From: a virus
Strand: one strand, 5' to 3'
IMG/VR virus record: IMGVR_UViG_3300026484_000295
Location: 62,001-126,000 of that record
DNA: 64,000 bases
The notes below the pieces were generated by a model, which was given only the letters and a program-made list of their open reading frames with translations, made no database searches and was not told where the DNA came from. The translations under genes were made by a program, and so were the position numbers. Below, in pieces: positions 1 to 64,000 of the stretch; the stretch's first letter is position 1, and each line of letters begins with the position of its first letter.

Positions 1-3000
1 GAAATATCATCTGCAAAATCTTCTATATCTTCAGATACATGTATTCCATTAATAAAGAATGATGTCCCATTATCATTAAATTCTGGATGATATACACCTT
101 GATTTCTTCTATTTACAATAGCAACCGGAATTGCATATACGTAATTATTATGAGATAAATTCGTTGGCTCTTCTACGGTAAATAGAGCATCATCAAATAA
201 TTTTCCTTCTTTATACAATAATGAATTTGGATTACTTGCTTGAATTAATGTTCCACCAGCAAATATTTGTAAGGTTTCAGTAATTGGTTGTCCAGTTGCA
301 TCTTCTCCAACTTCTTGTGTAACAATTCTACTAGTAACTGGAGATTTCCCTTGGAATCTTAATCCTTCAGACATATATGGTGATGTCCCTTTAAAAAAGT
401 TATTAAATAAGTTCAACCCAACAATTCTAGTTCTATATCTTATTTGTACTAATTTATCACCGTCAAAATAAAGGTTATGGTCTGCATTATGAAAAATAGT
501 TTTTCTTTCTTCATCACTTAATTCGGATAATTTCCATCCTCTACCAATAGTATTATCTTCAACAAATGTTTCATCAATAAGTTTCTTTTCTTTATCTGTA
601 ACAGAATCAAATGCAGTTCCATCATAATAGTTATACACAATATTACTTTTTTGAAATGATTGACAATATTGTTTCGCTCCATCTGGAATTGCTGCTGTCT
701 CACCATTAACAGTATCATAAAATATATGATCAAAAATAACAGTATCAATATTATCAGATGTAGACCCTTGATATTGTACATTTCCAAATGGGAATATAAA
801 ATCTGTTTCATCAACGGCTTCATGCCAAACTTCAATAAATACCAAATCTTTTCTTTCTAGTACAACAATATCAATAAGATCGAATTCATCATTACGTCTA
901 ATAGTAACTTCTTGACCAATTTCCTCAAGCATAGTTAAAGTTAAGTCCTGACCCTCTTGAATATAATCTAGTCCTTCAATCCAATTAATTTCTTCATATA
1001 TAACTTCAAATGGGATTTCAGCCCCATCATCTTCTTCAATATTAAAATCGATAGCAAATGTAATTTGTCCACCTTCAGAAATAACACGTTTAGATGTAAA
1101 CTCTTCAGCACCAGTAGATAATAATCTTACAACAACTTGGTCTCTATCTTTGGTATCTAATATAGTAAATGTTTTACCAAATCGGTAATAACCTACTTTT
1201 GGTACTGTTATATCTTCCCATGTATTTTGTAGTTCTGTCTCAACACCATTAATATTACGTGTTATAAAGAATCCTTCATCATTTTCTTCAACCATAAAAG
1301 TTCTAGTATATTTGTAATAATAAACAATATTTCCATCTTCATCTAATAATGGATTTCCATCTTCACCATACTTTACAAGTTTTAAAACAAACTGATCTAA
1401 ATCTGATGATAATATATCAATAACTTTTTGTTTTTCTGACGGTGTTAAAATCATCGTATTGGTCATATTATTAATGTATTCTTCATTTAGATCATTAACC
1501 ATATCATCAACCATAATTTCTTTAGCTTTTTGTAAGTAAGAAACAACTTTTACATCATCTAAATTTAAAATATTATTTCCATCATTATCAACAATAAAGT
1601 ATTCTAATGATACATTGTCCGATAGTGATAATTGTTCTGCATTTTTAGCCCACTCAATATCAAAATTACTAAACCAATTACCTGTTAAATCAGAATCAAT
1701 TTCTAAATATTGTCTTAATAACTCTTTTTGCAAATCATCCGATTCTCGTAATAAGCTTCGTTTTAATATAGGATTTCCTAATGAATCAACTTTAGTTTGT
1801 CCAATAAATTTATAAAATTTTAAATTTTCTTTATCAAAGACTACATCACCATTTTTAAGTACTTTACCTTCGGGTAAAGTTTCACCCATAATCCATGTAT
1901 ATTCATGTCCTTCAATAACTTGTGGTACAACAATATCAAATTTATTTTTATTAATATCAAATGGCACAGTTACCTTTGGTTGTGGTTCTTTAGTAATAAA
2001 ATCTATTTTGAGTTCTGCCTGTGGAGCTTGTATTCTTTTTAATACCATTATATCTGTCATTGTACCATATAAAAGAGTAAGAATATTTTTAGATAAGAAA
2101 TACCCTTCACCATAAATCATTGCTGGATCTTCATTTACTGCTACCGTTTGTAAACCAGTTAAACGCAATGTAAAATCATTTGCTCTATTTCCAGTATATT
2201 CTCCAAAATAAGTAATTTTTTCTAATGTAAGAATATATGATTCTAATGATGTATTATTATCTATAAAGAAATTTTGATCGTCTAAAATAAATAAATTTTC
2301 GCCATCTTGAGCTGCTATTTTTTCAATAGTATAAGGGTCTTTTTTAACAACTGTTAATTCGCCAGAAATACTATCTTGCTCCCAAACATGTCTAATAATA
2401 GTAAATCTAATAACATCATTCTTATCAGCATTAAAGATTTTATAATTTTGACCTTTTCTTTCATACTCTAATTCTTGAACTGTTACATCTTCCCAAAATA
2501 CTCCACCTTCTACAACTGCTATAGTTTTATTATCAACTGGCATAGCTTCATATGAAAGAGCAGAACCCAAATATTGAAAATATTTATCATCTTTTTTAAC
2601 AATATCATTATAATCTAATTGTTCACCAGGTAATAATTCCTGTCCATCTGTCCAATTAAAACTATTTCCAGTTAATGGTTCTGGCATAACAATTATACCA
2701 TTATCATTAGCCCAATGGCCATCAATATCATTTGTTGGTGTTCCAGTTTTTTCTAATCGTAAAATAATATCTTTTTTTCCAACACGCTTAATATATAATG
2801 TATCACCTTTATTAATTTCTTCATTAAATTCTAAAGGTTTATCTAAACTCAATAATCCATCTATCTCATAATCACTATAAATTGAAAGTGATTGTCCATT
2901 TCTAGTCAATTCAATATTACCTTGAATAATATTAAAATCAACAGGAATAACTAAGTTTAATACATCTTCTAATACCTCTTCAGTTTCAAATACAGGCATT

Positions 3001-4973
3001 ATATCATTATAAGAAATTGTTATAGGTGTTTCGACGCCATCTTCGGAAATTGTTACCATTTTAAGATTATCTTCAGAATCTACATAAACATAAACTTTTG
3101 TACTATCAGATTTTTTCTCAAAAACTCTATAACCGTTAACGTCAGTTAATTGAATTTCTTGTTTTGATTCATCTAAAATATATGTTCTTAATGATTCATT
3201 ATCAATATAAAATGTAAGATTATTAGCAACATAAATCATAATATCTGAATGCTTATACGTATCAGAATTATCTAATGTACCTTCAAAAATTTCTTGGACA
3301 TCATTCGATGGTGTATATAAGTTACCTCTACTATCAAGAAAGTAAATATCCCCATCTGATTTTTTATAATATTTTGTACCAACTTCATGATAATAATAAA
3401 ATACTTTACCGGCACTATGAGTATATAATTCACTATTAAGTGTAGTTATTAAAATATTTTCCGTAGTGATTTTAACAGCTCTATTAGCATTAACATCATT
3501 ACTAGTATAATTGCCATCAGCATCTAAAGTACTAACAATATTACCACCATTACCAACCATTAAAGTATCTACTCTATAATAATTAATTTCAGTTGTATCA
3601 ATAGTATGTATATCTTTAACATCATAATCATCTAAATTATCTTGAACTGTTATAGTTGTAGCAATATTACCATCAGTATCAGTTATATCTGCCACATCAA
3701 CATATTTTACATAAGATTTATCGACTACTATTTTAGATGCTCCAGCTGTTGCAGGAATATAATTTCCATCTGCATCTTTTCGTAATGTACCATCTTCATA
3801 TAACCAAACAAAATCTCCTGATGCATACGTTTCATCATTAAGTTGTTTTGAATAAGGATAATAAAAATATTTTTTTCCTGTATTTAAATACATTCTTATA
3901 TTTTTATCTTCTATATATTCATTTCCATGATTGTCAGTTTGAACTTCAAATCCTTGTTCAGATACAATTACTTTATTAAGAATATCAGTATCAAGACCAT
4001 TTATTGTTTGTGTAGTAATATTATATGTTACTAGCATAGGTTGCGTTATTTCAGATTCAACCAATACACCATTTTCTTCAACAAATCTAGTAACTGTCAT
4101 AGTATCCAAAAATACATCGGAGTCATTATGTTGTAATCTTACCTCTGTAGCATCATTAGATACCGATGGCACTATATCAAAAATTCTTGAGGTATCAGGA
4201 TCAATATATTGCGCTACAGCTTCAGAATTATAAATTCTTTCAAATTGAAAAGTATTACCAAAATCTATTGAATATCGAGTATATGGTTCTACTAAAGGAT
4301 CTGCATCCGGATCGGTTTCAATATATGATGTTCCATCATCTCTTAAATAGAAAACATTACTATCTTCATCCATATAATAATATTTTAGAACATCACCGTT
4401 AATCATTTGATCTATATCAATCTTATATTCATCAGTTATTCTATTAGTTACTGTAATAGTTATTGCAGAATCAGTTATTACTTTTTCATTAATAATAGTT
4501 TTTTTAGGTTGGAAATTTAATACCATATCGTTATCTTCTGGAAAGAAAACTGGAAGGTTTGGAGCAATAGGAAGTTGCATCATTTTTGATATATCTTGAC
4601 CAATATCACCTTTAGTATAATTAATATTATAACCTGCTACATTAATACCTCTTTTTTGACCATCAATGGTTTGTGGTTCAAATGGCGATTCATTCTCATC
4701 TAAATTTGAAATCCATACACCTGTATCTGCCTGTTCACCATTTCTAAATGGTACGAAATTTCTATTGATTTCAATAAACCCAGATTTCTCTAAGTTACGT
4801 TTATTAACTTCAATATCCCTTTCAATATGCGTTGTTTCTGGTAATCCAAATACAACATCTATTTCAGCAATTTTTGCTTCTAAATAATCCGAAAATGCTG
4901 CTGATACATTATTGAGATCGTTATCAATTTTCTCAAATACTTCACTATGAAGTTGATCTAATCTAATACCCAT
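1..4973 (-). CDS. Giant fibre/baseplate-type structural protein (C-terminus beyond window)
   Basis: Open frame from the ATG at 4971-4973 to the window edge, at least 1657 residues without a stop. The start follows AGGAG seven bases upstream. The N-terminus (MGIRLDQLHSEVFEKID) matches the start of the protein at 6509-9793. A later block also matches that protein: LVFIEVWHEAVDETDFIFPF, then FGNVQYQG, GRGW, then FDGDKLVQIRYR. The two are therefore paralogues. The composition (Asp, Asn, Thr, Tyr; many short beta-type repeats; little coiled coil) suits a phage fibre or a protein of the baseplate periphery. A TATAAATA late promoter lies at 5147-5154, leaving a leader of about 165 bases. I recognise no enzymatic motif. 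The structural role is inferred from paralogy, late control and size. Confidence 0.75.
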   Translation of the reverse strand, partial: MGIRLDQLHSEVFEKIDNDLNNVSAAFSDYLEAKIAEIDVVFGLPETTHIERDIEVNKRNLEKSGFIEINRNFVPFRNGEQADTGVWISNLDENESPFEPQTIDGQKRGINVAGYNINYTKGDIGQDISKMMQLPIAPNLPVFFPEDNDMVLNFQPKKTIINEKVITDSAITITVTNRITDEYKIDIDQMINGDVLKYYYMDEDSNVFYLRDDGTSYIETDPDADPLVEPYTRYSIDFGNTFQFERIYNSEAVAQYIDPDTSRIFDIVPSVSNDATEVRLQHNDSDVFLDTMTVTRFVEENGVLVESEITQPMLVTYNITTQTINGLDTDILNKVIVSEQGFEVQTDNHGNEYIEDKNIRMYLNTGKKYFYYPYSKQLNDETYASGDFVWLYEDGTLRKDADGNYIPATAGASKIVVDKSYVKYVDVADITDTDGNIATTITVQDNLDDYDVKDIHTIDTTEINYYRVDTLMVGNGGNIVSTLDADGNYTSNDVNANRAVKITTENILITTLNSELYTHSAGKVFYYYHEVGTKYYKKSDGDIYFLDSRGNLYTPSNDVQEIFEGTLDNSDTYKHSDIMIYVANNLTFYIDNESLRTYILDESKQEIQLTDVNGYRVFEKKSDSTKVYVYVDSEDNLKMVTISEDGVETPITISYNDIMPVFETEEVLEDVLNLVIPVDFNIIQGNIELTRNGQSLSIYSDYEIDGLLSLDKPLEFNEEINKGDTLYIKRVGKKDIILRLEKTGTPTNDIDGHWANDNGIIVMPEPLTGNSFNWTDGQELLPGEQLDYNDIVKKDDKYFQYLGSALSYEAMPVDNKTIAVVEGGVFWEDVTVQELEYERKGQNYKIFNADKNDVIRFTIIRHVWEQDSISGELTVVKKDPYTIEKIAAQDGENLFILDDQNFFIDNNTSLESYILTLEKITYFGEYTGNRANDFTLRLTGLQTVAVNEDPAMIYGEGYFLSKNILTLLYGTMTDIMVLKRIQAPQAELKIDFITKEPQPKVTVPFDINKNKFDIVVPQVIEGHEYTWIMGETLPEGKVLKNGDVVFDKENLKFYKFIGQTKVDSLGNPILKRSLLRESDDLQKELLRQYLEIDSDLTGNWFSNFDIEWAKNAEQLSLSDNVSLEYFIVDNDGNNILNLDDVKVVSYLQKAKEIMVDDMVNDLNEEYINNMTNTMILTPSEKQKVIDILSSDLDQFVLKLVKYGEDGNPLLDEDGNIVYYYKYTRTFMVEENDEGFFITRNINGVETELQNTWEDITVPKVGYYRFGKTFTILDTKDRDQVVVRLLSTGAEEFTSKRVISEGGQITFAIDFNIEEDDGAEIPFEVIYEEINWIEGLDYIQEGQDLTLTMLEEIGQEVTIRRNDEFDLIDIVVLERKDLVFIEVWHEAVDETDFIFPFGNVQYQGSTSDNIDTVIFDHIFYDTVNGETAAIPDGAKQYCQSFQKSNIVYNYYDGTAFDSVTDKEKKLIDETFVEDNTIGRGWKLSELSDEERKTIFHNADHNLYFDGDKLVQIRYRTRIVGLNLFNNFFKGTSPYMSEGLRFQGKSPVTSRIVTQEVGEDATGQPITETLQIFAGGTLIQASNPNSLLYKEGKLFDDALFTVEEPTNLSHNNYVYAIPVAIVNRRNQGVYHPEFNDNGTSFFINGIHVSEDIEDFADDI

Positions 4974-5146
4974 TATATTTCTCCTGTTTATAAAATTTTA
5001 AGCTTAAAATTCGTTGATGAAAAAGTGTGGGGAGCAGGAGTGTATTATGAAGAACTATAAAAGTATATTATAAAAACACTAATGCCGACACACCAGTCAT
5101 TATTTAATCAATTCGAGTCGGTTTCACAGAATTGATTTACTGTTTT
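4974..5146 (-). promoter_or_regulatory. Long structured 5' leader of the giant fibre gene
   Basis: About 165 bases lie between the late promoter and the start codon, far longer than other leaders here. A perfect 9-bp stem (5106-5114 with 5129-5137) encloses a 14-base loop. The loop bases 5117-5121 (GTCGG on plus) can pair with CCGAC at 5085-5089, so an H-type pseudoknot is possible. No U-tract follows, so it does not look like a terminator. A structured leader is what the sequence shows; any regulatory role is inference. Confidence 0.4.
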
Positions 5147-5154
5147 TATTTATA
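5147..5154 (-). promoter_or_regulatory. T4-type late promoter TATAAATA
   Basis: Exact TATAAATA on the minus strand between the stop of the 5169-5627 gene and the giant fibre gene. This is the single-box promoter recognised by the gp55-type late sigma factor in T4 relatives. Confidence 0.75.
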
Positions 5155-5168
5155 CTTAAATTTACTTT

Positions 5169-5627
5169 TTAATTAGATATTATAATTATGTCGCTACGTT
5201 TTGAATTGGGGATAATAATACTATTATCTTCTTGGCAATATTCTAAAGTAGATAATTTTAAACCATTTCTTGTAACTTCAAATGAATTATTTACAATATC
5301 GAATGAAGGTGTAAGTTTTTGTTCTTTTTTTCGTAATTTAAATTCATCTCTACGTTTTACGGGTGTCAATTCAACCCATCCATCACCATGAAATAATTTT
5401 ACTGTTTGTTCATTGGTATCATACCATAATTGTCCGGGCATAGGATTTTCTGGAGGATTATTGCCTGCAAAATTTTGTAAAATTTTTAATAAATTTTCAT
5501 TATTTGTTTTAACTATATCACCTGCGCCCTTTCCAACTAATTTTATACCTGCGAGTTCTTTAATTGTTTTATTAGGTACTTCAACAATAGATGCATGATT
5601 ATCAGTTTGTGTTAATACGATTCCCAT
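5169..5627 (-). CDS. Small structural protein sharing an N-terminal domain with the 1331-aa fibre
   Basis: 152 residues. Residues 1-90 are a diverged copy of the N-terminus of the protein at 26816-30811. Shared features are MGI/MGLI at the start, PNKT/ANKT, a GKG motif, an LL..NFA segment, and then the fibre motif NP.PGQLWYDT followed by a W at the end of the repeat. The C-terminal 60 residues are Lys/Arg rich and differ. It may be an adaptor or connector using the same attachment domain as the large fibre. The start is preceded by AAGGAT. A CATAAATA late-promoter variant lies at 5654-5661. Function is inferred from homology inside the window only. Confidence 0.7.
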   Translation of the reverse strand: MGIVLTQTDNHASIVEVPNKTIKELAGIKLVGKGAGDIVKTNNENLLKILQNFAGNNPPENPMPGQLWYDTNEQTVKLFHGDGWVELTPVKRRDEFKLRKKEQKLTPSFDIVNNSFEVTRNGLKLSTLEYCQEDNSIIIPNSKRSDIIIISN

Positions 5628-5694
5628 AAGGTATCCTTATTTTTATTTTGTATTATTTATGTATTTTTATAAGATATTTTGAAGAAAGTTATGA

Positions 5695-5720
5695 TTCTAT
5701 GGGTTTAAAAACCCATAGAA
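5695..5720 (-). terminator. Hairpin after the 248-aa gene
   Basis: Perfect 10-bp stem TTCTATGGGT/ACCCATAGAA with a 6-base loop, five bases past the stop of the 5726-6472 gene. A U-tract is weak, so termination strength is uncertain. Confidence 0.5.
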
Positions 5721-5725
5721 AAGAA

Positions 5726-6472
5726 TTAGTTATAGTCTGCTGATAAAATATCAGAAATGATATTCTGTCTCTCAACATATTTATTTATTGCATTTGAATC
5801 ATGCGGTGTTAAATTATCACCATTAATCTGTTTAATTAATGCAGTTAATGCATTAGACATATCAGCGATTAAATCTTTGTCATCACCAACTTGTACATTA
5901 ATTTCTTGTCTAACAAGAATCTTTTTAATTGATTGTTCTTTGTCATCACTTAATGACGGTATTGGTCTAGCAGGTGCTGAGGTAATACCTCTGAATCCAG
6001 CTAAATAGCCATTATTAGATTCTAAATCATTTCTTAATTCTAAAGCAACAGTATAAGGTGTCTGGTGTACCTCTTTAACTTTATGTGTTTCTCTAGTATA
6101 GTGATCATAGAACTCTTTCTCAACCGTTATTGTACCTTCAGTACATTCAGCAATTCTTGCTTTAATATTTGCTTGAACATCCGGTGTCAAAGGATTGCCA
6201 TTTCTATCACCATTTTTTAGTTTTAACTCTAAAGTCTCTCGTTCAGCATCCATTTTTTGTAAATCTGTTTGAGCCTTAAACCAAGCATCTTCAATACCTA
6301 TTAATTCTCGTTCCGCTTCACCTTTTAAAGTTGTATTAGCAATAGAATTGATAACTTTCTGGTTGTCAATTCCTGATAATCTTTCGATTAAATTTTCTGC
6401 TGCTGTAAACGAATACTCTGCAACTCTTGTAACTGTTCCATTATTAAATGAATATTTGTATTTTGTAACCAT
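5726..6472 (-). CDS. Unrecognised structural-region protein, 248 aa
   Basis: Not recognised. A soluble, charged protein of 248 residues starting MVTKYKYSFNNG, with helical Glu/Lys-rich stretches in the middle (about 60-120) and no transmembrane segment or signal peptide. The start follows AAAGGAG. It lies between two late structural genes on the same strand, immediately downstream of the 1094-aa fibre gene and read from the same late promoter. It could be a fibre-assembly or baseplate accessory protein, but nothing in the sequence proves that. Confidence 0.65.
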   Translation of the reverse strand: MVTKYKYSFNNGTVTRVAEYSFTAAENLIERLSGIDNQKVINSIANTTLKGEAERELIGIEDAWFKAQTDLQKMDAERETLELKLKNGDRNGNPLTPDVQANIKARIAECTEGTITVEKEFYDHYTRETHKVKEVHQTPYTVALELRNDLESNNGYLAGFRGITSAPARPIPSLSDDKEQSIKKILVRQEINVQVGDDKDLIADMSNALTALIKQINGDNLTPHDSNAINKYVERQNIISDILSADYN

Positions 6473-6493
6473 TATAAATCTCCTTTATTAGAG

Positions 6494-6513
6494 TTCAAGG
6501 GCGAACCCTTAAA
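6494..6513 (-). terminator. Small UUCG-loop hairpin at the end of the 1094-aa gene
   Basis: On the minus strand AAGGG-TTCG-CCCTT forms a compact hairpin overlapping the TAA at 6509-6511, extendable to 8 bp with one G-U pair. No U-tract follows, so it may be an mRNA-stabilising or processing element rather than a terminator. Confidence 0.4.
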
Positions 6514-9500
6514 CTGCATCTCCAAAATAATATGGAAGTTTAATTTTTCTATGTCCAACTTTAACCATATTTCCTGTACCACCATTATCATCTGTTGTTT
6601 CACCATCAACTACAACAAATTGATTGTTATCTAGTTTATATGCAACACCATTAATATCAACATCCATATCTAACTCTTTATATAAAAGTTTCAAGAACAT
6701 TTCACCTCTAACAGAAGTAATATATGGTAAAATTTTAATAGCTGGACCATTACCTGCTAAATCAACTTCAGCATGAGTTAAAATTGACCATTCATTATTT
6801 AAAACTGCTCCATCTTCACCTTTATTTACTAAGTAAGTTGAAAGTGGAATTCTTTTTGCTGCACCTTTTGAACCAAGTGGAGCATCATGAATTGAAACTT
6901 TATCCATTAAATTAGATATAGCTTTGCATCCTAAATCTTGTTTAAGAGCATTACCCAACCAAATATCACCTAACATATCTACTTTTGTTGAAACTGTAAT
7001 AGATGTTGGGTTAGATGAAACTTCATAATAAATCTCAACTATAGCATCATCTGTAAATGTTTCCCAGTTAATAGCAATAGTATTATTATTAGTTAAATAA
7101 ACTGAATTTTCAAATCCAAATGTAGCAGGCGTTTCATCTACTTGATCAATAATTGATTTACCATTATTTGATGCCGTGATTTGTGTTAAAAAGGCTTTTT
7201 TTCCAGCTTTTTTATCAGTTGTTACAATAACTTTTTTGATAGTCTCTACTGGTTTAGACAATTTAAAAAATTTAGTGTTTGTATAAACTTGTTTATTTTG
7301 ATTATCATCCCATATACCACTAATAACATCTCTTGGTAGCATAGAATCACCTTCCTCATTAACAACCATAGCAGTACCTAAATTTCCATACATTTTCCAA
7401 CCCTCAGAATAACCACCTTTATCAGTAATATCAATCCAAGTATTTGTATCGGTTTCATCTATTGAAAAATAACCTGCGTTATCAGTTTGCGTACCTTGAA
7501 TATCATTTAAATTTTTTGTAGCTCCTCTATAAACATAATAATTTTGACCTGTAAATGCAATATTACCATTTTCTAAAATAGTGTCAGCATCTAAATCATT
7601 ACCAGTATGCATAGAAGTACTAAATTTAAATGAATTTCCTTTTGGATCTCCAATTATATCTGCAAATAATTGTGATTTTCTAGCAGCTCTATCTTTTGGT
7701 GAAACTAAAATAAATTCTGTAACTTCATCAATGTAAATTGCGCCGTCTGAAATTACTATTTTTTGGATTAAATTTCCATCAATATCAGTTTGTTCTTCAC
7801 CATTTGTATCTAAAACAGGCATTAATTTTACTTGTACTCTTCTAGTGAATTTATTAGAATAAAATGGTCTTGGATTGGTATCCGTTGACTCAACACCAGG
7901 TCTTACAAATAAAGAAGATGTATAACCGCTTGTGATATTCGTAGCAATTTTAGCATCCATACCAGTAATTTCGCTTCCATCTGCAAGTTTATAGTAAATT
8001 GGCAATTCAGTAACATAACCATAACCTTTTACGTTCTCACCATTATCCATTAAATATGAACCGTCAGCTTGTTGTACTAAAGCATTTTGAGCAATATTAC
8101 CTTCCCAATGATATAGATGGTTTTCTTGCTCCCATCCTCTTTGTTCACCAAGAATGAATTTATTAAATTCTTGTTCTAGTATATATACCAAATCTAATTG
8201 CTTATTAATATCAATTCTTAAATCATGTACATCAACTTCATTAACTTCATCATAATATAGTCCGTCATATCTTCCAGAAATACCAGAATTCATATCACCA
8301 CCAATAACAAATCCGGCAGCATTATCATATGAAGCTAAGATGGTTGTTCTATCAAATAACCAATTCATCATAATTTCATATTTATCTTCCCAAGTTGCAC
8401 CAGTTGTAGATGATGCTAGAGTAGCATTAGCAATATCCATTAGTGCAAATCCTATAATATCATCAGATTCATCATAATCTGCAACTAATCTTAAACCATC
8501 TCTAAATCTTGCAGAACCATTAGGATTAAATATTGTATCAAAAACACCTGTATTTCTTCTTGAAACTACAGCTAGAGGTAATGCAAATACATAACCATCT
8601 TGTGATAAATCTGTCGTATATTCTGTTGAATATGTACCATTAAGCGAATGTGGATTATCTTCATTAAAAGGAGCTAATATTTTATAATTATCATCAGAGT
8701 TGTTAATAGTACCTAGTTTACCTTGCGCTTTAATTACTGATGTTGCATCATTATCTTTTGTATATCCTAATACAGTAGTATCTGTTAAAAGTGTAGCAGG
8801 ATTCTTAGCAAAAGAGACAACTCTTACTCTATACCTAATTTGTACAAGTTTATCACCATCTACAAATATATTATGTTTATAATTTGCTGCAATTATATTT
8901 TTATAAGCAGCTTTTAAATTAGTCCATTGCCAACCTCTACCTTTTGGTTTTTCAGTTGTTGTTTCATTACCATTTTGATCAATTTCTGTTAGAGTAATTG
9001 AATCACCATCGAATGATTCACAATAACCTACCTCACCTGTAAAATATTCAGTAGCTATACCATCTGCATTTTCACCAGTATATTGTACATTACCATATGG
9101 GAAAACAAATCCAGTTTCAGTAATATCCTCTCTCCATACTTCTAAAAATACTAATTCATCTCTTACTAATTCATCAACTGTATTTGGTGCGTCTGGTAAA
9201 TTTATTGCCATTAATTTATTATCAGTAATTACCTCGCTATTAGGGATAGTACCTTGTATTGTTAAATTGATACCATCAACTAATACTTCAGTTAATTCAC
9301 CTGTACTTGGATCTAATGTATCTTCAGTATAACCATTAGCATTCAATAAAAAGAAATTTTCAAACCAGAATTTCTTAATAGCATTTTCACCTTCTCCAAT
9401 AATACCGGCAATTCTTGGAATTCCATCATTTGCTAACATCGACTTATTAATAGTTTTAGAACTATTAATTTTACCACCAAATTCTAAGAAACCAGAACCA

Positions 9501-9793
9501 GTTGTAATTTGTTTTCTTGCTGTTGAAGCAGAATCAATAGCATTTCTGCCTGGCAAATATATAGCATTTGCGTTTGTTAATTCCCAGTCAGCTCCCTCAC
9601 CAGTACCATTCCAAATTTTCATTAAACTTGTTGTTGTATCGAACCATCTATACCCTACCGTTGGTGCCGCAGGTGCATCTGGACCAACAGTATATTGTAA
9701 CGACGTTTCAATTTGTTGTTTAATTGCAACGTCTTTCTCATCAACTTTACTCATAATTTCATTGTGTAGTTGATTTAATCGTATCAAAGACAT
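6509..9793 (-). CDS. Large fibre/baseplate-type structural protein, 1094 aa
   Basis: Paralogue of the giant protein at 1-4973. It shares the N-terminus (LIRLNQLHNEIMSKVD) and the block LVFLEVWREDITETGFVFPY, then YGNVQYTG, GRGWQW and FVDGDKLVQIRYRVRV. Near residue 50 it carries the fibre motif GYRWFDTTTSLMKIWNGT, seen repeatedly in the 1331-aa protein. It has no coiled coil and no enzymatic signature. The start is well defined by AAAGGAG and by an exact late promoter at 9827-9834. Most likely a tail-fibre or baseplate-periphery protein. Its lectin or receptor role, if any, cannot be read from sequence. Confidence 0.75.
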   Translation of the reverse strand: MSLIRLNQLHNEIMSKVDEKDVAIKQQIETSLQYTVGPDAPAAPTVGYRWFDTTTSLMKIWNGTGEGADWELTNANAIYLPGRNAIDSASTARKQITTGSGFLEFGGKINSSKTINKSMLANDGIPRIAGIIGEGENAIKKFWFENFFLLNANGYTEDTLDPSTGELTEVLVDGINLTIQGTIPNSEVITDNKLMAINLPDAPNTVDELVRDELVFLEVWREDITETGFVFPYGNVQYTGENADGIATEYFTGEVGYCESFDGDSITLTEIDQNGNETTTEKPKGRGWQWTNLKAAYKNIIAANYKHNIFVDGDKLVQIRYRVRVVSFAKNPATLLTDTTVLGYTKDNDATSVIKAQGKLGTINNSDDNYKILAPFNEDNPHSLNGTYSTEYTTDLSQDGYVFALPLAVVSRRNTGVFDTIFNPNGSARFRDGLRLVADYDESDDIIGFALMDIANATLASSTTGATWEDKYEIMMNWLFDRTTILASYDNAAGFVIGGDMNSGISGRYDGLYYDEVNEVDVHDLRIDINKQLDLVYILEQEFNKFILGEQRGWEQENHLYHWEGNIAQNALVQQADGSYLMDNGENVKGYGYVTELPIYYKLADGSEITGMDAKIATNITSGYTSSLFVRPGVESTDTNPRPFYSNKFTRRVQVKLMPVLDTNGEEQTDIDGNLIQKIVISDGAIYIDEVTEFILVSPKDRAARKSQLFADIIGDPKGNSFKFSTSMHTGNDLDADTILENGNIAFTGQNYYVYRGATKNLNDIQGTQTDNAGYFSIDETDTNTWIDITDKGGYSEGWKMYGNLGTAMVVNEEGDSMLPRDVISGIWDDNQNKQVYTNTKFFKLSKPVETIKKVIVTTDKKAGKKAFLTQITASNNGKSIIDQVDETPATFGFENSVYLTNNNTIAINWETFTDDAIVEIYYEVSSNPTSITVSTKVDMLGDIWLGNALKQDLGCKAISNLMDKVSIHDAPLGSKGAAKRIPLSTYLVNKGEDGAVLNNEWSILTHAEVDLAGNGPAIKILPYITSVRGEMFLKLLYKELDMDVDINGVAYKLDNNQFVVVDGETTDDNGGTGNMVKVGHRKIKLPYYFGDAV

Positions 9794-9826
9794 ATTATTC
9801 TCCTTTTCTTGTATAATTTCATTTTT

Positions 9827-9834
9827 ATTTATAA
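9827..9834 (-). promoter_or_regulatory. T4-type late promoter TATAAATA
   Basis: Exact box 34 bases upstream of the 1094-aa gene. A 6-bp inverted repeat (ATATTA upstream, TAATAT at the start codon) flanks it. Confidence 0.75.
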
Positions 9835-9894
9835 CTAATATTCTAAAATTAACTTTTAATAAATACAGATTATAAAATTATTATTTTACAATTT

Positions 9895-11616
9895 TTAATA
9901 TTTTTTTAAAATGCGTTTCCCACTATCTGTATAAATTAAAAATCCATTCATCAACATATTTTCTTTGATAGTTAGATTATTATCATATAATTCTATATAA
10001 GCCATTACATTAGTATGATCTAAACTATTACATGGAATAAATATATCCTTTTTATTATAATACAATGATTCCGAGATTGACCCTTCAAAACTAAAGTTAA
10101 TCTTAAAAAATAAATCTAAATATAAATTAAATCTCCTATCAATAGATACTATTATAGATTTATCAATCAATGATAAAATATCTATAAATGGATTAGTATT
10201 AAAATCTATTTCTGGATATATTGCAAATTGTTTAATTTCTATATTTTTTTTATGATTTGAAATCCCCATTACAGCTAGGAGTTCATTATTAAAAAATGCA
10301 CCATACATTTTTGTAAATGGTAAACTGATATTATATAAATGTTCATTTAAAAAATTAAAGCCCGTTGTTGTATCAATCATTTTAATTTCGAGTTCATCAA
10401 CATCCATTTTTTTTATTTTGTATTTTAATTTATAAAGTATAATTTGCTTGCAATACTCTTCATAATATGACCATTCGTATTCATAAAATTGTATTAAGTT
10501 TATATCTAAATTATCAGCATTTAAACTATTATCAATATAAGATGTATCTTTAGAAGTTGATGGCGATAAAATCTCTATAATAATATTTGTTTTTAAAATT
10601 TCTACTTTATCCAATTCTACTATCTTAAAATTATATCCTATCAAACCTAAAAAGCACTGGATTTTATTTAAAATATTTTTTCTATTATCTAGTATAGGAT
10701 TACATTGAGCACAAATAGGCAAATTATTAATATCAATTACGCTTTTAATTATACTATTACATGTCTTACATTTAAAAGTGTAAATATATTCGCTATCATA
10801 TATTTGCAAATCATCAATAAGAGTAACAAATATATTATCTTTAAATTTTTCAAAAATTTTATTATTAGTAGCGTTATCAATTTTTGATATAGATATAGGG
10901 TTTTTTTGTGCAGAATAACTGTCATATTTTGAAATAATTGTATTTTTACGTTTTTCTAAAATAGTTTTATTCTTTATAGGAAATATAGTTCCAAATTTTT
11001 TTAAATTTGTATCGTATGCTTTTTTTCTAATATAATCTAATGATAAAGGGTTGGGTACACCATACTTCATTAAATTAGTGGTTATTGTTTTATTTCTAAT
11101 TTCCTGAGATTGTTGAGCGTATTCCACACCATATTTCTCTATCATTGTTTTTTTTATTTTTTCTTTTGTACTATCCAATTTTGCAATAGAATCTACACCA
11201 TATTTTTCTTTAACTGTTTTTTTTATTTTTTCTTTTGTACTATCCAATTTTGCAATAGAATCTACACCATATTTTTCTTTAACCGATAATTTCAATTTCT
11301 TTTTTTGTTTATCATTTTGTAAAGGGTGTTCTGCCCCATAATTTTTAAGAAAGGTTATTTTTTGATTGTGTTCTTTTGAACAGCCTAAATTAAATATATT
11401 AGTACGTTCATTAAATGAGGCATACTTCGAACAATTTTTAAATTGGCATTTTGGAGGAGCATCCATATCCCTTATCAATAAATACCATTGGGCTTTTATA
11501 GATAAAGTCGGGTATCTCTTATTTAGATACCCAATAAGTTCTTTTGAAAAGTTTTTAAAATAAATATTTTTTTTAGTCTTATAATATTCAATTTCTGCTT
11601 TTAATTTAATTTCCAT
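9895..11616 (-). CDS. Vsr-like phage homing endonuclease family protein with KYG repeats, probably nuclease-degenerate
   Basis: 573 residues. The N-terminal zinc-finger-like segment has Cys57, Cys62 and Cys79. About seven 23-residue helical repeats of the KEKYGVDSIA..STKEKIKKT type (roughly 92-245) are the DNA-binding repeats typical of large phage homing endonucleases. A second Cys4 ribbon (CKTC...CAQC) follows, then the Vsr-like region ending in the family hallmark LIQFYEYEW, then a C-terminal GNAT-like half (YGAFFNNELLAVMG). The usual catalytic stretch (Asp, then IE-N-G-x-Y-W-H) reads IIIEILSPSTSKD, so the active site looks lost. The start overlaps the end of the topoisomerase gene with no good ribosome site, suggesting coupling. 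In known fractured genes, such endonucleases accompany split inteins. Confidence 0.7.
   Translation of the reverse strand: MEIKLKAEIEYYKTKKNIYFKNFSKELIGYLNKRYPTLSIKAQWYLLIRDMDAPPKCQFKNCSKYASFNERTNIFNLGCSKEHNQKITFLKNYGAEHPLQNDKQKKKLKLSVKEKYGVDSIAKLDSTKEKIKKTVKEKYGVDSIAKLDSTKEKIKKTMIEKYGVEYAQQSQEIRNKTITTNLMKYGVPNPLSLDYIRKKAYDTNLKKFGTIFPIKNKTILEKRKNTIISKYDSYSAQKNPISISKIDNATNNKIFEKFKDNIFVTLIDDLQIYDSEYIYTFKCKTCNSIIKSVIDINNLPICAQCNPILDNRKNILNKIQCFLGLIGYNFKIVELDKVEILKTNIIIEILSPSTSKDTSYIDNSLNADNLDINLIQFYEYEWSYYEEYCKQIILYKLKYKIKKMDVDELEIKMIDTTTGFNFLNEHLYNISLPFTKMYGAFFNNELLAVMGISNHKKNIEIKQFAIYPEIDFNTNPFIDILSLIDKSIIVSIDRRFNLYLDLFFKINFSFEGSISESLYYNKKDIFIPCNSLDHTNVMAYIELYDNNLTIKENMLMNGFLIYTDSGKRILKKY
11161..11298 (-). 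repeat. Two 69-bp direct repeats in the endonuclease gene
   Basis: Two near-identical 69-bp units (11161-11229 and 11230-11298) encode identical 23-residue KYGV repeats. The DNA-level identity points to recent unequal duplication. Confidence 0.8.
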
Positions 11617-11622
11617 AACATA

Positions 11623-12855
11623 TTATTTTGTAGCCAACCATTCTTTTCTGATTGAGGCATTATCATCAAAAAAGATTTGCATTAATTCATCTAAATGACC
11701 TTGATCGGTAATATTAAAGGCGTATTCCTCTAAATTTGAAAATACGTACTCCCAATCCGGTTTTTGCATAGAACCCAACCCTTTAAAGTAATCTATTTTC
11801 CACGAATCATCAACTGTACCAGATTCTTTAGCTTCATCAAATTCCTGTCTATTTGAATAATACAATACTTTTTTACCTTTTTTTGCAGCAATCATAGGAA
11901 ATACAATTCTATTGATAAATGGATTTTCATGATCCCAAAACAATTCTGGGAAATATTCATGAAATAAATTAACAACAAGATTATTAATGGCACTTCCGTC
12001 TGGGTCAGCATCAGTAGCTATATAAATTTTTGAATATTTTAATTTTGTATCAAAAGCAGGTCGCAACCATTTATGAAATCTATCTAATTTAGCATCAGAA
12101 TTAGCTTTTTTAATCTCTATATTTTGTGTTGATTTTGGTATTTTTTTAAGTAGCATGGATACCCTATGCCATTTTTTATCAAAATATACTTCATCAATAT
12201 CATTACAGATTAATGTTGTTCTACCTATTTTAACTTCATATTTAACACCATTTTTTCTAAATCCTCTAAATTCCCATTTTCTTCTAAAATGAAAGTAATC
12301 TGGATCTGAAAGATCAGAAATTGTAGCATCACTCGCTTCTATTTTTTGAATGTAGCCACGATATAATTTTTCATTATCTACTAATTCATCAACACTAACC
12401 CATTTTTTATTTAAGTGAAATTTATCTTCTGAGCTAACAATTACTGTTTTAATTATAGGCTCACCTTCCTTATCAACTTCAAAAATACTTTCAAATGTCA
12501 CCTCATATATGCGTGCATTATCACTAATCACCCAATCACCCATTTGTTCGTTAAACTCTAAATTTATTGCTGTAATTATATCAGCTACTTCATCATTATT
12601 CATTGCATCTATTGGTGCCTTACCATAGACATTTAAAACTTTACCTTTTAATGGCATTCCAGCTTGTGTTTCTGGATCTCTAATTTCAGTAAACGAAGCT
12701 ATTGCAGAATTATGTGTCAATAATCCATTTTCAAGAATAAATGTTTCATTATCTTCTACTTGTATATCATTCATATTAATGACTTTATTAGTACTATAAA
12801 CACTATTAATTTCTACCATATCAAATTCATCAATATTTATTTCATTCAATTGCAT
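11623..12855 (-). CDS. C-intein plus C-terminal half of T4-type DNA topoisomerase II large subunit (gp39/gp60-like)
   Basis: Residues 1-49 look like the C-terminal part of an intein, ending DNETFILENGLLTHN, with Ser50 as the +1 residue. From Ser50 the protein reads SAIASFTEIRDPETQAGMPL, then KGKVLNV: the TOPRIM start of T4 gp39 (EG.SA motif), split just before the Ser. The catalytic-metal motif DADPDG is at 282-287. The tail (YFKGLGSMQKPDW, DNASIRKEWL) aligns with T4 gp60. The ATPase half and the EG of the motif are absent, so activity requires trans-splicing to a partner outside this window. Between about 105 and 255 lies an unusual insertion of some 150 residues. The start is well supported by ATAAGGAG. 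No late promoter is seen. Confidence 0.88.
   Translation of the reverse strand: MQLNEINIDEFDMVEINSVYSTNKVINMNDIQVEDNETFILENGLLTHNSAIASFTEIRDPETQAGMPLKGKVLNVYGKAPIDAMNNDEVADIITAINLEFNEQMGDWVISDNARIYEVTFESIFEVDKEGEPIIKTVIVSSEDKFHLNKKWVSVDELVDNEKLYRGYIQKIEASDATISDLSDPDYFHFRRKWEFRGFRKNGVKYEVKIGRTTLICNDIDEVYFDKKWHRVSMLLKKIPKSTQNIEIKKANSDAKLDRFHKWLRPAFDTKLKYSKIYIATDADPDGSAINNLVVNLFHEYFPELFWDHENPFINRIVFPMIAAKKGKKVLYYSNRQEFDEAKESGTVDDSWKIDYFKGLGSMQKPDWEYVFSNLEEYAFNITDQGHLDELMQIFFDDNASIRKEWLATK
12709..12855 (-). other. Split-intein C-terminal fragment (49 codons)
   Basis: Block F-like MNDIQVEDNETF and block G-like LLTHN|S are present. The fragment starts with its own Met behind a strong ribosome site, as split C-inteins do. 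Splicing would leave Ser50 as the first C-extein residue. The N-intein partner is not in the window. Confidence 0.8.
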
Positions 12856-12957
12856 TTAATCTCCTTATGTTATGTTTATTTTACATTTTTTTATGCCACA
12901 ATCTAAAACTTCTATCAATATCACTCTTATTAATTTAATAGTAATGAAATTATATTA

Positions 12958-13218
12958 TTATTTGGGTAGTTCACCAACCAAATATTTTTTTATTAATTCA
13001 TCAGGGTAGTCTTCTTTAAACTACTTATATAACGATTCAAATTTATTATATTGTCTGAAATTAGTGTTTGATATGCAATTGTAGTTTTTATAAGGTTCTA
13101 TGTTAGTTTCAATTTTATATTGGTGTTCAAACTAACCAAATGATGGTATAAGTGAAACGTAATAAATGTCTTCTCTTATACCAAAATAATATTTTAAGAT
13201 GTCGATTGTTTTAAGGTT
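12958..13218 (-). pseudogene. Decayed reading frame with two in-frame amber codons
   Basis: One frame reads as protein-like sequence for about 87 codons (…LKYYFGIREDIYYVSLIPSFG, later FKEDYPDELIKKYLVGELPK) and ends with TAA at 12958-12960. It is broken by TAG at 13132-13134 and 13021-13023. No start codon with a ribosome site is seen. This fills the 367-base gap between clpP and the topoisomerase gene. It could be a remnant of a gene cut when the split-intein cassette entered. The family is not recognised. Confidence 0.6.
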
Positions 13219-13222
13219 CTTA

Positions 13223-13858
13223 TTACTGTACGTCACTTAAACTAGTAATAACTTTATCAATGAAGCCTTCTTCTGCTGCTTCTTCCGGAGATAGCCACCA
13301 ATCTCTATCAGTTTTCTTTTTCATCTCTTCAAAAGAAGTTTTGCCACCTGTAAATTCTGATAAATATCTATTTAATTTTTCATAGAGTTTTCTCGTTTCT
13401 TCAACACTTCTTTCCATATCAACATACTGTGTACCACCTTGAATACCACTCATTACTTGATGATACATCAATCTACTATTTGGAAGTGAATAACGTTTAC
13501 CCTGTGCTCCACCAGATACTAAAAATGACCCCATAGATGCAGCACTACCAATACAAATAGTAACAACATCATTAGGTATCAAATTCATAGTATCCAACAC
13601 AGCCAAACCATCAGAAACACTTCCGCCGGGAGAATTAATGTAAAAATAAATATCTGCTTCTGGATCTTCAGATGATAATACTAATAGTTGCATAATAATT
13701 GACATAGCTGACTGATTATTTACATCACTATTTAACATAACAATTCGGTCTTTTAAAAGTCTTGATGGTAAGTCAAAACTACGTTCTCTATCTCCATCAT
13801 TCTCAATTACAATGGGAGCGTATGCTGCTTTCGGCTTTAAGTTTTGTTCTAAATTCAT
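13223..13858 (-). CDS. clpP: ClpP-type ATP-dependent protease subunit
   Basis: 211 residues, normal length for ClpP. The catalytic triad is complete: Ser108 in GSAASMGS, His133 in MYHQ, Asp186 in DRDWWLS. The oxyanion-region YINSPGGSV is at 73-81. ClpP forms a 14-mer that degrades proteins fed by Clp/Hsp100 unfoldases. No unfoldase gene is in the window, so it would use a host or distant phage ATPase. It is not the prohead protease, which is a separate gp21 gene at 51084-51722. The start follows GAAGGA. A TATAAT-like box upstream rather than a late box hints at earlier expression. Confidence 0.95.
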   Translation of the reverse strand: MNLEQNLKPKAAYAPIVIENDGDRERSFDLPSRLLKDRIVMLNSDVNNQSAMSIIMQLLVLSSEDPEADIYFYINSPGGSVSDGLAVLDTMNLIPNDVVTICIGSAASMGSFLVSGGAQGKRYSLPNSRLMYHQVMSGIQGGTQYVDMERSVEETRKLYEKLNRYLSEFTGGKTSFEEMKKKTDRDWWLSPEEAAEEGFIDKVITSLSDVQ

Positions 13859-13915
13859 TATATTCCTTCTAAAATTAATTTATCATATTATATATTATTC
13901 TACATTAATTTAATA

Positions 13916-14332
13916 TTAAATCATAGATATATAATTTAATAAATCTGTTGTTATACTAGTTTCAGGCTCTATATTTTGTATAGCTTGAAAATTCTCTTTA
14001 AATCTTTCTCTATGATCATATATATCTATTATATTTTTTTCTATATTAAAAGTACCTGGAATAGATAATCTTTTATATTTTAGTTCGTACATATGAAATA
14101 ATAAACTTCTGGGTGCATTCCTATCACTTATATAAATATATGTCAATGTATTAAAGCCATTTTTAATCAAATATAATTTCCTATAAAATGGTAAACCCCA
14201 TAATATATGATGAAATTCATAAATATCTTGATCATCACCTATTAATTTTAAAAATAATTCAGGTTTACTTGTTTTTAAAACTTGCATTATTATTTCAAAT
14301 TGTTTTATAGCAGGATTTTCTTGATGCTTCAT
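13916..14332 (-). CDS. Unrecognised small protein, 138 aa
   Basis: Not recognised. A soluble protein rich in aromatic residues and Ile, with an HHILWGLPFYRKLYLI segment near the middle. It begins with an ATGA overlap with the stop of the preceding gene, so it is translationally coupled and part of the small-gene operon 13916-16659. Confidence 0.65.
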   Translation of the reverse strand: MKHQENPAIKQFEIIMQVLKTSKPELFLKLIGDDQDIYEFHHILWGLPFYRKLYLIKNGFNTLTYIYISDRNAPRSLLFHMYELKYKRLSIPGTFNIEKNIIDIYDHRERFKENFQAIQNIEPETSITTDLLNYISMI

Positions 14333-14664
14333 GAAAAAATCACTTTACCAGTTATACTTTTATTACTAATATTATTAATACATCTCCATCTTTTGAGTTT
14401 TTCAAATTCATTAGGTATAACATCAACAATAGTCTCCATAATTGTTGTTGATGTACCCATTAACACTTTTTCTTTTTTAGGATTTGCTCTAGGTATTTTT
14501 GACACATTGAGATCATTTAATCCTATTTTTTGACGCATTAAGTCATATGATCTAACATGTTCGAAATAATTAAGGATTGATTGAGCATATAATAGTTCTT
14601 TCTTTAAATATTTAACTCGTTGTTGATACCATATCCATTGCTTTATTCTTTTAATATCAACCAT
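14329..14664 (-). CDS. Unrecognised small basic protein, 111 aa
   Basis: Not recognised. The N-terminal third is basic and helical (VDIKRIKQWIWYQQRVKYLK), the rest mixed. It starts 22 bases inside the MazG-like gene with an AGAGGCGGA ribosome site. It is coupled at its end to the next gene through ATGA. Confidence 0.65.
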   Translation of the reverse strand: MVDIKRIKQWIWYQQRVKYLKKELLYAQSILNYFEHVRSYDLMRQKIGLNDLNVSKIPRANPKKEKVLMGTSTTIMETIVDVIPNEFEKLKRWRCINNISNKSITGKVIFS

Positions 14665-14936
14665 TTTTTAAATCCGCCTCTTTTTTTAAGTTTATTAATC
14701 CTTGCAGTTTCTATTTCATCTCTATAAATACCTTGAAATTCAGCCATAGCATATATAACCTCTATGACATCAGCATACTCTTCAATATCATTAAATGCGG
14801 TTTCTGAAAGCTCTTCTAATTCTTCATATATTTTATCTTTTAAAAAAATAAATTTTTCTGAAATATCTTCAGCAATATACATTCTATCAGTATCGATAAT
14901 AGATTCGTAGTTATCTCTAATCAATTTACTCATCAT
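14643..14936 (-). CDS. MazG-like nucleoside triphosphate pyrophosphohydrolase
   Basis: 97 residues of the all-alpha NTP-PPase (MazG/HisE-like) type. It begins KLIRDNYESII and carries the metal-binding pattern ExxE...ExxD (Glu39, Glu42, Glu53, Asp56), followed by VIEVIYAMAEFQGI and a C-terminal RGGFKKWL, as in the phage and bacterial house-cleaning subfamily. Such enzymes hydrolyse (d)NTPs to monophosphates. In phages they are thought to trim nucleotide pools or alarmones. The start is MM; either Met could be used. It overlaps the preceding gene by 11 bases. Confidence 0.8.
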   Translation of the reverse strand: MMSKLIRDNYESIIDTDRMYIAEDISEKFIFLKDKIYEELEELSETAFNDIEEYADVIEVIYAMAEFQGIYRDEIETARINKLKKRGGFKKWLILKE

Positions 14937-15126
14937 TTACCCTTATAAATTTTTGTTGAAATTCTTCAATACTCCTAATATATGGGTTGTGATTGTCTTT
15001 ATTTAATTCAATATAGCCTATGGCTGGCACCCATTCATTATTAATTTGAATTGAACAAAAAAATTTAGGAATATAAATTTTATTATTCTTATAATGTCTA
15101 TAACCGGTATCAATTGTTACACTCAT
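14926..15126 (-). CDS. Small protein with DUF1653-like pattern, 66 aa
   Basis: 66 residues reading GYRHYKNNKIY near the start and EWVPAIGYIELN...IRSIEEFQQKF towards the end. This order (YRHYK, a beta strand, then W and an F-rich tail) resembles small DUF1653-type proteins, but the match is loose. Overlaps at both ends with its neighbours show it is in the coupled operon. Function unknown. Confidence 0.6.
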   Translation of the reverse strand: MSVTIDTGYRHYKNNKIYIPKFFCSIQINNEWVPAIGYIELNKDNHNPYIRSIEEFQQKFIRVNDE

Positions 15127-15380
15127 AATTGTACACCAGTCATATCAGCAACATATATAAGTAGATTTAATGTAGATTTACCATTTATAGGATTTACATC
15201 AGTAGAAATTTTTAATGTATCAACAATATCAATTGCCAACCATTTATTTTTCTTATCTTTCTCAGATAATGAATTACGTACTTCCAATCCAACAACTTGT
15301 TCTAAATCATTTAACATATCTATATCTATTGATATGCTTATAGCTTTCCATTTTCTATTTTTCCTATACATAGTTACCAT
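15123..15380 (-). CDS. Unrecognised small protein, 85 aa
   Basis: Not recognised. It is probably a small alpha/beta protein (WKAISISIDIDMLNDLEQVV, later STLNLLIYVADMTGVQL). It ends in an ATGA overlap with the next gene. The ribosome site is weak, suggesting translation by coupling from the gene at 15389-15619. Confidence 0.6.
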   Translation of the reverse strand: MVTMYRKNRKWKAISISIDIDMLNDLEQVVGLEVRNSLSEKDKKNKWLAIDIVDTLKISTDVNPINGKSTLNLLIYVADMTGVQL

Positions 15381-15388
15381 ACTATACC

Positions 15389-15619
15389 CTATTCTTGAAT
15401 TAATAGATGATCAATTTGAATTTTTAAATCTTCCATCTTTTTCATAGTTAATTCTTTAGTTTTAGAATCCCATATACCCCATAAATGCGAGGGTGATGAT
15501 TTGACTATCCGATCTGATGTTTTAAAAATATATTTGTAAACTCTTTCTTCCGGTTTAAATTCTATGTCTAAAATTGGTAAAGTTTTAAAAATTCTACCAT
15601 CATCTAATCTAGCAATCAT
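15389..15619 (-). CDS. 76-aa protein resembling a Hint/intein block-B segment
   Basis: Residues 25-73 read RVYKYIFKTSDRIVKSSPSH, then LWGIWDSKTKELTMKKMEDL, then an Asp-His-Leu-Leu end. This follows the order of an intein N-half after block A: a V-Y-x-Y beta strand, then I-x-x-S/T-x-x-H (block B), then a strand with W and an x-x-x-L helix turn. The nucleophilic block A (Cys1) is missing, so it cannot splice alone. It may be a Hint-fold relic, a third intein piece or a convergent small beta protein. Start and end are embedded in the coupled operon (ATGA with the previous gene). Confidence 0.6.
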   Translation of the reverse strand: MIARLDDGRIFKTLPILDIEFKPEERVYKYIFKTSDRIVKSSPSHLWGIWDSKTKELTMKKMEDLKIQIDHLLIQE

Positions 15620-16047
15620 AATACACTTTCAACGAATGAAGGACATTCAATACTTATTTTTTTATATAAATCTTTATGTATATTTAAAATATTATTCATT
15701 TTTTTAATAATATCATCCGATACATATAAAAAATATTTTTCTGCATCATCTCGAGTCTTAAAAAATTTAAGCCCTTTTGAATTTGCTTCCCATCTAGATA
15801 ATTTAGTACCATCTTTCATTACAAGTGTTAAACGTGTTATAGAATCATCATCACACCAATAGCTTCGATCGCCTATTTCGATTGAAACTTCTTGTGGCTC
15901 GATGTAATCAACATCTACATGCTGTTTTTCATCACCCGCATATTTCTCAATTCTTATTCCAGAAACCCAAAAATTCTTATTCTCTTTTTTCACAGCCGAA
16001 CGTAAAACAGTTTTTGGAGAAACTTGTGTAATTACTCTTGACATCAT
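15616..16047 (-). CDS. Unrecognised protein, 143 aa
   Basis: Not recognised. The N-terminal half looks beta-rich (EVSIEIGDRSYWCDDDSITR, LTLVMKDGTKLSRWE), the C-terminal half helical. Its MM start overlaps the TAA of the preceding gene (TAATG), and its TGA overlaps the next ATG. No membrane segments. Confidence 0.65.
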   Translation of the reverse strand: MMSRVITQVSPKTVLRSAVKKENKNFWVSGIRIEKYAGDEKQHVDVDYIEPQEVSIEIGDRSYWCDDDSITRLTLVMKDGTKLSRWEANSKGLKFFKTRDDAEKYFLYVSDDIIKKMNNILNIHKDLYKKISIECPSFVESVL

Positions 16048-16256
16048 TAATTACCATTATTATAATCGTATAGTTTTTTTGCACCATAAGCTAAAGCTAC
16101 AGAAATTCCGCCGTCAAATATCCCTGCTATTAACATAGCTGCCCCACCTGCACCAACCCAATAAGTTTCTTCATGTTTTAATGCACTTTTAAAATCGATT
16201 TTCGAACTTTTTGATTTATTTTTCATTCTTTCATAAGCATTCGTTCGTTTTTTCAT
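16047..16256 (-). CDS. Small membrane-associated protein, 69 aa
   Basis: A very basic N-terminus (KKRTNAYERMKNKSKSSK) is followed by one Gly/Ala-rich hydrophobic stretch (WVGAGGAAMLIAGIFDGGIS) and a short tail. It is probably a single-pass or membrane-peripheral peptide with its basic end in the cytoplasm. A TATAAT-like box lies about 40 bases upstream and AAAAGG just before the start. It heads the sub-run of overlapping genes 13916-16256. Confidence 0.6.
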   Translation of the reverse strand: MKKRTNAYERMKNKSKSSKIDFKSALKHEETYWVGAGGAAMLIAGIFDGGISVALAYGAKKLYDYNNGN

Positions 16257-16312
16257 CTTTAGACCTTTTTAAAATATTTCTAAATTATATATTAATTTAT
16301 CTTAAAAAATTC

Positions 16313-16498
16313 TTAATTCTTCCAGCCAGATATTTTTGATTTACCATCCAAAACATTAATAACATCCTCAATCTTTTGAGCAATTTTAATAATATCTCTT
16401 TTTTCTATATGTGATTTATTAATAGTTTTTTCAACCATAATGATTGTCAAATCTATCCATGCTTCTAATTGTTTTAATAAAATTTCTTCTTGAGTCAT
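16313..16498 (-). CDS. Small helical protein, 61 aa
   Basis: Not recognised. Predicted all-helical from composition (MTQEEILLKQLEAWIDLTII, then KIEDVINVLDG). The ATG overlaps the TGA of the 54-residue gene upstream (ATGA), so the two are translated together. Confidence 0.6.
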   Translation of the reverse strand: MTQEEILLKQLEAWIDLTIIMVEKTINKSHIEKRDIIKIAQKIEDVINVLDGKSKISGWKN

Positions 16499-16659
16499 GT
16501 ATCTAATCCTCTTAAAATTTTTCCTAATATTGCGTTTATTTTGAACATTTCATTCCGGAGATATTCTTTATTTTGAACAATATTAATTTGGGAAAAGTCA
16601 ATTGATTTTAAATTTTGTGAGATTTTCTGGAGGTTGATTTTTATACTCTGTTGATCCAT
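16495..16659 (-). CDS. Very small helical protein, 54 aa
   Basis: An ATG at 16657-16659 opens a 54-codon frame ending TGA at 16495-16497 (MDQQSIKINLQKISQNLKSI…ILRGLDT). The composition is coding-like, and it fits the ATGA coupling used by its neighbours. It has a heptad-like spacing of Ile/Leu, so it may pair with the 61-residue helical protein next to it. The ribosome site is modest (AAAGGGA). Confidence 0.55.
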   Translation of the reverse strand: MDQQSIKINLQKISQNLKSIDFSQINIVQNKEYLRNEMFKINAILGKILRGLDT

Positions 16660-16660
16660 A

Positions 16661-16690
16661 TAAAATAATCCCTTTTTAGAGATTATTTTA
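16661..16690 (-). terminator. Hairpin between the repeat fibre and the small-gene run
   Basis: Perfect 10-bp stem TAAAATAATC/GATTATTTTA with a 10-base loop, between the fibre stop and the 54-aa start. The loop and 3' arm contain AAAGGGA, so in read-through RNA it would also hide the ribosome site of the 54-aa gene. Confidence 0.5.
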
Positions 16691-16704
16691 CATTTTTTTT
16701 AATT

Positions 16705-18975
16705 TTAGTAACCCTGAATTACATATCTTATTTGTTCGGCGTCGCCACTAGCTAATGAAATTTTTACTGTATTTACATCAATAACTTCAGTTACAACCAA
16801 ATCAAACCGCCATACAGATTCTGTAGAATCATATACCTGTACTGAGACATCAACAAATTCAGTATTAAGATTATGGGCAATAGTATATGTATCTGATGCA
16901 TCTTCTTCTGCCACTTCACCTTTAACATATCTATTTTCAATATCATTTATTTTTGTATTCACTAATGAAGCTATACCATCCAATGTATTTTTTAGTGAAT
17001 CAGCATTTAATTCAATTGTTGGATTAACTATATTTGTATCAGATTCTGTATATCCTTCATATCCAACAAAATTAGTACCATTACCAGCAGTAGTAGCAAT
17101 CAAATTATCATAATTTGTTTTAATAGTATTATCTAAAAGAATATCAGCATTAAATAATGATGTTGCACTAGAAATATAATTTGTTGTTGAATCAGCATTA
17201 TAAGTATCAGATGATAAACCAGATGCAGAATTAACATTATCAATTCTTTCTCCCAATGCATTATCATTAGAGGTTCTTATTGATATTTCATCATCGATAT
17301 TTGTTTGTAAATTTGTTTCAGCATTAGTTGCTCTCGTAACTTCATTATCAATATTTGAATCCACTTCATTGATTGCATTTACTAAAGTATCTTTTGCTTC
17401 AGTAGTTAAATTATCTAAATCGCCAACTTTACCATCTACTTGACTTTCAATATTTGTAACTCTCGAATCGATAGATGTAATATCGTCTGAATTAGTTTTA
17501 ATAGCAGAATCCAATGTTACTGTGGCATTATGAACACTTGTTGCAGATGAAATATAATTTGTTAAAGCTTCAACAACATAGGTGCCATCATCATTTAATC
17601 CTGTTCCAGTTTCAATTCTATCAATTTCAGATTGTAGTGATGTATTAGCATTAGTTCTATTTGTAACCTCATCATCAATATGAGCATCAACTTCATTGAT
17701 TGCATTTACTAAAGTATCTTTTGCATCAGTAGTTAAATCAGCTAAATCACCAGTTGCACCACCAACGTCAGACTCTAAATCAGATATTCTATCATCCAAT
17801 GCATTATCAGCATCTGTTCTAGCCGTAACTTCATTATCAATATTTGTTTGCAATGTATTATCTGCATTAGTTCTATTTGTGGTTTCATCCACTAAGTCTG
17901 AGGAAACAGTATCAATATTTGATTGTAATATATTATCCGCAGTATCAACATATTCTTCTGTTGCTATTTTTTTAAGTGTACCATTATCTTGTACTTCAAC
18001 TTGATCTAATGTTTCATTCCATTGAATTATTGTTGTTAATCCATCATTTCCTCTATCAACCTCTAATCCTGCATTTTCAGTTGGATCAACAGCACCAATA
18101 CCATCATTCAATGTTATAATATTATCAGCTACTTTTAATGTTTCAGTTTCTATTGTTGTTGTTGTACCACTTACAGTTAAATCACCATGAATAATTAAAT
18201 TATTTGAAAATGTAGTATCTGCAGCAACAGTTTGTGATGTAGAAGTCGTTTTATTTAAATAATTATTTGATAAATCATTATTAGTATCTATAATTGATTG
18301 AGTATTAGTATCAGTATTAGTATCGATTTCATTAATTGCATTTACTAATGTATCTTTTGTGTCAGTAGTTAAAGTGGTTAAATCTCCTTCTACTGATATT
18401 GCTCTAGATATTTCATTATCGATATTGGTTGTATTAGTATCAGCATTAGTATCGATTTCATTAATTGCATTTACTAATGTATCTTTTGTGTCAGTAGTTA
18501 AAGTGGTTAAATCTCCTTCTACTGATATTGCTCTAGATATTTCATTATCGATATTGGTTGTATTAGTATCAGCATTAGTATCGATTTCATTAATTGCATT
18601 TACTAATGTATCTTTTGTGTCAGTAGTTAAAGTGGTTAAATCTCCTTCTACTGATATTGCTCTAGATATTTCATTATCGATATTGGTTTGTATTGTTGTA
18701 TCTGCTGTAGTTCTATCTGATATTTCTTGAGCAATTGCATCAGTATTAGCTTGTACGTCAGCACTATTATCAATACCAATAGGTTTTATTTCAACTGATG
18801 TTCCAGCTTCATCTAAAAATCCACCTTTAAACGTTTTATCAGTATTATTAAACCATAAACGTCCAACAGACTCTACGCCTGTTAATGATGGGTCTGATGT
18901 TAAATTCTCAATTACTAGATTTGAAAACTTACTATTTTTAGCGAGTTCGGGATTATGTAATTTTATTTTAGCCAT
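16705..18975 (-). CDS. Repeat-rich tail fibre protein, 756 aa
   Basis: The N-terminal 70 residues include VGRLWFNNTDKTFKGGF, the same attachment-type motif as the other fibres. Then come three near-identical 43-residue repeats (DNEISRAISVEGDLTTLTTD...KDTLVNAINEIDTN; about 98-226), a beta segment (HGDLTVSGTTTTIETETLKV) like those of cyanophage-type fibres, more diverged repeats, and a C-terminal domain with IAHNLNTEFVDVSVQVYDST. The repeats suit a trimeric coiled-coil shaft. A late-promoter variant (AATAAATA) lies at 19005-19012, inside the end of the upstream gene. Confidence 0.8.
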   Translation of the reverse strand: MAKIKLHNPELAKNSKFSNLVIENLTSDPSLTGVESVGRLWFNNTDKTFKGGFLDEAGTSVEIKPIGIDNSADVQANTDAIAQEISDRTTADTTIQTNIDNEISRAISVEGDLTTLTTDTKDTLVNAINEIDTNADTNTTNIDNEISRAISVEGDLTTLTTDTKDTLVNAINEIDTNADTNTTNIDNEISRAISVEGDLTTLTTDTKDTLVNAINEIDTNTDTNTQSIIDTNNDLSNNYLNKTTSTSQTVAADTTFSNNLIIHGDLTVSGTTTTIETETLKVADNIITLNDGIGAVDPTENAGLEVDRGNDGLTTIIQWNETLDQVEVQDNGTLKKIATEEYVDTADNILQSNIDTVSSDLVDETTNRTNADNTLQTNIDNEVTARTDADNALDDRISDLESDVGGATGDLADLTTDAKDTLVNAINEVDAHIDDEVTNRTNANTSLQSEIDRIETGTGLNDDGTYVVEALTNYISSATSVHNATVTLDSAIKTNSDDITSIDSRVTNIESQVDGKVGDLDNLTTEAKDTLVNAINEVDSNIDNEVTRATNAETNLQTNIDDEISIRTSNDNALGERIDNVNSASGLSSDTYNADSTTNYISSATSLFNADILLDNTIKTNYDNLIATTAGNGTNFVGYEGYTESDTNIVNPTIELNADSLKNTLDGIASLVNTKINDIENRYVKGEVAEEDASDTYTIAHNLNTEFVDVSVQVYDSTESVWRFDLVVTEVIDVNTVKISLASGDAEQIRYVIQGY
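18321..18690 (-). repeat. 129-bp tandem repeats, about 2.9 copies, in fibre gene
   Basis: Copies start at 18321, 18450 and 18579 and are almost identical at DNA level. They encode the 43-residue shaft repeats, so copy number changes would alter fibre length in frame. Confidence 0.9.
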
Positions 18976-19003
18976 TATTAAATTTCTCCATTATAATTTA
19001 TTA

Positions 19004-19450
19004 TTATTTATTAAGATGAAGAAATTTATTGATATTATAATTTAACACTTCTACTGGAGTCATTTCCAGTTTTATAGATTCAATAACTTTATCATTTTTA
19101 TCAATAATAAAAAAGGATGGAGTACCTTTCATATCATAATGTGAAGATAAATAATCAAACATTGAAATGTTTTGGCGCCATATATCCGAAATATCCTTAT
19201 CCCATATAATATCAGATGGATTTAATGGATTGTCAGATAGCAACTGTTTATATGCATTTAATGGATTTTTTGATTTAAATATTGCTTGTATGGCTAATTC
19301 ATCCATAGGACTGAATGGAGCCAATAACAATTTACGTGTCAATGGTATTTTTTCACACATATCATTTTTTTGTAGTTCTCTACAAACCGAACAATTTGGA
19401 TTGGTCACAATCAATAACGAATATTCTGTTTTTTTATCTATTACTATCAT
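19004..19450 (-). CDS. Cytoplasmic thioredoxin-fold thiol oxidoreductase (CxxC)
   Basis: 148 residues. The active site is NPNCSVCREL (Cys20, Cys23) after a hydrophobic strand, with cis-Pro111 in KGTPSFFIIDK. The helical insert between them resembles DsbC/DsbG-like thiol proteins, but there is no signal peptide, so it acts in the cytoplasm. It lies 60 bases downstream of nrdA on the same strand, so the likely role is electron donor to ribonucleotide reductase, as T4 NrdC is. That is inference from position. A CATAAATA late-type box at 19476-19483 lies between the two genes. A 7-bp inverted repeat links the box to the start codon. Confidence 0.8.
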   Translation of the reverse strand: MIVIDKKTEYSLLIVTNPNCSVCRELQKNDMCEKIPLTRKLLLAPFSPMDELAIQAIFKSKNPLNAYKQLLSDNPLNPSDIIWDKDISDIWRQNISMFDYLSSHYDMKGTPSFFIIDKNDKVIESIKLEMTPVEVLNYNINKFLHLNK

Positions 19451-19510
19451 AATTTATTCTTCCTTTTTTATATAATATTTATGATTATATATAGGAAGAA
19501 ATATATATTT

Positions 19511-21907
19511 TCACCCACTACAACTTATGCATTCCTCTTTTTCTGAAACATCAGATGAATTTTTTTGGACACTCCTAATATAATATACAGTTTTCATGTT
19601 ACGTTCCCATGCATACATCAATGTTTCATACATATATTTTGCATTTACTTCTGGTAAATTTAAATTAAATATCAATTCCATCGATATACCCGTATCTGTC
19701 CATTTTTGTATTATAGAAATTATACGCACTACATCTTTTTGGGGGATATTTTTAAATTCTTGATAGAACCACATTTTATCTTTGATAAATGGTGGCATTA
19801 TTGGTACTGCACCTTTAGAATTTTTATCAACATAAAATTTACTAAAAATTGGCAATACCGATGCCGAACACCCTTGCACTAACGATGAACTTGTATTTGG
19901 AGCTATCATATGTAGATGTGAATTTCTAATACCATATTTCTCAAGTCTATCAAAGGTTTTCATCCATCTATCTGGATTATCCGTATTTTCTTTATACCAT
20001 TGTCTATCTCTACCTAAAATTAATCCTTTAGACCACTCTGAGCCATCATATTTTGGATATTTTCCTCTTTCTTTAGCTAAATCAATCGATGCATTAATAG
20101 TATAGTAAGCTATATTCTCAAATAATTTATCAACAACTTCATCAGATTTAGTATATGCGATATTACGTTTAGCTAAATAATCAGCTAATCCCATAGAACC
20201 AACACCAATAGTTCTATATATGTTATTATGGATTTCTCCTTCTTTAATAGGAACATCAGTAAAATCTATAGCATTATCCAATAATCTTACCGCTGTTTCA
20301 CAAGCACTATGTAAATCGGCTTCATCTTCTATGTTGGCAAGATTAATACTATTCAAATTACAAGTATGTACTAGCCCTGCTTCAGTTTCTCTTATAATTT
20401 TAAATTTACCATTTTCTTCTTCAATTTTATTCTCGATCACCTTAGATGGTCTAAAATTTGAATATGATTCTTGACATAAATTACCATTACCAATCATACC
20501 ATCATGCTTATTTGGATTAGCTCTATTCATAGCATCTTTAAAAGTTAAATAAGGCATACCCGTTTCAACTTGAGTTTTCATTATAGTTTTAAATAATTCT
20601 CTTGCTTTTGTACGTCTAACTAATTTTAATACTTTATATTCATCCTCTCTTCCAGAAATTAATCCGCTATACGTAGCATCAAACTCCTCATCATATAATT
20701 CAGTTAAATCAATATCAGCCTCTTGACCAATTTTTAAAATCATCTTTTCGATTTTTCTATAAACTTTTTCAAATGTTTCACCCCAAGATTCTGCTAAATC
20801 AACATTAAGTTTTTTCTTAATTTCATAAGGATCAACCATAAACCAGTCTTGGTTCTTTTTATTTCTACGCATAAATTCATCAGGAATAACAACCTGTGGA
20901 AATATATCAAATGCCTTTGTTCGTTGATCACCATTTTCCGTTTGAAGTTCTAAAAAATCCTCAATATCCATATGCCATATATCTAATGCAACAGTACAAG
21001 CTCCAGCTCTTTTCCCTTGTTGATTAACAGCTACAACAGTATCATTAACATTTCTAATCCAGGGTACCACACCACCAGAGGCATTTGGCATTTGTCCAAT
21101 CCATGAACCTTTACAACGAATTCTAGAAACGTTTAAACCAACTCCTCCACCATTCTTAGATATTTCAGCAATTTGATCAATAACATAATAAATACTATCT
21201 CTTGAATCATCCATTGCTGCAATAAAACAACTCGATAAATTACCAAATGGTTTTCTTAAATTCATAAGCATAGGTGTGGCTAGAGATAATTTTCGTTGTG
21301 CCAATTTTTCATAAGTATCTTTAATTCTATCCAACCTTAATTCTTTTGGTTGATTTTTTTCAATTAATAATGCAGCAGTTAAAAATGCCTCTTGAGGTAA
21401 TTCCCACGGTTTAGATCCACGTGTTAATAAATATCTGTTTATCATTAAATTTGCACCAGCATAATCAAATGACATATCATAATTAACATTAAGAAATTTA
21501 CCAATAGTTTTAATCTCCGATTCATCATAATAATCTAATATCGATGATTCATACAAATTCTCTTTTATAGACTGTTTAATATGTTTTAAATAACTATCAT
21601 AACCAAATGTCTCATAACCTTTTTCAAATTTTACATCTTTATATAGATCCATAAGTTTTAGTCTTGCCGCTAAAATTCTCCAATCCGGTTCATCAATGGA
21701 AGTTAGTTGCAATGCAGTATCAATCAAATTTTCCTGTATTTCTTTAGTCGTCATGTTATTACGAAATCTCATATGAATATTTGATTCTAGTTCAATAGGA
21801 TTTACATTCAACCCATCAGCAGCCCATTCAATAACCTGTCTTATTTTTGTTATATCTAATGGGGTAATATCTCCGTTTCTCTTTACTATTTTATAATGTT
21901 TGGCCAT
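19511..21907 (-). CDS. nrdA: Class I ribonucleoside-diphosphate reductase, alpha subunit
   Basis: 798 residues. An ATP-cone-like N-terminus (KIVKRNGDITPLDITKIRQV). The catalytic radical residues are Asn476, Cys478 and Glu480 in GNLCQE. The redox pair is Cys227 (SSCF) and Cys516 (HTCNLNS). The C-terminal swinging pair is CISC at 793-796. All are intact, so it should reduce ribonucleoside diphosphates to deoxy forms together with an NrdB subunit, which is not in the window. Somewhat longer than T4 NrdA. The start follows AAAGGGA. A TATAAATA box at 21954-21961 and a TATTATA-like box nearby both could drive it. Confidence 0.96.
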   Translation of the reverse strand: MAKHYKIVKRNGDITPLDITKIRQVIEWAADGLNVNPIELESNIHMRFRNNMTTKEIQENLIDTALQLTSIDEPDWRILAARLKLMDLYKDVKFEKGYETFGYDSYLKHIKQSIKENLYESSILDYYDESEIKTIGKFLNVNYDMSFDYAGANLMINRYLLTRGSKPWELPQEAFLTAALLIEKNQPKELRLDRIKDTYEKLAQRKLSLATPMLMNLRKPFGNLSSCFIAAMDDSRDSIYYVIDQIAEISKNGGGVGLNVSRIRCKGSWIGQMPNASGGVVPWIRNVNDTVVAVNQQGKRAGACTVALDIWHMDIEDFLELQTENGDQRTKAFDIFPQVVIPDEFMRRNKKNQDWFMVDPYEIKKKLNVDLAESWGETFEKVYRKIEKMILKIGQEADIDLTELYDEEFDATYSGLISGREDEYKVLKLVRRTKARELFKTIMKTQVETGMPYLTFKDAMNRANPNKHDGMIGNGNLCQESYSNFRPSKVIENKIEEENGKFKIIRETEAGLVHTCNLNSINLANIEDEADLHSACETAVRLLDNAIDFTDVPIKEGEIHNNIYRTIGVGSMGLADYLAKRNIAYTKSDEVVDKLFENIAYYTINASIDLAKERGKYPKYDGSEWSKGLILGRDRQWYKENTDNPDRWMKTFDRLEKYGIRNSHLHMIAPNTSSSLVQGCSASVLPIFSKFYVDKNSKGAVPIMPPFIKDKMWFYQEFKNIPQKDVVRIISIIQKWTDTGISMELIFNLNLPEVNAKYMYETLMYAWERNMKTVYYIRSVQKNSSDVSEKEECISCSG

Positions 21908-21953
21908 TCTTGAAATCCCTTTTAAATCTGTTATTTGTATAATATATTGGATA

Positions 21954-21961
21954 TATTTATA
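21954..21961 (-). promoter_or_regulatory. T4-type late promoter box TATAAATA upstream of nrdA
   Basis: Exact box 47 bases upstream of nrdA. Late control of a nucleotide-metabolism gene would be unusual for T4 relatives, so the match may be partly due to AT content. Confidence 0.45.
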
Positions 21962-22068
21962 GTGTTAGTTTATACTATTTTATGAAAATTTTACAATATT
22001 TTTTTTCTTTTTTAATTTATCATATTTTAGAGAATAAATAAAGAAAATATAATAAAAAAGGATTAATA

Positions 22069-23535
22069 ATGGCTTATGATAGTTCTGGATTTGCAGGCGA
22101 CATACACACAGCAGTAGGAAAATCTGATGTTGTAATGATGCATTATGAATTAAAAATTGGTACTATTGATAATAAGGGCGATTTAACATTGCTAGCTGAT
22201 ACATATTCATATAAAACTGGCACATCATTGTCCGAAATAAAGTGGGGCTTTGTTAATTCCGGTTCATTTGGTGATAAAACTGATGCAAATATAACATTTA
22301 CATTACATGATATTGCCGGTGAAACTTTCCAGAATTTTATGAAATTACAAACAGGATCATATTGGATTTATTTTAAAGGTCCAGATTCAACTGGTTCTCT
22401 TTGGTCTGGTGATGCGGCAATATATGTACCTGATAGAGAAGGTTGCTCTGTTGAATTTTCACCAACTCAAGGTTTTACATACACCTTTACTGGAAAACCT
22501 ATGTTAATGCATGCTAGATCTGAATATGTTACAAATACTGAAGAAATAGAAGTTAATGGGTGGACTGAACCAGGAACAAATTTTATGCAGTTTTTATCAG
22601 AACTTGAAACTGAATGGAATACTGCAGCAAAAAACCACAATAAATGTAATGCAAAAACAATTAAGCTTAATTTTGGAAATCCATCAAATAAATTATGGTT
22701 GACTCCAATCCATAGAGTTGAAAAAACAGAAGAAAATGTTAGAACTATTGAACCATATAAGATTGCAGCAGGTAAAACTATATCCGATGCTATCATAGAT
22801 TTCTTCAATATTATATTCTTAAACGAAAAAGGTGTAAAAAATGATAAACCCACTATTGAAGTAAATTTTGAAAAAACTGAGGGCGATATTATACATATCG
22901 ATGTTAAAATTTGGGGTCTAGAAGATGAAAAAAGTGTAATTAGTTCAGATAAAATTTGCATTGGTACCGATGATAACTGTAATGGTTCCAGATTCAGAGG
23001 ACAATTAGTTGGTATGGATTTTAAACCTCTTTTAGCACTATTAGCAACACAAGTAATTGATGAAGAACTTGCAAATACAGGAACGGGTAAAGGTTCTGCT
23101 GAAACAATAGGACAATGTTTACCAGAAAAAAATACACCTATCGAAGGTCAAACACACACTCAAGTAACTGGAGCTAATAATCCTCATGAATTTGCAGCTG
23201 ATGGATCTTGGGCAGGTATAGATACTCTTTTAAATAAACTAAAATTTCCGAAATTCGTGATTGAAGTTGAATTACCATATTCATATGGATTTACTCCAAA
23301 AATACATGGTGGTTTATTAAAAGATGCTATTGAAGGGTCAACTGGAGGAGGAATACATATTATGCAAGGAACTCAACTTGATTTCTTCTGGTATACTTCC
23401 CCAGACTGCGATAAATTAGACTTAGTGAAAGGAATTTCAAATAAATATCGTATTTCAACCGTAACACATACAATAGGTTTAAATGGTAATTCAACACAAA
23501 TTAAATTATCACACTTATATTTTGCAAACCAGTAG
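22069..23535 (+). CDS. Baseplate hub protein, gp27-like
   Basis: 488 residues, first of a plus-strand hub/spike operon. The protein is beta-rich; the C-terminal strand pattern YRISTVTHTIGLNGNSTQIK, then LSHLYF, is typical of phage hub proteins of the gp27/gpD fold, which form the trimeric ring carrying the spike. The next gene is an OB-fold spike protein, which supports the call. The start follows AAAAAAGGA. An AATAAATA late-type box at 22033-22040 sits within a 7-bp inverted repeat (22022-22028 with 22044-22050). The gene ends in TAG. Confidence 0.75.
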   Translation: MAYDSSGFAGDIHTAVGKSDVVMMHYELKIGTIDNKGDLTLLADTYSYKTGTSLSEIKWGFVNSGSFGDKTDANITFTLHDIAGETFQNFMKLQTGSYWIYFKGPDSTGSLWSGDAAIYVPDREGCSVEFSPTQGFTYTFTGKPMLMHARSEYVTNTEEIEVNGWTEPGTNFMQFLSELETEWNTAAKNHNKCNAKTIKLNFGNPSNKLWLTPIHRVEKTEENVRTIEPYKIAAGKTISDAIIDFFNIIFLNEKGVKNDKPTIEVNFEKTEGDIIHIDVKIWGLEDEKSVISSDKICIGTDDNCNGSRFRGQLVGMDFKPLLALLATQVIDEELANTGTGKGSAETIGQCLPEKNTPIEGQTHTQVTGANNPHEFAADGSWAGIDTLLNKLKFPKFVIEVELPYSYGFTPKIHGGLLKDAIEGSTGGGIHIMQGTQLDFFWYTSPDCDKLDLVKGISNKYRISTVTHTIGLNGNSTQIKLSHLYFANQ

Positions 23536-23560
23536 AATTTTATAATAAATGGAGAAATAA

Positions 23561-25477
23561 ATGAGTACATTTGATGAAAATGGTAGAAGAGAAATAAATC
23601 GTCTTAGAAATGTCGATGGGAATGGTGTTTTTGGAATTGCAAAAGTAATTGGTCGTGCCGATCATACTAATCAAGGACGTATCAGAATTGATGTTGAAGC
23701 ATTAAAAAGGAACGTTGAAGATTCAGAACAAGTACATACTGATGCAAAAAATAAAGAGATTGAACGATATAAATGGGCCGAACTATTATCACCAATAAGA
23801 GGTGAAGGTCATGGTGTATATTGTGTTCCAGAATATGGAGATTATGTATTTTATACATATATTAATAAATTATATATTATATTAGGATCGATTAATAGTC
23901 CTAGTTTAAATTTTCCTGGAACAAATATTCCAGTTGAAGCTCAAAATATGCAAAACAACTCATTAGAATACAATTCATCCCATTGGCCTAATTTAACAAC
24001 TCGAGGACTACATTTAGCTAAACCTGTTTTAGGTGATGTATTTCAACCAGCTTCATTTCTTCATAGATGGAGAAAAAATGATCATTTAATGTACAATACA
24101 ACAAAAATTCACGATAAATGGGGTTCAGCAGCAAAATTAGTTGAACATAGATCTGCAGAAAATAATTTTTTACAGATGGTAGATATAGGAAATCATAGTA
24201 TTTCTCCTGGTACAGCTGGGAGAAATCATAAAAAATATTCCCCAGTTAGACAATCAGATTATAGAGATTTATGGGAGGGTTTTAATATAAATAAAGAGTT
24301 TTGGACTCAAAGAACTGACAAACCACCATTATCACATGAATCACAATATATTAAATTAGCAACAAATGGTCATGATTATCATGAAGAGCCACACCCAGAT
24401 ACCGGAGCCGATTTACCTGATAAAGTACGAGGTGAAATTCGTTTAGATGATAGAATAACCGATGGTACACATGAAACTTCAAAAACTTATTGTCCTATTT
24501 ATCAAACATTGAAAGTAGCAATAGGGGATGAGAGATACGTTAATGATAAAATGCCGAAAGTTCCTTGGATTGCTGGAGCACCATTTAGAAGAAAACTTAA
24601 AAAATGGATTGAAGATACTGGGGATAAATATGATCCAGAAAATCAGCATTTTAATGTAGGTCATTATTTAACTTTATCTAATACAATTTATAAACGTAGA
24701 GCAATGCTGTCTACAAAAAAAGGGCATCAACTGGTCATGTCTGATATTGATTTTGATGAAAAAGTCCTATTAAATTCATATAGAGGCAAGCATATTTATA
24801 TGGAAGATGGATTACCAGACCTTTATGATGCTATGTGGTTTGCTTCACAAAAACATCATATGTTGTTTGTTGATCATATGCAAACACCATATTTAATCGA
24901 TGATATGGGAGAAGAAAGACATAGATTATTAGATCCAAATCAAATTGACTTTTCTTCATATCAATTAATTCAAACAGAAAAATATCAAAAAATATGGCTT
25001 GCTGATAGTCCATTATGTCCAAGGATTCATGCACATACAACATCAGGACATGAATTATTATTATTAGACCATGATCAAGGGACCATTGGTCATATGCAAG
25101 CATCTAACAAAGGCAAAATACAACTAACAACCAATGATAAACAAATGCAAATTACTATGGATGTTGAAAATGGTGATATTACTATCCAAAATCATAACCT
25201 TGTAGGTAAAGGTGCTGGTGGTAAACCATTTACTGGTGATATTAGTATATATGCAGCAAACAATCTATTATTACACGCTGATAATATGATTCAAATGAGA
25301 GCAAATTTGGGTTATGATATTCAATCATCTGAAGGATCGTATAATGTAGTAGCTTGTGGTATTTCTCATTCTACTCCTTGTGGAGCCCCAACTATACCAG
25401 AAGTAATAAGACCAACGGTTTTAACAGATATTGATGTAACAGAAGGTGTATTAATAAATAAATTTGATCCAAGTTAA
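23561..25477 (+). CDS. Baseplate central spike protein, gp5/VgrG-like without lysozyme domain
   Basis: 638 residues. The N-terminal OB-type domain has FGIAKVIGRADHTNQGRIRI, then the hallmark VPEYGDYVFYTYI..LYIILGSI. The C-terminal third has TTSGHELLLLDHDQGTIGHM followed by regular short beta repeats (KIQLTTNDKQMQITMDVENG, DITIQNHN), the triple-stranded beta-helix of gp5/VgrG spikes. The middle (residues about 150-430) is unlike the T4 lysozyme domain; I see no lysozyme motif. It sits at the tip of the tail and punctures the outer membrane. 25 bases after gp27, with GGAG at the start. Confidence 0.8.
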   Translation: MSTFDENGRREINRLRNVDGNGVFGIAKVIGRADHTNQGRIRIDVEALKRNVEDSEQVHTDAKNKEIERYKWAELLSPIRGEGHGVYCVPEYGDYVFYTYINKLYIILGSINSPSLNFPGTNIPVEAQNMQNNSLEYNSSHWPNLTTRGLHLAKPVLGDVFQPASFLHRWRKNDHLMYNTTKIHDKWGSAAKLVEHRSAENNFLQMVDIGNHSISPGTAGRNHKKYSPVRQSDYRDLWEGFNINKEFWTQRTDKPPLSHESQYIKLATNGHDYHEEPHPDTGADLPDKVRGEIRLDDRITDGTHETSKTYCPIYQTLKVAIGDERYVNDKMPKVPWIAGAPFRRKLKKWIEDTGDKYDPENQHFNVGHYLTLSNTIYKRRAMLSTKKGHQLVMSDIDFDEKVLLNSYRGKHIYMEDGLPDLYDAMWFASQKHHMLFVDHMQTPYLIDDMGEERHRLLDPNQIDFSSYQLIQTEKYQKIWLADSPLCPRIHAHTTSGHELLLLDHDQGTIGHMQASNKGKIQLTTNDKQMQITMDVENGDITIQNHNLVGKGAGGKPFTGDISIYAANNLLLHADNMIQMRANLGYDIQSSEGSYNVVACGISHSTPCGAPTIPEVIRPTVLTDIDVTEGVLINKFDPS

Positions 25478-25492
25478 AAAAAGGAGTTAAAA

Positions 25493-25915
25493 ATGGCTGC
25501 AAATCCAATCGATATGAGTCCAGTACCACCACAAGCTAATAATAATCATAGAATTATTCAACTGCCACAAGATTTCGGTGATGGTGGAGGACAAAGAACA
25601 CAAATCATTACTATGCAAGGGCATGAAATAATTATGTTAGACTCTCCAAGTGGTAGGAGTAAAATTCAAATAACTACGAGTGATGGTTCACAACAATTAA
25701 TCTTAGATGAAATGAATAAGACATTTTATATTGGTGTTGCTGATGCAGATACAAAAATAGTAATAGAAAGTGATGCTAAAATTGAGATACGCTCTAGACA
25801 AGATATTTTTGTTGATGCACCAAATATAAACTTTAATTGTGAAGACTTTGATGTTCAAAAAGACCAACAACCTTCACACCCACCAACAACACCAAAAGAT
25901 ATGGGTTATGAATAA
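25493..25915 (+). CDS. Second spike / spike-tip-like beta-helix protein, 140 aa
   Basis: 140 residues. Residues 38-120 repeat the spike-type pattern seen in the gene before: MQGHEIIMLDSPSGRSKIQI, TTSDGSQQLILDE, then KIEIRSRQDIFVDAPNINFN. It probably extends or caps the beta-helix of the 638-aa spike. The C-terminus is His/Pro-rich (QQPSHPPTTPKDMGYE), but a PAAR fold is not obvious. 15 bases after the spike gene, with AAGGAG. Confidence 0.7.
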   Translation: MAANPIDMSPVPPQANNNHRIIQLPQDFGDGGGQRTQIITMQGHEIIMLDSPSGRSKIQITTSDGSQQLILDEMNKTFYIGVADADTKIVIESDAKIEIRSRQDIFVDAPNINFNCEDFDVQKDQQPSHPPTTPKDMGYE

Positions 25916-26777
25916 TTTAGAAATTTTAATCACTCAATTATTAGAAAATGATGAATTTGCTTTGATACCATTTAATAAAAATATTGATGTCGAACTAAAA
26001 TTTTATTTTGATTTTTTTATCAATTTAAAAACGGATTTATTATTACGTAATTTATTAAAATACCAGGATCATAATAATTTTGATAAAGCTTTAAATATAA
26101 TAATTCACTATAAAGATAAAATTTCGGATAGTAATATAATTTTAGATTTTAAAACTTTTTTAATAATTAAAGATATATTTACAAAAAATAAACAGTTTGA
26201 ATATGAGTGTACTTTCTATAAAGAAATTACTAAGCAAGTTGTAGCTGGTGAAATATTATTCATCGATAATAAATTATTAGATTTTATATATAATAATGAT
26301 ATTGACAATTATATAAAAATAGCATTAAAACTGGATATAAATGATGCAATAAATAAAATTTTTGATAAAGACAAATATAAAATATTTAATTGGTTAAATA
26401 ATCATCCTAATAAATTTACCGAATTAAAAAAATTAAATCAACCATATTTTATTCTTACCAATATGAATAGTAGATTAGATATAAATGATGAAACATTAAA
26501 ATATTTCTTTGAAGTTGCTCCAATAGATATTTCACTATATAAAAACCTACGCCAGAATTTATCATTGGAAATCATATATAAATATAGTAAAAATAAGGTT
26601 TCAGATGAATTTATTTTTGAACTCGTCGAAACCTTTGACGATATAGTTTTTATTTTAAACTTAAATAATTTAAATCTAAATACTCTAAATTCCTTTATGA
26701 ATAAGATTAAAAATGATTTTCCACATGTTTACAATAATCTTAATTCTTTATTACTTATGAAAAAGGAAATTCTCTAA
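25908..26777 (+). CDS. Unrecognised helical protein, 289 aa
   Basis: Start chosen at the ATG overlapping the stop of the spike-tip gene (8-base overlap); an upstream ATG in the same frame lies deep inside the spike-tip gene and is unlikely. The protein is almost entirely helical and rich in Asn, Lys, Ile and Leu, with repeats of helix pairs reminiscent of ankyrin/TPR-like solenoids (LDFKTFLIIKDIFTKNKQFE). No motif recognised. By position it may be a hub or spike assembly factor. Confidence 0.65.
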   Translation: MNNLEILITQLLENDEFALIPFNKNIDVELKFYFDFFINLKTDLLLRNLLKYQDHNNFDKALNIIIHYKDKISDSNIILDFKTFLIIKDIFTKNKQFEYECTFYKEITKQVVAGEILFIDNKLLDFIYNNDIDNYIKIALKLDINDAINKIFDKDKYKIFNWLNNHPNKFTELKKLNQPYFILTNMNSRLDINDETLKYFFEVAPIDISLYKNLRQNLSLEIIYKYSKNKVSDEFIFELVETFDDIVFILNLNNLNLNTLNSFMNKIKNDFPHVYNNLNSLLLMKKEIL

Positions 26778-26803
26778 TAAATAAATAAAAAATATATTAG
26801 AGA
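26771..26803 (+). promoter_or_regulatory. Late promoter inside a 9-bp inverted repeat next to the ribosome site
   Basis: TCTCTAATA (26771-26779) pairs with TATTAGAGA (26795-26803). The loop carries AATAAATA boxes, and the right arm abuts GGAGAA before the 1331-aa gene. Confidence 0.55.
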
Positions 26804-26815
26804 TGGAGAAATGAT

Positions 26816-29800
26816 ATGGGTTTAATCGTTAAACACGCAGATGGGAGTGAATTCCTTAATATTGCGAATAAAACATATGATGATGTATCAACAAGTTTAA
26901 AATTACCAGGTAAAGGTGTTTTAAATTGGGGTGAGGCATATGTAAATAATTTTGTACACTTACTAGAAAATTTTGCTAGTTCAATTGAACCACAAAACCC
27001 ACAAGTTGGTCAATTATGGTATAATACGGGTTCAGGTGTTTTATCAGTTTATACAATAGGACAAGAATGGGAAATAATTAATAAAGATACGGATATTGAA
27101 GCTAAATTTGATGCTTTAGTTGCTGAATTACAAGAAAGTAATGCAGGGACTATACCTCCAACAGATGTATCTATTGGTACTACTTGGTTCGATACAAACG
27201 TAAACGTATTAAAAGTTTTTAATGGTACTGAATGGGTTTCATTTGGTTTCAATTCAATAGCATCTTTTATTCAACCTAGTGATAGCGAGGCGTCAGATTT
27301 ATGGTATGATAAGAATATTAATAATCTTAAAGTTTATGACGGTTCACAATTTCAAAGGTTAATTTCGACTATTGAAAGTACAAATCAACCAACTAATTCG
27401 CCTGTTGGTCAATTTTGGACAAATACTACAACAGGTCAAATATTTATATACAAACAAGAACCATCTACAGGTGAATATTATTGGCAAGAATTAGGAGCAG
27501 AAATTGTTACAGAAGGTGATGTTTTACCGACCGTTGCCAAAACTGGTGCATTACATATAACTCGTACATCTTTTTCAAATATCCTATATATTAATAAAGG
27601 TACTAAAACTTCTCCTGTATGGGTTGAAATTCCAGAATTTGGTGGCGCTATAAAATCCGTAAATGAGCCTGTTGATGCTAAAGATGGTATGTTTTGGTTA
27701 GATGGGAATGATGTATTAAAAATTAGAAAATCTGGAGTATGGACAGATATTGACCAAACTGCAATTTCATATATTTCCGAAACAATGCCAACAGATGCTA
27801 AAGATGGTATGATATGGTTCGATACTTCAACTGGTTCTATGAAAATTAAAGTTGGAAGTAATTGGGAAGCTGTACAAGATACAGGATTAATTGAATATGG
27901 TGTAGCCCCAATTTCACCAAAAGAAGGACAATTATGGTTCGATAATACAAGATCTGAACTAAAGATATTTAACGGCACTTCGTGGATAGTTGTTAATAAT
28001 TCAAGTACTATCGTAAGTTATCAAACCCCGTTAGATGCTACTACTGGGCAATTATGGTTAGATACTACAAGTTCAGAATTAAAAGTTATGAAAGATGGAA
28101 GATGGGCCGCTTTACCAGAAAATGCTAGAGCACATCTAACAATTCCTGCTAGTCCTAAAAATGGTGATATGGCTTATGTTAATAACGCATTAAAAATATA
28201 TGATGGTTCTGATTGGAAAGATATTAATATAAATATCGATAATAGTACAACAGGAGATAATGTATCAATTAATTATGATGAAATTTCACATGAAATAGTT
28301 ATAGTTTCAGATGGTATCTCAACAAGAGTGCCTCTAGCAGTTAGTAGAGACGTTATTGTTGAGAATGTGGGTATAACATCTGACGTTGTTGAAGTTATAC
28401 ACCCAGATATAAGTGAGGGCGAACGAAGAATTATTAATATACAGAAGGTTAATTTAAATAGATCTTTTTTCGTTTTTAGAAATGGTAGATTTACTGATAA
28501 TTATTATACAGACTCCCAGGATTTAATTCTTAATAATGCGGCTGGAGATGATGAAATCGATATTTTACAATTTAATGGCGATATTTCTATAAATTATATA
28601 GTTAAAAAATTTAAATCAACTATTAATGGCAATTTTACTATTGATAACTATACTAGAACATTAGAAGAACAAGAAGAATACGATATTATTAAAGCTGAAT
28701 ATGATGCTAAGCTAGTTGAATTAATCGCACAGTACGGCGATAATAGTTCTGAAAGTGATTTAACTGATGCTGATTGGACTATATTGGATGAAATCGAAAG
28801 TAGATTCCCTGTTAAAATATCAAATCAAATAGCAGATTTATCATTAGGGTCTATTATAGTATTTAAAGAGGGTATTTTTATACCCACAGACGATTTATCA
28901 ATCAATGAGTTAAATGAAAATAAAATTATTATTCCTAACACGAATGCAGGCGAAATTTATACAATCATACAATTGATTGCGGGTAATGACTATAAATCAT
29001 CATTCTTCAATCGAGAAAATTCTTTTACTATTGGATCAGTTGAAGATACAACAGAATCAGCTCTAAATGTTGCAGGTAAAATGATGACTGATATGCTTCA
29101 AGCTGCTTCAAAAAATACTGCTGGATATGGTGAAGTTGATGTAGATTATGTTTTTAACAATACTGAAAAAACTGTTACCTTCAGTTTGATGAATATTGAT
29201 ACAAACTATCATTTCTTTGTAACTAGAAATAATCTTTTTGTTTCACCAGTAAATTATACAGTAGATACAATTAATAACACATTAACAATGCATGCTAATT
29301 CTTTAGATGAAATACGATTTTTTCAATTCTATTTACCACATAATTATGTACCTATTGAATTTAATTACAAAGAAGCTTTAGCTGCAAATGAAGGATGGAT
29401 AACAATCGAATTAAGTCAAGATTTTGACTTAAATAGTCCTCTACTAGTATATAGAAATGGTATGCTACAAGAATCAGCAAACATCAATATTATTACTCAA
29501 GAAACACTTGTTGATGATAATGGCATTACATATACCGTTGATGGATTAAGAAAAGTACAAATTTTTGGAGATGCAGAAACAAATGATGAATCTGTATCTG
29601 GAGTACAAATAGGTGATATCGTAACTATTATGCAAGTTTCACAACCGGAATTTTATAATATTTATTTAGAAGAATTTGGTGCAACAGTTGATGGTTTTAA
29701 TATTTTTACCTTTAATGATATAGACAGCCAAAAAGATATCTTAGTATATAGAAATGGTATGAAATTAGATGATGTAAGTTTCTATATTAATGATGATGGC

Positions 29801-30811
29801 AAATTAGTAGTCTCAGATTGTAATGGACCAACAATCGATGAACTTAATATCGATCCTAATGCTAGAGGCGATACAATTATCGTTTATCAATTTTTTACTA
29901 AAGATGTAATAGCTGAAGATGATTTAACATTCACTAAGGAAATAATTACAGCTACAACAGATGGTTATGAATACTTCCAATTACAAAATACAGAATTTAT
30001 AGCGGATGAATTCCTTTTAGTATTTAAAAATGGTCAATTAATTACAAGAAAACAACCTGAATCTGAAGATACAAATCAAACTCAAATAAATACATATAAA
30101 GTGTTTGCTGAAAGAGTTTATAATAATACAGTCCCAGCCTTAGATATTAACGGTGATCCAATTTATGATAGTGAAGGTAACCCAGTATTAAATGTTGATC
30201 CTGAAGATTATACAGATATTATGGCATTCAGTTTAGATAATGTTGTAGCTGGTGAAGAGATAGTAATATATGAATTTAATAAAAAAGTTACTAACGTAAA
30301 TAATTTATCTAGCGAAAATCATTATGAAATTCTTCCTAAAAATAATATCCAGCGAATTTATACTTCTAAGTTTGACCAATTATCAAACTTAACAATGGTA
30401 TTTCAAGACGGTTTAATTATCGATAGAAAAGTAGATAGTAATGGTAATGATAATGCTAGAATCGATGGAATGTTTAGAATATTAGATCAATATGCAGTCG
30501 ATAACATTACAAAATCAATCATAGTTAATGATTGGAAAGTGGGTGGTAAATTAAGAATTCAACAATTTACAGCACAATCATCAGATATAAAAACAATCAC
30601 GTTAAGCGTAACAATATTAGCAGATGGAACATATGATGTATTTTTACCAAACAATGAATCATATACACCTAATGCTGGAGCAATTGAAGTGTATGTTGAT
30701 AGACAAATCCAATGGACTGGTGAAGATTATCAAGAAGTTGCTAATAATAGAATAATGTTTACCAGACAACTTATGAAAGATCAAGTTGTAAAAATGATTA
30801 TAAGAAAATAG
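26816..30811 (+). CDS. Large tail fibre/baseplate protein with GQLWFDT repeats, 1331 aa
   Basis: Residues 1-90 form an attachment-type domain shared with the protein at 5169-5627. Residues 60-480 hold about nine diverged repeats of the fibre motif P..GQLWFDTT.SELKVY.G..W (for example SPKEGQLWFDNTRSELKIF). The rest is built of repeated beta units containing FRNG/YRNG/FKNG (LLVYRNGMLQESANI, ILVYRNGMKLDD, FLLVFKNGQLI), at least six times. Such regular beta units suit a long fibre or a baseplate-attached needle. The start follows GGAGAA. The stop is TAG within a hairpin. Confidence 0.8.
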   Translation: MGLIVKHADGSEFLNIANKTYDDVSTSLKLPGKGVLNWGEAYVNNFVHLLENFASSIEPQNPQVGQLWYNTGSGVLSVYTIGQEWEIINKDTDIEAKFDALVAELQESNAGTIPPTDVSIGTTWFDTNVNVLKVFNGTEWVSFGFNSIASFIQPSDSEASDLWYDKNINNLKVYDGSQFQRLISTIESTNQPTNSPVGQFWTNTTTGQIFIYKQEPSTGEYYWQELGAEIVTEGDVLPTVAKTGALHITRTSFSNILYINKGTKTSPVWVEIPEFGGAIKSVNEPVDAKDGMFWLDGNDVLKIRKSGVWTDIDQTAISYISETMPTDAKDGMIWFDTSTGSMKIKVGSNWEAVQDTGLIEYGVAPISPKEGQLWFDNTRSELKIFNGTSWIVVNNSSTIVSYQTPLDATTGQLWLDTTSSELKVMKDGRWAALPENARAHLTIPASPKNGDMAYVNNALKIYDGSDWKDININIDNSTTGDNVSINYDEISHEIVIVSDGISTRVPLAVSRDVIVENVGITSDVVEVIHPDISEGERRIINIQKVNLNRSFFVFRNGRFTDNYYTDSQDLILNNAAGDDEIDILQFNGDISINYIVKKFKSTINGNFTIDNYTRTLEEQEEYDIIKAEYDAKLVELIAQYGDNSSESDLTDADWTILDEIESRFPVKISNQIADLSLGSIIVFKEGIFIPTDDLSINELNENKIIIPNTNAGEIYTIIQLIAGNDYKSSFFNRENSFTIGSVEDTTESALNVAGKMMTDMLQAASKNTAGYGEVDVDYVFNNTEKTVTFSLMNIDTNYHFFVTRNNLFVSPVNYTVDTINNTLTMHANSLDEIRFFQFYLPHNYVPIEFNYKEALAANEGWITIELSQDFDLNSPLLVYRNGMLQESANINIITQETLVDDNGITYTVDGLRKVQIFGDAETNDESVSGVQIGDIVTIMQVSQPEFYNIYLEEFGATVDGFNIFTFNDIDSQKDILVYRNGMKLDDVSFYINDDGKLVVSDCNGPTIDELNIDPNARGDTIIVYQFFTKDVIAEDDLTFTKEIITATTDGYEYFQLQNTEFIADEFLLVFKNGQLITRKQPESEDTNQTQINTYKVFAERVYNNTVPALDINGDPIYDSEGNPVLNVDPEDYTDIMAFSLDNVVAGEEIVIYEFNKKVTNVNNLSSENHYEILPKNNIQRIYTSKFDQLSNLTMVFQDGLIIDRKVDSNGNDNARIDGMFRILDQYAVDNITKSIIVNDWKVGGKLRIQQFTAQSSDIKTITLSVTILADGTYDVFLPNNESYTPNAGAIEVYVDRQIQWTGEDYQEVANNRIMFTRQLMKDQVVKMIIRK

Positions 30812-30822
30812 CTTTTTCTTAT
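30800..30822 (+). terminator. Hairpin at the end of the 1331-aa gene
   Basis: ATAAGAAAA pairs with TTTTCTTAT (9 bp), with the TAG stop in the loop. A T-run lies in the 3' arm. Confidence 0.5.
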
Positions 30823-30826
30823 CACT

Positions 30827-30852
30827 CCTTTATATAAATAAATATATAAAGG
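30827..30852 (+). promoter_or_regulatory. TATAAATA late promoter in an inverted repeat that covers the ribosome site
   Basis: CCTTTATATA (30827-30836) and TATATAAAGG (30843-30852) are a perfect 10-bp inverted repeat. The exact late box is 30833-30840, and the right arm contains the start of AAAGGAGGG. RNA starting at the late promoter would lack the left arm, while read-through RNA would fold over the ribosome site. Confidence 0.65.
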
Positions 30853-30864
30853 AGGGCTTATTTC

Positions 30865-31527
30865 ATGAGTAAATATTTCAATAACACAGAGTCATTATCT
30901 ACACCTATTTCAGAAGTCTCAGAAGAAAACGACTCAATCATACCCACACATATTCAACAATTAGATGACAGCGGAAAATCTAATCTTCAATCAAAATTAA
31001 ATAGTACCTTTGATGATGAAATAAAGAGAGTTGCTTCTCAATCTGCAATTATAGATGATAGTATGGACGAACTCAAAAAAGTTACAGATTCATATACCGA
31101 AATTGAAAATGCTTTAAAAAAATTTAAACCATTAGAATTATTCGAACGTTTGAATCAAATAACATTTTTGATGATTGAAATGAGGAACAGATTGGATGCT
31201 ATTGAGAATCATTTGAAAATTGATGAAGAAAAACCACCAAAATCACCAATAGAACATTTTAATGAGTCTTCTTATAATAAAGATAATGATCTTATGAATC
31301 CAAAAGTTGTTAAAGAGCAATTAAATAATATACAGAGGGGAGGTATCCCAACCATACCCAATGAAAATTATATTGAAAATGGTGCAAATTTAGAAGAAAT
31401 GTTTCCTGGTAAACCAGATGAGGCATATCAAGCAGCATATAAAAGTTTAGCTGAAAATCAAGATAAATTAAATACTCAAACTACCTCAAAATCTCCAAAA
31501 GGAGGGATTCAAGGTATTAGATTCTAA
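30865..31527 (+). CDS. Unrecognised coiled-coil protein, 220 aa
   Basis: Not recognised. Ser/Glu-rich N-terminus, a predicted coiled coil at about 50-125 (MDELKKVTDSYTEIENALKK, later FLMIEMRNRLDAIENH) and a flexible Pro/Asn-rich C-terminal half. Strong ribosome site AAAGGAGGG and a late promoter at 30833-30840, so a late virion or assembly protein is likely. It ends 2 bases from the stop of a convergent gene. Confidence 0.65.
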   Translation: MSKYFNNTESLSTPISEVSEENDSIIPTHIQQLDDSGKSNLQSKLNSTFDDEIKRVASQSAIIDDSMDELKKVTDSYTEIENALKKFKPLELFERLNQITFLMIEMRNRLDAIENHLKIDEEKPPKSPIEHFNESSYNKDNDLMNPKVVKEQLNNIQRGGIPTIPNENYIENGANLEEMFPGKPDEAYQAAYKSLAENQDKLNTQTTSKSPKGGIQGIRF

Positions 31528-31529
31528 AT

Positions 31530-32171
31530 TTACCACCCTTGGATTGTTTGTGAACCATCATTACCCCATGTTTTAGTCCACAAACTAGATGTAGAATTGT
31601 AACTCCAGCCTGTTGGATCTGGAGTTACTAATTTTTCCTTTTGTGAAAAACTTTCAGTATTACGAAATGACATAGGAAATACCATAATCTTATGACTGTT
31701 TAGATACGACTCCATCGTTTCTTCCATTTCATAATTAAGTGTTACTAAATAATCTATTTTTTTTAAAAAATCTTCCTTTTTATTTAAACTAGGATAAATA
31801 GATTTAATATTTAATTTTTCTTGTTTTAATTTTTTTATCTCATTAAATTCATCTCTAGTTGTTACGTAATGAAAATCTCTAGAAGGAAATAAGGGTATCA
31901 TATATTCTAATAAACGTTTATTAAATGGTAAAAAAGCAAATTGATCAGATATAGGACTATTAAATAAAACTGTCAATGTACGTTCTATTTCTCGTTTTAA
32001 TGCATATATCATTTCATCTGATAATTCTAAATCATCATCAGCAATAACTCCAATATTTAAATTATTAATTTGAATAGACTTCTTTGCAGGATTTATATCT
32101 TTATTTTTTTCTATATCTAAATTATCATCAGATCTACTGGTTATTTTATATATTAAATCTTTATAGTTCAT
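31530..32171 (-). CDS. Unrecognised late protein, 213 aa
   Basis: Not recognised. A charged N-terminus, an alpha/beta central part (LPFNKRLLEYMIPLFPSRDF) and a Trp/Ser-rich end (TGWSYNSTSSLWTKTWGND). The exact late promoter at 32191-32198 implies late, virion-related expression. Convergent with the preceding plus-strand gene. Confidence 0.65.
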   Translation of the reverse strand: MNYKDLIYKITSRSDDNLDIEKNKDINPAKKSIQINNLNIGVIADDDLELSDEMIYALKREIERTLTVLFNSPISDQFAFLPFNKRLLEYMIPLFPSRDFHYVTTRDEFNEIKKLKQEKLNIKSIYPSLNKKEDFLKKIDYLVTLNYEMEETMESYLNSHKIMVFPMSFRNTESFSQKEKLVTPDPTGWSYNSTSSLWTKTWGNDGSQTIQGW

Positions 32172-32190
32172 ATAGTAATCCTTTTTTCTT

Positions 32191-32198
32191 TATTTATA
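32191..32198 (-). promoter_or_regulatory. T4-type late promoter TATAAATA
   Basis: Exact box 20 bases upstream of the 213-aa gene, next to an AAAAAAGGAT ribosome site. Confidence 0.7.
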
Positions 32199-32273
32199 CA
32201 TTGTCAATCTTTTTTTATAAAATATTTATTTTATTGAATAAATAAGATTAAATTAATTAGGAGTTTCGACATT

Positions 32274-32975
32274 ATGCAACTTAAAGAACTAAAAGCTATA
32301 TATGAAGCTAGAGATCAAAATGAAAATAGACTTTTTAAATATTGTTCATTTGAATGGATTTTAGATTTACTAAAAGACGGCCAAGTATATTCATATGATA
32401 AATCATTGAGAGATCAAAGAAAAGGTATTATTGATGGTAAAAACTGGATAGCATTAACAACTAAACGTAGTTCAACAATCAACCAATACTTAGAAGAATA
32501 TGGTACTATTGAAGTAACATTTGATAAGGAATTATTAAAGAAAAGTAACGAAATATTTACAGTTAGATATTCTACTGAATGGCTAGATAAAAGACCAAGT
32601 ATTTTATCATTTATAACAAAAGGCAAATATAAAAGTTCTAAAGATTATTTTAAAGAAAATTATAAAAATATAAATTGGAATAACACCGATAATTTTTCAT
32701 TAAAATTCTTTGATGATTATATGAATAATGGTATATTAGATATTGATTTGATTTTATCTGAAATGTCGGTTGCAGAAATTGAAGATTATATATATGATAC
32801 CAATTATATACCTTTTGAGAATTATATAAATTCTTTAGGAACCGAAGATGAATTAGTTATCGTTGACTCCCCTTTAACTTTAGTTAATGATGCAATTCTA
32901 CAAATTGTTGTTCCAAGACGTTATAAAGAAAAAATAAAAGAGTACGAAACAGAATATAAAATTCGATACGAATAA
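32274..32975 (+). CDS. Lone plus-strand protein, possibly ADP-ribosyltransferase-like, 233 aa
   Basis: The order LFKYCSFEWILDLLKDGQVY, then GKNWIALTTKR, then IEVTFDKELL resembles a widespread phage group with a Y-H/C-S opening, a loop, 'S/T-T-R' and a following 'F-D-x-x-L' strand, which some annotations relate to the ADP-ribosyltransferase fold. The catalytic Glu cannot be assigned with confidence. It stands alone between two minus-strand genes, behind its own AATAAATA box (32237-32244) and TAGGAG. It could instead be a structural protein. The family call is tentative. Confidence 0.55.
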   Translation: MQLKELKAIYEARDQNENRLFKYCSFEWILDLLKDGQVYSYDKSLRDQRKGIIDGKNWIALTTKRSSTINQYLEEYGTIEVTFDKELLKKSNEIFTVRYSTEWLDKRPSILSFITKGKYKSSKDYFKENYKNINWNNTDNFSLKFFDDYMNNGILDIDLILSEMSVAEIEDYIYDTNYIPFENYINSLGTEDELVIVDSPLTLVNDAILQIVVPRRYKEKIKEYETEYKIRYE

Positions 32976-32978
32976 TTT

Positions 32979-33533
32979 TTAAATTACAGCTGATTTAACA
33001 CTTGAAAAATAATCAGTTGTGTTTTCATTAGAGGCCGTTGCTGCAGCACTAGTTAAAATATTGGTACTACTAGCCGTAGTACTTTGTCCTGTTGTTACGG
33101 AAACAACTCCGGCTCCAAGAGATGAACTGATTATAGCCTGACCACTTGAATCAGGCTCCATACCAAGTGCACCACCGATGGTATTTGTTGTTAGTCCTAT
33201 TCCATCACCTAATGTTGATGAAATGGTACCGATACCTGTATCCAATCCAGAACCTATAAATTTTCCTGCTTCCGCTATTGAAGGACCAGCTAAAGCCATA
33301 CCTAAATCAGCGATAGCATTTAACAAAGCATTATTGCCAGATCCACAAGGATCATTATTAACATCCCCAGAACCTTGTCCTCCTCCGGCACCACTAGGAC
33401 AAGGTTTTGCTCCTAACAGATTACGCATAGCAGAATCAGCCGTATTACCTAATATTCCAGTTATAGCTGAACTTGTTCCACTTGTCAATGATACTGATGC
33501 TAAGGGGGATAAAACATTGTCTGGATCAAACAT
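32979..33533 (-). CDS. Gly/Ser/Thr-rich structural-region protein, 184 aa
   Basis: Not recognised. Low complexity: Gly/Ser/Ala/Thr-rich with amphipathic Gly repeats (GSGLDTGIGTISSTLGDGIG, LTTNTIGGALG), a Cys pair near 45-62 and no signal peptide. It resembles the hydrophobic C-terminal part of tape-measure-type proteins in style. It is downstream of the tail-tube-fold gene and has promoter variants at 33549-33560. Confidence 0.6.
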   Translation of the reverse strand: MFDPDNVLSPLASVSLTSGTSSAITGILGNTADSAMRNLLGAKPCPSGAGGGQGSGDVNNDPCGSGNNALLNAIADLGMALAGPSIAEAGKFIGSGLDTGIGTISSTLGDGIGLTTNTIGGALGMEPDSSGQAIISSSLGAGVVSVTTGQSTTASSTNILTSAAATASNENTTDYFSSVKSAVI

Positions 33534-33572
33534 AATTATTCCTTTTTATATTTATTTATCAATTATTTTGAT

Positions 33573-35177
33573 TTATATCCAAATAGGACTATTACCTTTT
33601 TTTAATACTCTAGGGGATGATCCCTGAATAACATTAAATTTTTCTACCTTAAATACAGCTTGTACAGTATATATAGTTTCATCACCTTCATCATCAGCCG
33701 CATCAAAATCAAAACTACTTAATACAGCATTTTCAAATTTATATTCTAAATGATTATTTGTTTCAACACTTAAATCATATATAGAAAATACAGGAATTAA
33801 TATCGAATCTCTTAAAAGAAAAGTACCAGTATTACCAACAGATTTATGATCCCATACATCACCAGTAAAATACGAATATAAAGTCGAAACTGTTTTATGA
33901 TCAACATCATCCCAAAATGTAACACTAACATCACCAATATTATATTTTACTGGGTATTGACGTTTAACATTAAATCGAATTTGTTCAATACTCTCTATAT
34001 CAACTTTAGGCCTATCTATGGTTTTAACCATCCAATCTAAATCCGATAATTTTGAAGGGAATTCTCCCATATATGCATGTTTATTTTTTGGCTGTATATG
34101 TTGGGATATTATTTTTTCCAATTCACCATCAGTATTAGCCATTTTTGCATCAAATTTTAAATAAGTACCTTCGTTTTTAGGATTTAATTTATTTGTTGTA
34201 TCTCTATAAATTTGATCTAAAATAAGGTCTTCGGCTGTTTTCTTTTTTAGTTCTTCTATCTTATGTGTAGCATCATATAATTGGGTTGCAGCATCTTGTT
34301 TTTCTCTAATACTTGCATTAGGATCATTAACAATTTTATTTAAATCCGCTATACGCTTCTTTTCAGCAGATATCTTTGCTTGAATAACGGCACGTTTTTT
34401 TGCTATTTCGGCATTCTCTTTATCTTTTTCAATATTCTTATTATTCGTTTTTAAATTTACCGCATCTTGTTCTTTTGCTACTTCAACACTATCAACCATA
34501 TCTTTATAAATTTCTGGGTAATCTTCAGCTAATTTCTCTTTTATTTTTTCTTCATTCTCCAATGATTCTTTATAAATATCTTCGCTTTTTGATACATCAT
34601 TTTCAAGAGTAGGTAGTTCATTTTCAGCAGTTTCAATATCGCTATCGTAATCTTCTATATCATCTTCTAAATTACCATTTTCAGTTGCTAAATTGTCATT
34701 TTCAGTTGCTAAATTGCCATTTTCAGTTGCTAAATTGCCATTTTCTTTCTCTAAAGCTTTTCTCTTAGCTACAACTTTTTCATATGCCTCATTTGCTGCC
34801 GCAATTTCTTCCGGAGATTTTGAATTATCGATAGCAACATTGTATAATTCCTTTTCCCGAACTTTTAAATTATCTATTTTATCATTATTTGTATCTATTT
34901 TATCATTATTTGTATCTATTTTATCATTATTTGTATCTATTTTATCATCATTTATATCTATTTTATTTTTAGCTATCTGTTTTTTGTTTTCCAATTTACT
35001 AATATCATTCTTTTTTTGTTGTAAATTAGCATTTGCATCCATAACATCTTGTTTGGCTTGAGTTGTTTTTTTACAAGCATTATCATAGGAAGAGCTTTTT
35101 GCTCTAATGGCGTTTTTTGCTTTTAAGGCATTATTAGTCGGTAATGGTTTTGATGGTGTTGTTGTAATAGTACTCAT
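33573..35177 (-). CDS. Tail-tube-fold protein with long N-terminal coiled coil, 534 aa (gp48/gp54-type candidate)
   Basis: Residues 1-330 are Lys/Glu/Asn-rich coiled coil containing two arrays of exact 7-residue repeats (DKIDTNN and ENGNLAT). The C-terminal 200 residues align by eye with the tail tube protein of this phage (52164-52853): WMVKTIDRPKVDIESIE against HVKTITKPNVTFAEIE, then VTFWDDVDHKTV against VELDDSLDGAV. T4 gp48 and gp54 (tube-baseplate junction) share the tube fold, so that role is plausible. A fused coiled coil of this size is unusual. Confidence 0.7.
   Translation of the reverse strand: MSTITTTPSKPLPTNNALKAKNAIRAKSSSYDNACKKTTQAKQDVMDANANLQQKKNDISKLENKKQIAKNKIDINDDKIDTNNDKIDTNNDKIDTNNDKIDNLKVREKELYNVAIDNSKSPEEIAAANEAYEKVVAKRKALEKENGNLATENGNLATENDNLATENGNLEDDIEDYDSDIETAENELPTLENDVSKSEDIYKESLENEEKIKEKLAEDYPEIYKDMVDSVEVAKEQDAVNLKTNNKNIEKDKENAEIAKKRAVIQAKISAEKKRIADLNKIVNDPNASIREKQDAATQLYDATHKIEELKKKTAEDLILDQIYRDTTNKLNPKNEGTYLKFDAKMANTDGELEKIISQHIQPKNKHAYMGEFPSKLSDLDWMVKTIDRPKVDIESIEQIRFNVKRQYPVKYNIGDVSVTFWDDVDHKTVSTLYSYFTGDVWDHKSVGNTGTFLLRDSILIPVFSIYDLSVETNNHLEYKFENAVLSSFDFDAADDEGDETIYTVQAVFKVEKFNVIQGSSPRVLKKGNSPIWI
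34660..34743 (-). repeat. 21-bp tandem repeats (about 4 copies) encoding ENGNLAT
   Basis: Units of 21 bases such as 34702-34722 and 34723-34743 are identical; neighbours differ by one base or are partial. A 7-residue unit matches a coiled-coil heptad. Confidence 0.85.
34871..34954 (-). repeat. 21-bp tandem repeats (4 copies) encoding DKIDTNN
   Basis: Units start at 34871, 34892, 34913 and 34934; the first three are identical and the fourth has a few changes. They encode heptads in the coiled coil. Confidence 0.88.
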
Positions 35178-35179
35178 TT

Positions 35180-35866
35180 TTAAGAAGCCCTTTTATTAAA
35201 TTGATATTCATATTCATACATTCGATCAAGCATAGGATTTTCTTCTATAATAGGTATAAAATTATTATCAAATTGAACATCTTTTATATATCTATAATCA
35301 ATTATATACTGCATTATTGTTCTCATTTCTTCTGGAGCTTGTTCAACTATTAAATTAAAAACATCATAATTTCTAGTCCATTTGATATCATAATATAAAT
35401 CTTTATCTAAAAATTCATTATTAAAAATTTCTTCAAATAACGAATCTAGCACAACATCATCTTCATTTTCAAGAAATATAGTGAATATATCTATATATTT
35501 AAGATAGTTTAGTTGATCAAATTTAAAAAGACTATTTAAATATTTTCGCTTATCATTTATTATTTTATTAATATTGTTTATTTTTATTTTATAGTTGTTA
35601 ATTTCTCTTTTTATACGTAAATAATTTTCATCTTTTTCTAAAAGCTTATATTGAGATAAAACTATTTTATCTGGAATTATAGTTTTGTTGTTTATTTTCA
35701 TTTGTTCATATAAAAATAAATTGTGAAATAGATCTTTTTTTATTGATAGTACTTGATCATTCAATGTATTGTATTTGAATTCTAATGTTTCTAGTTCAGT
35801 AATATATATTGATAAAGTATTATCTATATTATCTAAGAGAAAATCTTCTTTATTGTAAACTTTCAT
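35180..35866 (-). CDS. Unrecognised coiled-coil protein, 228 aa
   Basis: Not recognised. Residues 10-120 are strongly helical and rich in Asn, Lys, Ile and Glu (LETLEFKYNTLNDQVLSIKK). The C-terminal half is acidic (IFLENEDDVVLDSLFEEIFN). It lies 2 bases upstream of the tail-tube-fold gene and shares its late promoter at 35888-35895, so it is probably a partner or assembly factor of that protein. Confidence 0.65.
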   Translation of the reverse strand: MKVYNKEDFLLDNIDNTLSIYITELETLEFKYNTLNDQVLSIKKDLFHNLFLYEQMKINNKTIIPDKIVLSQYKLLEKDENYLRIKREINNYKIKINNINKIINDKRKYLNSLFKFDQLNYLKYIDIFTIFLENEDDVVLDSLFEEIFNNEFLDKDLYYDIKWTRNYDVFNLIVEQAPEEMRTIMQYIIDYRYIKDVQFDNNFIPIIEENPMLDRMYEYEYQFNKRAS

Positions 35867-35875
35867 TAGTTACTC

Positions 35876-35907
35876 CTTATTATAATTTATTTATACCAAT
35901 TAATAAG
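35876..35907 (-). promoter_or_regulatory. TATAAATA late promoter inside a 7-bp inverted repeat over the ribosome site
   Basis: The exact late box at 35888-35895 lies between CTTATTA (35876-35882 on plus) and TAATAAG (35901-35907). On the RNA the downstream arm is part of AATAAGGAG. Confidence 0.6.
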
Positions 35908-35954
35908 ATTATATTATGAAAAGTTGATTTTGCAGCAGTATAGTGTATGAAGTT

Positions 35955-35981
35955 TTTATAGAAGGTCTTACCTTCTATAAA
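35955..35981 (-). terminator. Hairpin after the 175-aa gene
   Basis: Perfect 11-bp stem TTTATAGAAGG/CCTTCTATAAA with a 5-base loop, about 30 bases past the stop at 36013. No clear U-tract on the minus strand. Confidence 0.5.
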
Positions 35982-36012
35982 ATAAGTTCTAGTGGATATG
36001 AATAGTTAAAAA

Positions 36013-36540
36013 TTAAGAAACAGTAATCTCTACTTGATAAGTAAATGAAAGTGTTCTATTTTCAGTTTTAGTAATACCATCAAATGTAATATGTGTTAAT
36101 TTTTTATTAGATATATCAAATAAACCCAATTCATTAAACTTAACACCATTAGCTTCTGTTGAACTAATAGTAGCATTAACTTCAATAATTTTTGAGTTTG
36201 GTTCAATTATATTATTAGCATCATCCGTAATATCTAAAACTTTGATACCGTTTCCAGATCCAACTACATCTTCCGAATGTGCAGCTTCAAATAATGTGTC
36301 CGTAGATACATCAGGAGTTTTTTCATTACCATCTACATCTTCTCCACCTGATCCAAATCTAATAGTTGCTATTCTATACGCATCAGCATTAGTTACATCA
36401 CCATGAACTGCTCCAAATGCTAATGTTCTAACAAAGTTATCTAATTTAATTTTGTTTCTTTTTTCAACAACTAAATCTAAGCCATCAAATACTTTTAATG
36501 TACCAATTACACTTGGTGTTGACATTTCTTTCATACTCAT
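36013..36540 (-). CDS. Structural protein of the fibre/baseplate region, 175 aa
   Basis: Start placed at the ATG at 36538-36540 behind AAGGGG. A longer frame would begin at a TTG upstream of the late promoter and cannot be on the late transcript. The protein has VEKRNKIKLDNFVRTLAFGA, then YRIATIRFGSGG, and a C-terminal FNELGLFDISNKKLTHITFD, then TLSFTYQVEI. That beta-rich pattern is common in phage baseplate or fibre-attachment proteins. I do not know a specific T4 counterpart. By position it follows gp6 and the giant protein, where T4 has gp8/gp9. Confidence 0.7.
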   Translation of the reverse strand: MSMKEMSTPSVIGTLKVFDGLDLVVEKRNKIKLDNFVRTLAFGAVHGDVTNADAYRIATIRFGSGGEDVDGNEKTPDVSTDTLFEAAHSEDVVGSGNGIKVLDITDDANNIIEPNSKIIEVNATISSTEANGVKFNELGLFDISNKKLTHITFDGITKTENRTLSFTYQVEITVS

Positions 36541-36578
36541 TTTGGTTCCCCTTGAACAATTTTTTATTTGTTTTATTT

Positions 36579-36586
36579 TATTTATA
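36579..36586 (-). promoter_or_regulatory. T4-type late promoter TATAAATA
   Basis: Exact box 38 bases upstream of the chosen start of the 175-aa gene. It decides that start. Confidence 0.8.
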
Positions 36587-36631
36587 TTCAAATACCTTTT
36601 TTTATTTTAAAAAAGATTTTTTTATTAAGAT

Positions 36632-39600
36632 TTAAAGATACACATTAGGATTTTCAGCATATGTTCCTTGTATTTTATCAATAATTCCAACTTCAGTATA
36701 ATCCCCGAATATTAATTCAACTATTGATGAAGTATTATCCTTAATAACCGTCATTGATTTAGCTATAGAACCATCTGTTCGTTCTTTATATAAATCTATT
36801 TTTGTTTTGTAATCTGTATCTAAGGACATATATTCATCAAACTTAAATAAAGCACTTGTTAATATATCATTATTTATATCTATATCTATTTTTTCATACA
36901 TACGATATTTAAAAATTGATTCGATAATTTGATTAATATTTGGATCCAAAATATCTATACTCTCTAATTTATATTTTTCATTATAACTAAATGTATGATT
37001 TTTAACTAAATCATCAAATGTATAAGATAACTTCATTTGTTCAGTTCTAATTCGTGCTTGTATTTTTTTATTATCTACTACCAAATATCTAGTATCAATT
37101 TTATCAATCATATTCATATTTAATGTTTCATGGAATGTAGTTATATATTGATAATAATCAAAACCAGAAACATCTTTCATTGATATATTTAAGGTATCTT
37201 TAAAATAATAATCAAATCCAACAATCAAATTATCATACACACCAGTTGTAATTTGAGATAAATCATCACCTTGTTGATCGTATTCAAATTCATTATATGG
37301 TATTTCATCATGGGGAATTTGTCCGACCCAAGTCTCATAAGGAACGTTATATCCAAAAGATTCCCATTCTTTATAATCCCATATATAATCATAATAACCA
37401 ACTCCATACATAAGATTATCAGAATTATTAATTGAGATAATATCTTTTGTATTTATTCTTTCCTGATTAAGAGATGTATTTAATACATCATCAGGATATA
37501 CTGTTAATGTATCTCGGATAAAAAATTCACTTATAATATTTAAATCATCGAATAGACCTAATGTTGCACTATTATCTATTGAATAATCATCATAATATTC
37601 CATACCAACATCAGCTTTTTCATGTATTACATTGTCTACACCATATCTATTCACAGTCCATTTTCTGGAAATATATAGTTGTTCATCTCTAAAAATAGAC
37701 ACATCTAAATTATCATTAAATATCATACCGTATTTTAAACGTTCGTATGTTCTTACTGATGCAATATTACCCTGCGGATCATTCACAACATTATATTGGA
37801 ATATTTCATTCATTTGCACATCAATGTCTGATGGATTATCGGCAGATTCATCAACACTCAATCTATTTAATATAAATCCTCTTATTTTATCTGTAAACCA
37901 TTTACCCGTTCCATATGATATTTGTTCATTACCAGCTTGAATAGTTAAAGAATCTGTAAAAGTTTTATCATCATTCAAATATAATTTATCACTTACTGTT
38001 ACATATATACTATCTTCTAAATTTAAAGTACGATATTCATCAATAAGAAGAGTATCTTTAATTTTAGTATTAATAGCATCATCATAAAAAATATTCGTGT
38101 CATAAATTTCTAATAAACTATCTGAAAACACAATATTAGTTTTTTCTTCTTCCAAATTAAATTTGGTTAGTAACCAATCTGATAAATTCACTTTAAACAT
38201 ACTTTCACTTATTTTAGCATCTTCAAAACCATAATCAAGGTAATCAGTCATTTGAATATTCATATAATTGTCTCTTAACTTGTAACCATACCAAACAGTA
38301 TCAAATATTGATATATTAGTTTTATTTTCAATATTTTCTTTTCTAATAATACTATTATCATGATTTTGAATATATAATTTATCTTTAAAACCAAATTCAA
38401 CAATTTTTAACTCGTCGGCTATTGATATATTTGTACCTATTTCATCTATTTCTATTTCTTCATAAATTAAAATTTTCTCAGTAAATGTTATCAATGCATT
38501 TGAATCATATAATAAATTCATAGAATCAAGTCTTAAATATTCTCTAAGCTCCGTAGTTATATCGAATTCTTCAGATATACCATGGAACATATGCGGCAAT
38601 TCATCATGACCAAATTTATCAAATTCTTGCCATATCCAAGGTTTTTTAACTATATTAATATATGTGGTTATCGAATCTATAATACTTACAGATACACTAT
38701 CCTTAATATTATTTGATATATCTTGCATTAAATAATCATATAAAGAAATATAATTATCATCATAAAATGTATCAGTCATAGTAAAAATTAAACTATCATC
38801 TAATTTTGATGTAATTGAACGTTCTATTGATTCATCAGTATAGCCCATTTGACCATACAAATCATGATATTCTGATAGTCGTCTATCATCAAATTCATAT
38901 TCTATTGCAACATCTTCTAAAAACGTTTTCTCTGTTTGTGAAATAACTAATGAATCACTATATATTTTATTAGACAAAACATCTATAAGTTTATCATTTA
39001 GCGATATTGTCATTCCATCTATAATAAATTTACTTTGATGTCCATAATATAATCGATCTAATAATGATACTTCTTGTTTTTCTAAATTTATTTGTTTTAT
39101 ACTACCATATTCATTTTCATTTAATAAAATAGTAGTTTTTTCAATCATATTAAAATAGGTTTTAAGATTTTCCATTAATCTAGTTCTTAAATTATCATCT
39201 TTATATTTAAGCAATACAAAATTATCCTCTTCAATTTTTATTGATCTTAAATAATCTCTATCAAATTTAGTCATACCTCTTTCTATTTTCATTTTATGCT
39301 TTGTATCAATATATACATTATCACTAATTTCTAATTTAAATAAGTTATCTCGCTCTACATTTGCAGCATTAATTCCAAAAATACCAACTATTGATTCATC
39401 ATTAATAATGCTTGCATATTTATCCAATGATACTACGTACTCTCTAAAGTCGTATCTTATATGTCTATTAATTAATGAATCGGTAATTTTATTGGCAAAA
39501 TATTCTTCAGAAATATTATCATTATCAATCTTTGAATATATTTCACTTCTTAAATTTTCATCAATTATATCAATAGTATAAAAATCTAATAGATTTATAC

Positions 39601-42600
39601 GAATTATATCCTTACTAAAAACATGTATATCATATAATAATGAATCTCTAACTCTTGCATTATGCATATCTGAACCAGGTTGATTAGCTCTATAAAACTT
39701 TTGTGAAATTAAATCACTATATGGATCTATTGGTAGCATTCGCATAAACCCAAAATCTATACGTATAATACCTAATGCATCAATTAATAAAGAATCTACC
39801 ATATTAGCAATTCTATCTAAATCAGCAGAGTTATGATAAAATTCATCGTATGCAAATTCATTATGTCCTGGTATAAATGTTCCATTATCAGTTATAAATG
39901 ATTCTCTTTCTCGTCCTGCCCAAATATGTATTTCTGTATGTATTGTATCAATTGGCTTTATCTGAATATTTTCACTTTCCACCATATCTAATTTAGCAAT
40001 ATATTTATCTTTTAATGAAATATCATTCATATCTAATAACTCTGTTTCAAAACCTTGTTCTAATAGTGAATCATAAACCATAGCACTTATATCCTGTCCC
40101 AATATTGTAGGATTGCTTTGATGAAAATATTCGTCAATAGCAAATTCATCATGTCCTGGAATATCAAGTACATCATATAGAATACATATATCAGTCCAAA
40201 TAGAATCCAATACAGCAATATTTAATTGTTCATAAAATTCGTGTAAAATAGTTTGATGCATTAAATCTTTCATACCGATTAATGTTGTTTGATCTTCAGG
40301 TCCAGAATATTCATCTAAACCATATAAATCCATAGGTAATTGTTCCATATCATAAAATCGAATATTAAATTCTGTATCAATGTCAATCAAATAATCTTCT
40401 ATAATATTTGTTTCCGTAACATCATCAATATCATTCATAATATCAATAGTAGGTATATAATCTATAAAATGTGATTCAATAATATTATCTTGTTCAAAAA
40501 TATTTTGTTTGATATGAAAATAATCATCAATATAAGTATCAACTACTTTCTCAAATTCATTTTCAGGTATGCATTCCCACCATAAATTTGCTAAATTAGG
40601 TGGAGTATATATAGATTCAGGTCTCTGCTTCCAAATTTCTTTATTTAGTACATACCATTCATCATCTATACCATATGTTTCATCATCCATAACCATCAAA
40701 TCATGTCCACCAACTTTTACACTTCTATCATAATCATATGGTATTTCATCATGGGCGCCACACAGTTTTAATCCTTCAGATGGAAAAATTACACCAATTT
40801 TAGATGTTATTATAGAACGGTCTATTGTTTGTATTCTAATGTTTTCACTAAACGCAGAAATAATATCGATGATATTTCTATCTCCTACCACAATATCTGC
40901 TTCTTTAGAAACTGCTTCTGCTGATGAACTTTCCATAATCTTAATAGTAAATATAATTTTATCTAAAACAGTATGAAAAGGTAAAAATTCATCAAATAAA
41001 TCTTGGACTATTTTCTCATAAATATCATAAGTTGCATCACCTTTACTATCCTTTATATTAATAGCCATAGATAAATCTAACATTGAAGATGCAATTACAT
41101 CTTCTGTAAATAATGCTAGTATCTTAGTTATTAAATCATAACGTTTGATATTAAATAAATAGTCAAAATAATGTTCTACTGGCTGCTTAATATTGTCTAA
41201 ATACGTTAATTCTTCAAGATCAGTTATTTCAAGATTTATGAATGAATTATATACTAAGTTTGAATCGGTTATTACTTTATAAATTTCATCTACATTGTTA
41301 CCTAAATCCGCAAGGAGAGTATGTTCTTTTATTTTATTATATTCCACAGATAAATTTGGATGATCAAATTGCTTTAATTCAAAATATATCACTTTTTTAA
41401 ATTCTTCAACAGTCTTTACATCATTCATAAGAATATAATTTGGTAAAAATCTCTCAACAAACCATCGAATTATAACTAAATTAACGCTTAATATATCAAA
41501 TCCCTGTTCAATAGATAACCGATTTAATACATCTAATACCTCAAATAAGTAATCTACAGGTTTATTTAGTTCATATTTAATAATATCTTCATATTCATTA
41601 TAATTATCAGAAAAACTAACATATGAATTAGTAATCATACTATAATCTAATAATCTATAATCTTTTTTAGAAAAAACACCATCATCAATAATAGGACGGA
41701 TTAACAATAACGGTTCTTTCCAATCAACAGACATTTTAATAAATCCATTTATATCTAAAATATCATATTTGAATGGTTTTTCAAAATGCACATGATTATT
41801 ATCTTGAATATCATTCCAGTCTGAATAATTTATAATTGGTTTATACGTTTCAATAGTATCTTTTTTTATCTTTTCTAATTCATCCGTAAAAATATAAAAT
41901 AACCGTTCTTTATCATACTGATTAAATGTCATCATTGAAACTTCAGAAACAATTGCATTATCAGCATTTTCTTTTATAAAATCAACAATATCTTTTAAAT
42001 TATTCTCTATCCATACATTATGAATCAAATAATAATCGAATTGTTCTAGTAAAAAATCATCTTCAAGATATTTTCTTATATATTCTATCAATATATTATG
42101 TATATTATTCGTATCTAAAGAAAAATGCTCATAATTATTATTTTTAAAAATATCAATCAAATCATCATATGAACCAGAAATCAATTTCGTCTCCATTAAA
42201 TCAGCAACTAATTCTTTTAATGTATCAACAATATAGATTGAAGATGGTAATACAGTTGAAACTCTAGCCCATTCAGATATGAATTTATTACGTTGAACCA
42301 TATAAACCGATGAAACATTTATATCATTTGAAATGGCTTTTAAATTTGACTTTAAATATGATTCCAATCCTTTTAAAGACGAAGTATTCGTTTTAAACAT
42401 TAAATATGGTTCTTCTTCTAAATTTTGAGGTTTTGCATTATTAATATCTATATCTAATTGTTCACCCAATAAATTATGTTGTTGTGAATCATTAATTTTA
42501 TCCTGTCCTCTCCCTAACATATATACATTATCAGGAATCATCATAGATGAATAAATATTTTCTCTACCAAAAAATTGACTGTTAGAATTTTGAGGTAATA

Positions 42601-45142
42601 CATTTCCTGCATAAAAAATTGAATTTACGGTCATACCTCTATCTCTATGACTATAATTAACAAATTCAGTTTCTTCTAGTTCTAATTCAATAGTTATTAA
42701 ATCATCATATATAAAAAATAATTTTTCTTCTTTTGAATCAAAATAAACCGAATTATTCATTTTTGTATCAATAAAAATTTCACTAGTTAAATTGATATCA
42801 ATATACATATCTATTATTTTTAATCTTGGAATACCAGTCAAACTATCTATATATATTATTTTATCATAAAGACGTACCTCGTCATTGTTTGCTATATATA
42901 AATTTTTAATATTAAATCTCTTTTCATTTATCTCAATTATAAAGATCATCTCAAAACTATCAAAATATATACTATTAATTATAGGTTTATTAATAGATAT
43001 TGGAGAAACAGCTTCTATTTCATCATATTCTTCTGTAATTGGATTTTTTAAATATATTTTTTTATTAGCAAAAACAAATCCTTCTTCACATAGCTCTTGG
43101 TCGCAATAATTAATTTTATTTTTAATATTATCAAATTTGAGATTATCAATATGTAAACCTCTATTTAGACCATCGTTTAATTGAATTATTAATTGCTCGT
43201 TACAATAATTAAATATAATTAAATTACGTTCTTGATCATAATTAAATTTATTTAAAAAAATAAGATTCCGATAAAATGGAATTTTTTTAATATTGTCAAC
43301 TATTGTTGAATACACCACGGTATTACGTTGTTTATATTCAACAAGTGTAATTTTATCAATAATTTCAATCACATTTTCATTATAAGGATTAAGGATATTT
43401 GAATAATTATATCTTTCAAAAGATTTTTTATATGCTTTACCATTATCCATAAATACAGTTTTTCTAATATTATTATTAAAGTCATTTATCTCAAAATCGG
43501 AATAATAGTTAAGTTCAAAATTATCATACATAATATCATCTATCAAGACATATTCTATAATAGTATGAAATCTAAAATTTATACTTTTATTTAAGTCATT
43601 AAAAAAATCTACATAAATTTTAGGTTCATAAACATAGTTATATGTATTAAACCCAATAATCAATTTTTCATTTTCAATTATTAGTTGGTGTGATGATTCA
43701 TCCAGACCAACTATTTCATATGTACGTATATATCTTTCTTCTTGCTCTTCTATACCAACTTTTACTTTAAATGCAACATTTAATTTCTCATAAAATCCAG
43801 AATCATTATATTTATAAATTATAAAATTATCTAAAAAACCTGTAGTATATATGGTTAAATTATTATATTCTTTTTCTTCAAATACAATACCAATTATATC
43901 AGTATCAATTCTAATGTCTTCTATAATATGATTGATTGATAGACCATTTAAGTCATAAATAATATAATCTTTAACTACTACCTTGTAATACATAGTATTA
44001 TCATCAAAATAATTTTTTATAAAATACCCATATAACTCTTCACCATCTAAAGGAACTATTCTTTCATATATACGTTCACCATTTATATACAATTTAAATG
44101 TTGATTCATCAACTTGTAAATTTTTATCTAAATAAAAATAAATTTCTAAATTATTATCTTCTTCATTTAAAAAATAAGTAAGATTATCACTATCAAGATT
44201 AATAGTTTGATTACTAAATACATCTTCTCTAATAAGTTTTGTTTGACTTTTTTCTAATGCATACCCCATTCCGTTGTTATCTACCAATATACTTTGATAT
44301 TCTTTATATTTTTCAACTATTGATGATATTTCTAATGAAAAAATAGCTAACAAATTAACTATGTTATCAATTACAAAATTATCATAAGAGATTTTTTCTT
44401 TTCCAGAAAAAACATATCTAACAACATTTTTATCATATGAAATGTAGTCTTCTAAATATACAACTAATACACTCTTTGCGAAAATTATTTCATTATCAAA
44501 AGTTCTAATATTTAATAATGAACTTAATGAACCAGCTATATTATCAACGATTTGATGAATAGAATACTCATTGTGTTTAGATAATTCTGTTAAAATTATA
44601 TCAAATTCGTCTATTAATTGTTTGTGTTCATCTACTATCAATTTATAATGTTCATAAGTACTTTTATAAACTTTCTTTTTATATATTTCCGGAGTCTCTA
44701 AATATTTTTTATAATTTTCATCATATAATTCTTTGTTTATATTGTAAGTATCCTGTAATTTAAAATATAATGAACAAATAGGCTGTAAAAAATTATACTC
44801 TTCTATAGCAAAATAAAAAAATATAAAATCTTTAATATCATCAAGAGTTTGCACTAAATCTTTTTTTGAATAACGTTCTAATTTTATTTTTTCTTGACTA
44901 TCATTCATATAAACATGAAATGCTCTAGGATCGATATTATATGGTATTCTAAATTGAGGCAAGAATTTATTTTTATAATATATATCTTTATTTAATAATT
45001 CACCAACAGTATATGAATTTTCATGTTCTATATTTATATCACGTACTTTTTCAAATAATAGAGGATTTAAGACATTATAAATAAATTTTGAATCTTCTTT
45101 TTCTAGAATTTCTCTAGGTAACGATTTTAATAGATTTGGCAT
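36632..45142 (-). CDS. Giant baseplate-region protein, 2836 aa (gp7 position)
   Basis: One uninterrupted frame of 2836 residues directly downstream of gp6, where T4 has gene 7. I see no clear sequence match to gp7 and only position supports that link. Residues 1-200 are helical. The middle is beta-rich with many strands of the type IYVDFFNDLNKSINFRF. From about residue 1450 the protein consists of loosely repeated units D-x-L-x-x-x-x-x-D and a short motif recurring about six times (GHDEFAIDEYF, GHNEFAYDEFY, GHDELPHMF, PHDEIPYNEF, AHDEIPYDY, GGHDLMVMDD). It is among the largest phage baseplate-region proteins I would expect. No enzymatic motif seen. Confidence 0.85.
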   Translation of the reverse strand: MPNLLKSLPREILEKEDSKFIYNVLNPLLFEKVRDINIEHENSYTVGELLNKDIYYKNKFLPQFRIPYNIDPRAFHVYMNDSQEKIKLERYSKKDLVQTLDDIKDFIFFYFAIEEYNFLQPICSLYFKLQDTYNINKELYDENYKKYLETPEIYKKKVYKSTYEHYKLIVDEHKQLIDEFDIILTELSKHNEYSIHQIVDNIAGSLSSLLNIRTFDNEIIFAKSVLVVYLEDYISYDKNVVRYVFSGKEKISYDNFVIDNIVNLLAIFSLEISSIVEKYKEYQSILVDNNGMGYALEKSQTKLIREDVFSNQTINLDSDNLTYFLNEEDNNLEIYFYLDKNLQVDESTFKLYINGERIYERIVPLDGEELYGYFIKNYFDDNTMYYKVVVKDYIIYDLNGLSINHIIEDIRIDTDIIGIVFEEKEYNNLTIYTTGFLDNFIIYKYNDSGFYEKLNVAFKVKVGIEEQEERYIRTYEIVGLDESSHQLIIENEKLIIGFNTYNYVYEPKIYVDFFNDLNKSINFRFHTIIEYVLIDDIMYDNFELNYYSDFEINDFNNNIRKTVFMDNGKAYKKSFERYNYSNILNPYNENVIEIIDKITLVEYKQRNTVVYSTIVDNIKKIPFYRNLIFLNKFNYDQERNLIIFNYCNEQLIIQLNDGLNRGLHIDNLKFDNIKNKINYCDQELCEEGFVFANKKIYLKNPITEEYDEIEAVSPISINKPIINSIYFDSFEMIFIIEINEKRFNIKNLYIANNDEVRLYDKIIYIDSLTGIPRLKIIDMYIDINLTSEIFIDTKMNNSVYFDSKEEKLFFIYDDLITIELELEETEFVNYSHRDRGMTVNSIFYAGNVLPQNSNSQFFGRENIYSSMMIPDNVYMLGRGQDKINDSQQHNLLGEQLDIDINNAKPQNLEEEPYLMFKTNTSSLKGLESYLKSNLKAISNDINVSSVYMVQRNKFISEWARVSTVLPSSIYIVDTLKELVADLMETKLISGSYDDLIDIFKNNNYEHFSLDTNNIHNILIEYIRKYLEDDFLLEQFDYYLIHNVWIENNLKDIVDFIKENADNAIVSEVSMMTFNQYDKERLFYIFTDELEKIKKDTIETYKPIINYSDWNDIQDNNHVHFEKPFKYDILDINGFIKMSVDWKEPLLLIRPIIDDGVFSKKDYRLLDYSMITNSYVSFSDNYNEYEDIIKYELNKPVDYLFEVLDVLNRLSIEQGFDILSVNLVIIRWFVERFLPNYILMNDVKTVEEFKKVIYFELKQFDHPNLSVEYNKIKEHTLLADLGNNVDEIYKVITDSNLVYNSFINLEITDLEELTYLDNIKQPVEHYFDYLFNIKRYDLITKILALFTEDVIASSMLDLSMAINIKDSKGDATYDIYEKIVQDLFDEFLPFHTVLDKIIFTIKIMESSSAEAVSKEADIVVGDRNIIDIISAFSENIRIQTIDRSIITSKIGVIFPSEGLKLCGAHDEIPYDYDRSVKVGGHDLMVMDDETYGIDDEWYVLNKEIWKQRPESIYTPPNLANLWWECIPENEFEKVVDTYIDDYFHIKQNIFEQDNIIESHFIDYIPTIDIMNDIDDVTETNIIEDYLIDIDTEFNIRFYDMEQLPMDLYGLDEYSGPEDQTTLIGMKDLMHQTILHEFYEQLNIAVLDSIWTDICILYDVLDIPGHDEFAIDEYFHQSNPTILGQDISAMVYDSLLEQGFETELLDMNDISLKDKYIAKLDMVESENIQIKPIDTIHTEIHIWAGRERESFITDNGTFIPGHNEFAYDEFYHNSADLDRIANMVDSLLIDALGIIRIDFGFMRMLPIDPYSDLISQKFYRANQPGSDMHNARVRDSLLYDIHVFSKDIIRINLLDFYTIDIIDENLRSEIYSKIDNDNISEEYFANKITDSLINRHIRYDFREYVVSLDKYASIINDESIVGIFGINAANVERDNLFKLEISDNVYIDTKHKMKIERGMTKFDRDYLRSIKIEEDNFVLLKYKDDNLRTRLMENLKTYFNMIEKTTILLNENEYGSIKQINLEKQEVSLLDRLYYGHQSKFIIDGMTISLNDKLIDVLSNKIYSDSLVISQTEKTFLEDVAIEYEFDDRRLSEYHDLYGQMGYTDESIERSITSKLDDSLIFTMTDTFYDDNYISLYDYLMQDISNNIKDSVSVSIIDSITTYINIVKKPWIWQEFDKFGHDELPHMFHGISEEFDITTELREYLRLDSMNLLYDSNALITFTEKILIYEEIEIDEIGTNISIADELKIVEFGFKDKLYIQNHDNSIIRKENIENKTNISIFDTVWYGYKLRDNYMNIQMTDYLDYGFEDAKISESMFKVNLSDWLLTKFNLEEEKTNIVFSDSLLEIYDTNIFYDDAINTKIKDTLLIDEYRTLNLEDSIYVTVSDKLYLNDDKTFTDSLTIQAGNEQISYGTGKWFTDKIRGFILNRLSVDESADNPSDIDVQMNEIFQYNVVNDPQGNIASVRTYERLKYGMIFNDNLDVSIFRDEQLYISRKWTVNRYGVDNVIHEKADVGMEYYDDYSIDNSATLGLFDDLNIISEFFIRDTLTVYPDDVLNTSLNQERINTKDIISINNSDNLMYGVGYYDYIWDYKEWESFGYNVPYETWVGQIPHDEIPYNEFEYDQQGDDLSQITTGVYDNLIVGFDYYFKDTLNISMKDVSGFDYYQYITTFHETLNMNMIDKIDTRYLVVDNKKIQARIRTEQMKLSYTFDDLVKNHTFSYNEKYKLESIDILDPNINQIIESIFKYRMYEKIDIDINNDILTSALFKFDEYMSLDTDYKTKIDLYKERTDGSIAKSMTVIKDNTSSIVELIFGDYTEVGIIDKIQGTYAENPNVYL

Positions 45143-45151
45143 TTATTTTCC

Positions 45152-47839
45152 TTATGAAACTATATCAATTGTTCTTGATGGTTTTCTTATAGTATTTATA
45201 ATTTTATGTTTTTCAACAATCTGTGTAAAAACTATTTTATCTTTTAAAATATCTAATGTTGATGATGGAGTTATCTGACTACCATTAATATCATTTATCA
45301 TCTCTATATGTTGTACTTCCTCAACATTACTATGAATCCATTCAATCAATCTGGATAAATAAAAATGCTTTCCTAATGGAATATTACTAATATCAAAGAA
45401 ACTGTCAATTACACTATCAATCTTAGACTTTAATAATTCATTTGTTATTGAAAATGTATGAGATTTAAAAATTTTCATAGCAATTTCAATTTCAAAAGTA
45501 TTCGAATTATAAACTTGGACTATATCAGAAATCATTTTTCGTTGATTAATATTATTAATTAAATTATTAATTTCAGAACTTGTTAATGGTTCATACAAAT
45601 CAATATTCTTTTTTAAATCTTTTTTTATTGCAGTAACATATATCTCAACTATATTTGATTTACTAGGGTTAATAAATATATCATCTGATTTATAATGCGT
45701 CCAAATATATGATAAATTTACTTCTGGTAAATATATATTTTTTGTCTTATATAGTAAAGTCATAGAATACAATGTATCGGTCGATGTTAAATTAATATCA
45801 ATTATATCAATATCATCAAATAACTTATTCAATGATAATAAAATATTAATCTTATTATCGTCTAAATAGTTTTCTATATCATCTTTTGATATCGCATCAA
45901 ACTTAAAATATAAATATTTATTTGTATTCGATTCAAATACTATATTTTTAATTGAGTAATCAAGCATTAAAATATTATTTAATGTATTTTCATTAATAAT
46001 ACTTAAAATATCATTTTCATTAACCTTTTTATTAATCAATTTAATAATAGTCCCTTTAGTTTTCCTTTCAGTAAACTCAGACGGATAACGATACCAAAGA
46101 TTTGCTGGAATACTATCTATATCAAAAATTTCAAAATAATATTCTTTACTATTTTCTATAAATTTAATACTATCAAATTTGTCAACTACTGATGGTTCAG
46201 TAAAATATGCGGTTGGAGTAATTATAAAAATCTCTTCATCAAATCCATCTTCAACTAATTTAAATACAGAAATATCCATTTTTTCTGCATCAAAGAATAT
46301 ATCTATAAATTCATTAGTCATTCTAGCACTATTTTTACCAATATAACTACGTAGAATGACCGTAGAGTATTTAACCCTTGGGTGTAGCATTCCTGCAGTT
46401 TCATAGTCAGATGCCGTTACAAATCGATCTTGAATACTTCTTAACTTTCTGGCCATATATTTGATTTGTTCATCACTTTCTGCCGGGGTACCATCTTTAG
46501 CACTAAATCTATCTATAACATCTAAGCTTAATGACGAAGATTGTGTTTGTTCAATGTAACTATCGAAATATTCTACATCTAAACTTATAGCTGGGATTTT
46601 TGCATTCACCACATTCATAATTTCATCACTATTATTAAAATTTTTTCTATAAAATAATAATGTTTTTGCAGCAGGTAAAAGAATTTCTGAATTTTTACCA
46701 TCACCAAATAATAATTCTATATGTCCATCTGGAGTATTATTTACTTCATAAGCATATTTATGAGTGTGATTATTTAAATTATCAACTTCAAAATAAGTTC
46801 TTAATAAATTATCTTGTGCATCATATTGACGTACTAATGTTTTATTATCAAATATATTTTCTTCATATGAAGTCATCTTAAAGTTTTTTATAGATTTTGT
46901 TACTTCTATTGGTCTAGTAAATGTACCACCTTGAATTGCAGGTATATACATAAATACATTTTTATCCAAAATATTATAACCTTTATCATATCGTAATGTA
47001 AATTCAAATCCGGCCTCATTAAACGGAGCATATAATGCATCTTCATTATAAGATAGCGCATCTTCTGTATTTTCACTATTAAAATAAGTAATACTATCAA
47101 ATAATAAACTTTGTAGCTCAAAGGGCTTGTCCTGTCCCATATATTCTGGATATATATTAGTATTTGGTTTATATCTCATTTGAAATTTATCTATAAAAAT
47201 TGATCTTTCAAAATATTCAAAATTATCTTCTACTATACGTTTCACTTTAATATTTTCAGTTTCTTTGAAATCAGATAACTTATCAAATATATTATCTAGT
47301 GTATTCATAAAATCTTCGGCCGTTACATTTTTCAACAAATAATCTAATTTATATTGAAAATATCTACTTACTGTAAATTCAATAGGTACAAAGGTTATAT
47401 CGTTGGTTTTTGAAAGTATATCATTTACAGATCCAACATTTTTAACCTTATTTAGAATCTGTGCTCCAGATGCACCATTTGAAAGGTCTATTTTTAAAAT
47501 TGAAATCGAGGGTTTAATTCTAGCATATTTATATCCCAACATATCTGCAATTTTAATTATGTTTTTTCTTTCTTTGGCAGAAGATAAATACACTTCATTC
47601 ATATTAGTATCCATACGATATGCCATCATTTCACCATAAAATGCAAATAATTCAATCAACATCATAACATAATCAGATCTGAAATAATCATTATAGTTCG
47701 GATAAGTTTGTTCAATATAATCTTGAAGTGTTTGCCTAATAGAATGAAAATCATATTCCTCAAAATTATAATTTTCGATAAGATTAGTGAATTCCGTAGA
47801 TAATTGTTTAACTTCTCTTTCAAAAGTTTTTACTGCCAT
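45152..47839 (-). CDS. gp6: Baseplate wedge protein gp6 (baseplate J-like)
   Basis: 895 residues from the ATG at 47837-47839 (MAVKTFEREV), preceded by AAAAAAGAGG. A longer frame from a TTG would include the promoter and is rejected. The hallmark near residue 50 is DYFRSDYVMMLIELFAFYGE, then MMAYRMDTNMNEVYLSSA, as in T4 gp6. FDAKDGTPAESDEQIKYMAR-type J-domain sequence follows later. gp6 forms the inner ring of the wedge that holds the baseplate together. Longer than T4 gp6. The upstream region is a perfect inverted copy of the one upstream of gp4. Confidence 0.9.
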   Translation of the reverse strand: MAVKTFEREVKQLSTEFTNLIENYNFEEYDFHSIRQTLQDYIEQTYPNYNDYFRSDYVMMLIELFAFYGEMMAYRMDTNMNEVYLSSAKERKNIIKIADMLGYKYARIKPSISILKIDLSNGASGAQILNKVKNVGSVNDILSKTNDITFVPIEFTVSRYFQYKLDYLLKNVTAEDFMNTLDNIFDKLSDFKETENIKVKRIVEDNFEYFERSIFIDKFQMRYKPNTNIYPEYMGQDKPFELQSLLFDSITYFNSENTEDALSYNEDALYAPFNEAGFEFTLRYDKGYNILDKNVFMYIPAIQGGTFTRPIEVTKSIKNFKMTSYEENIFDNKTLVRQYDAQDNLLRTYFEVDNLNNHTHKYAYEVNNTPDGHIELLFGDGKNSEILLPAAKTLLFYRKNFNNSDEIMNVVNAKIPAISLDVEYFDSYIEQTQSSSLSLDVIDRFSAKDGTPAESDEQIKYMARKLRSIQDRFVTASDYETAGMLHPRVKYSTVILRSYIGKNSARMTNEFIDIFFDAEKMDISVFKLVEDGFDEEIFIITPTAYFTEPSVVDKFDSIKFIENSKEYYFEIFDIDSIPANLWYRYPSEFTERKTKGTIIKLINKKVNENDILSIINENTLNNILMLDYSIKNIVFESNTNKYLYFKFDAISKDDIENYLDDNKINILLSLNKLFDDIDIIDINLTSTDTLYSMTLLYKTKNIYLPEVNLSYIWTHYKSDDIFINPSKSNIVEIYVTAIKKDLKKNIDLYEPLTSSEINNLINNINQRKMISDIVQVYNSNTFEIEIAMKIFKSHTFSITNELLKSKIDSVIDSFFDISNIPLGKHFYLSRLIEWIHSNVEEVQHIEMINDINGSQITPSSTLDILKDKIVFTQIVEKHKIINTIRKPSRTIDIVS

Positions 47840-47962
47840 ATTAACCTCTTTTTTCCTATTTCCTTTATTTATTCTATTTTTAAACAATTTTTTATTAAAA
47901 CATTAAGCTTAACCATTTATTTAAATAAATAAAGGAAATAGGAAAAAAGAGGTTAATATGGC
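47835..47962. promoter_or_regulatory. 39-bp perfect inverted repeat: shared divergent control region of gp6 and gp4
   Basis: 47835-47873 and 47924-47962 are exact reverse complements. Each arm contains an AATAAATA late-type box, an AAAAAAGAGG ribosome site, the ATG and the next codon. The 50-base centre is AT-rich. Confidence 0.9.
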
Positions 47963-48413
47963 ATCAGGAAGCTGGAAACAGGGAAAATACACACCAACGA
48001 ACCCAGATAAATATAAAGGGTCATTACCAATAGTTTTTAGAAGTAGTTGGGAAAGAAGAGTTTTTTATTTCTTAGATCATCACCCAGCTGTTATATCTTG
48101 GGGTAGCGAAAGTATAATTATACCGTATATTTATCAAGTTGATAATAAACAGCATAGATATTATATAGATGTTGATTTTATAATTAATGATAAAGATGGG
48201 AAACAAAAAAGGTATATAATAGAAATAAAACCTCACGATCAAACAATCCCTCCAAAACCACCAAAGAAAAAATCAGCAAAAGCTATGCAAAGATACAACC
48301 AACAGGTTTTGGCTTTTCAAAAAAATCAAGATAAGTGGATGGCAGCTGAAATTTGGGCTAAAAAAAATGGATATATTTTTAGTATATGGACAGAAAAAAC
48401 ATTAGGTTTATAA
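47958..48413 (+). CDS. gp4: Head completion nuclease gp4
   Basis: 151 residues, same length class as T4 gp4. The N-terminus MASGSWKQGKYTPTNPDKY and VFRSSWERRVFYFLDHHPAV are typical. A PD-(D/E)xK nuclease arrangement is visible: Glu32 in SSWERR, Asp73 in YYIDVDF, and Glu89-x-Lys91 in YIIEIKP, as in Vsr/TnsA-like folds. gp4 acts in head completion after packaging. It is the only plus-strand gene here and is divergent from gp6. Confidence 0.88.
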   Translation: MASGSWKQGKYTPTNPDKYKGSLPIVFRSSWERRVFYFLDHHPAVISWGSESIIIPYIYQVDNKQHRYYIDVDFIINDKDGKQKRYIIEIKPHDQTIPPKPPKKKSAKAMQRYNQQVLAFQKNQDKWMAAEIWAKKNGYIFSIWTEKTLGL

Positions 48414-48432
48414 ACTCTGCGAACATAAAAAA

Positions 48433-48460
48433 AGCCAATAATTAAAAATAATTATTGGCT
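48433..48460 (-). terminator. Intrinsic terminator of the head operon
   Basis: 11-bp perfect stem AGCCAATAATT/AATTATTGGCT with a 6-base loop, followed by TTTTTTT on the minus strand. It lies between the stops of gp23 and gp4 and may slow both directions. Confidence 0.85.
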
Positions 48461-48488
48461 ATTATATAGTTAAATATTAATTTAGGAA

Positions 48489-49712
48489 TTAACCTAAATT
48501 AACACTTACTTTACCATAGTATGCATCAGCACCCATCATATTGTCAGCGATACCATATCTAGTACTTAACATTACTCTAGGCATAAATGAATTACCATCT
48601 AAAATTGTTGGAGATACTTCTAATGGTACATATGGCATATAAACAATACCAGTATCAGTTTCAGTATTACCTTTGTAACCCATTAAAATATCATCAGTTG
48701 TTCTGATAATATCAGTAAAAACTTTAAATCTACCTTCAATTGTTCCAGCTAAACCAATGTTTGTTGGATCAACATATGAACTTGCAGATGGAGCAAAGTT
48801 AAAAGATTTAAGAGTTTGAAGAATTGTTAAAACATTAGGATTAACGATCATCCAGTTTGCAGCCCCTCTTCTAGTTCTTACAGCAATTTGATTAGAAACT
48901 TCTAATACTTTAGTGTACATAGCTTGATATTTTTCAGCCATTGAGTTAGTTCCAGAAACATTACTATAATCATAGTTTGCTGTATAACCTACTTTTGATT
49001 CAATAGTTTGTAGTAATTCTCTATCAATATCATTAGCAATTGTTTGTGCAAGCGCTGTAATCATTTCTTTTTCAATATTGATACCTAATGAAGCTTGAGC
49101 ATCTTGTGCTGCTTCTAAAGACCATTGTGCTGCTAATTTTCTTGTTTTAGCAGTTACAGTAGTTTGAGTGAATTTTAAAGTTGTTTCTTTAAACTCATTG
49201 TAAGTTGGATTAGCAACTGTATTAAGAGTCATTTTTTCACCATCTTCAGTAGTCATTTTACTTGCATACTGATTAACACCAGCTACATATGATACTTCTG
49301 CTCCAGCTGGGTATGTTACATTTGTACCATCAACAGTTGCTTTTGGAGCATCTGGGTCGTTTTGTACTAATGCATTATATCTAGCTGCTTCTGCTGTTGC
49401 AGTATTAGCATCACCTAAATCAATTACTGAATCAGATGCATAAACATATTTAAGAGACATACATATACCTGTTCTCTCTTTAAGTGGTTGAACACCTACT
49501 AATTGATCAGCAACAACATTTGTCATTACTCTTCTTGCCAAAGGCATAATTAATTTTGGAACCGATTTGATAGCTCCACTAAAAGTAGCTTCATTTAAAG
49601 TTTCAGCATAATTCGCTTCATTTTCTAAGATTACTCTCATAGAATCTTTTTTGTGTTCAGCTACACCTTCTAATAATGATTCTACTAACATTTTTGGTTG
49701 TACTTGTGCCAT
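48489..49712 (-). CDS. gp23: Major capsid protein gp23
   Basis: 407 residues, shorter than T4 gp23. The order matches the family: a variable N-terminus, SVPKLIMPLARRVMTNVVAD, GVQPLKERTGICMSLKYVYA, and a C-terminal ANWMIVNPNVLTILQTLKSF, YMPYVPLEV, then PRVMLSTRYGI. A gp21-type cleavage site (L/I-x-E) is plausible at LNE (about residue 41, before ATFSGAIKS), which would remove the N-terminal peptide during maturation. It forms the hexameric shell. An exact late promoter at 49760-49767 and a strong ribosome site AAGGAG suit a very highly expressed gene. Confidence 0.93.
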   Translation of the reverse strand: MAQVQPKMLVESLLEGVAEHKKDSMRVILENEANYAETLNEATFSGAIKSVPKLIMPLARRVMTNVVADQLVGVQPLKERTGICMSLKYVYASDSVIDLGDANTATAEAARYNALVQNDPDAPKATVDGTNVTYPAGAEVSYVAGVNQYASKMTTEDGEKMTLNTVANPTYNEFKETTLKFTQTTVTAKTRKLAAQWSLEAAQDAQASLGINIEKEMITALAQTIANDIDRELLQTIESKVGYTANYDYSNVSGTNSMAEKYQAMYTKVLEVSNQIAVRTRRGAANWMIVNPNVLTILQTLKSFNFAPSASSYVDPTNIGLAGTIEGRFKVFTDIIRTTDDILMGYKGNTETDTGIVYMPYVPLEVSPTILDGNSFMPRVMLSTRYGIADNMMGADAYYGKVSVNLG

Positions 49713-49759
49713 TTTAATTTCTCCTTAAAAAGAACTTCTGTTTTTTATTATTTCATTTT

Positions 49760-49767
49760 TATTTATA
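49760..49767 (-). promoter_or_regulatory. T4-type late promoter of the major capsid gene
   Basis: Exact TATAAATA about 48 bases upstream of gp23. A perfect hairpin GATATTTT-AA-AAAATATC (49770-49787) lies directly upstream and could stop read-through from gp22. Confidence 0.8.
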
Positions 49768-49825
49768 TCGATATTTTAAAAAATATCATTTTTTAAAAGA
49801 TTTTAACCTTATTTTAATAAGATTT

Positions 49826-51055
49826 CTATCTAATTCCCGCTAATGACATTAAATTTGTCAATTCATCTGATGTTTTTGTTTCTGTATCACCTGAACTTAT
49901 TGAAGTTTGTACCGATTCAACAATCAATTCTTCTTTAATTTCTTGTTCAACATTTTTAATAACTTCTTCTTTTGAAAAACCTGCATTAAAAGTATCTACA
50001 ACTGATTCCATTAAAGTATCAATTTGTGTTTCAAGTTTATCCGATTCAATATTTTCAGCTAATTTTTCTAAAGCTTCTTTTTTATCATCAGTTAAGATTG
50101 ATCCTTTTGATTCAACAATTACTTTTTTCTTTAAAGTTTCAACTTCTATTTGTGACTCTTCTAATCTTGCATGTTCTTTTTTCAACATATCTTTATATTG
50201 TTCAACTTTTGCTTCAGTTTCTTTTTTCATTTCAAGAATTTCTTCTGCTACTTCTTCATCAATATTCCAATATTGTTTAACAATACCTTTAATTGATTCT
50301 AATAATTCTCTACCTTGAACTTCTTTCATAATAGATTCTTTATCAGCTTTAACTTCAGCTAATTCTTGTTCTAAGAAAATCTCTGTTGATGTAACTAAAT
50401 TTTCTTTTATAGATTCGATTCTTTCATCAGCTTCAGCTTTCATTCTTTCTTCTGTTTCTCTTATAGCTTCTTCTACTCTATCAATAGATTTAGATTCAAC
50501 TAATTCAGATTCTGCTTCTTCTAAATTATTTTCTAATTCATTAATTGTTTCAACTAATTCCTTATTTAATAATTCCGCTTCTTCTAATGATTCTTCTAAT
50601 TCAGTAATAATAGATGTACTACTCTCCATAGCAATTTCAAATGTATTATTAAATTTTTCCTTTGCTATATCAAATGCAGCCTCGTATTTTGCTTCTAATT
50701 CTTCAGTTAATTTCGCTTCTGCTTCTTCTAAATCACTTTCAGAAATATTTACAAAAGGTTTTGATTCTAATTCTTCAATATTATCTTCAAGATTTTCTAT
50801 TTCCTCTTTTGCCGCCTCAGCAACACTTTTAGCTTCCTCTAACTTTGTTTTATAAGATTCTTCTAACGTTTTAAAAGTTTCTTCAAATTTAGTTTTAGCA
50901 GCTTCAAAATTTTCTTTAGCTTTTGCTTCAACTTCAGCTCTTACCGCTTCTTCTCTCGCCGCAATAGCTTCTGTTAAAGAAACTTCTAAAGTTTCTTTTA
51001 CTTCATCTGTTAAAACATTATTTTCCAATAATGGTTTTAGGATTTCTGTCATCAT
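49826..51055 (-). CDS. gp22: Prohead scaffold protein gp22
   Basis: 409 residues between gp21 and gp23, as in T4. Almost wholly helical coiled coil, extremely Glu/Lys-rich (KTKFEETFKTLEESYKTKLE, then EAESELVESKSID). An acidic, heptad-rich scaffold such as T4 gp22 fills the prohead core and is later degraded by gp21. Cleavable L/I-x-E sites are numerous. AGGAG lies seven bases before the first ATG. Ends in TAG. Confidence 0.85.
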   Translation of the reverse strand: MMTEILKPLLENNVLTDEVKETLEVSLTEAIAAREEAVRAEVEAKAKENFEAAKTKFEETFKTLEESYKTKLEEAKSVAEAAKEEIENLEDNIEELESKPFVNISESDLEEAEAKLTEELEAKYEAAFDIAKEKFNNTFEIAMESSTSIITELEESLEEAELLNKELVETINELENNLEEAESELVESKSIDRVEEAIRETEERMKAEADERIESIKENLVTSTEIFLEQELAEVKADKESIMKEVQGRELLESIKGIVKQYWNIDEEVAEEILEMKKETEAKVEQYKDMLKKEHARLEESQIEVETLKKKVIVESKGSILTDDKKEALEKLAENIESDKLETQIDTLMESVVDTFNAGFSKEEVIKNVEQEIKEELIVESVQTSISSGDTETKTSDELTNLMSLAGIR

Positions 51056-51083
51056 AGTCTAACTCCTGTTCAAGCTTTTTCTT

Positions 51084-51722
51084 TTATTTATTTTTATTTA
51101 TTACAGAATTCAAAAACTTCTGAATTTCTTTAGTAAAATATTTTTGAGCTGCTTTATCTTCAACTACAGCTTCACTTAACGAAACAATTTTTGGATCATT
51201 ATAAATTATATTCAATGATTCTTGTAAACTATTTGGAAACGCCTCTGGTGCACTTGGTGTAGCAACAATATCCACAGTAATTAAATTAAAAGATTCTACT
51301 AATGTAATACCATCTTCATGTTTTGTTGAACCAGAACCCCTAGAAGAAACACCTAATTTTATACCCTCTTTAAGTAAAGCTTTAACAATTTCACCTTTTG
51401 GAGTATCTAATATTTTAGCTCTACCAATCACATCATTACCATTCCAATTAAAACTCTCAATAACATGTGAGACATTATTAAGATTTACCGTAAGTGCCTC
51501 AGGGTGTTCTAATTCACCTAAAACAGTATATCCTTTTAGCATTTTATCTTGAATTTTAGATACTGCCTCTGTTAAAACAGATTTAGGATAAATTCTACCA
51601 TTACCATTTTTGGCTTCAGACTGCATAAAAATACCTTCTAAATACCAATTTTTACCATCACTTTTTGATTCTTGTAAATTAGCTATATTTGGTGCTAATG
51701 ACTCAATTAATAAATCAGCCAT
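51084..51722 (-). CDS. gp21: Prohead core protein and maturation protease gp21
   Basis: 212 residues, same length as T4 gp21. Family marks are NGNGRIYPKSVL, YTVLGELEHPEA (catalytic His in ELEHP), LGVSSRGSGS (catalytic Ser) and VDIVATPSAP. It is the herpesvirus-protease-like serine protease that processes the scaffold, gp23 and itself. It overlaps no neighbour; gp22 starts 28 bases downstream. Confidence 0.92.
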   Translation of the reverse strand: MADLLIESLAPNIANLQESKSDGKNWYLEGIFMQSEAKNGNGRIYPKSVLTEAVSKIQDKMLKGYTVLGELEHPEALTVNLNNVSHVIESFNWNGNDVIGRAKILDTPKGEIVKALLKEGIKLGVSSRGSGSTKHEDGITLVESFNLITVDIVATPSAPEAFPNSLQESLNIIYNDPKIVSLSEAVVEDKAAQKYFTKEIQKFLNSVINKNK

Positions 51723-51724
51723 AA

Positions 51725-51940
51725 TTACTCCTCATTAGATAAATCTTCTGATTCATCTAATTCTTTCTTTAATTCTGCTTCTTCATCATTAGGATTTTTA
51801 TATGTACCACCAAATACCTCTTCATTTGAAAGATATTTTTTTCCAGCCATATATTCAGCTAAAGATGTTTTTAATGCTTCTCTTGCACCATCAAAATCTT
51901 CACCTTCAATTGCATCAACCATTTTTCTAATATTTGACAT
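51725..51940 (-). CDS. Small prohead core protein (gp67/gp68-like)
   Basis: 71 residues, acidic, reading IRKMVDAIEGEDFDGAREAL, then KTSLAEYMAGKKYL, and a Glu-rich tail. The pattern 'I-x-A-I-x-x-x-D-F-x-x-A' and the position immediately before gp21 match the small prohead core proteins gp67/gp68 of T4 relatives. Which of the two it represents cannot be settled. 2 bases separate its stop from gp21. Confidence 0.75.
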   Translation of the reverse strand: MSNIRKMVDAIEGEDFDGAREALKTSLAEYMAGKKYLSNEEVFGGTYKNPNDEEAELKKELDESEDLSNEE

Positions 51941-51954
51941 GTCTTAATCTCCTT

Positions 51955-51989
51955 ACAATTTTTTAAAATTTATTGCGCAAAAAAATTGT
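51955..51989 (-). promoter_or_regulatory. 10-bp inverted repeat with promoter-like box, next to ribosome site
   Basis: ACAATTTTTT and AAAAAATTGT (51955-51964 with 51980-51989) enclose CAATAAAT. On the RNA the downstream arm abuts TAAGGAG of the prohead core gene. The box differs from the consensus at the first base, so the promoter call is weaker than the hairpin. Confidence 0.45.
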
Positions 51990-52117
51990 TTTCATTAGTA
52001 TTTATTACAATTAAATCTTTTTTTATATATTTTATGTGTTTTTCATAAATATAATACATCATTAAATTATATTTGTTTCATTATTTTTAAATTTGAAGAT
52101 AATAAATGTGAGGGGGG

Positions 52118-52143
52118 TTATCTGGAGAAAATTCTCCAGATAA
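52118..52143 (-). terminator. Hairpin after the tail tube gene
   Basis: Perfect 12-bp stem TTATCTGGAGAA/TTCTCCAGATAA about 20 bases past the tail-tube stop. The highly expressed tube gene is probably separated from the prohead genes by it. Confidence 0.65.
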
Positions 52144-52163
52144 AATTATTTAAGAATTATTTT

Positions 52164-52853
52164 TTATTTTTGTGAAAATGCATTAGATGTAGTAGCATTT
52201 GAATCATCTGTACCATCATCCACAGCAGTACCATAACTAAATGAAGGCATCCAAGTAGTAAAGTTAGCGTATCTAATACCTAAATTTACAGATGAAAGTC
52301 CTGCATCATCCGAATAGTCTAAAGTACCAAAATCACAAGTCATTACTACACACTTGTGATAATACCATGCCATTAATGCCGTTCCATCACCACTTAATTC
52401 TTCCGCAGTCATGTTGAAAAAATATGCTGCAGCAGATTTAGCATGATAATTAGTATCAAAGTTTGCTTGTTTTTGTAGTTGTGTTTGAGCTGCTCTTGAA
52501 ACTGCTCCGTCTAATGAGTCATCCAACTCAACTGTTGCTTGATCTTGAGTTTTTCTACCTGCAAAATAAACTTTTGAGTTTAACTTAGGTACTTCAATCT
52601 CAGCAAATGTAACATTAGGTTTTGTTATTGTTTTAACATGATGTCCTACAGCTCTAAATACTCCAAATTTAACTCTAAATCTGTGCATTAATTTTACTTC
52701 AACATCCTCTACGTTATGAGCTCCGTCACCACCAACATTAAATGCTGCCGATCCAAATTCATTTCCACCAGTAGCTTTAGAATCAGCAAATGCATCTGCT
52801 GCTGCCGCAGAAGTTCCTACTGCAGTTCCATTATCTCCATTATACCATGCCAT
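52164..52853 (-). CDS. gp19: Tail tube protein gp19
   Basis: 229 residues. A Gly/Ala/Asn-rich N-terminal extension of about 45 residues, then the tube domain: VKLMHRFRVKFGVFRAVGHH, VKTITKPNVTFAEIEVPKLN, VELDDSLDGAVSRAAQTQLQ, and near the end GLSSVNLGIRYANFTTW. It polymerises into the inner tube of the contractile tail. In T4 gene 19 precedes 20; here it follows 20, so order is 20-19-68-21-22-23. The N-terminal extension is unusual and may be surface- or lumen-exposed. Confidence 0.88.
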   Translation of the reverse strand: MAWYNGDNGTAVGTSAAAADAFADSKATGGNEFGSAAFNVGGDGAHNVEDVEVKLMHRFRVKFGVFRAVGHHVKTITKPNVTFAEIEVPKLNSKVYFAGRKTQDQATVELDDSLDGAVSRAAQTQLQKQANFDTNYHAKSAAAYFFNMTAEELSGDGTALMAWYYHKCVVMTCDFGTLDYSDDAGLSSVNLGIRYANFTTWMPSFSYGTAVDDGTDDSNATTSNAFSQK

Positions 52854-52895
52854 AATTATATCTCCTTTATGAGTTATTTTTCTATTTCTTTTAAT

Positions 52896-52903
52896 TATTT
52901 ATA
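52896..52903 (-). promoter_or_regulatory. T4-type late promoter of the tail tube gene
   Basis: Exact TATAAATA 43 bases upstream of gp19; AAAGGAG precedes the start. Confidence 0.75.
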
Positions 52904-52937
52904 TCGAAATAATTTTTCTTTTAATTTAGAAATAAGT

Positions 52938-54416
52938 TTATTCTCCACCTTCAATCTGAGTTTGAATTTTTGACCATTTTTTAAGTTGTGTAATATTTTC
53001 TTGAACTTCTTCTTCTGACCAACCAAGTACTTTCTTTTGTAAATATGTAGGCGCAAATTGCTCCATAGGAAAGCCTGTAAATACCGATTGTCTTTGAATC
53101 ATTTTTTCTAATTCTTGATTTTCAGCAACATTTATTGACTCTCGCCATTTCATATTTAATTGATCTGATGAAATATTAATTCCCCGTTCTTTAAGAAACT
53201 CAATAAATAATGATTTAAAAGACCATAAAAATTGTTCCCTGATTTCTGTAAGCCATTTACCGAACCTTGCTTCTTCTGCTAAAGCACTCCCGACTTTACC
53301 ATCATTCCAAGTAGGTTGATTTTCTAAATTGAAATATGAACTTGGGACCCGCATACCAGCTATAAGTTTTTTGTAAAAATAATTAACATCAGCTATTTCA
53401 CCTAAATTTGAAGCACCCGGTAAAGTTTCAACTCTTGATCCTCTACCATCAGCTCTTTGGGCAAAGAAATAATCTTCCTGCATTGATAGTGGATTGAATG
53501 ATGATGCTATACCTAACTCTTTAGATTCCTGAGATGCTGCCGTTCTTCTTCTTTTAATTTCTTCTTTAGTTTGAGTTACAACTTTTTCAGCAATTTTTGC
53601 AGGTGCTTTACCAACATCAATATAAAAAACTCTTCTTTCTGGCGCTCTTACAATCCTATAAATAATCAATGAATCTTCCAATAATGAAACTTTTTTCCAA
53701 TATGGAAATATACTTTCTAAATAACTTTCACCAAAAGGGAAAAATTTAGAATTTTGTCCCTTATTCATAAATCTAACCATTGATGATGAAGGTATGATAT
53801 AAAATTCTTCTCCCTCTTTAACTGCTATACCTGCCGTCTTATCTTCTGATGCCTTTGATAGGTTTTGGTATTTTAAAAATTGTAAATAACTTCCCATTTG
53901 TGCAGAGTCAATTTTTGATTTAGCAATATAATAATTTAATGGTTCAATTCCAACTTCATCATATTCAATAAAATCAATATCCTTATTTTCTATTCTTCTT
54001 AAACCTGCAATTCTGTTTTCTTTATTTTTAACAACAAAATAAAATGAATCCCCATATTTTAGTGATTGTCTTACCGCAAACGGTAATATCTCTTTCAATT
54101 TTAAGGTATCTGTAAATTGACTTATAGCTTTAGATAATACATTTTCTGGGACTTTATCATCAGTATCAAATAGGAAAGGGGAATTAGCTATCGGTTCAAA
54201 CATAAATATTTCTGTTGATATTATATCCAACGCTAAATGAATTTCTGGGTAACGATCCATTTCTTCATAGGTTTCATATCGTTCTAAACGTTTTCCACTC
54301 TGCTCTACAAACTGTGTAAATGCTTCCATATATGACATCCACATAGGTGTTGGAGACTCCATTAATGATTCATCCTCATTCAAATAATGATTTAGTTGTT
54401 CATTTAATATTTCCAT
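52938..54416 (-). CDS. gp20: Portal vertex protein gp20
   Basis: 492 residues. Marks of the gp20 family are DRYPEIHLALDIISTEIFM, RAPERRVFYIDVGKAPAKIA, RGSRVETLPGASNLGEIADV, NYFYKKLIAGMRVPSSYF and FLWSFKSLFIEFLKERGI. It forms the dodecameric portal through which DNA is packaged. The start follows AAAAGGG; an exact late promoter is at 54445-54452. Confidence 0.95.
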   Translation of the reverse strand: MEILNEQLNHYLNEDESLMESPTPMWMSYMEAFTQFVEQSGKRLERYETYEEMDRYPEIHLALDIISTEIFMFEPIANSPFLFDTDDKVPENVLSKAISQFTDTLKLKEILPFAVRQSLKYGDSFYFVVKNKENRIAGLRRIENKDIDFIEYDEVGIEPLNYYIAKSKIDSAQMGSYLQFLKYQNLSKASEDKTAGIAVKEGEEFYIIPSSSMVRFMNKGQNSKFFPFGESYLESIFPYWKKVSLLEDSLIIYRIVRAPERRVFYIDVGKAPAKIAEKVVTQTKEEIKRRRTAASQESKELGIASSFNPLSMQEDYFFAQRADGRGSRVETLPGASNLGEIADVNYFYKKLIAGMRVPSSYFNLENQPTWNDGKVGSALAEEARFGKWLTEIREQFLWSFKSLFIEFLKERGINISSDQLNMKWRESINVAENQELEKMIQRQSVFTGFPMEQFAPTYLQKKVLGWSEEEVQENITQLKKWSKIQTQIEGGE

Positions 54417-54444
54417 TTAATACCCTTTTATACTTAATTATTAT

Positions 54445-54452
54445 TATTTATA
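54445..54452 (-). promoter_or_regulatory. T4-type late promoter of the portal gene
   Basis: Exact TATAAATA 29 bases upstream of gp20. Confidence 0.7.
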
Positions 54453-54482
54453 TATATTTTTTCCATAAATTATAAATATCTT

Positions 54483-57400
54483 TTATCTATATTGTGCTTT
54501 ACTTATATCTCTTTGACGTATATTATCACTAGAATCAACATCACGTTTATATGATTTTTGAGCAATCTTATTCTGTTTTGTAAATTCTTTTGATGTATTA
54601 TTAAGATGACCCAATTGTTGATTTTGAACCTGTAACATTTGCTCTAATAATTTTTCAACATTTAATAAGGTAGATGGTTCTGTTTTTTCATTATTTATTG
54701 TTGTTGAACTACTAGAATTATTATAGTCTTGTGTTGAAACATTATTCAATTTTGGACTTGTATTAATACCCGATGTACTAGTTCCAGATATAATACCGGA
54801 TGTTGGTTTTGATGCTTCAGATGAATTAGACATTACTAATTGGTCGAATATAGATACTAATGATTCAGGTATTACCTTCTCATTGGTATGAACAATTCCT
54901 GCTGCGCCTTTCATACCAGTTAGAGTTTCTAATATAGGATCTGGAGCCGATGGTGTTTTCCCTCCTTCTGCAAATCCAAAGAAATTACCAACAGATGATG
55001 CAACTGAAGAAATTGTATCTACAACCACACTAGATCCACCTCCACTAGATCCACCTCCACTAGATCCACCTCCACCTAGTAATCCACCTAGTGTACCACC
55101 AAGATTATCCATTATATTACCGAAATCAAATGATCCTAAGGCTCCAGTTAAGCTTTCCCCCATACTTCCAGTAATATTTTTAAAGGTTTCTGTTATGCTA
55201 CCATCACCATCAAATGCATCCATTACAGAATCTAATGGACCGCCTTCTGCAGTAAATGATGAAAATGTTTTAGATAGATTGCTTGTTAAAGCACCAGTTA
55301 CATTAGTTAAAGCATCACCAATACTAGTATCACCATTTAATACACCCGCAATATTTGTTGATACCAAATCTCCAGCACTACTTAAAGTCGTTGAAATGTC
55401 ACCAATCGTATTTGTTAAGGTTTTAGGTAAAATATTTGTTAATGAACTAGTTACATTAGTTAAAGCATCACCAATACTAGTATCACCATTTAATACACCC
55501 GCAATATTTGTATTTAAAGATGTTCCTACATCTTTAATACTTGAACCAACATTTTGTACTATATTTTGAACCGAGGTAGGTAATAACGACGTTACATTCT
55601 GTGCTAAATTTTGTAATGATTGAGATGCAGTCCCACCAATATTTGTTAATGCTTCAGTTATTGTACTCTTTCCATTAAAAACATTAGTTATTCCATCCAT
55701 AACACTTTTTCCAATATCAACTTGCCCACCAAAAAATGATGTAGCCGTCGCACCTAAACCTGTGGCTAGAATACCTAATTTATCTTTAAGTATATTTTTA
55801 ACATCATCAAGAGTATTAACCATAGTATTTGCTTGTTTATCATCAATACCTTCTTTTGTTGTCTTTTTAACTTGTTCATCTGCTATTTGTTTTTGTTTTG
55901 ATATAATCTCTTTTTGATTATTACGTTCTTTTATTTCTGTTAATTTATTACTATTTTCAGGTTTATTACTTGGTATTATTTTATCATAAGCATTACTAAC
56001 CGCACCTTTAACAGAATCAACTGGAGCACTAATAAATCCTTTGATACTATCTGTAATTTTACTAAATACATTAGTCTCTGTTTTTTTAGATTCTTTTTTA
56101 GATAATGTTTTATTATTTGAAGTTGAAAAATCTAATAATTTATAAAATGAATCAACTGTGTTTGCAGGTATAACAAATTCACCAGGACCATGGACTCCTG
56201 CAATACCATTAGGTTCTGCTGAACCGGTTGGATCTATTAATTGTGTTAATGCTTTGTTTACTGTATCACCAGTATACCCACCTTTAGCTTTAGCTTCTAC
56301 TTTTATGGTTTTTGCATCAGCCCCATTTTCAAGAGCTTTAATAAGTCTATCTAATTCATCCTCATACTTACCTTCTAACCCAGATTCAGATTTCATAGCT
56401 TTTAATTCTTTTAATCCAATTTCACCAGAATTTAATCCTTCTTGAACTTTAGTTGTGTTTAAAGTGTTGTAGCCATAATCATCAACCCAATAACCTTTCT
56501 CTTCAAGATCAGCAGATGATTTTTCTTCTTCTGAATCTGGACCCATACCAGGAATCATACTAAGAAGCCAATTTATAGCATTACCTATTGGTTTAGCAAC
56601 AACATCATACAATCCATCAAATATTTTTTTACCTGCATCTACAATACCATTAAACATATTTTTAAACATTTCTAAGAGACTCATATCTGGATCATTAAAA
56701 TAATCTACCACAGCCTGAAAAGGAGCAGTTACCAAATCGATAAATCCACCGAAAATATTTTTAACTCCATCTACAATTCCTTGGAATGTAGACATAATAT
56801 CAGTACCAAATATACCATCAACATAATCAATTATAAATTTAAATGGAGCAGTTACTAAATCAGTAAATCCATTAAATAATGATATTACACCGTTTTTTAC
56901 ACCATTAAATATCTGTTTTACGGCATCTATAAATGATAAGTCACTAGAAATCCATGCAGAAATAGCTAAAAATGGCGCTTTAACTATGTCAATAAATCCT
57001 CCTAAAATATTTGAAACAGCATTTACAATATTATTAAAATAACCTTTTATAGCATTTACAAATGAATTGAATACATTTGTAAAATTAGTACCAAAATATT
57101 CATCAACTAACCCAAAAATCCAATCAAATGGTTTTCGTACTAGATCAACAATACCATTTAAAGCGCCAGATATAGCATTTTTAACATTAGTAAAAATATC
57201 CTTTACCATAGTATCAAATGATATTTCACCTTTGAAAAATGACGTTATTGATTTAAAAGGTGCAGTTATAAGTTCATAAAATGTACCAAAGATATTTTTA
57301 ATTGCTGTAAATGAATTTCTGAAAGTTCCAAGCATATCTGTTCCAAAAATACTATCAACAAAACCCAAAACAGCTTTTAATGGAATTGTTATTATATCTA

Positions 57401-60400
57401 AAAAACCATCGAAAATTGTTTTTATACCCTCACCAATTTTACTAAAATTACCCGTAAATATACCAGTAATAATTTGGAAGAAACCATTAATATATTTAAA
57501 TATACCTTTAAAAACATCTCCAACCACACTTAATAAAGGCTGTATTCTATCAAATATCCATCCTATTACTTCACCAACTTTAGAAAAGAATGATCCTAAT
57601 GCACTACCCAACTCGTTAAATGCAGCAGTAATCCCCATTTCATCCATTTTTTTACCTAACCATGAAAAAGCTTCAGCTACTTTGTGAGCCACATGTTGCC
57701 CATCTAACATACCAAATGTTAATGCTTCAAGTGCTCCACCAACAGCTGAAGCTGATTTTTGAGTTAAAGAAGCTCTAGCTTCTAGTTTATTACCATATTC
57801 ATCTTCCCATTGACCATTAACAAAAACCGCTTTTCCCGTTTTTGATAATGATTCAGCGTATTTTTTTCCTTCTTCAGTATTTTTCGTTAATAATTCTTTT
57901 TGTGGTTCTAAATCTTTTCCAAACCATTCGGCTGCTTTACCCCAACCTTCCATTCCACCTTGGAGTGCTTTCATTGCGGCTCCAGCAAGAAAAGCAGGAC
58001 CCATCATACCTTTTAAACCGCCACCTATGGTTTTTAAACCACCACCAAGTTTAGTTTTAAAGTTTTTCCAGTTTTTACCTGCTTTTTGCCAAAAGTTACT
58101 ATTATCTTCCATTCCAGGAGGAAGTGCAGGTCCAGCACCCTGACTTCCTGTTTTAAATGACAATTTGATATTTTTAAAGGTATTTCCAATACTTGAACCC
58201 ACATTTGAAAAAACATCTTTTATTTTTCCAATTCCCGAAGATAAAGATTCTTTAAATCCTCCAAAAATATTTGATAATCCGGACACTGCACCTTTTGCAG
58301 ATTTACCAATAAAACCTATTATTTTTAATGAAGATTTACCAATGTTGGTTGCTAAATTTTTCATTGTATTTGGAAAATTCATTAAACCTTTTGTGAATTT
58401 ACCTATACCAATTGCTATACCTTTCGTAACATTCCAACCTGCAGTACCTATTAAATTAGTAGTTTTCATTATACCGGAACCAAGTTTCGATATAGTACCA
58501 CCGATTAAATCAAATGCTCCAGAGCTTTTTAATAGTTTTGCTAAAAATAATCCTCCCATAACCATTGCAATAGTATTAATATTTTCAGTTAAAAACGCTA
58601 AAGCTTTATTTAAATACGGAAGTACATCATTAACCAATTCCATAGTTTTATTTTGAAATGCATATAATGCTGAGGTCGCTTTTTGTTCTATAGTATCTTT
58701 AGTATTTTCAACCCCTGTACTATTAGCCTTTATTTGTTTTTGTAAATATTTAGGATCTTCGATCGTTTTTTTAACATCATCACCCGTTAAGGCACTACCA
58801 TCTTTTTTTGTTAAACCTGCCATAGTTAATTTTTTACCATCTTTAGCTAATTTAATTTGTTCTTTTATTAAATCAGCATTAGAAATTTTAAAAGCATCTT
58901 TTTGGTATTCTGCATATTTTTTAGGGTCATTCTTTTTTAACTCAGCAAGTTGAGTTTCACTCATTTTGGAAATAATCATCATTTGTTTTTTTGTTTCTTC
59001 GGCATTTTGATCATTCGATATAAGTTGATTTAACATCTTATCATAACTTTCTTTATCAGTAGCACCCATTGAAACTAAAAGTTTATCTAAATCAGCAGTT
59101 GATTTTTCTCCTTTTGAACGAGCTATAAATTCTCTAGTCCCTTCTTTTTGTGCAGCAACGGTAGCTGCAACACCTTGCTGATTTATTTTATTTGCTACTT
59201 CAGAATCTTTAGCCCAATCTTTATTTTGTTGTAGCATTTGAAGTTTTGCTTTCTCGCTTGCTGTTGCAGTACCATCATTAACTTTTTTAGCTAGGTCAGA
59301 ATACATAACCTGTTGTGCTTGAACATTAACTTGTTGCATTTGTAAAAATAATTTCTTATCTTTTTCACTTAATCCGTCAAATCCTACAAGAGATGCTTTA
59401 GCTGCTAAATCATTTGCTTCTTTTTGATTCATACCGATAGCGTCTAATCCCTGTTTTAAGAAATCAGCTCCTTTTCCACCCATCTGATTCATCATATTCA
59501 TATCTTTAATAGAATCAGCTATAGCTTCTGGGTCTGCAGCAATATTAGACACCTTCTCTAAAGTAGCTTTTATATATTCTTCTGAAAATCCAGCTTGTTT
59601 CATACCAGAGGCCATTCCACCCATAGTTTTTTCAATTTCTTTAGCAATATCAGCATTCATACCTTTTGTTATCAGTTTTGAATTTTCATGAATAGCTTTA
59701 ATTTGTTCAAGAGCATATTTATTACTAACCCCCATAGTTTTCGCAAGTGCTGAAGTTTGTGCAGCTAAATCATCCATCATTCCTGCTGGTGATTGTCCTT
59801 CTAAGACAGTTTTTAGTGAATTAAGTGCTTCCATTTGATTTTCAGCATACTCTTTACCCATAGTACGTTCAGACAATCTTTGTTTTACGGCTACCTTCTC
59901 CATTTCAACACGATTATTATTTAACGAAACATTAAATGTAGTTTGTAAATTATCAGATAGAGCTTTTAATCCAGCCGGATCTATCAAAGAATTAATGTGC
60001 ATATTTTGAAGATCTGAAATCATATTACCACTAGTATCACCCATTGATCTTGATATATCTAATTGATTATGATACATACCTATCGCTTTAGTAGCCATAG
60101 CCATTGCGGCTCCTAATGCTGCTACTGGTGCACCAACACTACTAATCATTCTTATAAAATCATTACCTACGTTTCTAACTTCACCAAATGATTTCATACC
60201 ATCACCAACATTATCAAATGCGGATGATAAGTGTCCTGCTGCATCACTCACTTTATCTAATTGATTAGAAAATCCTTGTGTACCTTGAGAAAGAATATCA
60301 AATTTAGATTTTGATTTTTGTACGGCTTCATCTAATTTTTTTTGAGATTTTGATTCATTTTTAATATTTTGATTGTCTACTTTTTTTTTGGTTTTACCTT

Positions 60401-61148
60401 TTATTGCAGGACCCAAATCATTTATAACTTTAGCATTTTCTTCTTGTAATTTTATAACTGTTGATAATGAATCTTGAGTAGATTTTAAATTCTCCGAAGC
60501 TTTTATAATTTCGGACTTGTCAGCACCATCATTAACTAGACGTTCAATTAGTTTTGTTTGACGTTCAGTTTCTATTTCTAATCGATTTTGTTCAGATATT
60601 AGATCATCACTTAAAGTATCTATACTATCTATAAAAGAAGAAGTATCACCATTAAAAGTGATATTACTACCATCTACATTATAAATATTTTCAATATTTT
60701 CTTTCAAACCATCATCAATCAAACTATCAAGTGTAAACGAATTATCACCCAATGAAATATTATTTGTATTTTCTGATTTCTCTTTAGATTTACCCAAATT
60801 TGCAACATATGAACCCAACATTTCTTTTGCTTCATTACTATTTGAATTCTTACGTTCTTCAGCAATCTCTTTAATAAATGCAGCAAACTTTTCATCATCT
60901 TGATCATTAGTAAAATCATGAGTAACTGAATTTAATTCTTTTTTTAATTCATCTGCAAAATTTTCTTCTAATTGATTTAGCCTGTTAATAATCTCAGTTG
61001 GATTAATATCATCATTAAGAAAATCATCTCGTAAATTTATTTTTTCACTTGATTGACCAGATAATTTTTCAACAAGTGTATAGAGCTTTGACATTTTCTC
61101 CGATGCATTTTTATAATCAATTATTTGACTACCTTTATTAAATTCCAT
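54483..61148 (-). CDS. Giant tape measure protein, 2221 aa
   Basis: N-terminal third is helical and charged. It is followed by a phage tape-measure-like core with Gly/Ala hydrophobic stretches (AALGAAMAMATKAI, TIAMVMGGLFLAKLL). Residues about 1180-1540 hold five or six repeats with the pattern VDSIFGTDMLGTFRNSF...IKNIFGTFYELITAPFKSI. The end has GVHGPGEFVIPANTVDSFY and GAAGIVHTNEKVIPESL, typical of the conserved tape-measure C-terminus. T4 gp29 has 590 residues. Directly upstream of gp20, followed by gp19. Length determines tail length. Confidence 0.85.
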   Translation of the reverse strand: MEFNKGSQIIDYKNASEKMSKLYTLVEKLSGQSSEKINLRDDFLNDDINPTEIINRLNQLEENFADELKKELNSVTHDFTNDQDDEKFAAFIKEIAEERKNSNSNEAKEMLGSYVANLGKSKEKSENTNNISLGDNSFTLDSLIDDGLKENIENIYNVDGSNITFNGDTSSFIDSIDTLSDDLISEQNRLEIETERQTKLIERLVNDGADKSEIIKASENLKSTQDSLSTVIKLQEENAKVINDLGPAIKGKTKKKVDNQNIKNESKSQKKLDEAVQKSKSKFDILSQGTQGFSNQLDKVSDAAGHLSSAFDNVGDGMKSFGEVRNVGNDFIRMISSVGAPVAALGAAMAMATKAIGMYHNQLDISRSMGDTSGNMISDLQNMHINSLIDPAGLKALSDNLQTTFNVSLNNNRVEMEKVAVKQRLSERTMGKEYAENQMEALNSLKTVLEGQSPAGMMDDLAAQTSALAKTMGVSNKYALEQIKAIHENSKLITKGMNADIAKEIEKTMGGMASGMKQAGFSEEYIKATLEKVSNIAADPEAIADSIKDMNMMNQMGGKGADFLKQGLDAIGMNQKEANDLAAKASLVGFDGLSEKDKKLFLQMQQVNVQAQQVMYSDLAKKVNDGTATASEKAKLQMLQQNKDWAKDSEVANKINQQGVAATVAAQKEGTREFIARSKGEKSTADLDKLLVSMGATDKESYDKMLNQLISNDQNAEETKKQMMIISKMSETQLAELKKNDPKKYAEYQKDAFKISNADLIKEQIKLAKDGKKLTMAGLTKKDGSALTGDDVKKTIEDPKYLQKQIKANSTGVENTKDTIEQKATSALYAFQNKTMELVNDVLPYLNKALAFLTENINTIAMVMGGLFLAKLLKSSGAFDLIGGTISKLGSGIMKTTNLIGTAGWNVTKGIAIGIGKFTKGLMNFPNTMKNLATNIGKSSLKIIGFIGKSAKGAVSGLSNIFGGFKESLSSGIGKIKDVFSNVGSSIGNTFKNIKLSFKTGSQGAGPALPPGMEDNSNFWQKAGKNWKNFKTKLGGGLKTIGGGLKGMMGPAFLAGAAMKALQGGMEGWGKAAEWFGKDLEPQKELLTKNTEEGKKYAESLSKTGKAVFVNGQWEDEYGNKLEARASLTQKSASAVGGALEALTFGMLDGQHVAHKVAEAFSWLGKKMDEMGITAAFNELGSALGSFFSKVGEVIGWIFDRIQPLLSVVGDVFKGIFKYINGFFQIITGIFTGNFSKIGEGIKTIFDGFLDIITIPLKAVLGFVDSIFGTDMLGTFRNSFTAIKNIFGTFYELITAPFKSITSFFKGEISFDTMVKDIFTNVKNAISGALNGIVDLVRKPFDWIFGLVDEYFGTNFTNVFNSFVNAIKGYFNNIVNAVSNILGGFIDIVKAPFLAISAWISSDLSFIDAVKQIFNGVKNGVISLFNGFTDLVTAPFKFIIDYVDGIFGTDIMSTFQGIVDGVKNIFGGFIDLVTAPFQAVVDYFNDPDMSLLEMFKNMFNGIVDAGKKIFDGLYDVVAKPIGNAINWLLSMIPGMGPDSEEEKSSADLEEKGYWVDDYGYNTLNTTKVQEGLNSGEIGLKELKAMKSESGLEGKYEDELDRLIKALENGADAKTIKVEAKAKGGYTGDTVNKALTQLIDPTGSAEPNGIAGVHGPGEFVIPANTVDSFYKLLDFSTSNNKTLSKKESKKTETNVFSKITDSIKGFISAPVDSVKGAVSNAYDKIIPSNKPENSNKLTEIKERNNQKEIISKQKQIADEQVKKTTKEGIDDKQANTMVNTLDDVKNILKDKLGILATGLGATATSFFGGQVDIGKSVMDGITNVFNGKSTITEALTNIGGTASQSLQNLAQNVTSLLPTSVQNIVQNVGSSIKDVGTSLNTNIAGVLNGDTSIGDALTNVTSSLTNILPKTLTNTIGDISTTLSSAGDLVSTNIAGVLNGDTSIGDALTNVTGALTSNLSKTFSSFTAEGGPLDSVMDAFDGDGSITETFKNITGSMGESLTGALGSFDFGNIMDNLGGTLGGLLGGGGSSGGGSSGGGSSVVVDTISSVASSVGNFFGFAEGGKTPSAPDPILETLTGMKGAAGIVHTNEKVIPESLVSIFDQLVMSNSSEASKPTSGIISGTSTSGINTSPKLNNVSTQDYNNSSSSTTINNEKTEPSTLLNVEKLLEQMLQVQNQQLGHLNNTSKEFTKQNKIAQKSYKRDVDSSDNIRQRDISKAQYR
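55027..55078 (-). repeat. Gly/Ser linker repeats in tape measure gene
   Basis: Repeated 15-base units (GATCCACCTCCACTA type) encode GGGSSGGGSS, a flexible linker before the conserved C-terminal region. Confidence 0.8.
55297..55511 (-). repeat. 62-bp identical repeats 153 bp apart in the tape measure gene
   Basis: 55297-55358 and 55450-55511 are identical. They encode TNIAGVLNGDTSIGDALTNV twice, 51 residues apart. Confidence 0.85.
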
Positions 61149-61149
61149 A

Positions 61150-61632
61150 TTATTTTAATAACTCCATTCTTAATGATTCTATGGATTCACTTATAATATC
61201 ATCATCTAAATCTCGTAATGATGGATTATTTCTTAAAAGTCTTACAATATTAGCTTTATTCCATAATTTATTATTTCTTCTATTCATTCGCATATTTCTT
61301 TTTTCTGAAAAAATATCAAATGGTATATCAATATAATTTAAAGTATCTTTATAAAAACGTACAAAAGTAAAATCAATATTACAACCTTTTGTAGCTTTCT
61401 TTTCTGCTTCATCAAGAATCTTTTTAATTTTTGAAATATTTCGCATAAAAACATATTTAAAAAATGATCGATATGAAGTATGACCTTTGTAATAATATAT
61501 TGACATCAGTTCATATTCAATTTTGTTCAGTTTCGATTTCACTAAACATGTTTTAATTTCTTTACCATATGAATCATCAGTTACATTATTACGTTTTTTT
61601 AATAGTGATGATAAACTTCCGAATAAACTCAT
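61150..61632 (-). CDS. Unrecognised basic protein upstream of the tape measure gene, 160 aa
   Basis: Not recognised. Strongly basic with a hydrophobic patch (YELMSIYYYKGHTSYRSFFK) and an Arg-rich stretch near 112-120 (NMRMNRRNNK). It ends 2 bases before the tape measure start, so the two are coupled. By position it could be a tape-measure chaperone or baseplate-hub assembly factor. A late-promoter variant is at 61658-61665. Confidence 0.65.
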   Translation of the reverse strand: MSLFGSLSSLLKKRNNVTDDSYGKEIKTCLVKSKLNKIEYELMSIYYYKGHTSYRSFFKYVFMRNISKIKKILDEAEKKATKGCNIDFTFVRFYKDTLNYIDIPFDIFSEKRNMRMNRRNNKLWNKANIVRLLRNNPSLRDLDDDIISESIESLRMELLK

Positions 61633-61690
61633 ATAAAATCCTTTTATTTAATATAACTATTTATTCATTTTTTTTATTTTTTTCTTTAAA

Positions 61691-62365
61691 TTAAGTATTT
61701 TGTAATCTAATATTACGTTTATCAATTTCTAAATAACTCAACCATCGCTTATAAGAAACTTCTTCAATAACTTTTATTTCTTCAGCTTTATAATTTCTAT
61801 ATGCTAATGAAAGTTCTGGAATGATTTTTCTAACCATTTCGATTGTTAAAATTGGCATTTTTCCACTTTTTATTCGTGGTCCATTAATTTTTAAAATTTG
61901 TTTAACAAAGAATTCACGAAATACCGGTATTAAATAATGTAAGTTAATAGCATTAAAATTTTGAAACTTACTATCATAGGAATTTAGAAAAATTACTAAT
62001 GGGAATGGATCATGTTGATAATTTTTATATTTTATCTGATACATTTGTCCTAATTTTATTCCTCGTACAATTTTAATATGATTAGTTTTCCAAACGGCAC
62101 TATCTTTATAATCAGTAACTAGATCTAATATCGAATCTAATAATAATTTTGTATTATTTTTATATTTTCTTTTTAGTATTTCGTATTCTTTTAAGTCATA
62201 TTTTGTTTTATATGAAAAATAGTTCATAAATTGATCTCTAATATCTGGAGTCATATTTTTTAAAAATTTATAATGTAATGGAAGAGTTTTATCGGTAGTG
62301 GATAATAATTTATCAAATAATTTTTTAAGTTTTCTATCAATTTTGGGTTTAATTCTAATTATCAT
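61691..62365 (-). CDS. Conserved-looking phage protein with NxHYL motif, 224 aa
   Basis: 224 residues. The central part GQMYQIKYKNYQHDPFPLVI, then FNAINLHYLIPVFREFF, matches a pattern I associate with conserved phage proteins of unknown role (YD/HD-x-F-P-L-V ... G/A-x-N-x-H-Y-L). Basic N-terminus. Start (ATGATAATTAGAATT) lies in one arm of a 19-bp inverted repeat whose other arm contains the late promoter CATAAATA. Confidence 0.7.
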   Translation of the reverse strand: MIIRIKPKIDRKLKKLFDKLLSTTDKTLPLHYKFLKNMTPDIRDQFMNYFSYKTKYDLKEYEILKRKYKNNTKLLLDSILDLVTDYKDSAVWKTNHIKIVRGIKLGQMYQIKYKNYQHDPFPLVIFLNSYDSKFQNFNAINLHYLIPVFREFFVKQILKINGPRIKSGKMPILTIEMVRKIIPELSLAYRNYKAEEIKVIEEVSYKRWLSYLEIDKRNIRLQNT

Positions 62366-62403
62366 AAATTCACCTTTTAATTTTATTTATGATAATTAGA
62401 ATT
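62351..62403 (-). promoter_or_regulatory. 19-bp perfect inverted repeat joining late promoter and start codon
   Basis: 62351-62369 and 62385-62403 are exact reverse complements with a 15-base loop. On the minus strand the upstream arm holds the CATAAATA late box and the downstream arm holds the ATG and four more codons; the ribosome site AAAAGG is in the loop. Confidence 0.8.
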
Positions 62404-62409
62404 AAAATT

Positions 62410-62433
62410 TAATAGGGTATTCAAACCCTATTA
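62410..62433 (-). terminator. Terminator hairpin after the acidic/basic 343-aa gene
   Basis: 9-bp stem TAATAGGGT/ACCCTATTA with a 6-base loop, followed by AATTTTAATT on the minus strand. Lies 8 bases past the stop at 62441. Confidence 0.65.
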
Positions 62434-62440
62434 AAAATAA

Positions 62441-63472
62441 TTATTTAAGTATTTTACTACTAGCCTTCATATGTTTACCTTTGTTTCTCATATGTTTAAG
62501 AATACCAGGTATCAAAACAAATTGTAAATATTCATCTGAATATGCTTTACCCGTAGCTTGTTTATGAGCTTTTGCTGCTTTCTTAACATGTTTTCTTAAT
62601 TTACCAGTTAATTTATCCATTGATAAATCTTTGATATCTTCCCCACCATGTAATTTTGGATTTTTCATATAATATTTTTTTGCATCTTTAGCTTTTTTCT
62701 GCGCACATTGAACATCACCAGGCTTACATCTAGTAAGTTTTTTCTCAATTAAAACTGTTGCACCTTTAGCTTTTCTTAATAAATTAGCTCCATCTTCATC
62801 TTCTGCTTCTGCTAATATTTCTTCATTAACTTGTGCCATTTCTTCTAATAAATCTTCTGTATCTTCATAATCATCTAAAAATTCCATTAATGATTCACCC
62901 TCATAATCTTCAGAATCAAAGTCAATTACACCTTCATTTATAGCTTTTTCTAATTTATTAGAAATTTCTTCTACTGTTTCTACTAAATCCATAGTTTCAA
63001 CAGAATCATCAAGATCTAAATCTTTTGCAGCTTCTACAATATCAAATACCATTTCAGCTGGTAATGATTCAACTGTTTCTTCTCCTAACATCTCTGTTAA
63101 TTTATTTGTTACGATTGATAAAAGTGTTACTGATGCTGTTTCATCTTCTTCTAAAAATTCTATATCAATATTTTCAATATTATCTAGTGCTTCTTCAATT
63201 ATTAATTCTGGCTTAGAAGCATTTTTTCTAGCAGATTCTAAAATAATATTTAAAATTTTTGAACCATCAACTGTTTCAGCTATAATTTTAGCATTTTCAT
63301 CTGTTTGTGTTTCTACAAATTCAACCAAGTAATCTAAATGATGTACTATATCAAATTCAATATCAGTCCCTTCTTCTAGAATTGTTTCAATAAGATCTAA
63401 CTTGGATTCTGATAATGTTCCTAATTTTGACTCAATGTCTTCAACGATTTCAACGATTTCAACAAACTTCAT
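62441..63472 (-). CDS. Acidic N-/basic C-terminal protein, 343 aa
   Basis: Not recognised. Residues 1-230 are extremely acidic and helical (DIVHHLDYLVEFVETQTDEN; EDYEGESLMEFLDDYEDTED). Residues 240-343 are basic (KKLTRCKPGDVQCAQKKAKD; KHVKKAAKAHKQATGKAY). Many L/I-x-E sites of the gp21 type are present in the acidic part. A bipartite acidic/basic protein under a late promoter (63506-63513) could be a prohead core or internal head protein whose basic part binds DNA. That is inference. Confidence 0.7.
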   Translation of the reverse strand: MKFVEIVEIVEDIESKLGTLSESKLDLIETILEEGTDIEFDIVHHLDYLVEFVETQTDENAKIIAETVDGSKILNIILESARKNASKPELIIEEALDNIENIDIEFLEEDETASVTLLSIVTNKLTEMLGEETVESLPAEMVFDIVEAAKDLDLDDSVETMDLVETVEEISNKLEKAINEGVIDFDSEDYEGESLMEFLDDYEDTEDLLEEMAQVNEEILAEAEDEDGANLLRKAKGATVLIEKKLTRCKPGDVQCAQKKAKDAKKYYMKNPKLHGGEDIKDLSMDKLTGKLRKHVKKAAKAHKQATGKAYSDEYLQFVLIPGILKHMRNKGKHMKASSKILK

Positions 63473-63491
63473 ATTTCTTTCTCCTATTTTC

Positions 63492-63524
63492 GGTTAATCT
63501 ATTTTTATTTATACACTATTAACC
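63492..63524 (-). promoter_or_regulatory. TATAAATA late promoter within a 7-bp inverted repeat
   Basis: The exact late box is at 63506-63513. GGTTAAT and ATTAACC (63492-63498 with 63518-63524) flank it. The AGGAG site of the 343-aa gene follows the downstream arm. Confidence 0.6.
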
Positions 63525-63622
63525 ATATTTTTTATTTATTTATTACATTTTTTTAAAAATCATAGATTTTTACTAATAAATAAAATAAATCTATAAATTA
63601 TATAGAAAAAAGGAGATTTTTT

Positions 63623-64000
63623 ATGAGTGTTATCAATCCACTATTACAAAGCCAAGAGCCAACATATTATGATACAGAATTACCATCACACGGTATCCCA
63701 TATGAGGATATTGAAGAAATATTTGAACCGGGAACTATTCACGATGGTATTGTTCAAGTTAGAGCATTAACCACTAAAGATGAACTTATTTGGACAGATC
63801 AAAAATTAGTTGAAGATTTAAAAGCCCCAATAATCATTTTAAAAAATACAGTTTTAGGATTAAAAAAACCAGAATTATTAATTCGGGCTGATGTTGAAGC
63901 TTTATTACTTCAAGCAAGGGTACTGACATATGGTAAAATGACAAAAGTTAGTTGGACTTGTTCGGAATGTTCAAATACCAATGAAATTACAGTAGACTAT
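63623..64000 (+). CDS. Baseplate hub protein, gp26-like (3' end beyond window)
   Basis: ATG at 63623-63625 behind AAAAAAGGAG, at least 126 residues. The layout resembles T4 gp26-type hub proteins: a short N-terminus (YYDTELPSHGIPY), VQVRALTTKDELIW, then LLIRADVEALLLQARVLTYG, then a zinc-ribbon-like W-T-C-S-E-C and the end ITVDY at the window edge. Divergent from the 343-aa gene. Promoter-like AATAAATA at 63575-63582 lies inside an 8-bp inverted repeat (63562-63569 with 63587-63594). Confidence 0.7.
   Translation, partial: MSVINPLLQSQEPTYYDTELPSHGIPYEDIEEIFEPGTIHDGIVQVRALTTKDELIWTDQKLVEDLKAPIIILKNTVLGLKKPELLIRADVEALLLQARVLTYGKMTKVSWTCSECSNTNEITVDY

What the first reader, a model, noticed from the sequence alone, without database searches (positions are those of the whole stretch)
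11623..12855. Split intein breaks the topoisomerase II large subunit at its EG.SA motif
Seen: the gene starts with its own Met behind ATAAGGAG, encodes 49 residues ending in intein-type DNETFILENGLLTHN, then continues SAIASFTEIRD, the point where T4 gp39 reads EG(L)SAIGYL. The ATPase half is missing. Known: split inteins start exactly this way and insert at conserved catalytic motifs; fractured phage genes with split inteins are known for other proteins (for example gp41-type helicase, NrdJ, IMPDH). Inference: a distant gene encodes the N-half ending in EG(D) plus an N-intein, and the enzyme is made by trans-splicing. T4 itself also splits this gene (39 and 60), but by a different route.
Basis: partly seen in the sequence, partly recalled or inferred. 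Interest (0 to 1): 0.8.

Follow-up and report, generated by a model that had tools for sequence, protein, structure and literature searches.

The report
Phage topoisomerase joined by split intein
In this uncultured giant-phage lineage an essential DNA-untangling enzyme is encoded as two separate half-genes, about 116,000 bases apart on opposite strands in the best relative, each ending or beginning with half of a self-removing protein splicer that is predicted to stitch the two proteins together exactly inside the enzyme's catalytic motif.

Summary
Window 11623-12855 (-) encodes a 49-residue C-intein (...NGLLTHN) fused to the Toprim half of a T4-type topoisomerase II large subunit (SAIASFTEIRD...). 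The window's own record is a 172-kb fragment with no N-half. A 95%-identical relative (G001, 290 kb) has the predicted missing piece: ATPase/transducer half, ending SEGD, then a 95-residue Cys-starting N-intein. It lies 116 kb away on the opposite strand, about 18.5 kb beyond where the window's record stops. No intact copy was found. A third lineage (C-half 65%, N-half 72% identical) repeats the pattern on separate contigs. The halves tile the family profile at position 445, and the in-silico product EGD|SAIAS aligns end to end with intact homologues. The joined intein matches the natural split intein gp41-1. Other phages are split at the same site with adjacent halves, with or without a nuclease-like gene between; most other topoisomerase loci lack the intein. 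It is a fractured gene with a natural split intein: a known kind, in a host gene for which I found no report, with dispersed halves. The lineage carries several other fractured genes. Splicing itself was not tested.

The parts
11623..12855 (-). C-half gene: C-intein fused to the Toprim half of topoisomerase II large subunit (410 aa)
12861..12866 (-). ribosome-binding site AAGGAG of the C-half, also present in G001
   Evidence: sequence
12709..12855 (-). C-intein, 49 aa, MQLNEINIDEFDMVEINSVYSTNKVINMNDIQVEDNETFILENGLLTHN, with penultimate His and terminal Asn
   Evidence: Pfam Intein_splicing 120-155/155, sub-threshold
12706..12708 (-). +1 residue Ser50, predicted splicing nucleophile and the Ser of the EGD-SA motif
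   Evidence: alignment of the joined product with intact homologues
11626..12708 (-). C-extein: Toprim catalytic half (SAIASFTEIRD ... DADPDG ... KGLGS)
12064..12543 (-). ~160-aa insertion between the two Toprim motifs; T4's gene 39/60 break lies in the same loop
   Evidence: AlphaFold models weak
9895..11616 (-). 573-aa putative homing endonuclease (DUF7487 / phrog_3339) 6 bases downstream of the C-half; a counterpart follows the C-half in both relatives

Best explanation
The large subunit of a T4-type topoisomerase II is a fractured gene reassembled by a naturally split, class 1 intein. One gene makes the GHKL ATPase/transducer half ending EGD plus a 95-aa N-intein (Cys1). A distant gene, the one in this window, makes a 49-aa C-intein (His48-Asn49) plus the Toprim half starting at Ser50. 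The intein halves associate, splice and ligate EGD to SAIAS, restoring the Toprim EGDSA catalytic motif in a covalent ~809-aa subunit. Shown: both halves, their boundaries, the conserved splicing residues, lack of an intact copy in G001, and the same fracture in other phage lineages. Inferred: that splicing occurs and yields active enzyme, and that the fracture began with a nuclease gene inserted in an intein (N - nuclease - C), which later moved or was lost while the halves dispersed.
For: N-half in G001, 543 aa: DNA_gyraseB 1.8e-20 and HATPase_c 1.3e-07, ending SEGD|CIDSNTKIHYEGG...LLRKKGL. A second N-half is 72% identical with the same boundary. The N-half matches phrog_543 20-445 and the C-half starts at 445: the halves tile the profile. 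The joined product aligns end to end with intact homologues through EGDSA. The joined intein matches gp41-1 natural split intein structures at 9e-4, and 3e-5 with a three-lineage profile. Splicing residues are invariant in all three lineages: Cys1, the block-B His, terminal His-Asn and +1 Ser. Protein-level constraint: dN/dS values 0.17/0.92 (C-extein outside the insertion), 0.34/0.65 (C-intein), 0.19/1.38 (N-extein), 0.39/0.96 (N-intein) between lineages. No intact copy in 290 kb of G001. The same-site fracture occurs in LR756500.1 and L192 (N - nuclease-like ORF - C) and L189 (N - C adjacent). Of the 77 further topoisomerase loci, none showed an intein by motif scan or by reading, most reading EG[L/D]SA; one (L141) is a contig end of the LR756500 type.
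Against: The N-half is not in the window's own 172-kb record, so the pairing rests on a relative of about 90-94% DNA identity. No experiment or transcript shows splicing. Intein similarity to curated models is below the curated cut-offs. A medium subunit (gp52/GyrA-like) was not found in G000-G004, so a working holoenzyme is not shown; the records may be incomplete.
Confidence: 0.9

Rival explanations
1. The two polypeptides assemble non-covalently, as T4 gp39 and gp60 or phage Aeh1 NrdA pieces do, and the intein halves are inactive remnants.
For: Split phage enzymes that work as separate chains are known (PMC2988022). T4 itself splits this subunit.
Against: All splicing residues are intact in three lineages. 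Intein parts remain under protein-level constraint. The break is inside the EGDSA catalytic motif, where T4's is not, so non-covalent assembly would leave intein tails in the active site.
Confidence: 0.06
2. The C-half is a pseudogene or assembly break of an ordinary cis intein-containing gene.
For: The own record is a fragment and lacks the N-half.
Against: The C-half has its own start codon and ribosome-binding site and is intact in four contigs. The upstream gene is a ClpP-like ORF (named by eye), not the N-half. In G001 both halves lie in one contig 116 kb apart on opposite strands.
Confidence: 0.01
3. Topoisomerase function is provided by the host or another enzyme and both halves are decaying.
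For: No medium subunit was found in the five records.
Against: dN well below dS on both halves and intact domains.
Confidence: 0.03

Closest known systems
Fractured genes with split inteins in phages (Dassa et al. 2009, NAR 37:2560; not held here, known from memory and from papers that cite it)
   Same: Conserved DNA-metabolism gene broken by a split intein, with a free-standing homing endonuclease nearby; LR756500.1 and L192 have the N - nuclease-like ORF - C order.
   Different: Topoisomerase II large subunit as host gene (no report found in the papers held); in this lineage the halves are unlinked (116 kb, opposite strands) and an endonuclease-family gene sits beside a half rather than between them.
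gp41-1 natural split intein (PDB 6QAZ, 6RIZ)
   Same: Best sequence match of the joined intein; similar overall size.
   Different: Inserted in a helicase (from memory); low sequence similarity (27 bits).
AceL NrdHF split intein (PMC7891396)
   Same: Fractured-gene organisation in a probable phage; 98 + 48 aa, nearly the same split as 95 + 49 here.
   Different: Class 3, in a ribonucleotide reductase subunit; the intein here begins with Cys1 (class 1).
Cyanobacterial split DnaE
   Same: Two halves encoded in different parts of the genome and joined by trans-splicing.
   Different: Bacterial, DNA polymerase III.
T4 genes 39 and 60 (split by mobA)
   Same: Same subunit broken in two next to a homing endonuclease gene.
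   Different: No intein; break lies between the two Toprim motifs; pieces are thought to assemble as separate chains (PMC2988022).
GyrB inteins (Ssp GyrB; Desulfonema mini-intein, PMC6390638)
   Same: Inteins in type II topoisomerase B subunits.
   Different: Bacterial, in cis; from memory the Ssp GyrB site is a few residues downstream (EGDSAGG^S) rather than EGD^S.

Membership tests
Naturally split (class 1) intein | N-intein starting with Cys/Ser directly after the N-extein | tested here: met
   SEGD|CIDSNTKIH, SEGD|CVKSDTLIH; in relatives, not in the window's own record
Naturally split (class 1) intein | Block-B His, terminal His-Asn and +1 Ser/Cys/Thr | tested here: met
   all three lineages
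Naturally split (class 1) intein | Intein sequence similarity to a characterised intein | tested here: met
   gp41-1, E 9e-4 single and 3e-5 profile; Pfam Intein_splicing only sub-threshold
[quoted passage not shown]
   G001; halves tile phrog_543 at 445; no genome of the lineage is known to be complete
Naturally split (class 1) intein | Trans-splicing activity | not testable with these tools
   needs expression
Fractured gene (Dassa type) | Free-standing endonuclease gene between the two halves | tested here: not met
   In the window lineage the endonuclease-family gene (DUF7487) lies after the C-half (and beside the N-half in G004), not between; the between arrangement is seen in LR756500.1 and L192 with an ORF of unknown-function phrogs
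T4-type topoisomerase II large subunit | GHKL ATPase + transducer + Toprim with EGxSA and DxD motifs | tested here: met
T4-type topoisomerase II large subunit | Works with a gp52-type medium subunit | tested here: inconclusive
   none found in G000-G004, records may be incomplete

The most novel reading that the evidence does not exclude
The EGD^S split intein shows, at one insertion site, three genomic states in different phages: halves around a nuclease-like gene (LR756500.1, L192), halves adjacent without it (L189), and halves scattered over more than 100 kb on opposite strands (this lineage). In the scattered lineage trans-splicing is used genome-wide: topoisomerase, DNA polymerase and terminase (three pieces) are all cut by split inteins, and in the relative also NrdA and UvsX.
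Probability: 0.6. Interest if true: 0.7.

Novelty: new member of a known kind. Interest (0 to 1): 0.6.

Why it matters
It adds a replication enzyme to the phage proteins that appear to exist only after trans-splicing, cut precisely in a catalytic motif. It shows that fractured genes in phages can become fully unlinked while both halves stay intact and under selection. The same site in several phage lineages gives a comparative series for how gene breaking by inteins and homing endonucleases proceeds. Practically, it offers new natural split inteins with Ser at +1 and short parts (95 + 49 aa), and a warning that phage annotation can miss such genes.

Tried and rejected
Lak phages, Atu_ph07, Vibrio 6E35-1b and XaC1 matched in tblastn, several of them from upstream of residue 50, which could have meant inteins; reading them showed uninterrupted EG[D/K/N]SA motifs. 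The ~160-aa Toprim insertion was suspected to be a second, dead intein because its strand pattern repeats twice. Pfam, PDB sequence search and Foldseek gave no intein match, and T4 gp39's C-tail (GEWFTFELNGDTIIVNENDEVQINGKWITVGEL) aligns with part of it, so it is more likely a T4-type Toprim insertion. AlphaFold models were low-confidence (mean pLDDT 50 and 58) and are not used as evidence. A G004 hit to a GyrA-like protein (E 0.001) was judged a chance match. Near-identity of the C-intein DNA between window and G001 (1 difference in 147) hinted at recent co-conversion, but neighbouring stretches are also 93-96% identical, so I do not claim it. A genome-contig scan found no relative. Dassa et al. 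2009 is not held, so I could not check whether topoisomerase is among the enzymes it lists.

Full report
What is in the window. ORF 11623-12855 (-) has its own ATG, an AAGGAG ribosome-binding site, and 410 codons. Residues 1-49 form a C-intein ending ...VEDNETFILENGLLTHN. Residues 50-410 are the Toprim half of a topoisomerase II large subunit (Pfam Toprim and TOPRIM_C; PHROG topoisomerase II large subunit 7e-47). There is no ATPase or transducer domain in the ORF.

Own genome. The window is positions 62001-126000 of a 172,404-bp viral record. PF00204, PF02518 and phrog_543 find no N-half there, only the C-half. The record is classed 'linear', so absence is weak evidence.

Relatives. Scans of IMG/VR gave three C-half relatives (95%, 65%, 65% over residues 1-410), in contigs called here G001 (289,880 bp), G002 (306,333 bp) and G003 (140,755 bp). 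The G002 and G003 C-halves are identical proteins, so these are two lineages, not three. In G001 phrog_543 finds the C-half on the - strand at 59.2-60.5 kb and a separate N-half on the + strand at 176,790-178,421, with no other copy. The gap is about 116 kb. The N-half is 543 aa: HATPase_c and DNA_gyraseB domains, then ...ATIAFSEGD|CIDSNTKIHYEGGIKPIKDILVGEKVLTHDG...LLRKKGL, a 95-aa N-intein. A second N-half, 72% identical, lies on a 121,946-bp contig (G004) from the same metagenome as G002 (IMG/VR ids 3300035665_000004 and _000001). That G002 and G004 are one genome is an inference.

Why the own record lacks the N-half. Stretch-by-stretch BLAST shows G000 collinear with G001, mostly at 89-94% identity, with G000's end (172,404) matching G001 158,243. 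The N-half starts about 18.5 kb further on.

The halves fit. The N-half covers phrog_543 20-445 and the C-half begins at 445. Joined in silico at EGD|SAIASFTEIRD, the product is 809 aa and aligns along its length with intact large subunits of Atu_ph07, XaC1 and Vibrio phages, and with T4 gp39 + gp60. Splicing residues Cys1, block-B His, terminal His-Asn and +1 Ser are invariant across three lineages. The joined intein's best PDB matches are the gp41-1 natural split intein structures (profile 3e-5). dN is well below dS in both exteins and, less strongly, in both intein halves.

The same site elsewhere. LR756500.1, a 462-kb uncultured phage record without annotation, has an N-half (L023:1009-2799...GIFEGL|CLEENTF), a nuclease-like ORF (2842-3963; it matches only phrogs of unknown function, so its nuclease nature is inferred) and a C-half (3953-4687...NGIISHN|SALSAVRKFRD) next to each other. 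L191/L192 repeat N - ORF - C, and L189/L190 have N and C adjacent with no gene between. Among the 77 further IMG/VR topoisomerase loci returned, a motif scan classed 67 as intact; reading the other ten showed an uninterrupted motif or a contig that begins after it, and one of the latter (L141) is the LR756500-type C-half cut off at a contig end. The loci added beyond those were not all read one by one. The intein-bearing site is thus rare and occurs in at least two well-separated groups. Whether that is one ancestral insertion or several was not tested with a tree.

Neighbouring endonucleases. A DUF7487/phrog_3339 homing-endonuclease-family ORF lies 6 bases downstream of the C-half (9895-11616), with an ORF of similar size in the same place in G001 and G002 and a DUF7487 ORF next to the N-half in G004 on the opposite strand (L031:8106-9161). 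Papers that cite Dassa et al. describe the N - endonuclease - C fractured organisation (PMC7891396; PMC6892783). I infer that the present arrangement derives from such a state; the order of steps is not shown.

Toprim insertion. The C-half has about 160 residues between the two Toprim motifs, absent from the intact homologues aligned. T4's gp39 tail and gp60 head fall in the same loop and the gp39 tail aligns with part of it, so T4's gene break and this insertion share a location. Structure predictions were too weak to classify it.

Other fractured genes. Split-intein junctions also occur in DNA polymerase B in the window's own record (G000 20156-20959 and 41177-42331), in terminase large subunit in three pieces in G001 (275194-275802, 279385-280170, 196327-197640), in a primase/helicase-like C-piece in G001, and in G002 in NrdA (three adjacent pieces), UvsX and terminase. 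These were read by motif and family match, not paired exhaustively.

Literature. Searches for split intein with topoisomerase, gp39, gyrB, jumbo/huge phages and fractured genes returned no report of a split-intein phage topoisomerase. The library is open-access only and the founding paper is not held, so 'not reported' is limited to that.

Verdict. Natural split intein in a fractured, dispersed topoisomerase II large subunit: sequence evidence very strong, splicing untested.

Noticed in passing
G000 20156-20959 (+) and 41177-42331 (+), outside the window; L038, L042: DNA polymerase B of the window's own record is also broken by a split intein (ISDTD|SVTKDATIE N-intein; ...NNILVHN|SCYFRIMEAENL C-half), 20 kb apart; same in G001 and G004.
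   Followed up: partly
G001 275194-275802 (+), 279385-280170 (+), 196327-197640 (-): Terminase large subunit appears to be in three pieces joined by two split inteins with short N-inteins (~33 and ~41 aa), reminiscent of atypically split TerL inteins.
   Followed up: partly
L011:9-3004 (G002): NrdA is in three adjacent pieces with two split-intein junctions in G002/G003; the corresponding nrdA ORF in G001 (L010:711-3107) is a single 798-aa ORF.
   Followed up: partly
G002 241522-242856 and 243946-244614; L052: UvsX-like recombinase is cut by two split inteins, one at the Walker A GKS.
   Followed up: no
L040:40-3207 (G003) and G002 63460-66627: Portal protein gene carries two cis inteins, the second with an HNH endonuclease.
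   Followed up: no
window 15389-15619 (-): 76-aa ORF with intein block-B-like sequence (IVKSSPSHLWGIWDSKTKELTMKKMEDL), conserved in the relatives; possibly a free-standing Hint-like fragment.
   Followed up: no
L023:4696-7418 and L192:7529-9130: The topoisomerase medium subunit is also fractured: N-piece with N-intein, DUF7487-like ORF, C-piece (C-piece seen in LR756500.1).
   Followed up: partly
window 12870-13222: Region upstream of the C-half aligns poorly with G001, where a 182-aa ORF (L010:9383-9931) occupies it; in the window that ORF is not listed intact.
   Followed up: no
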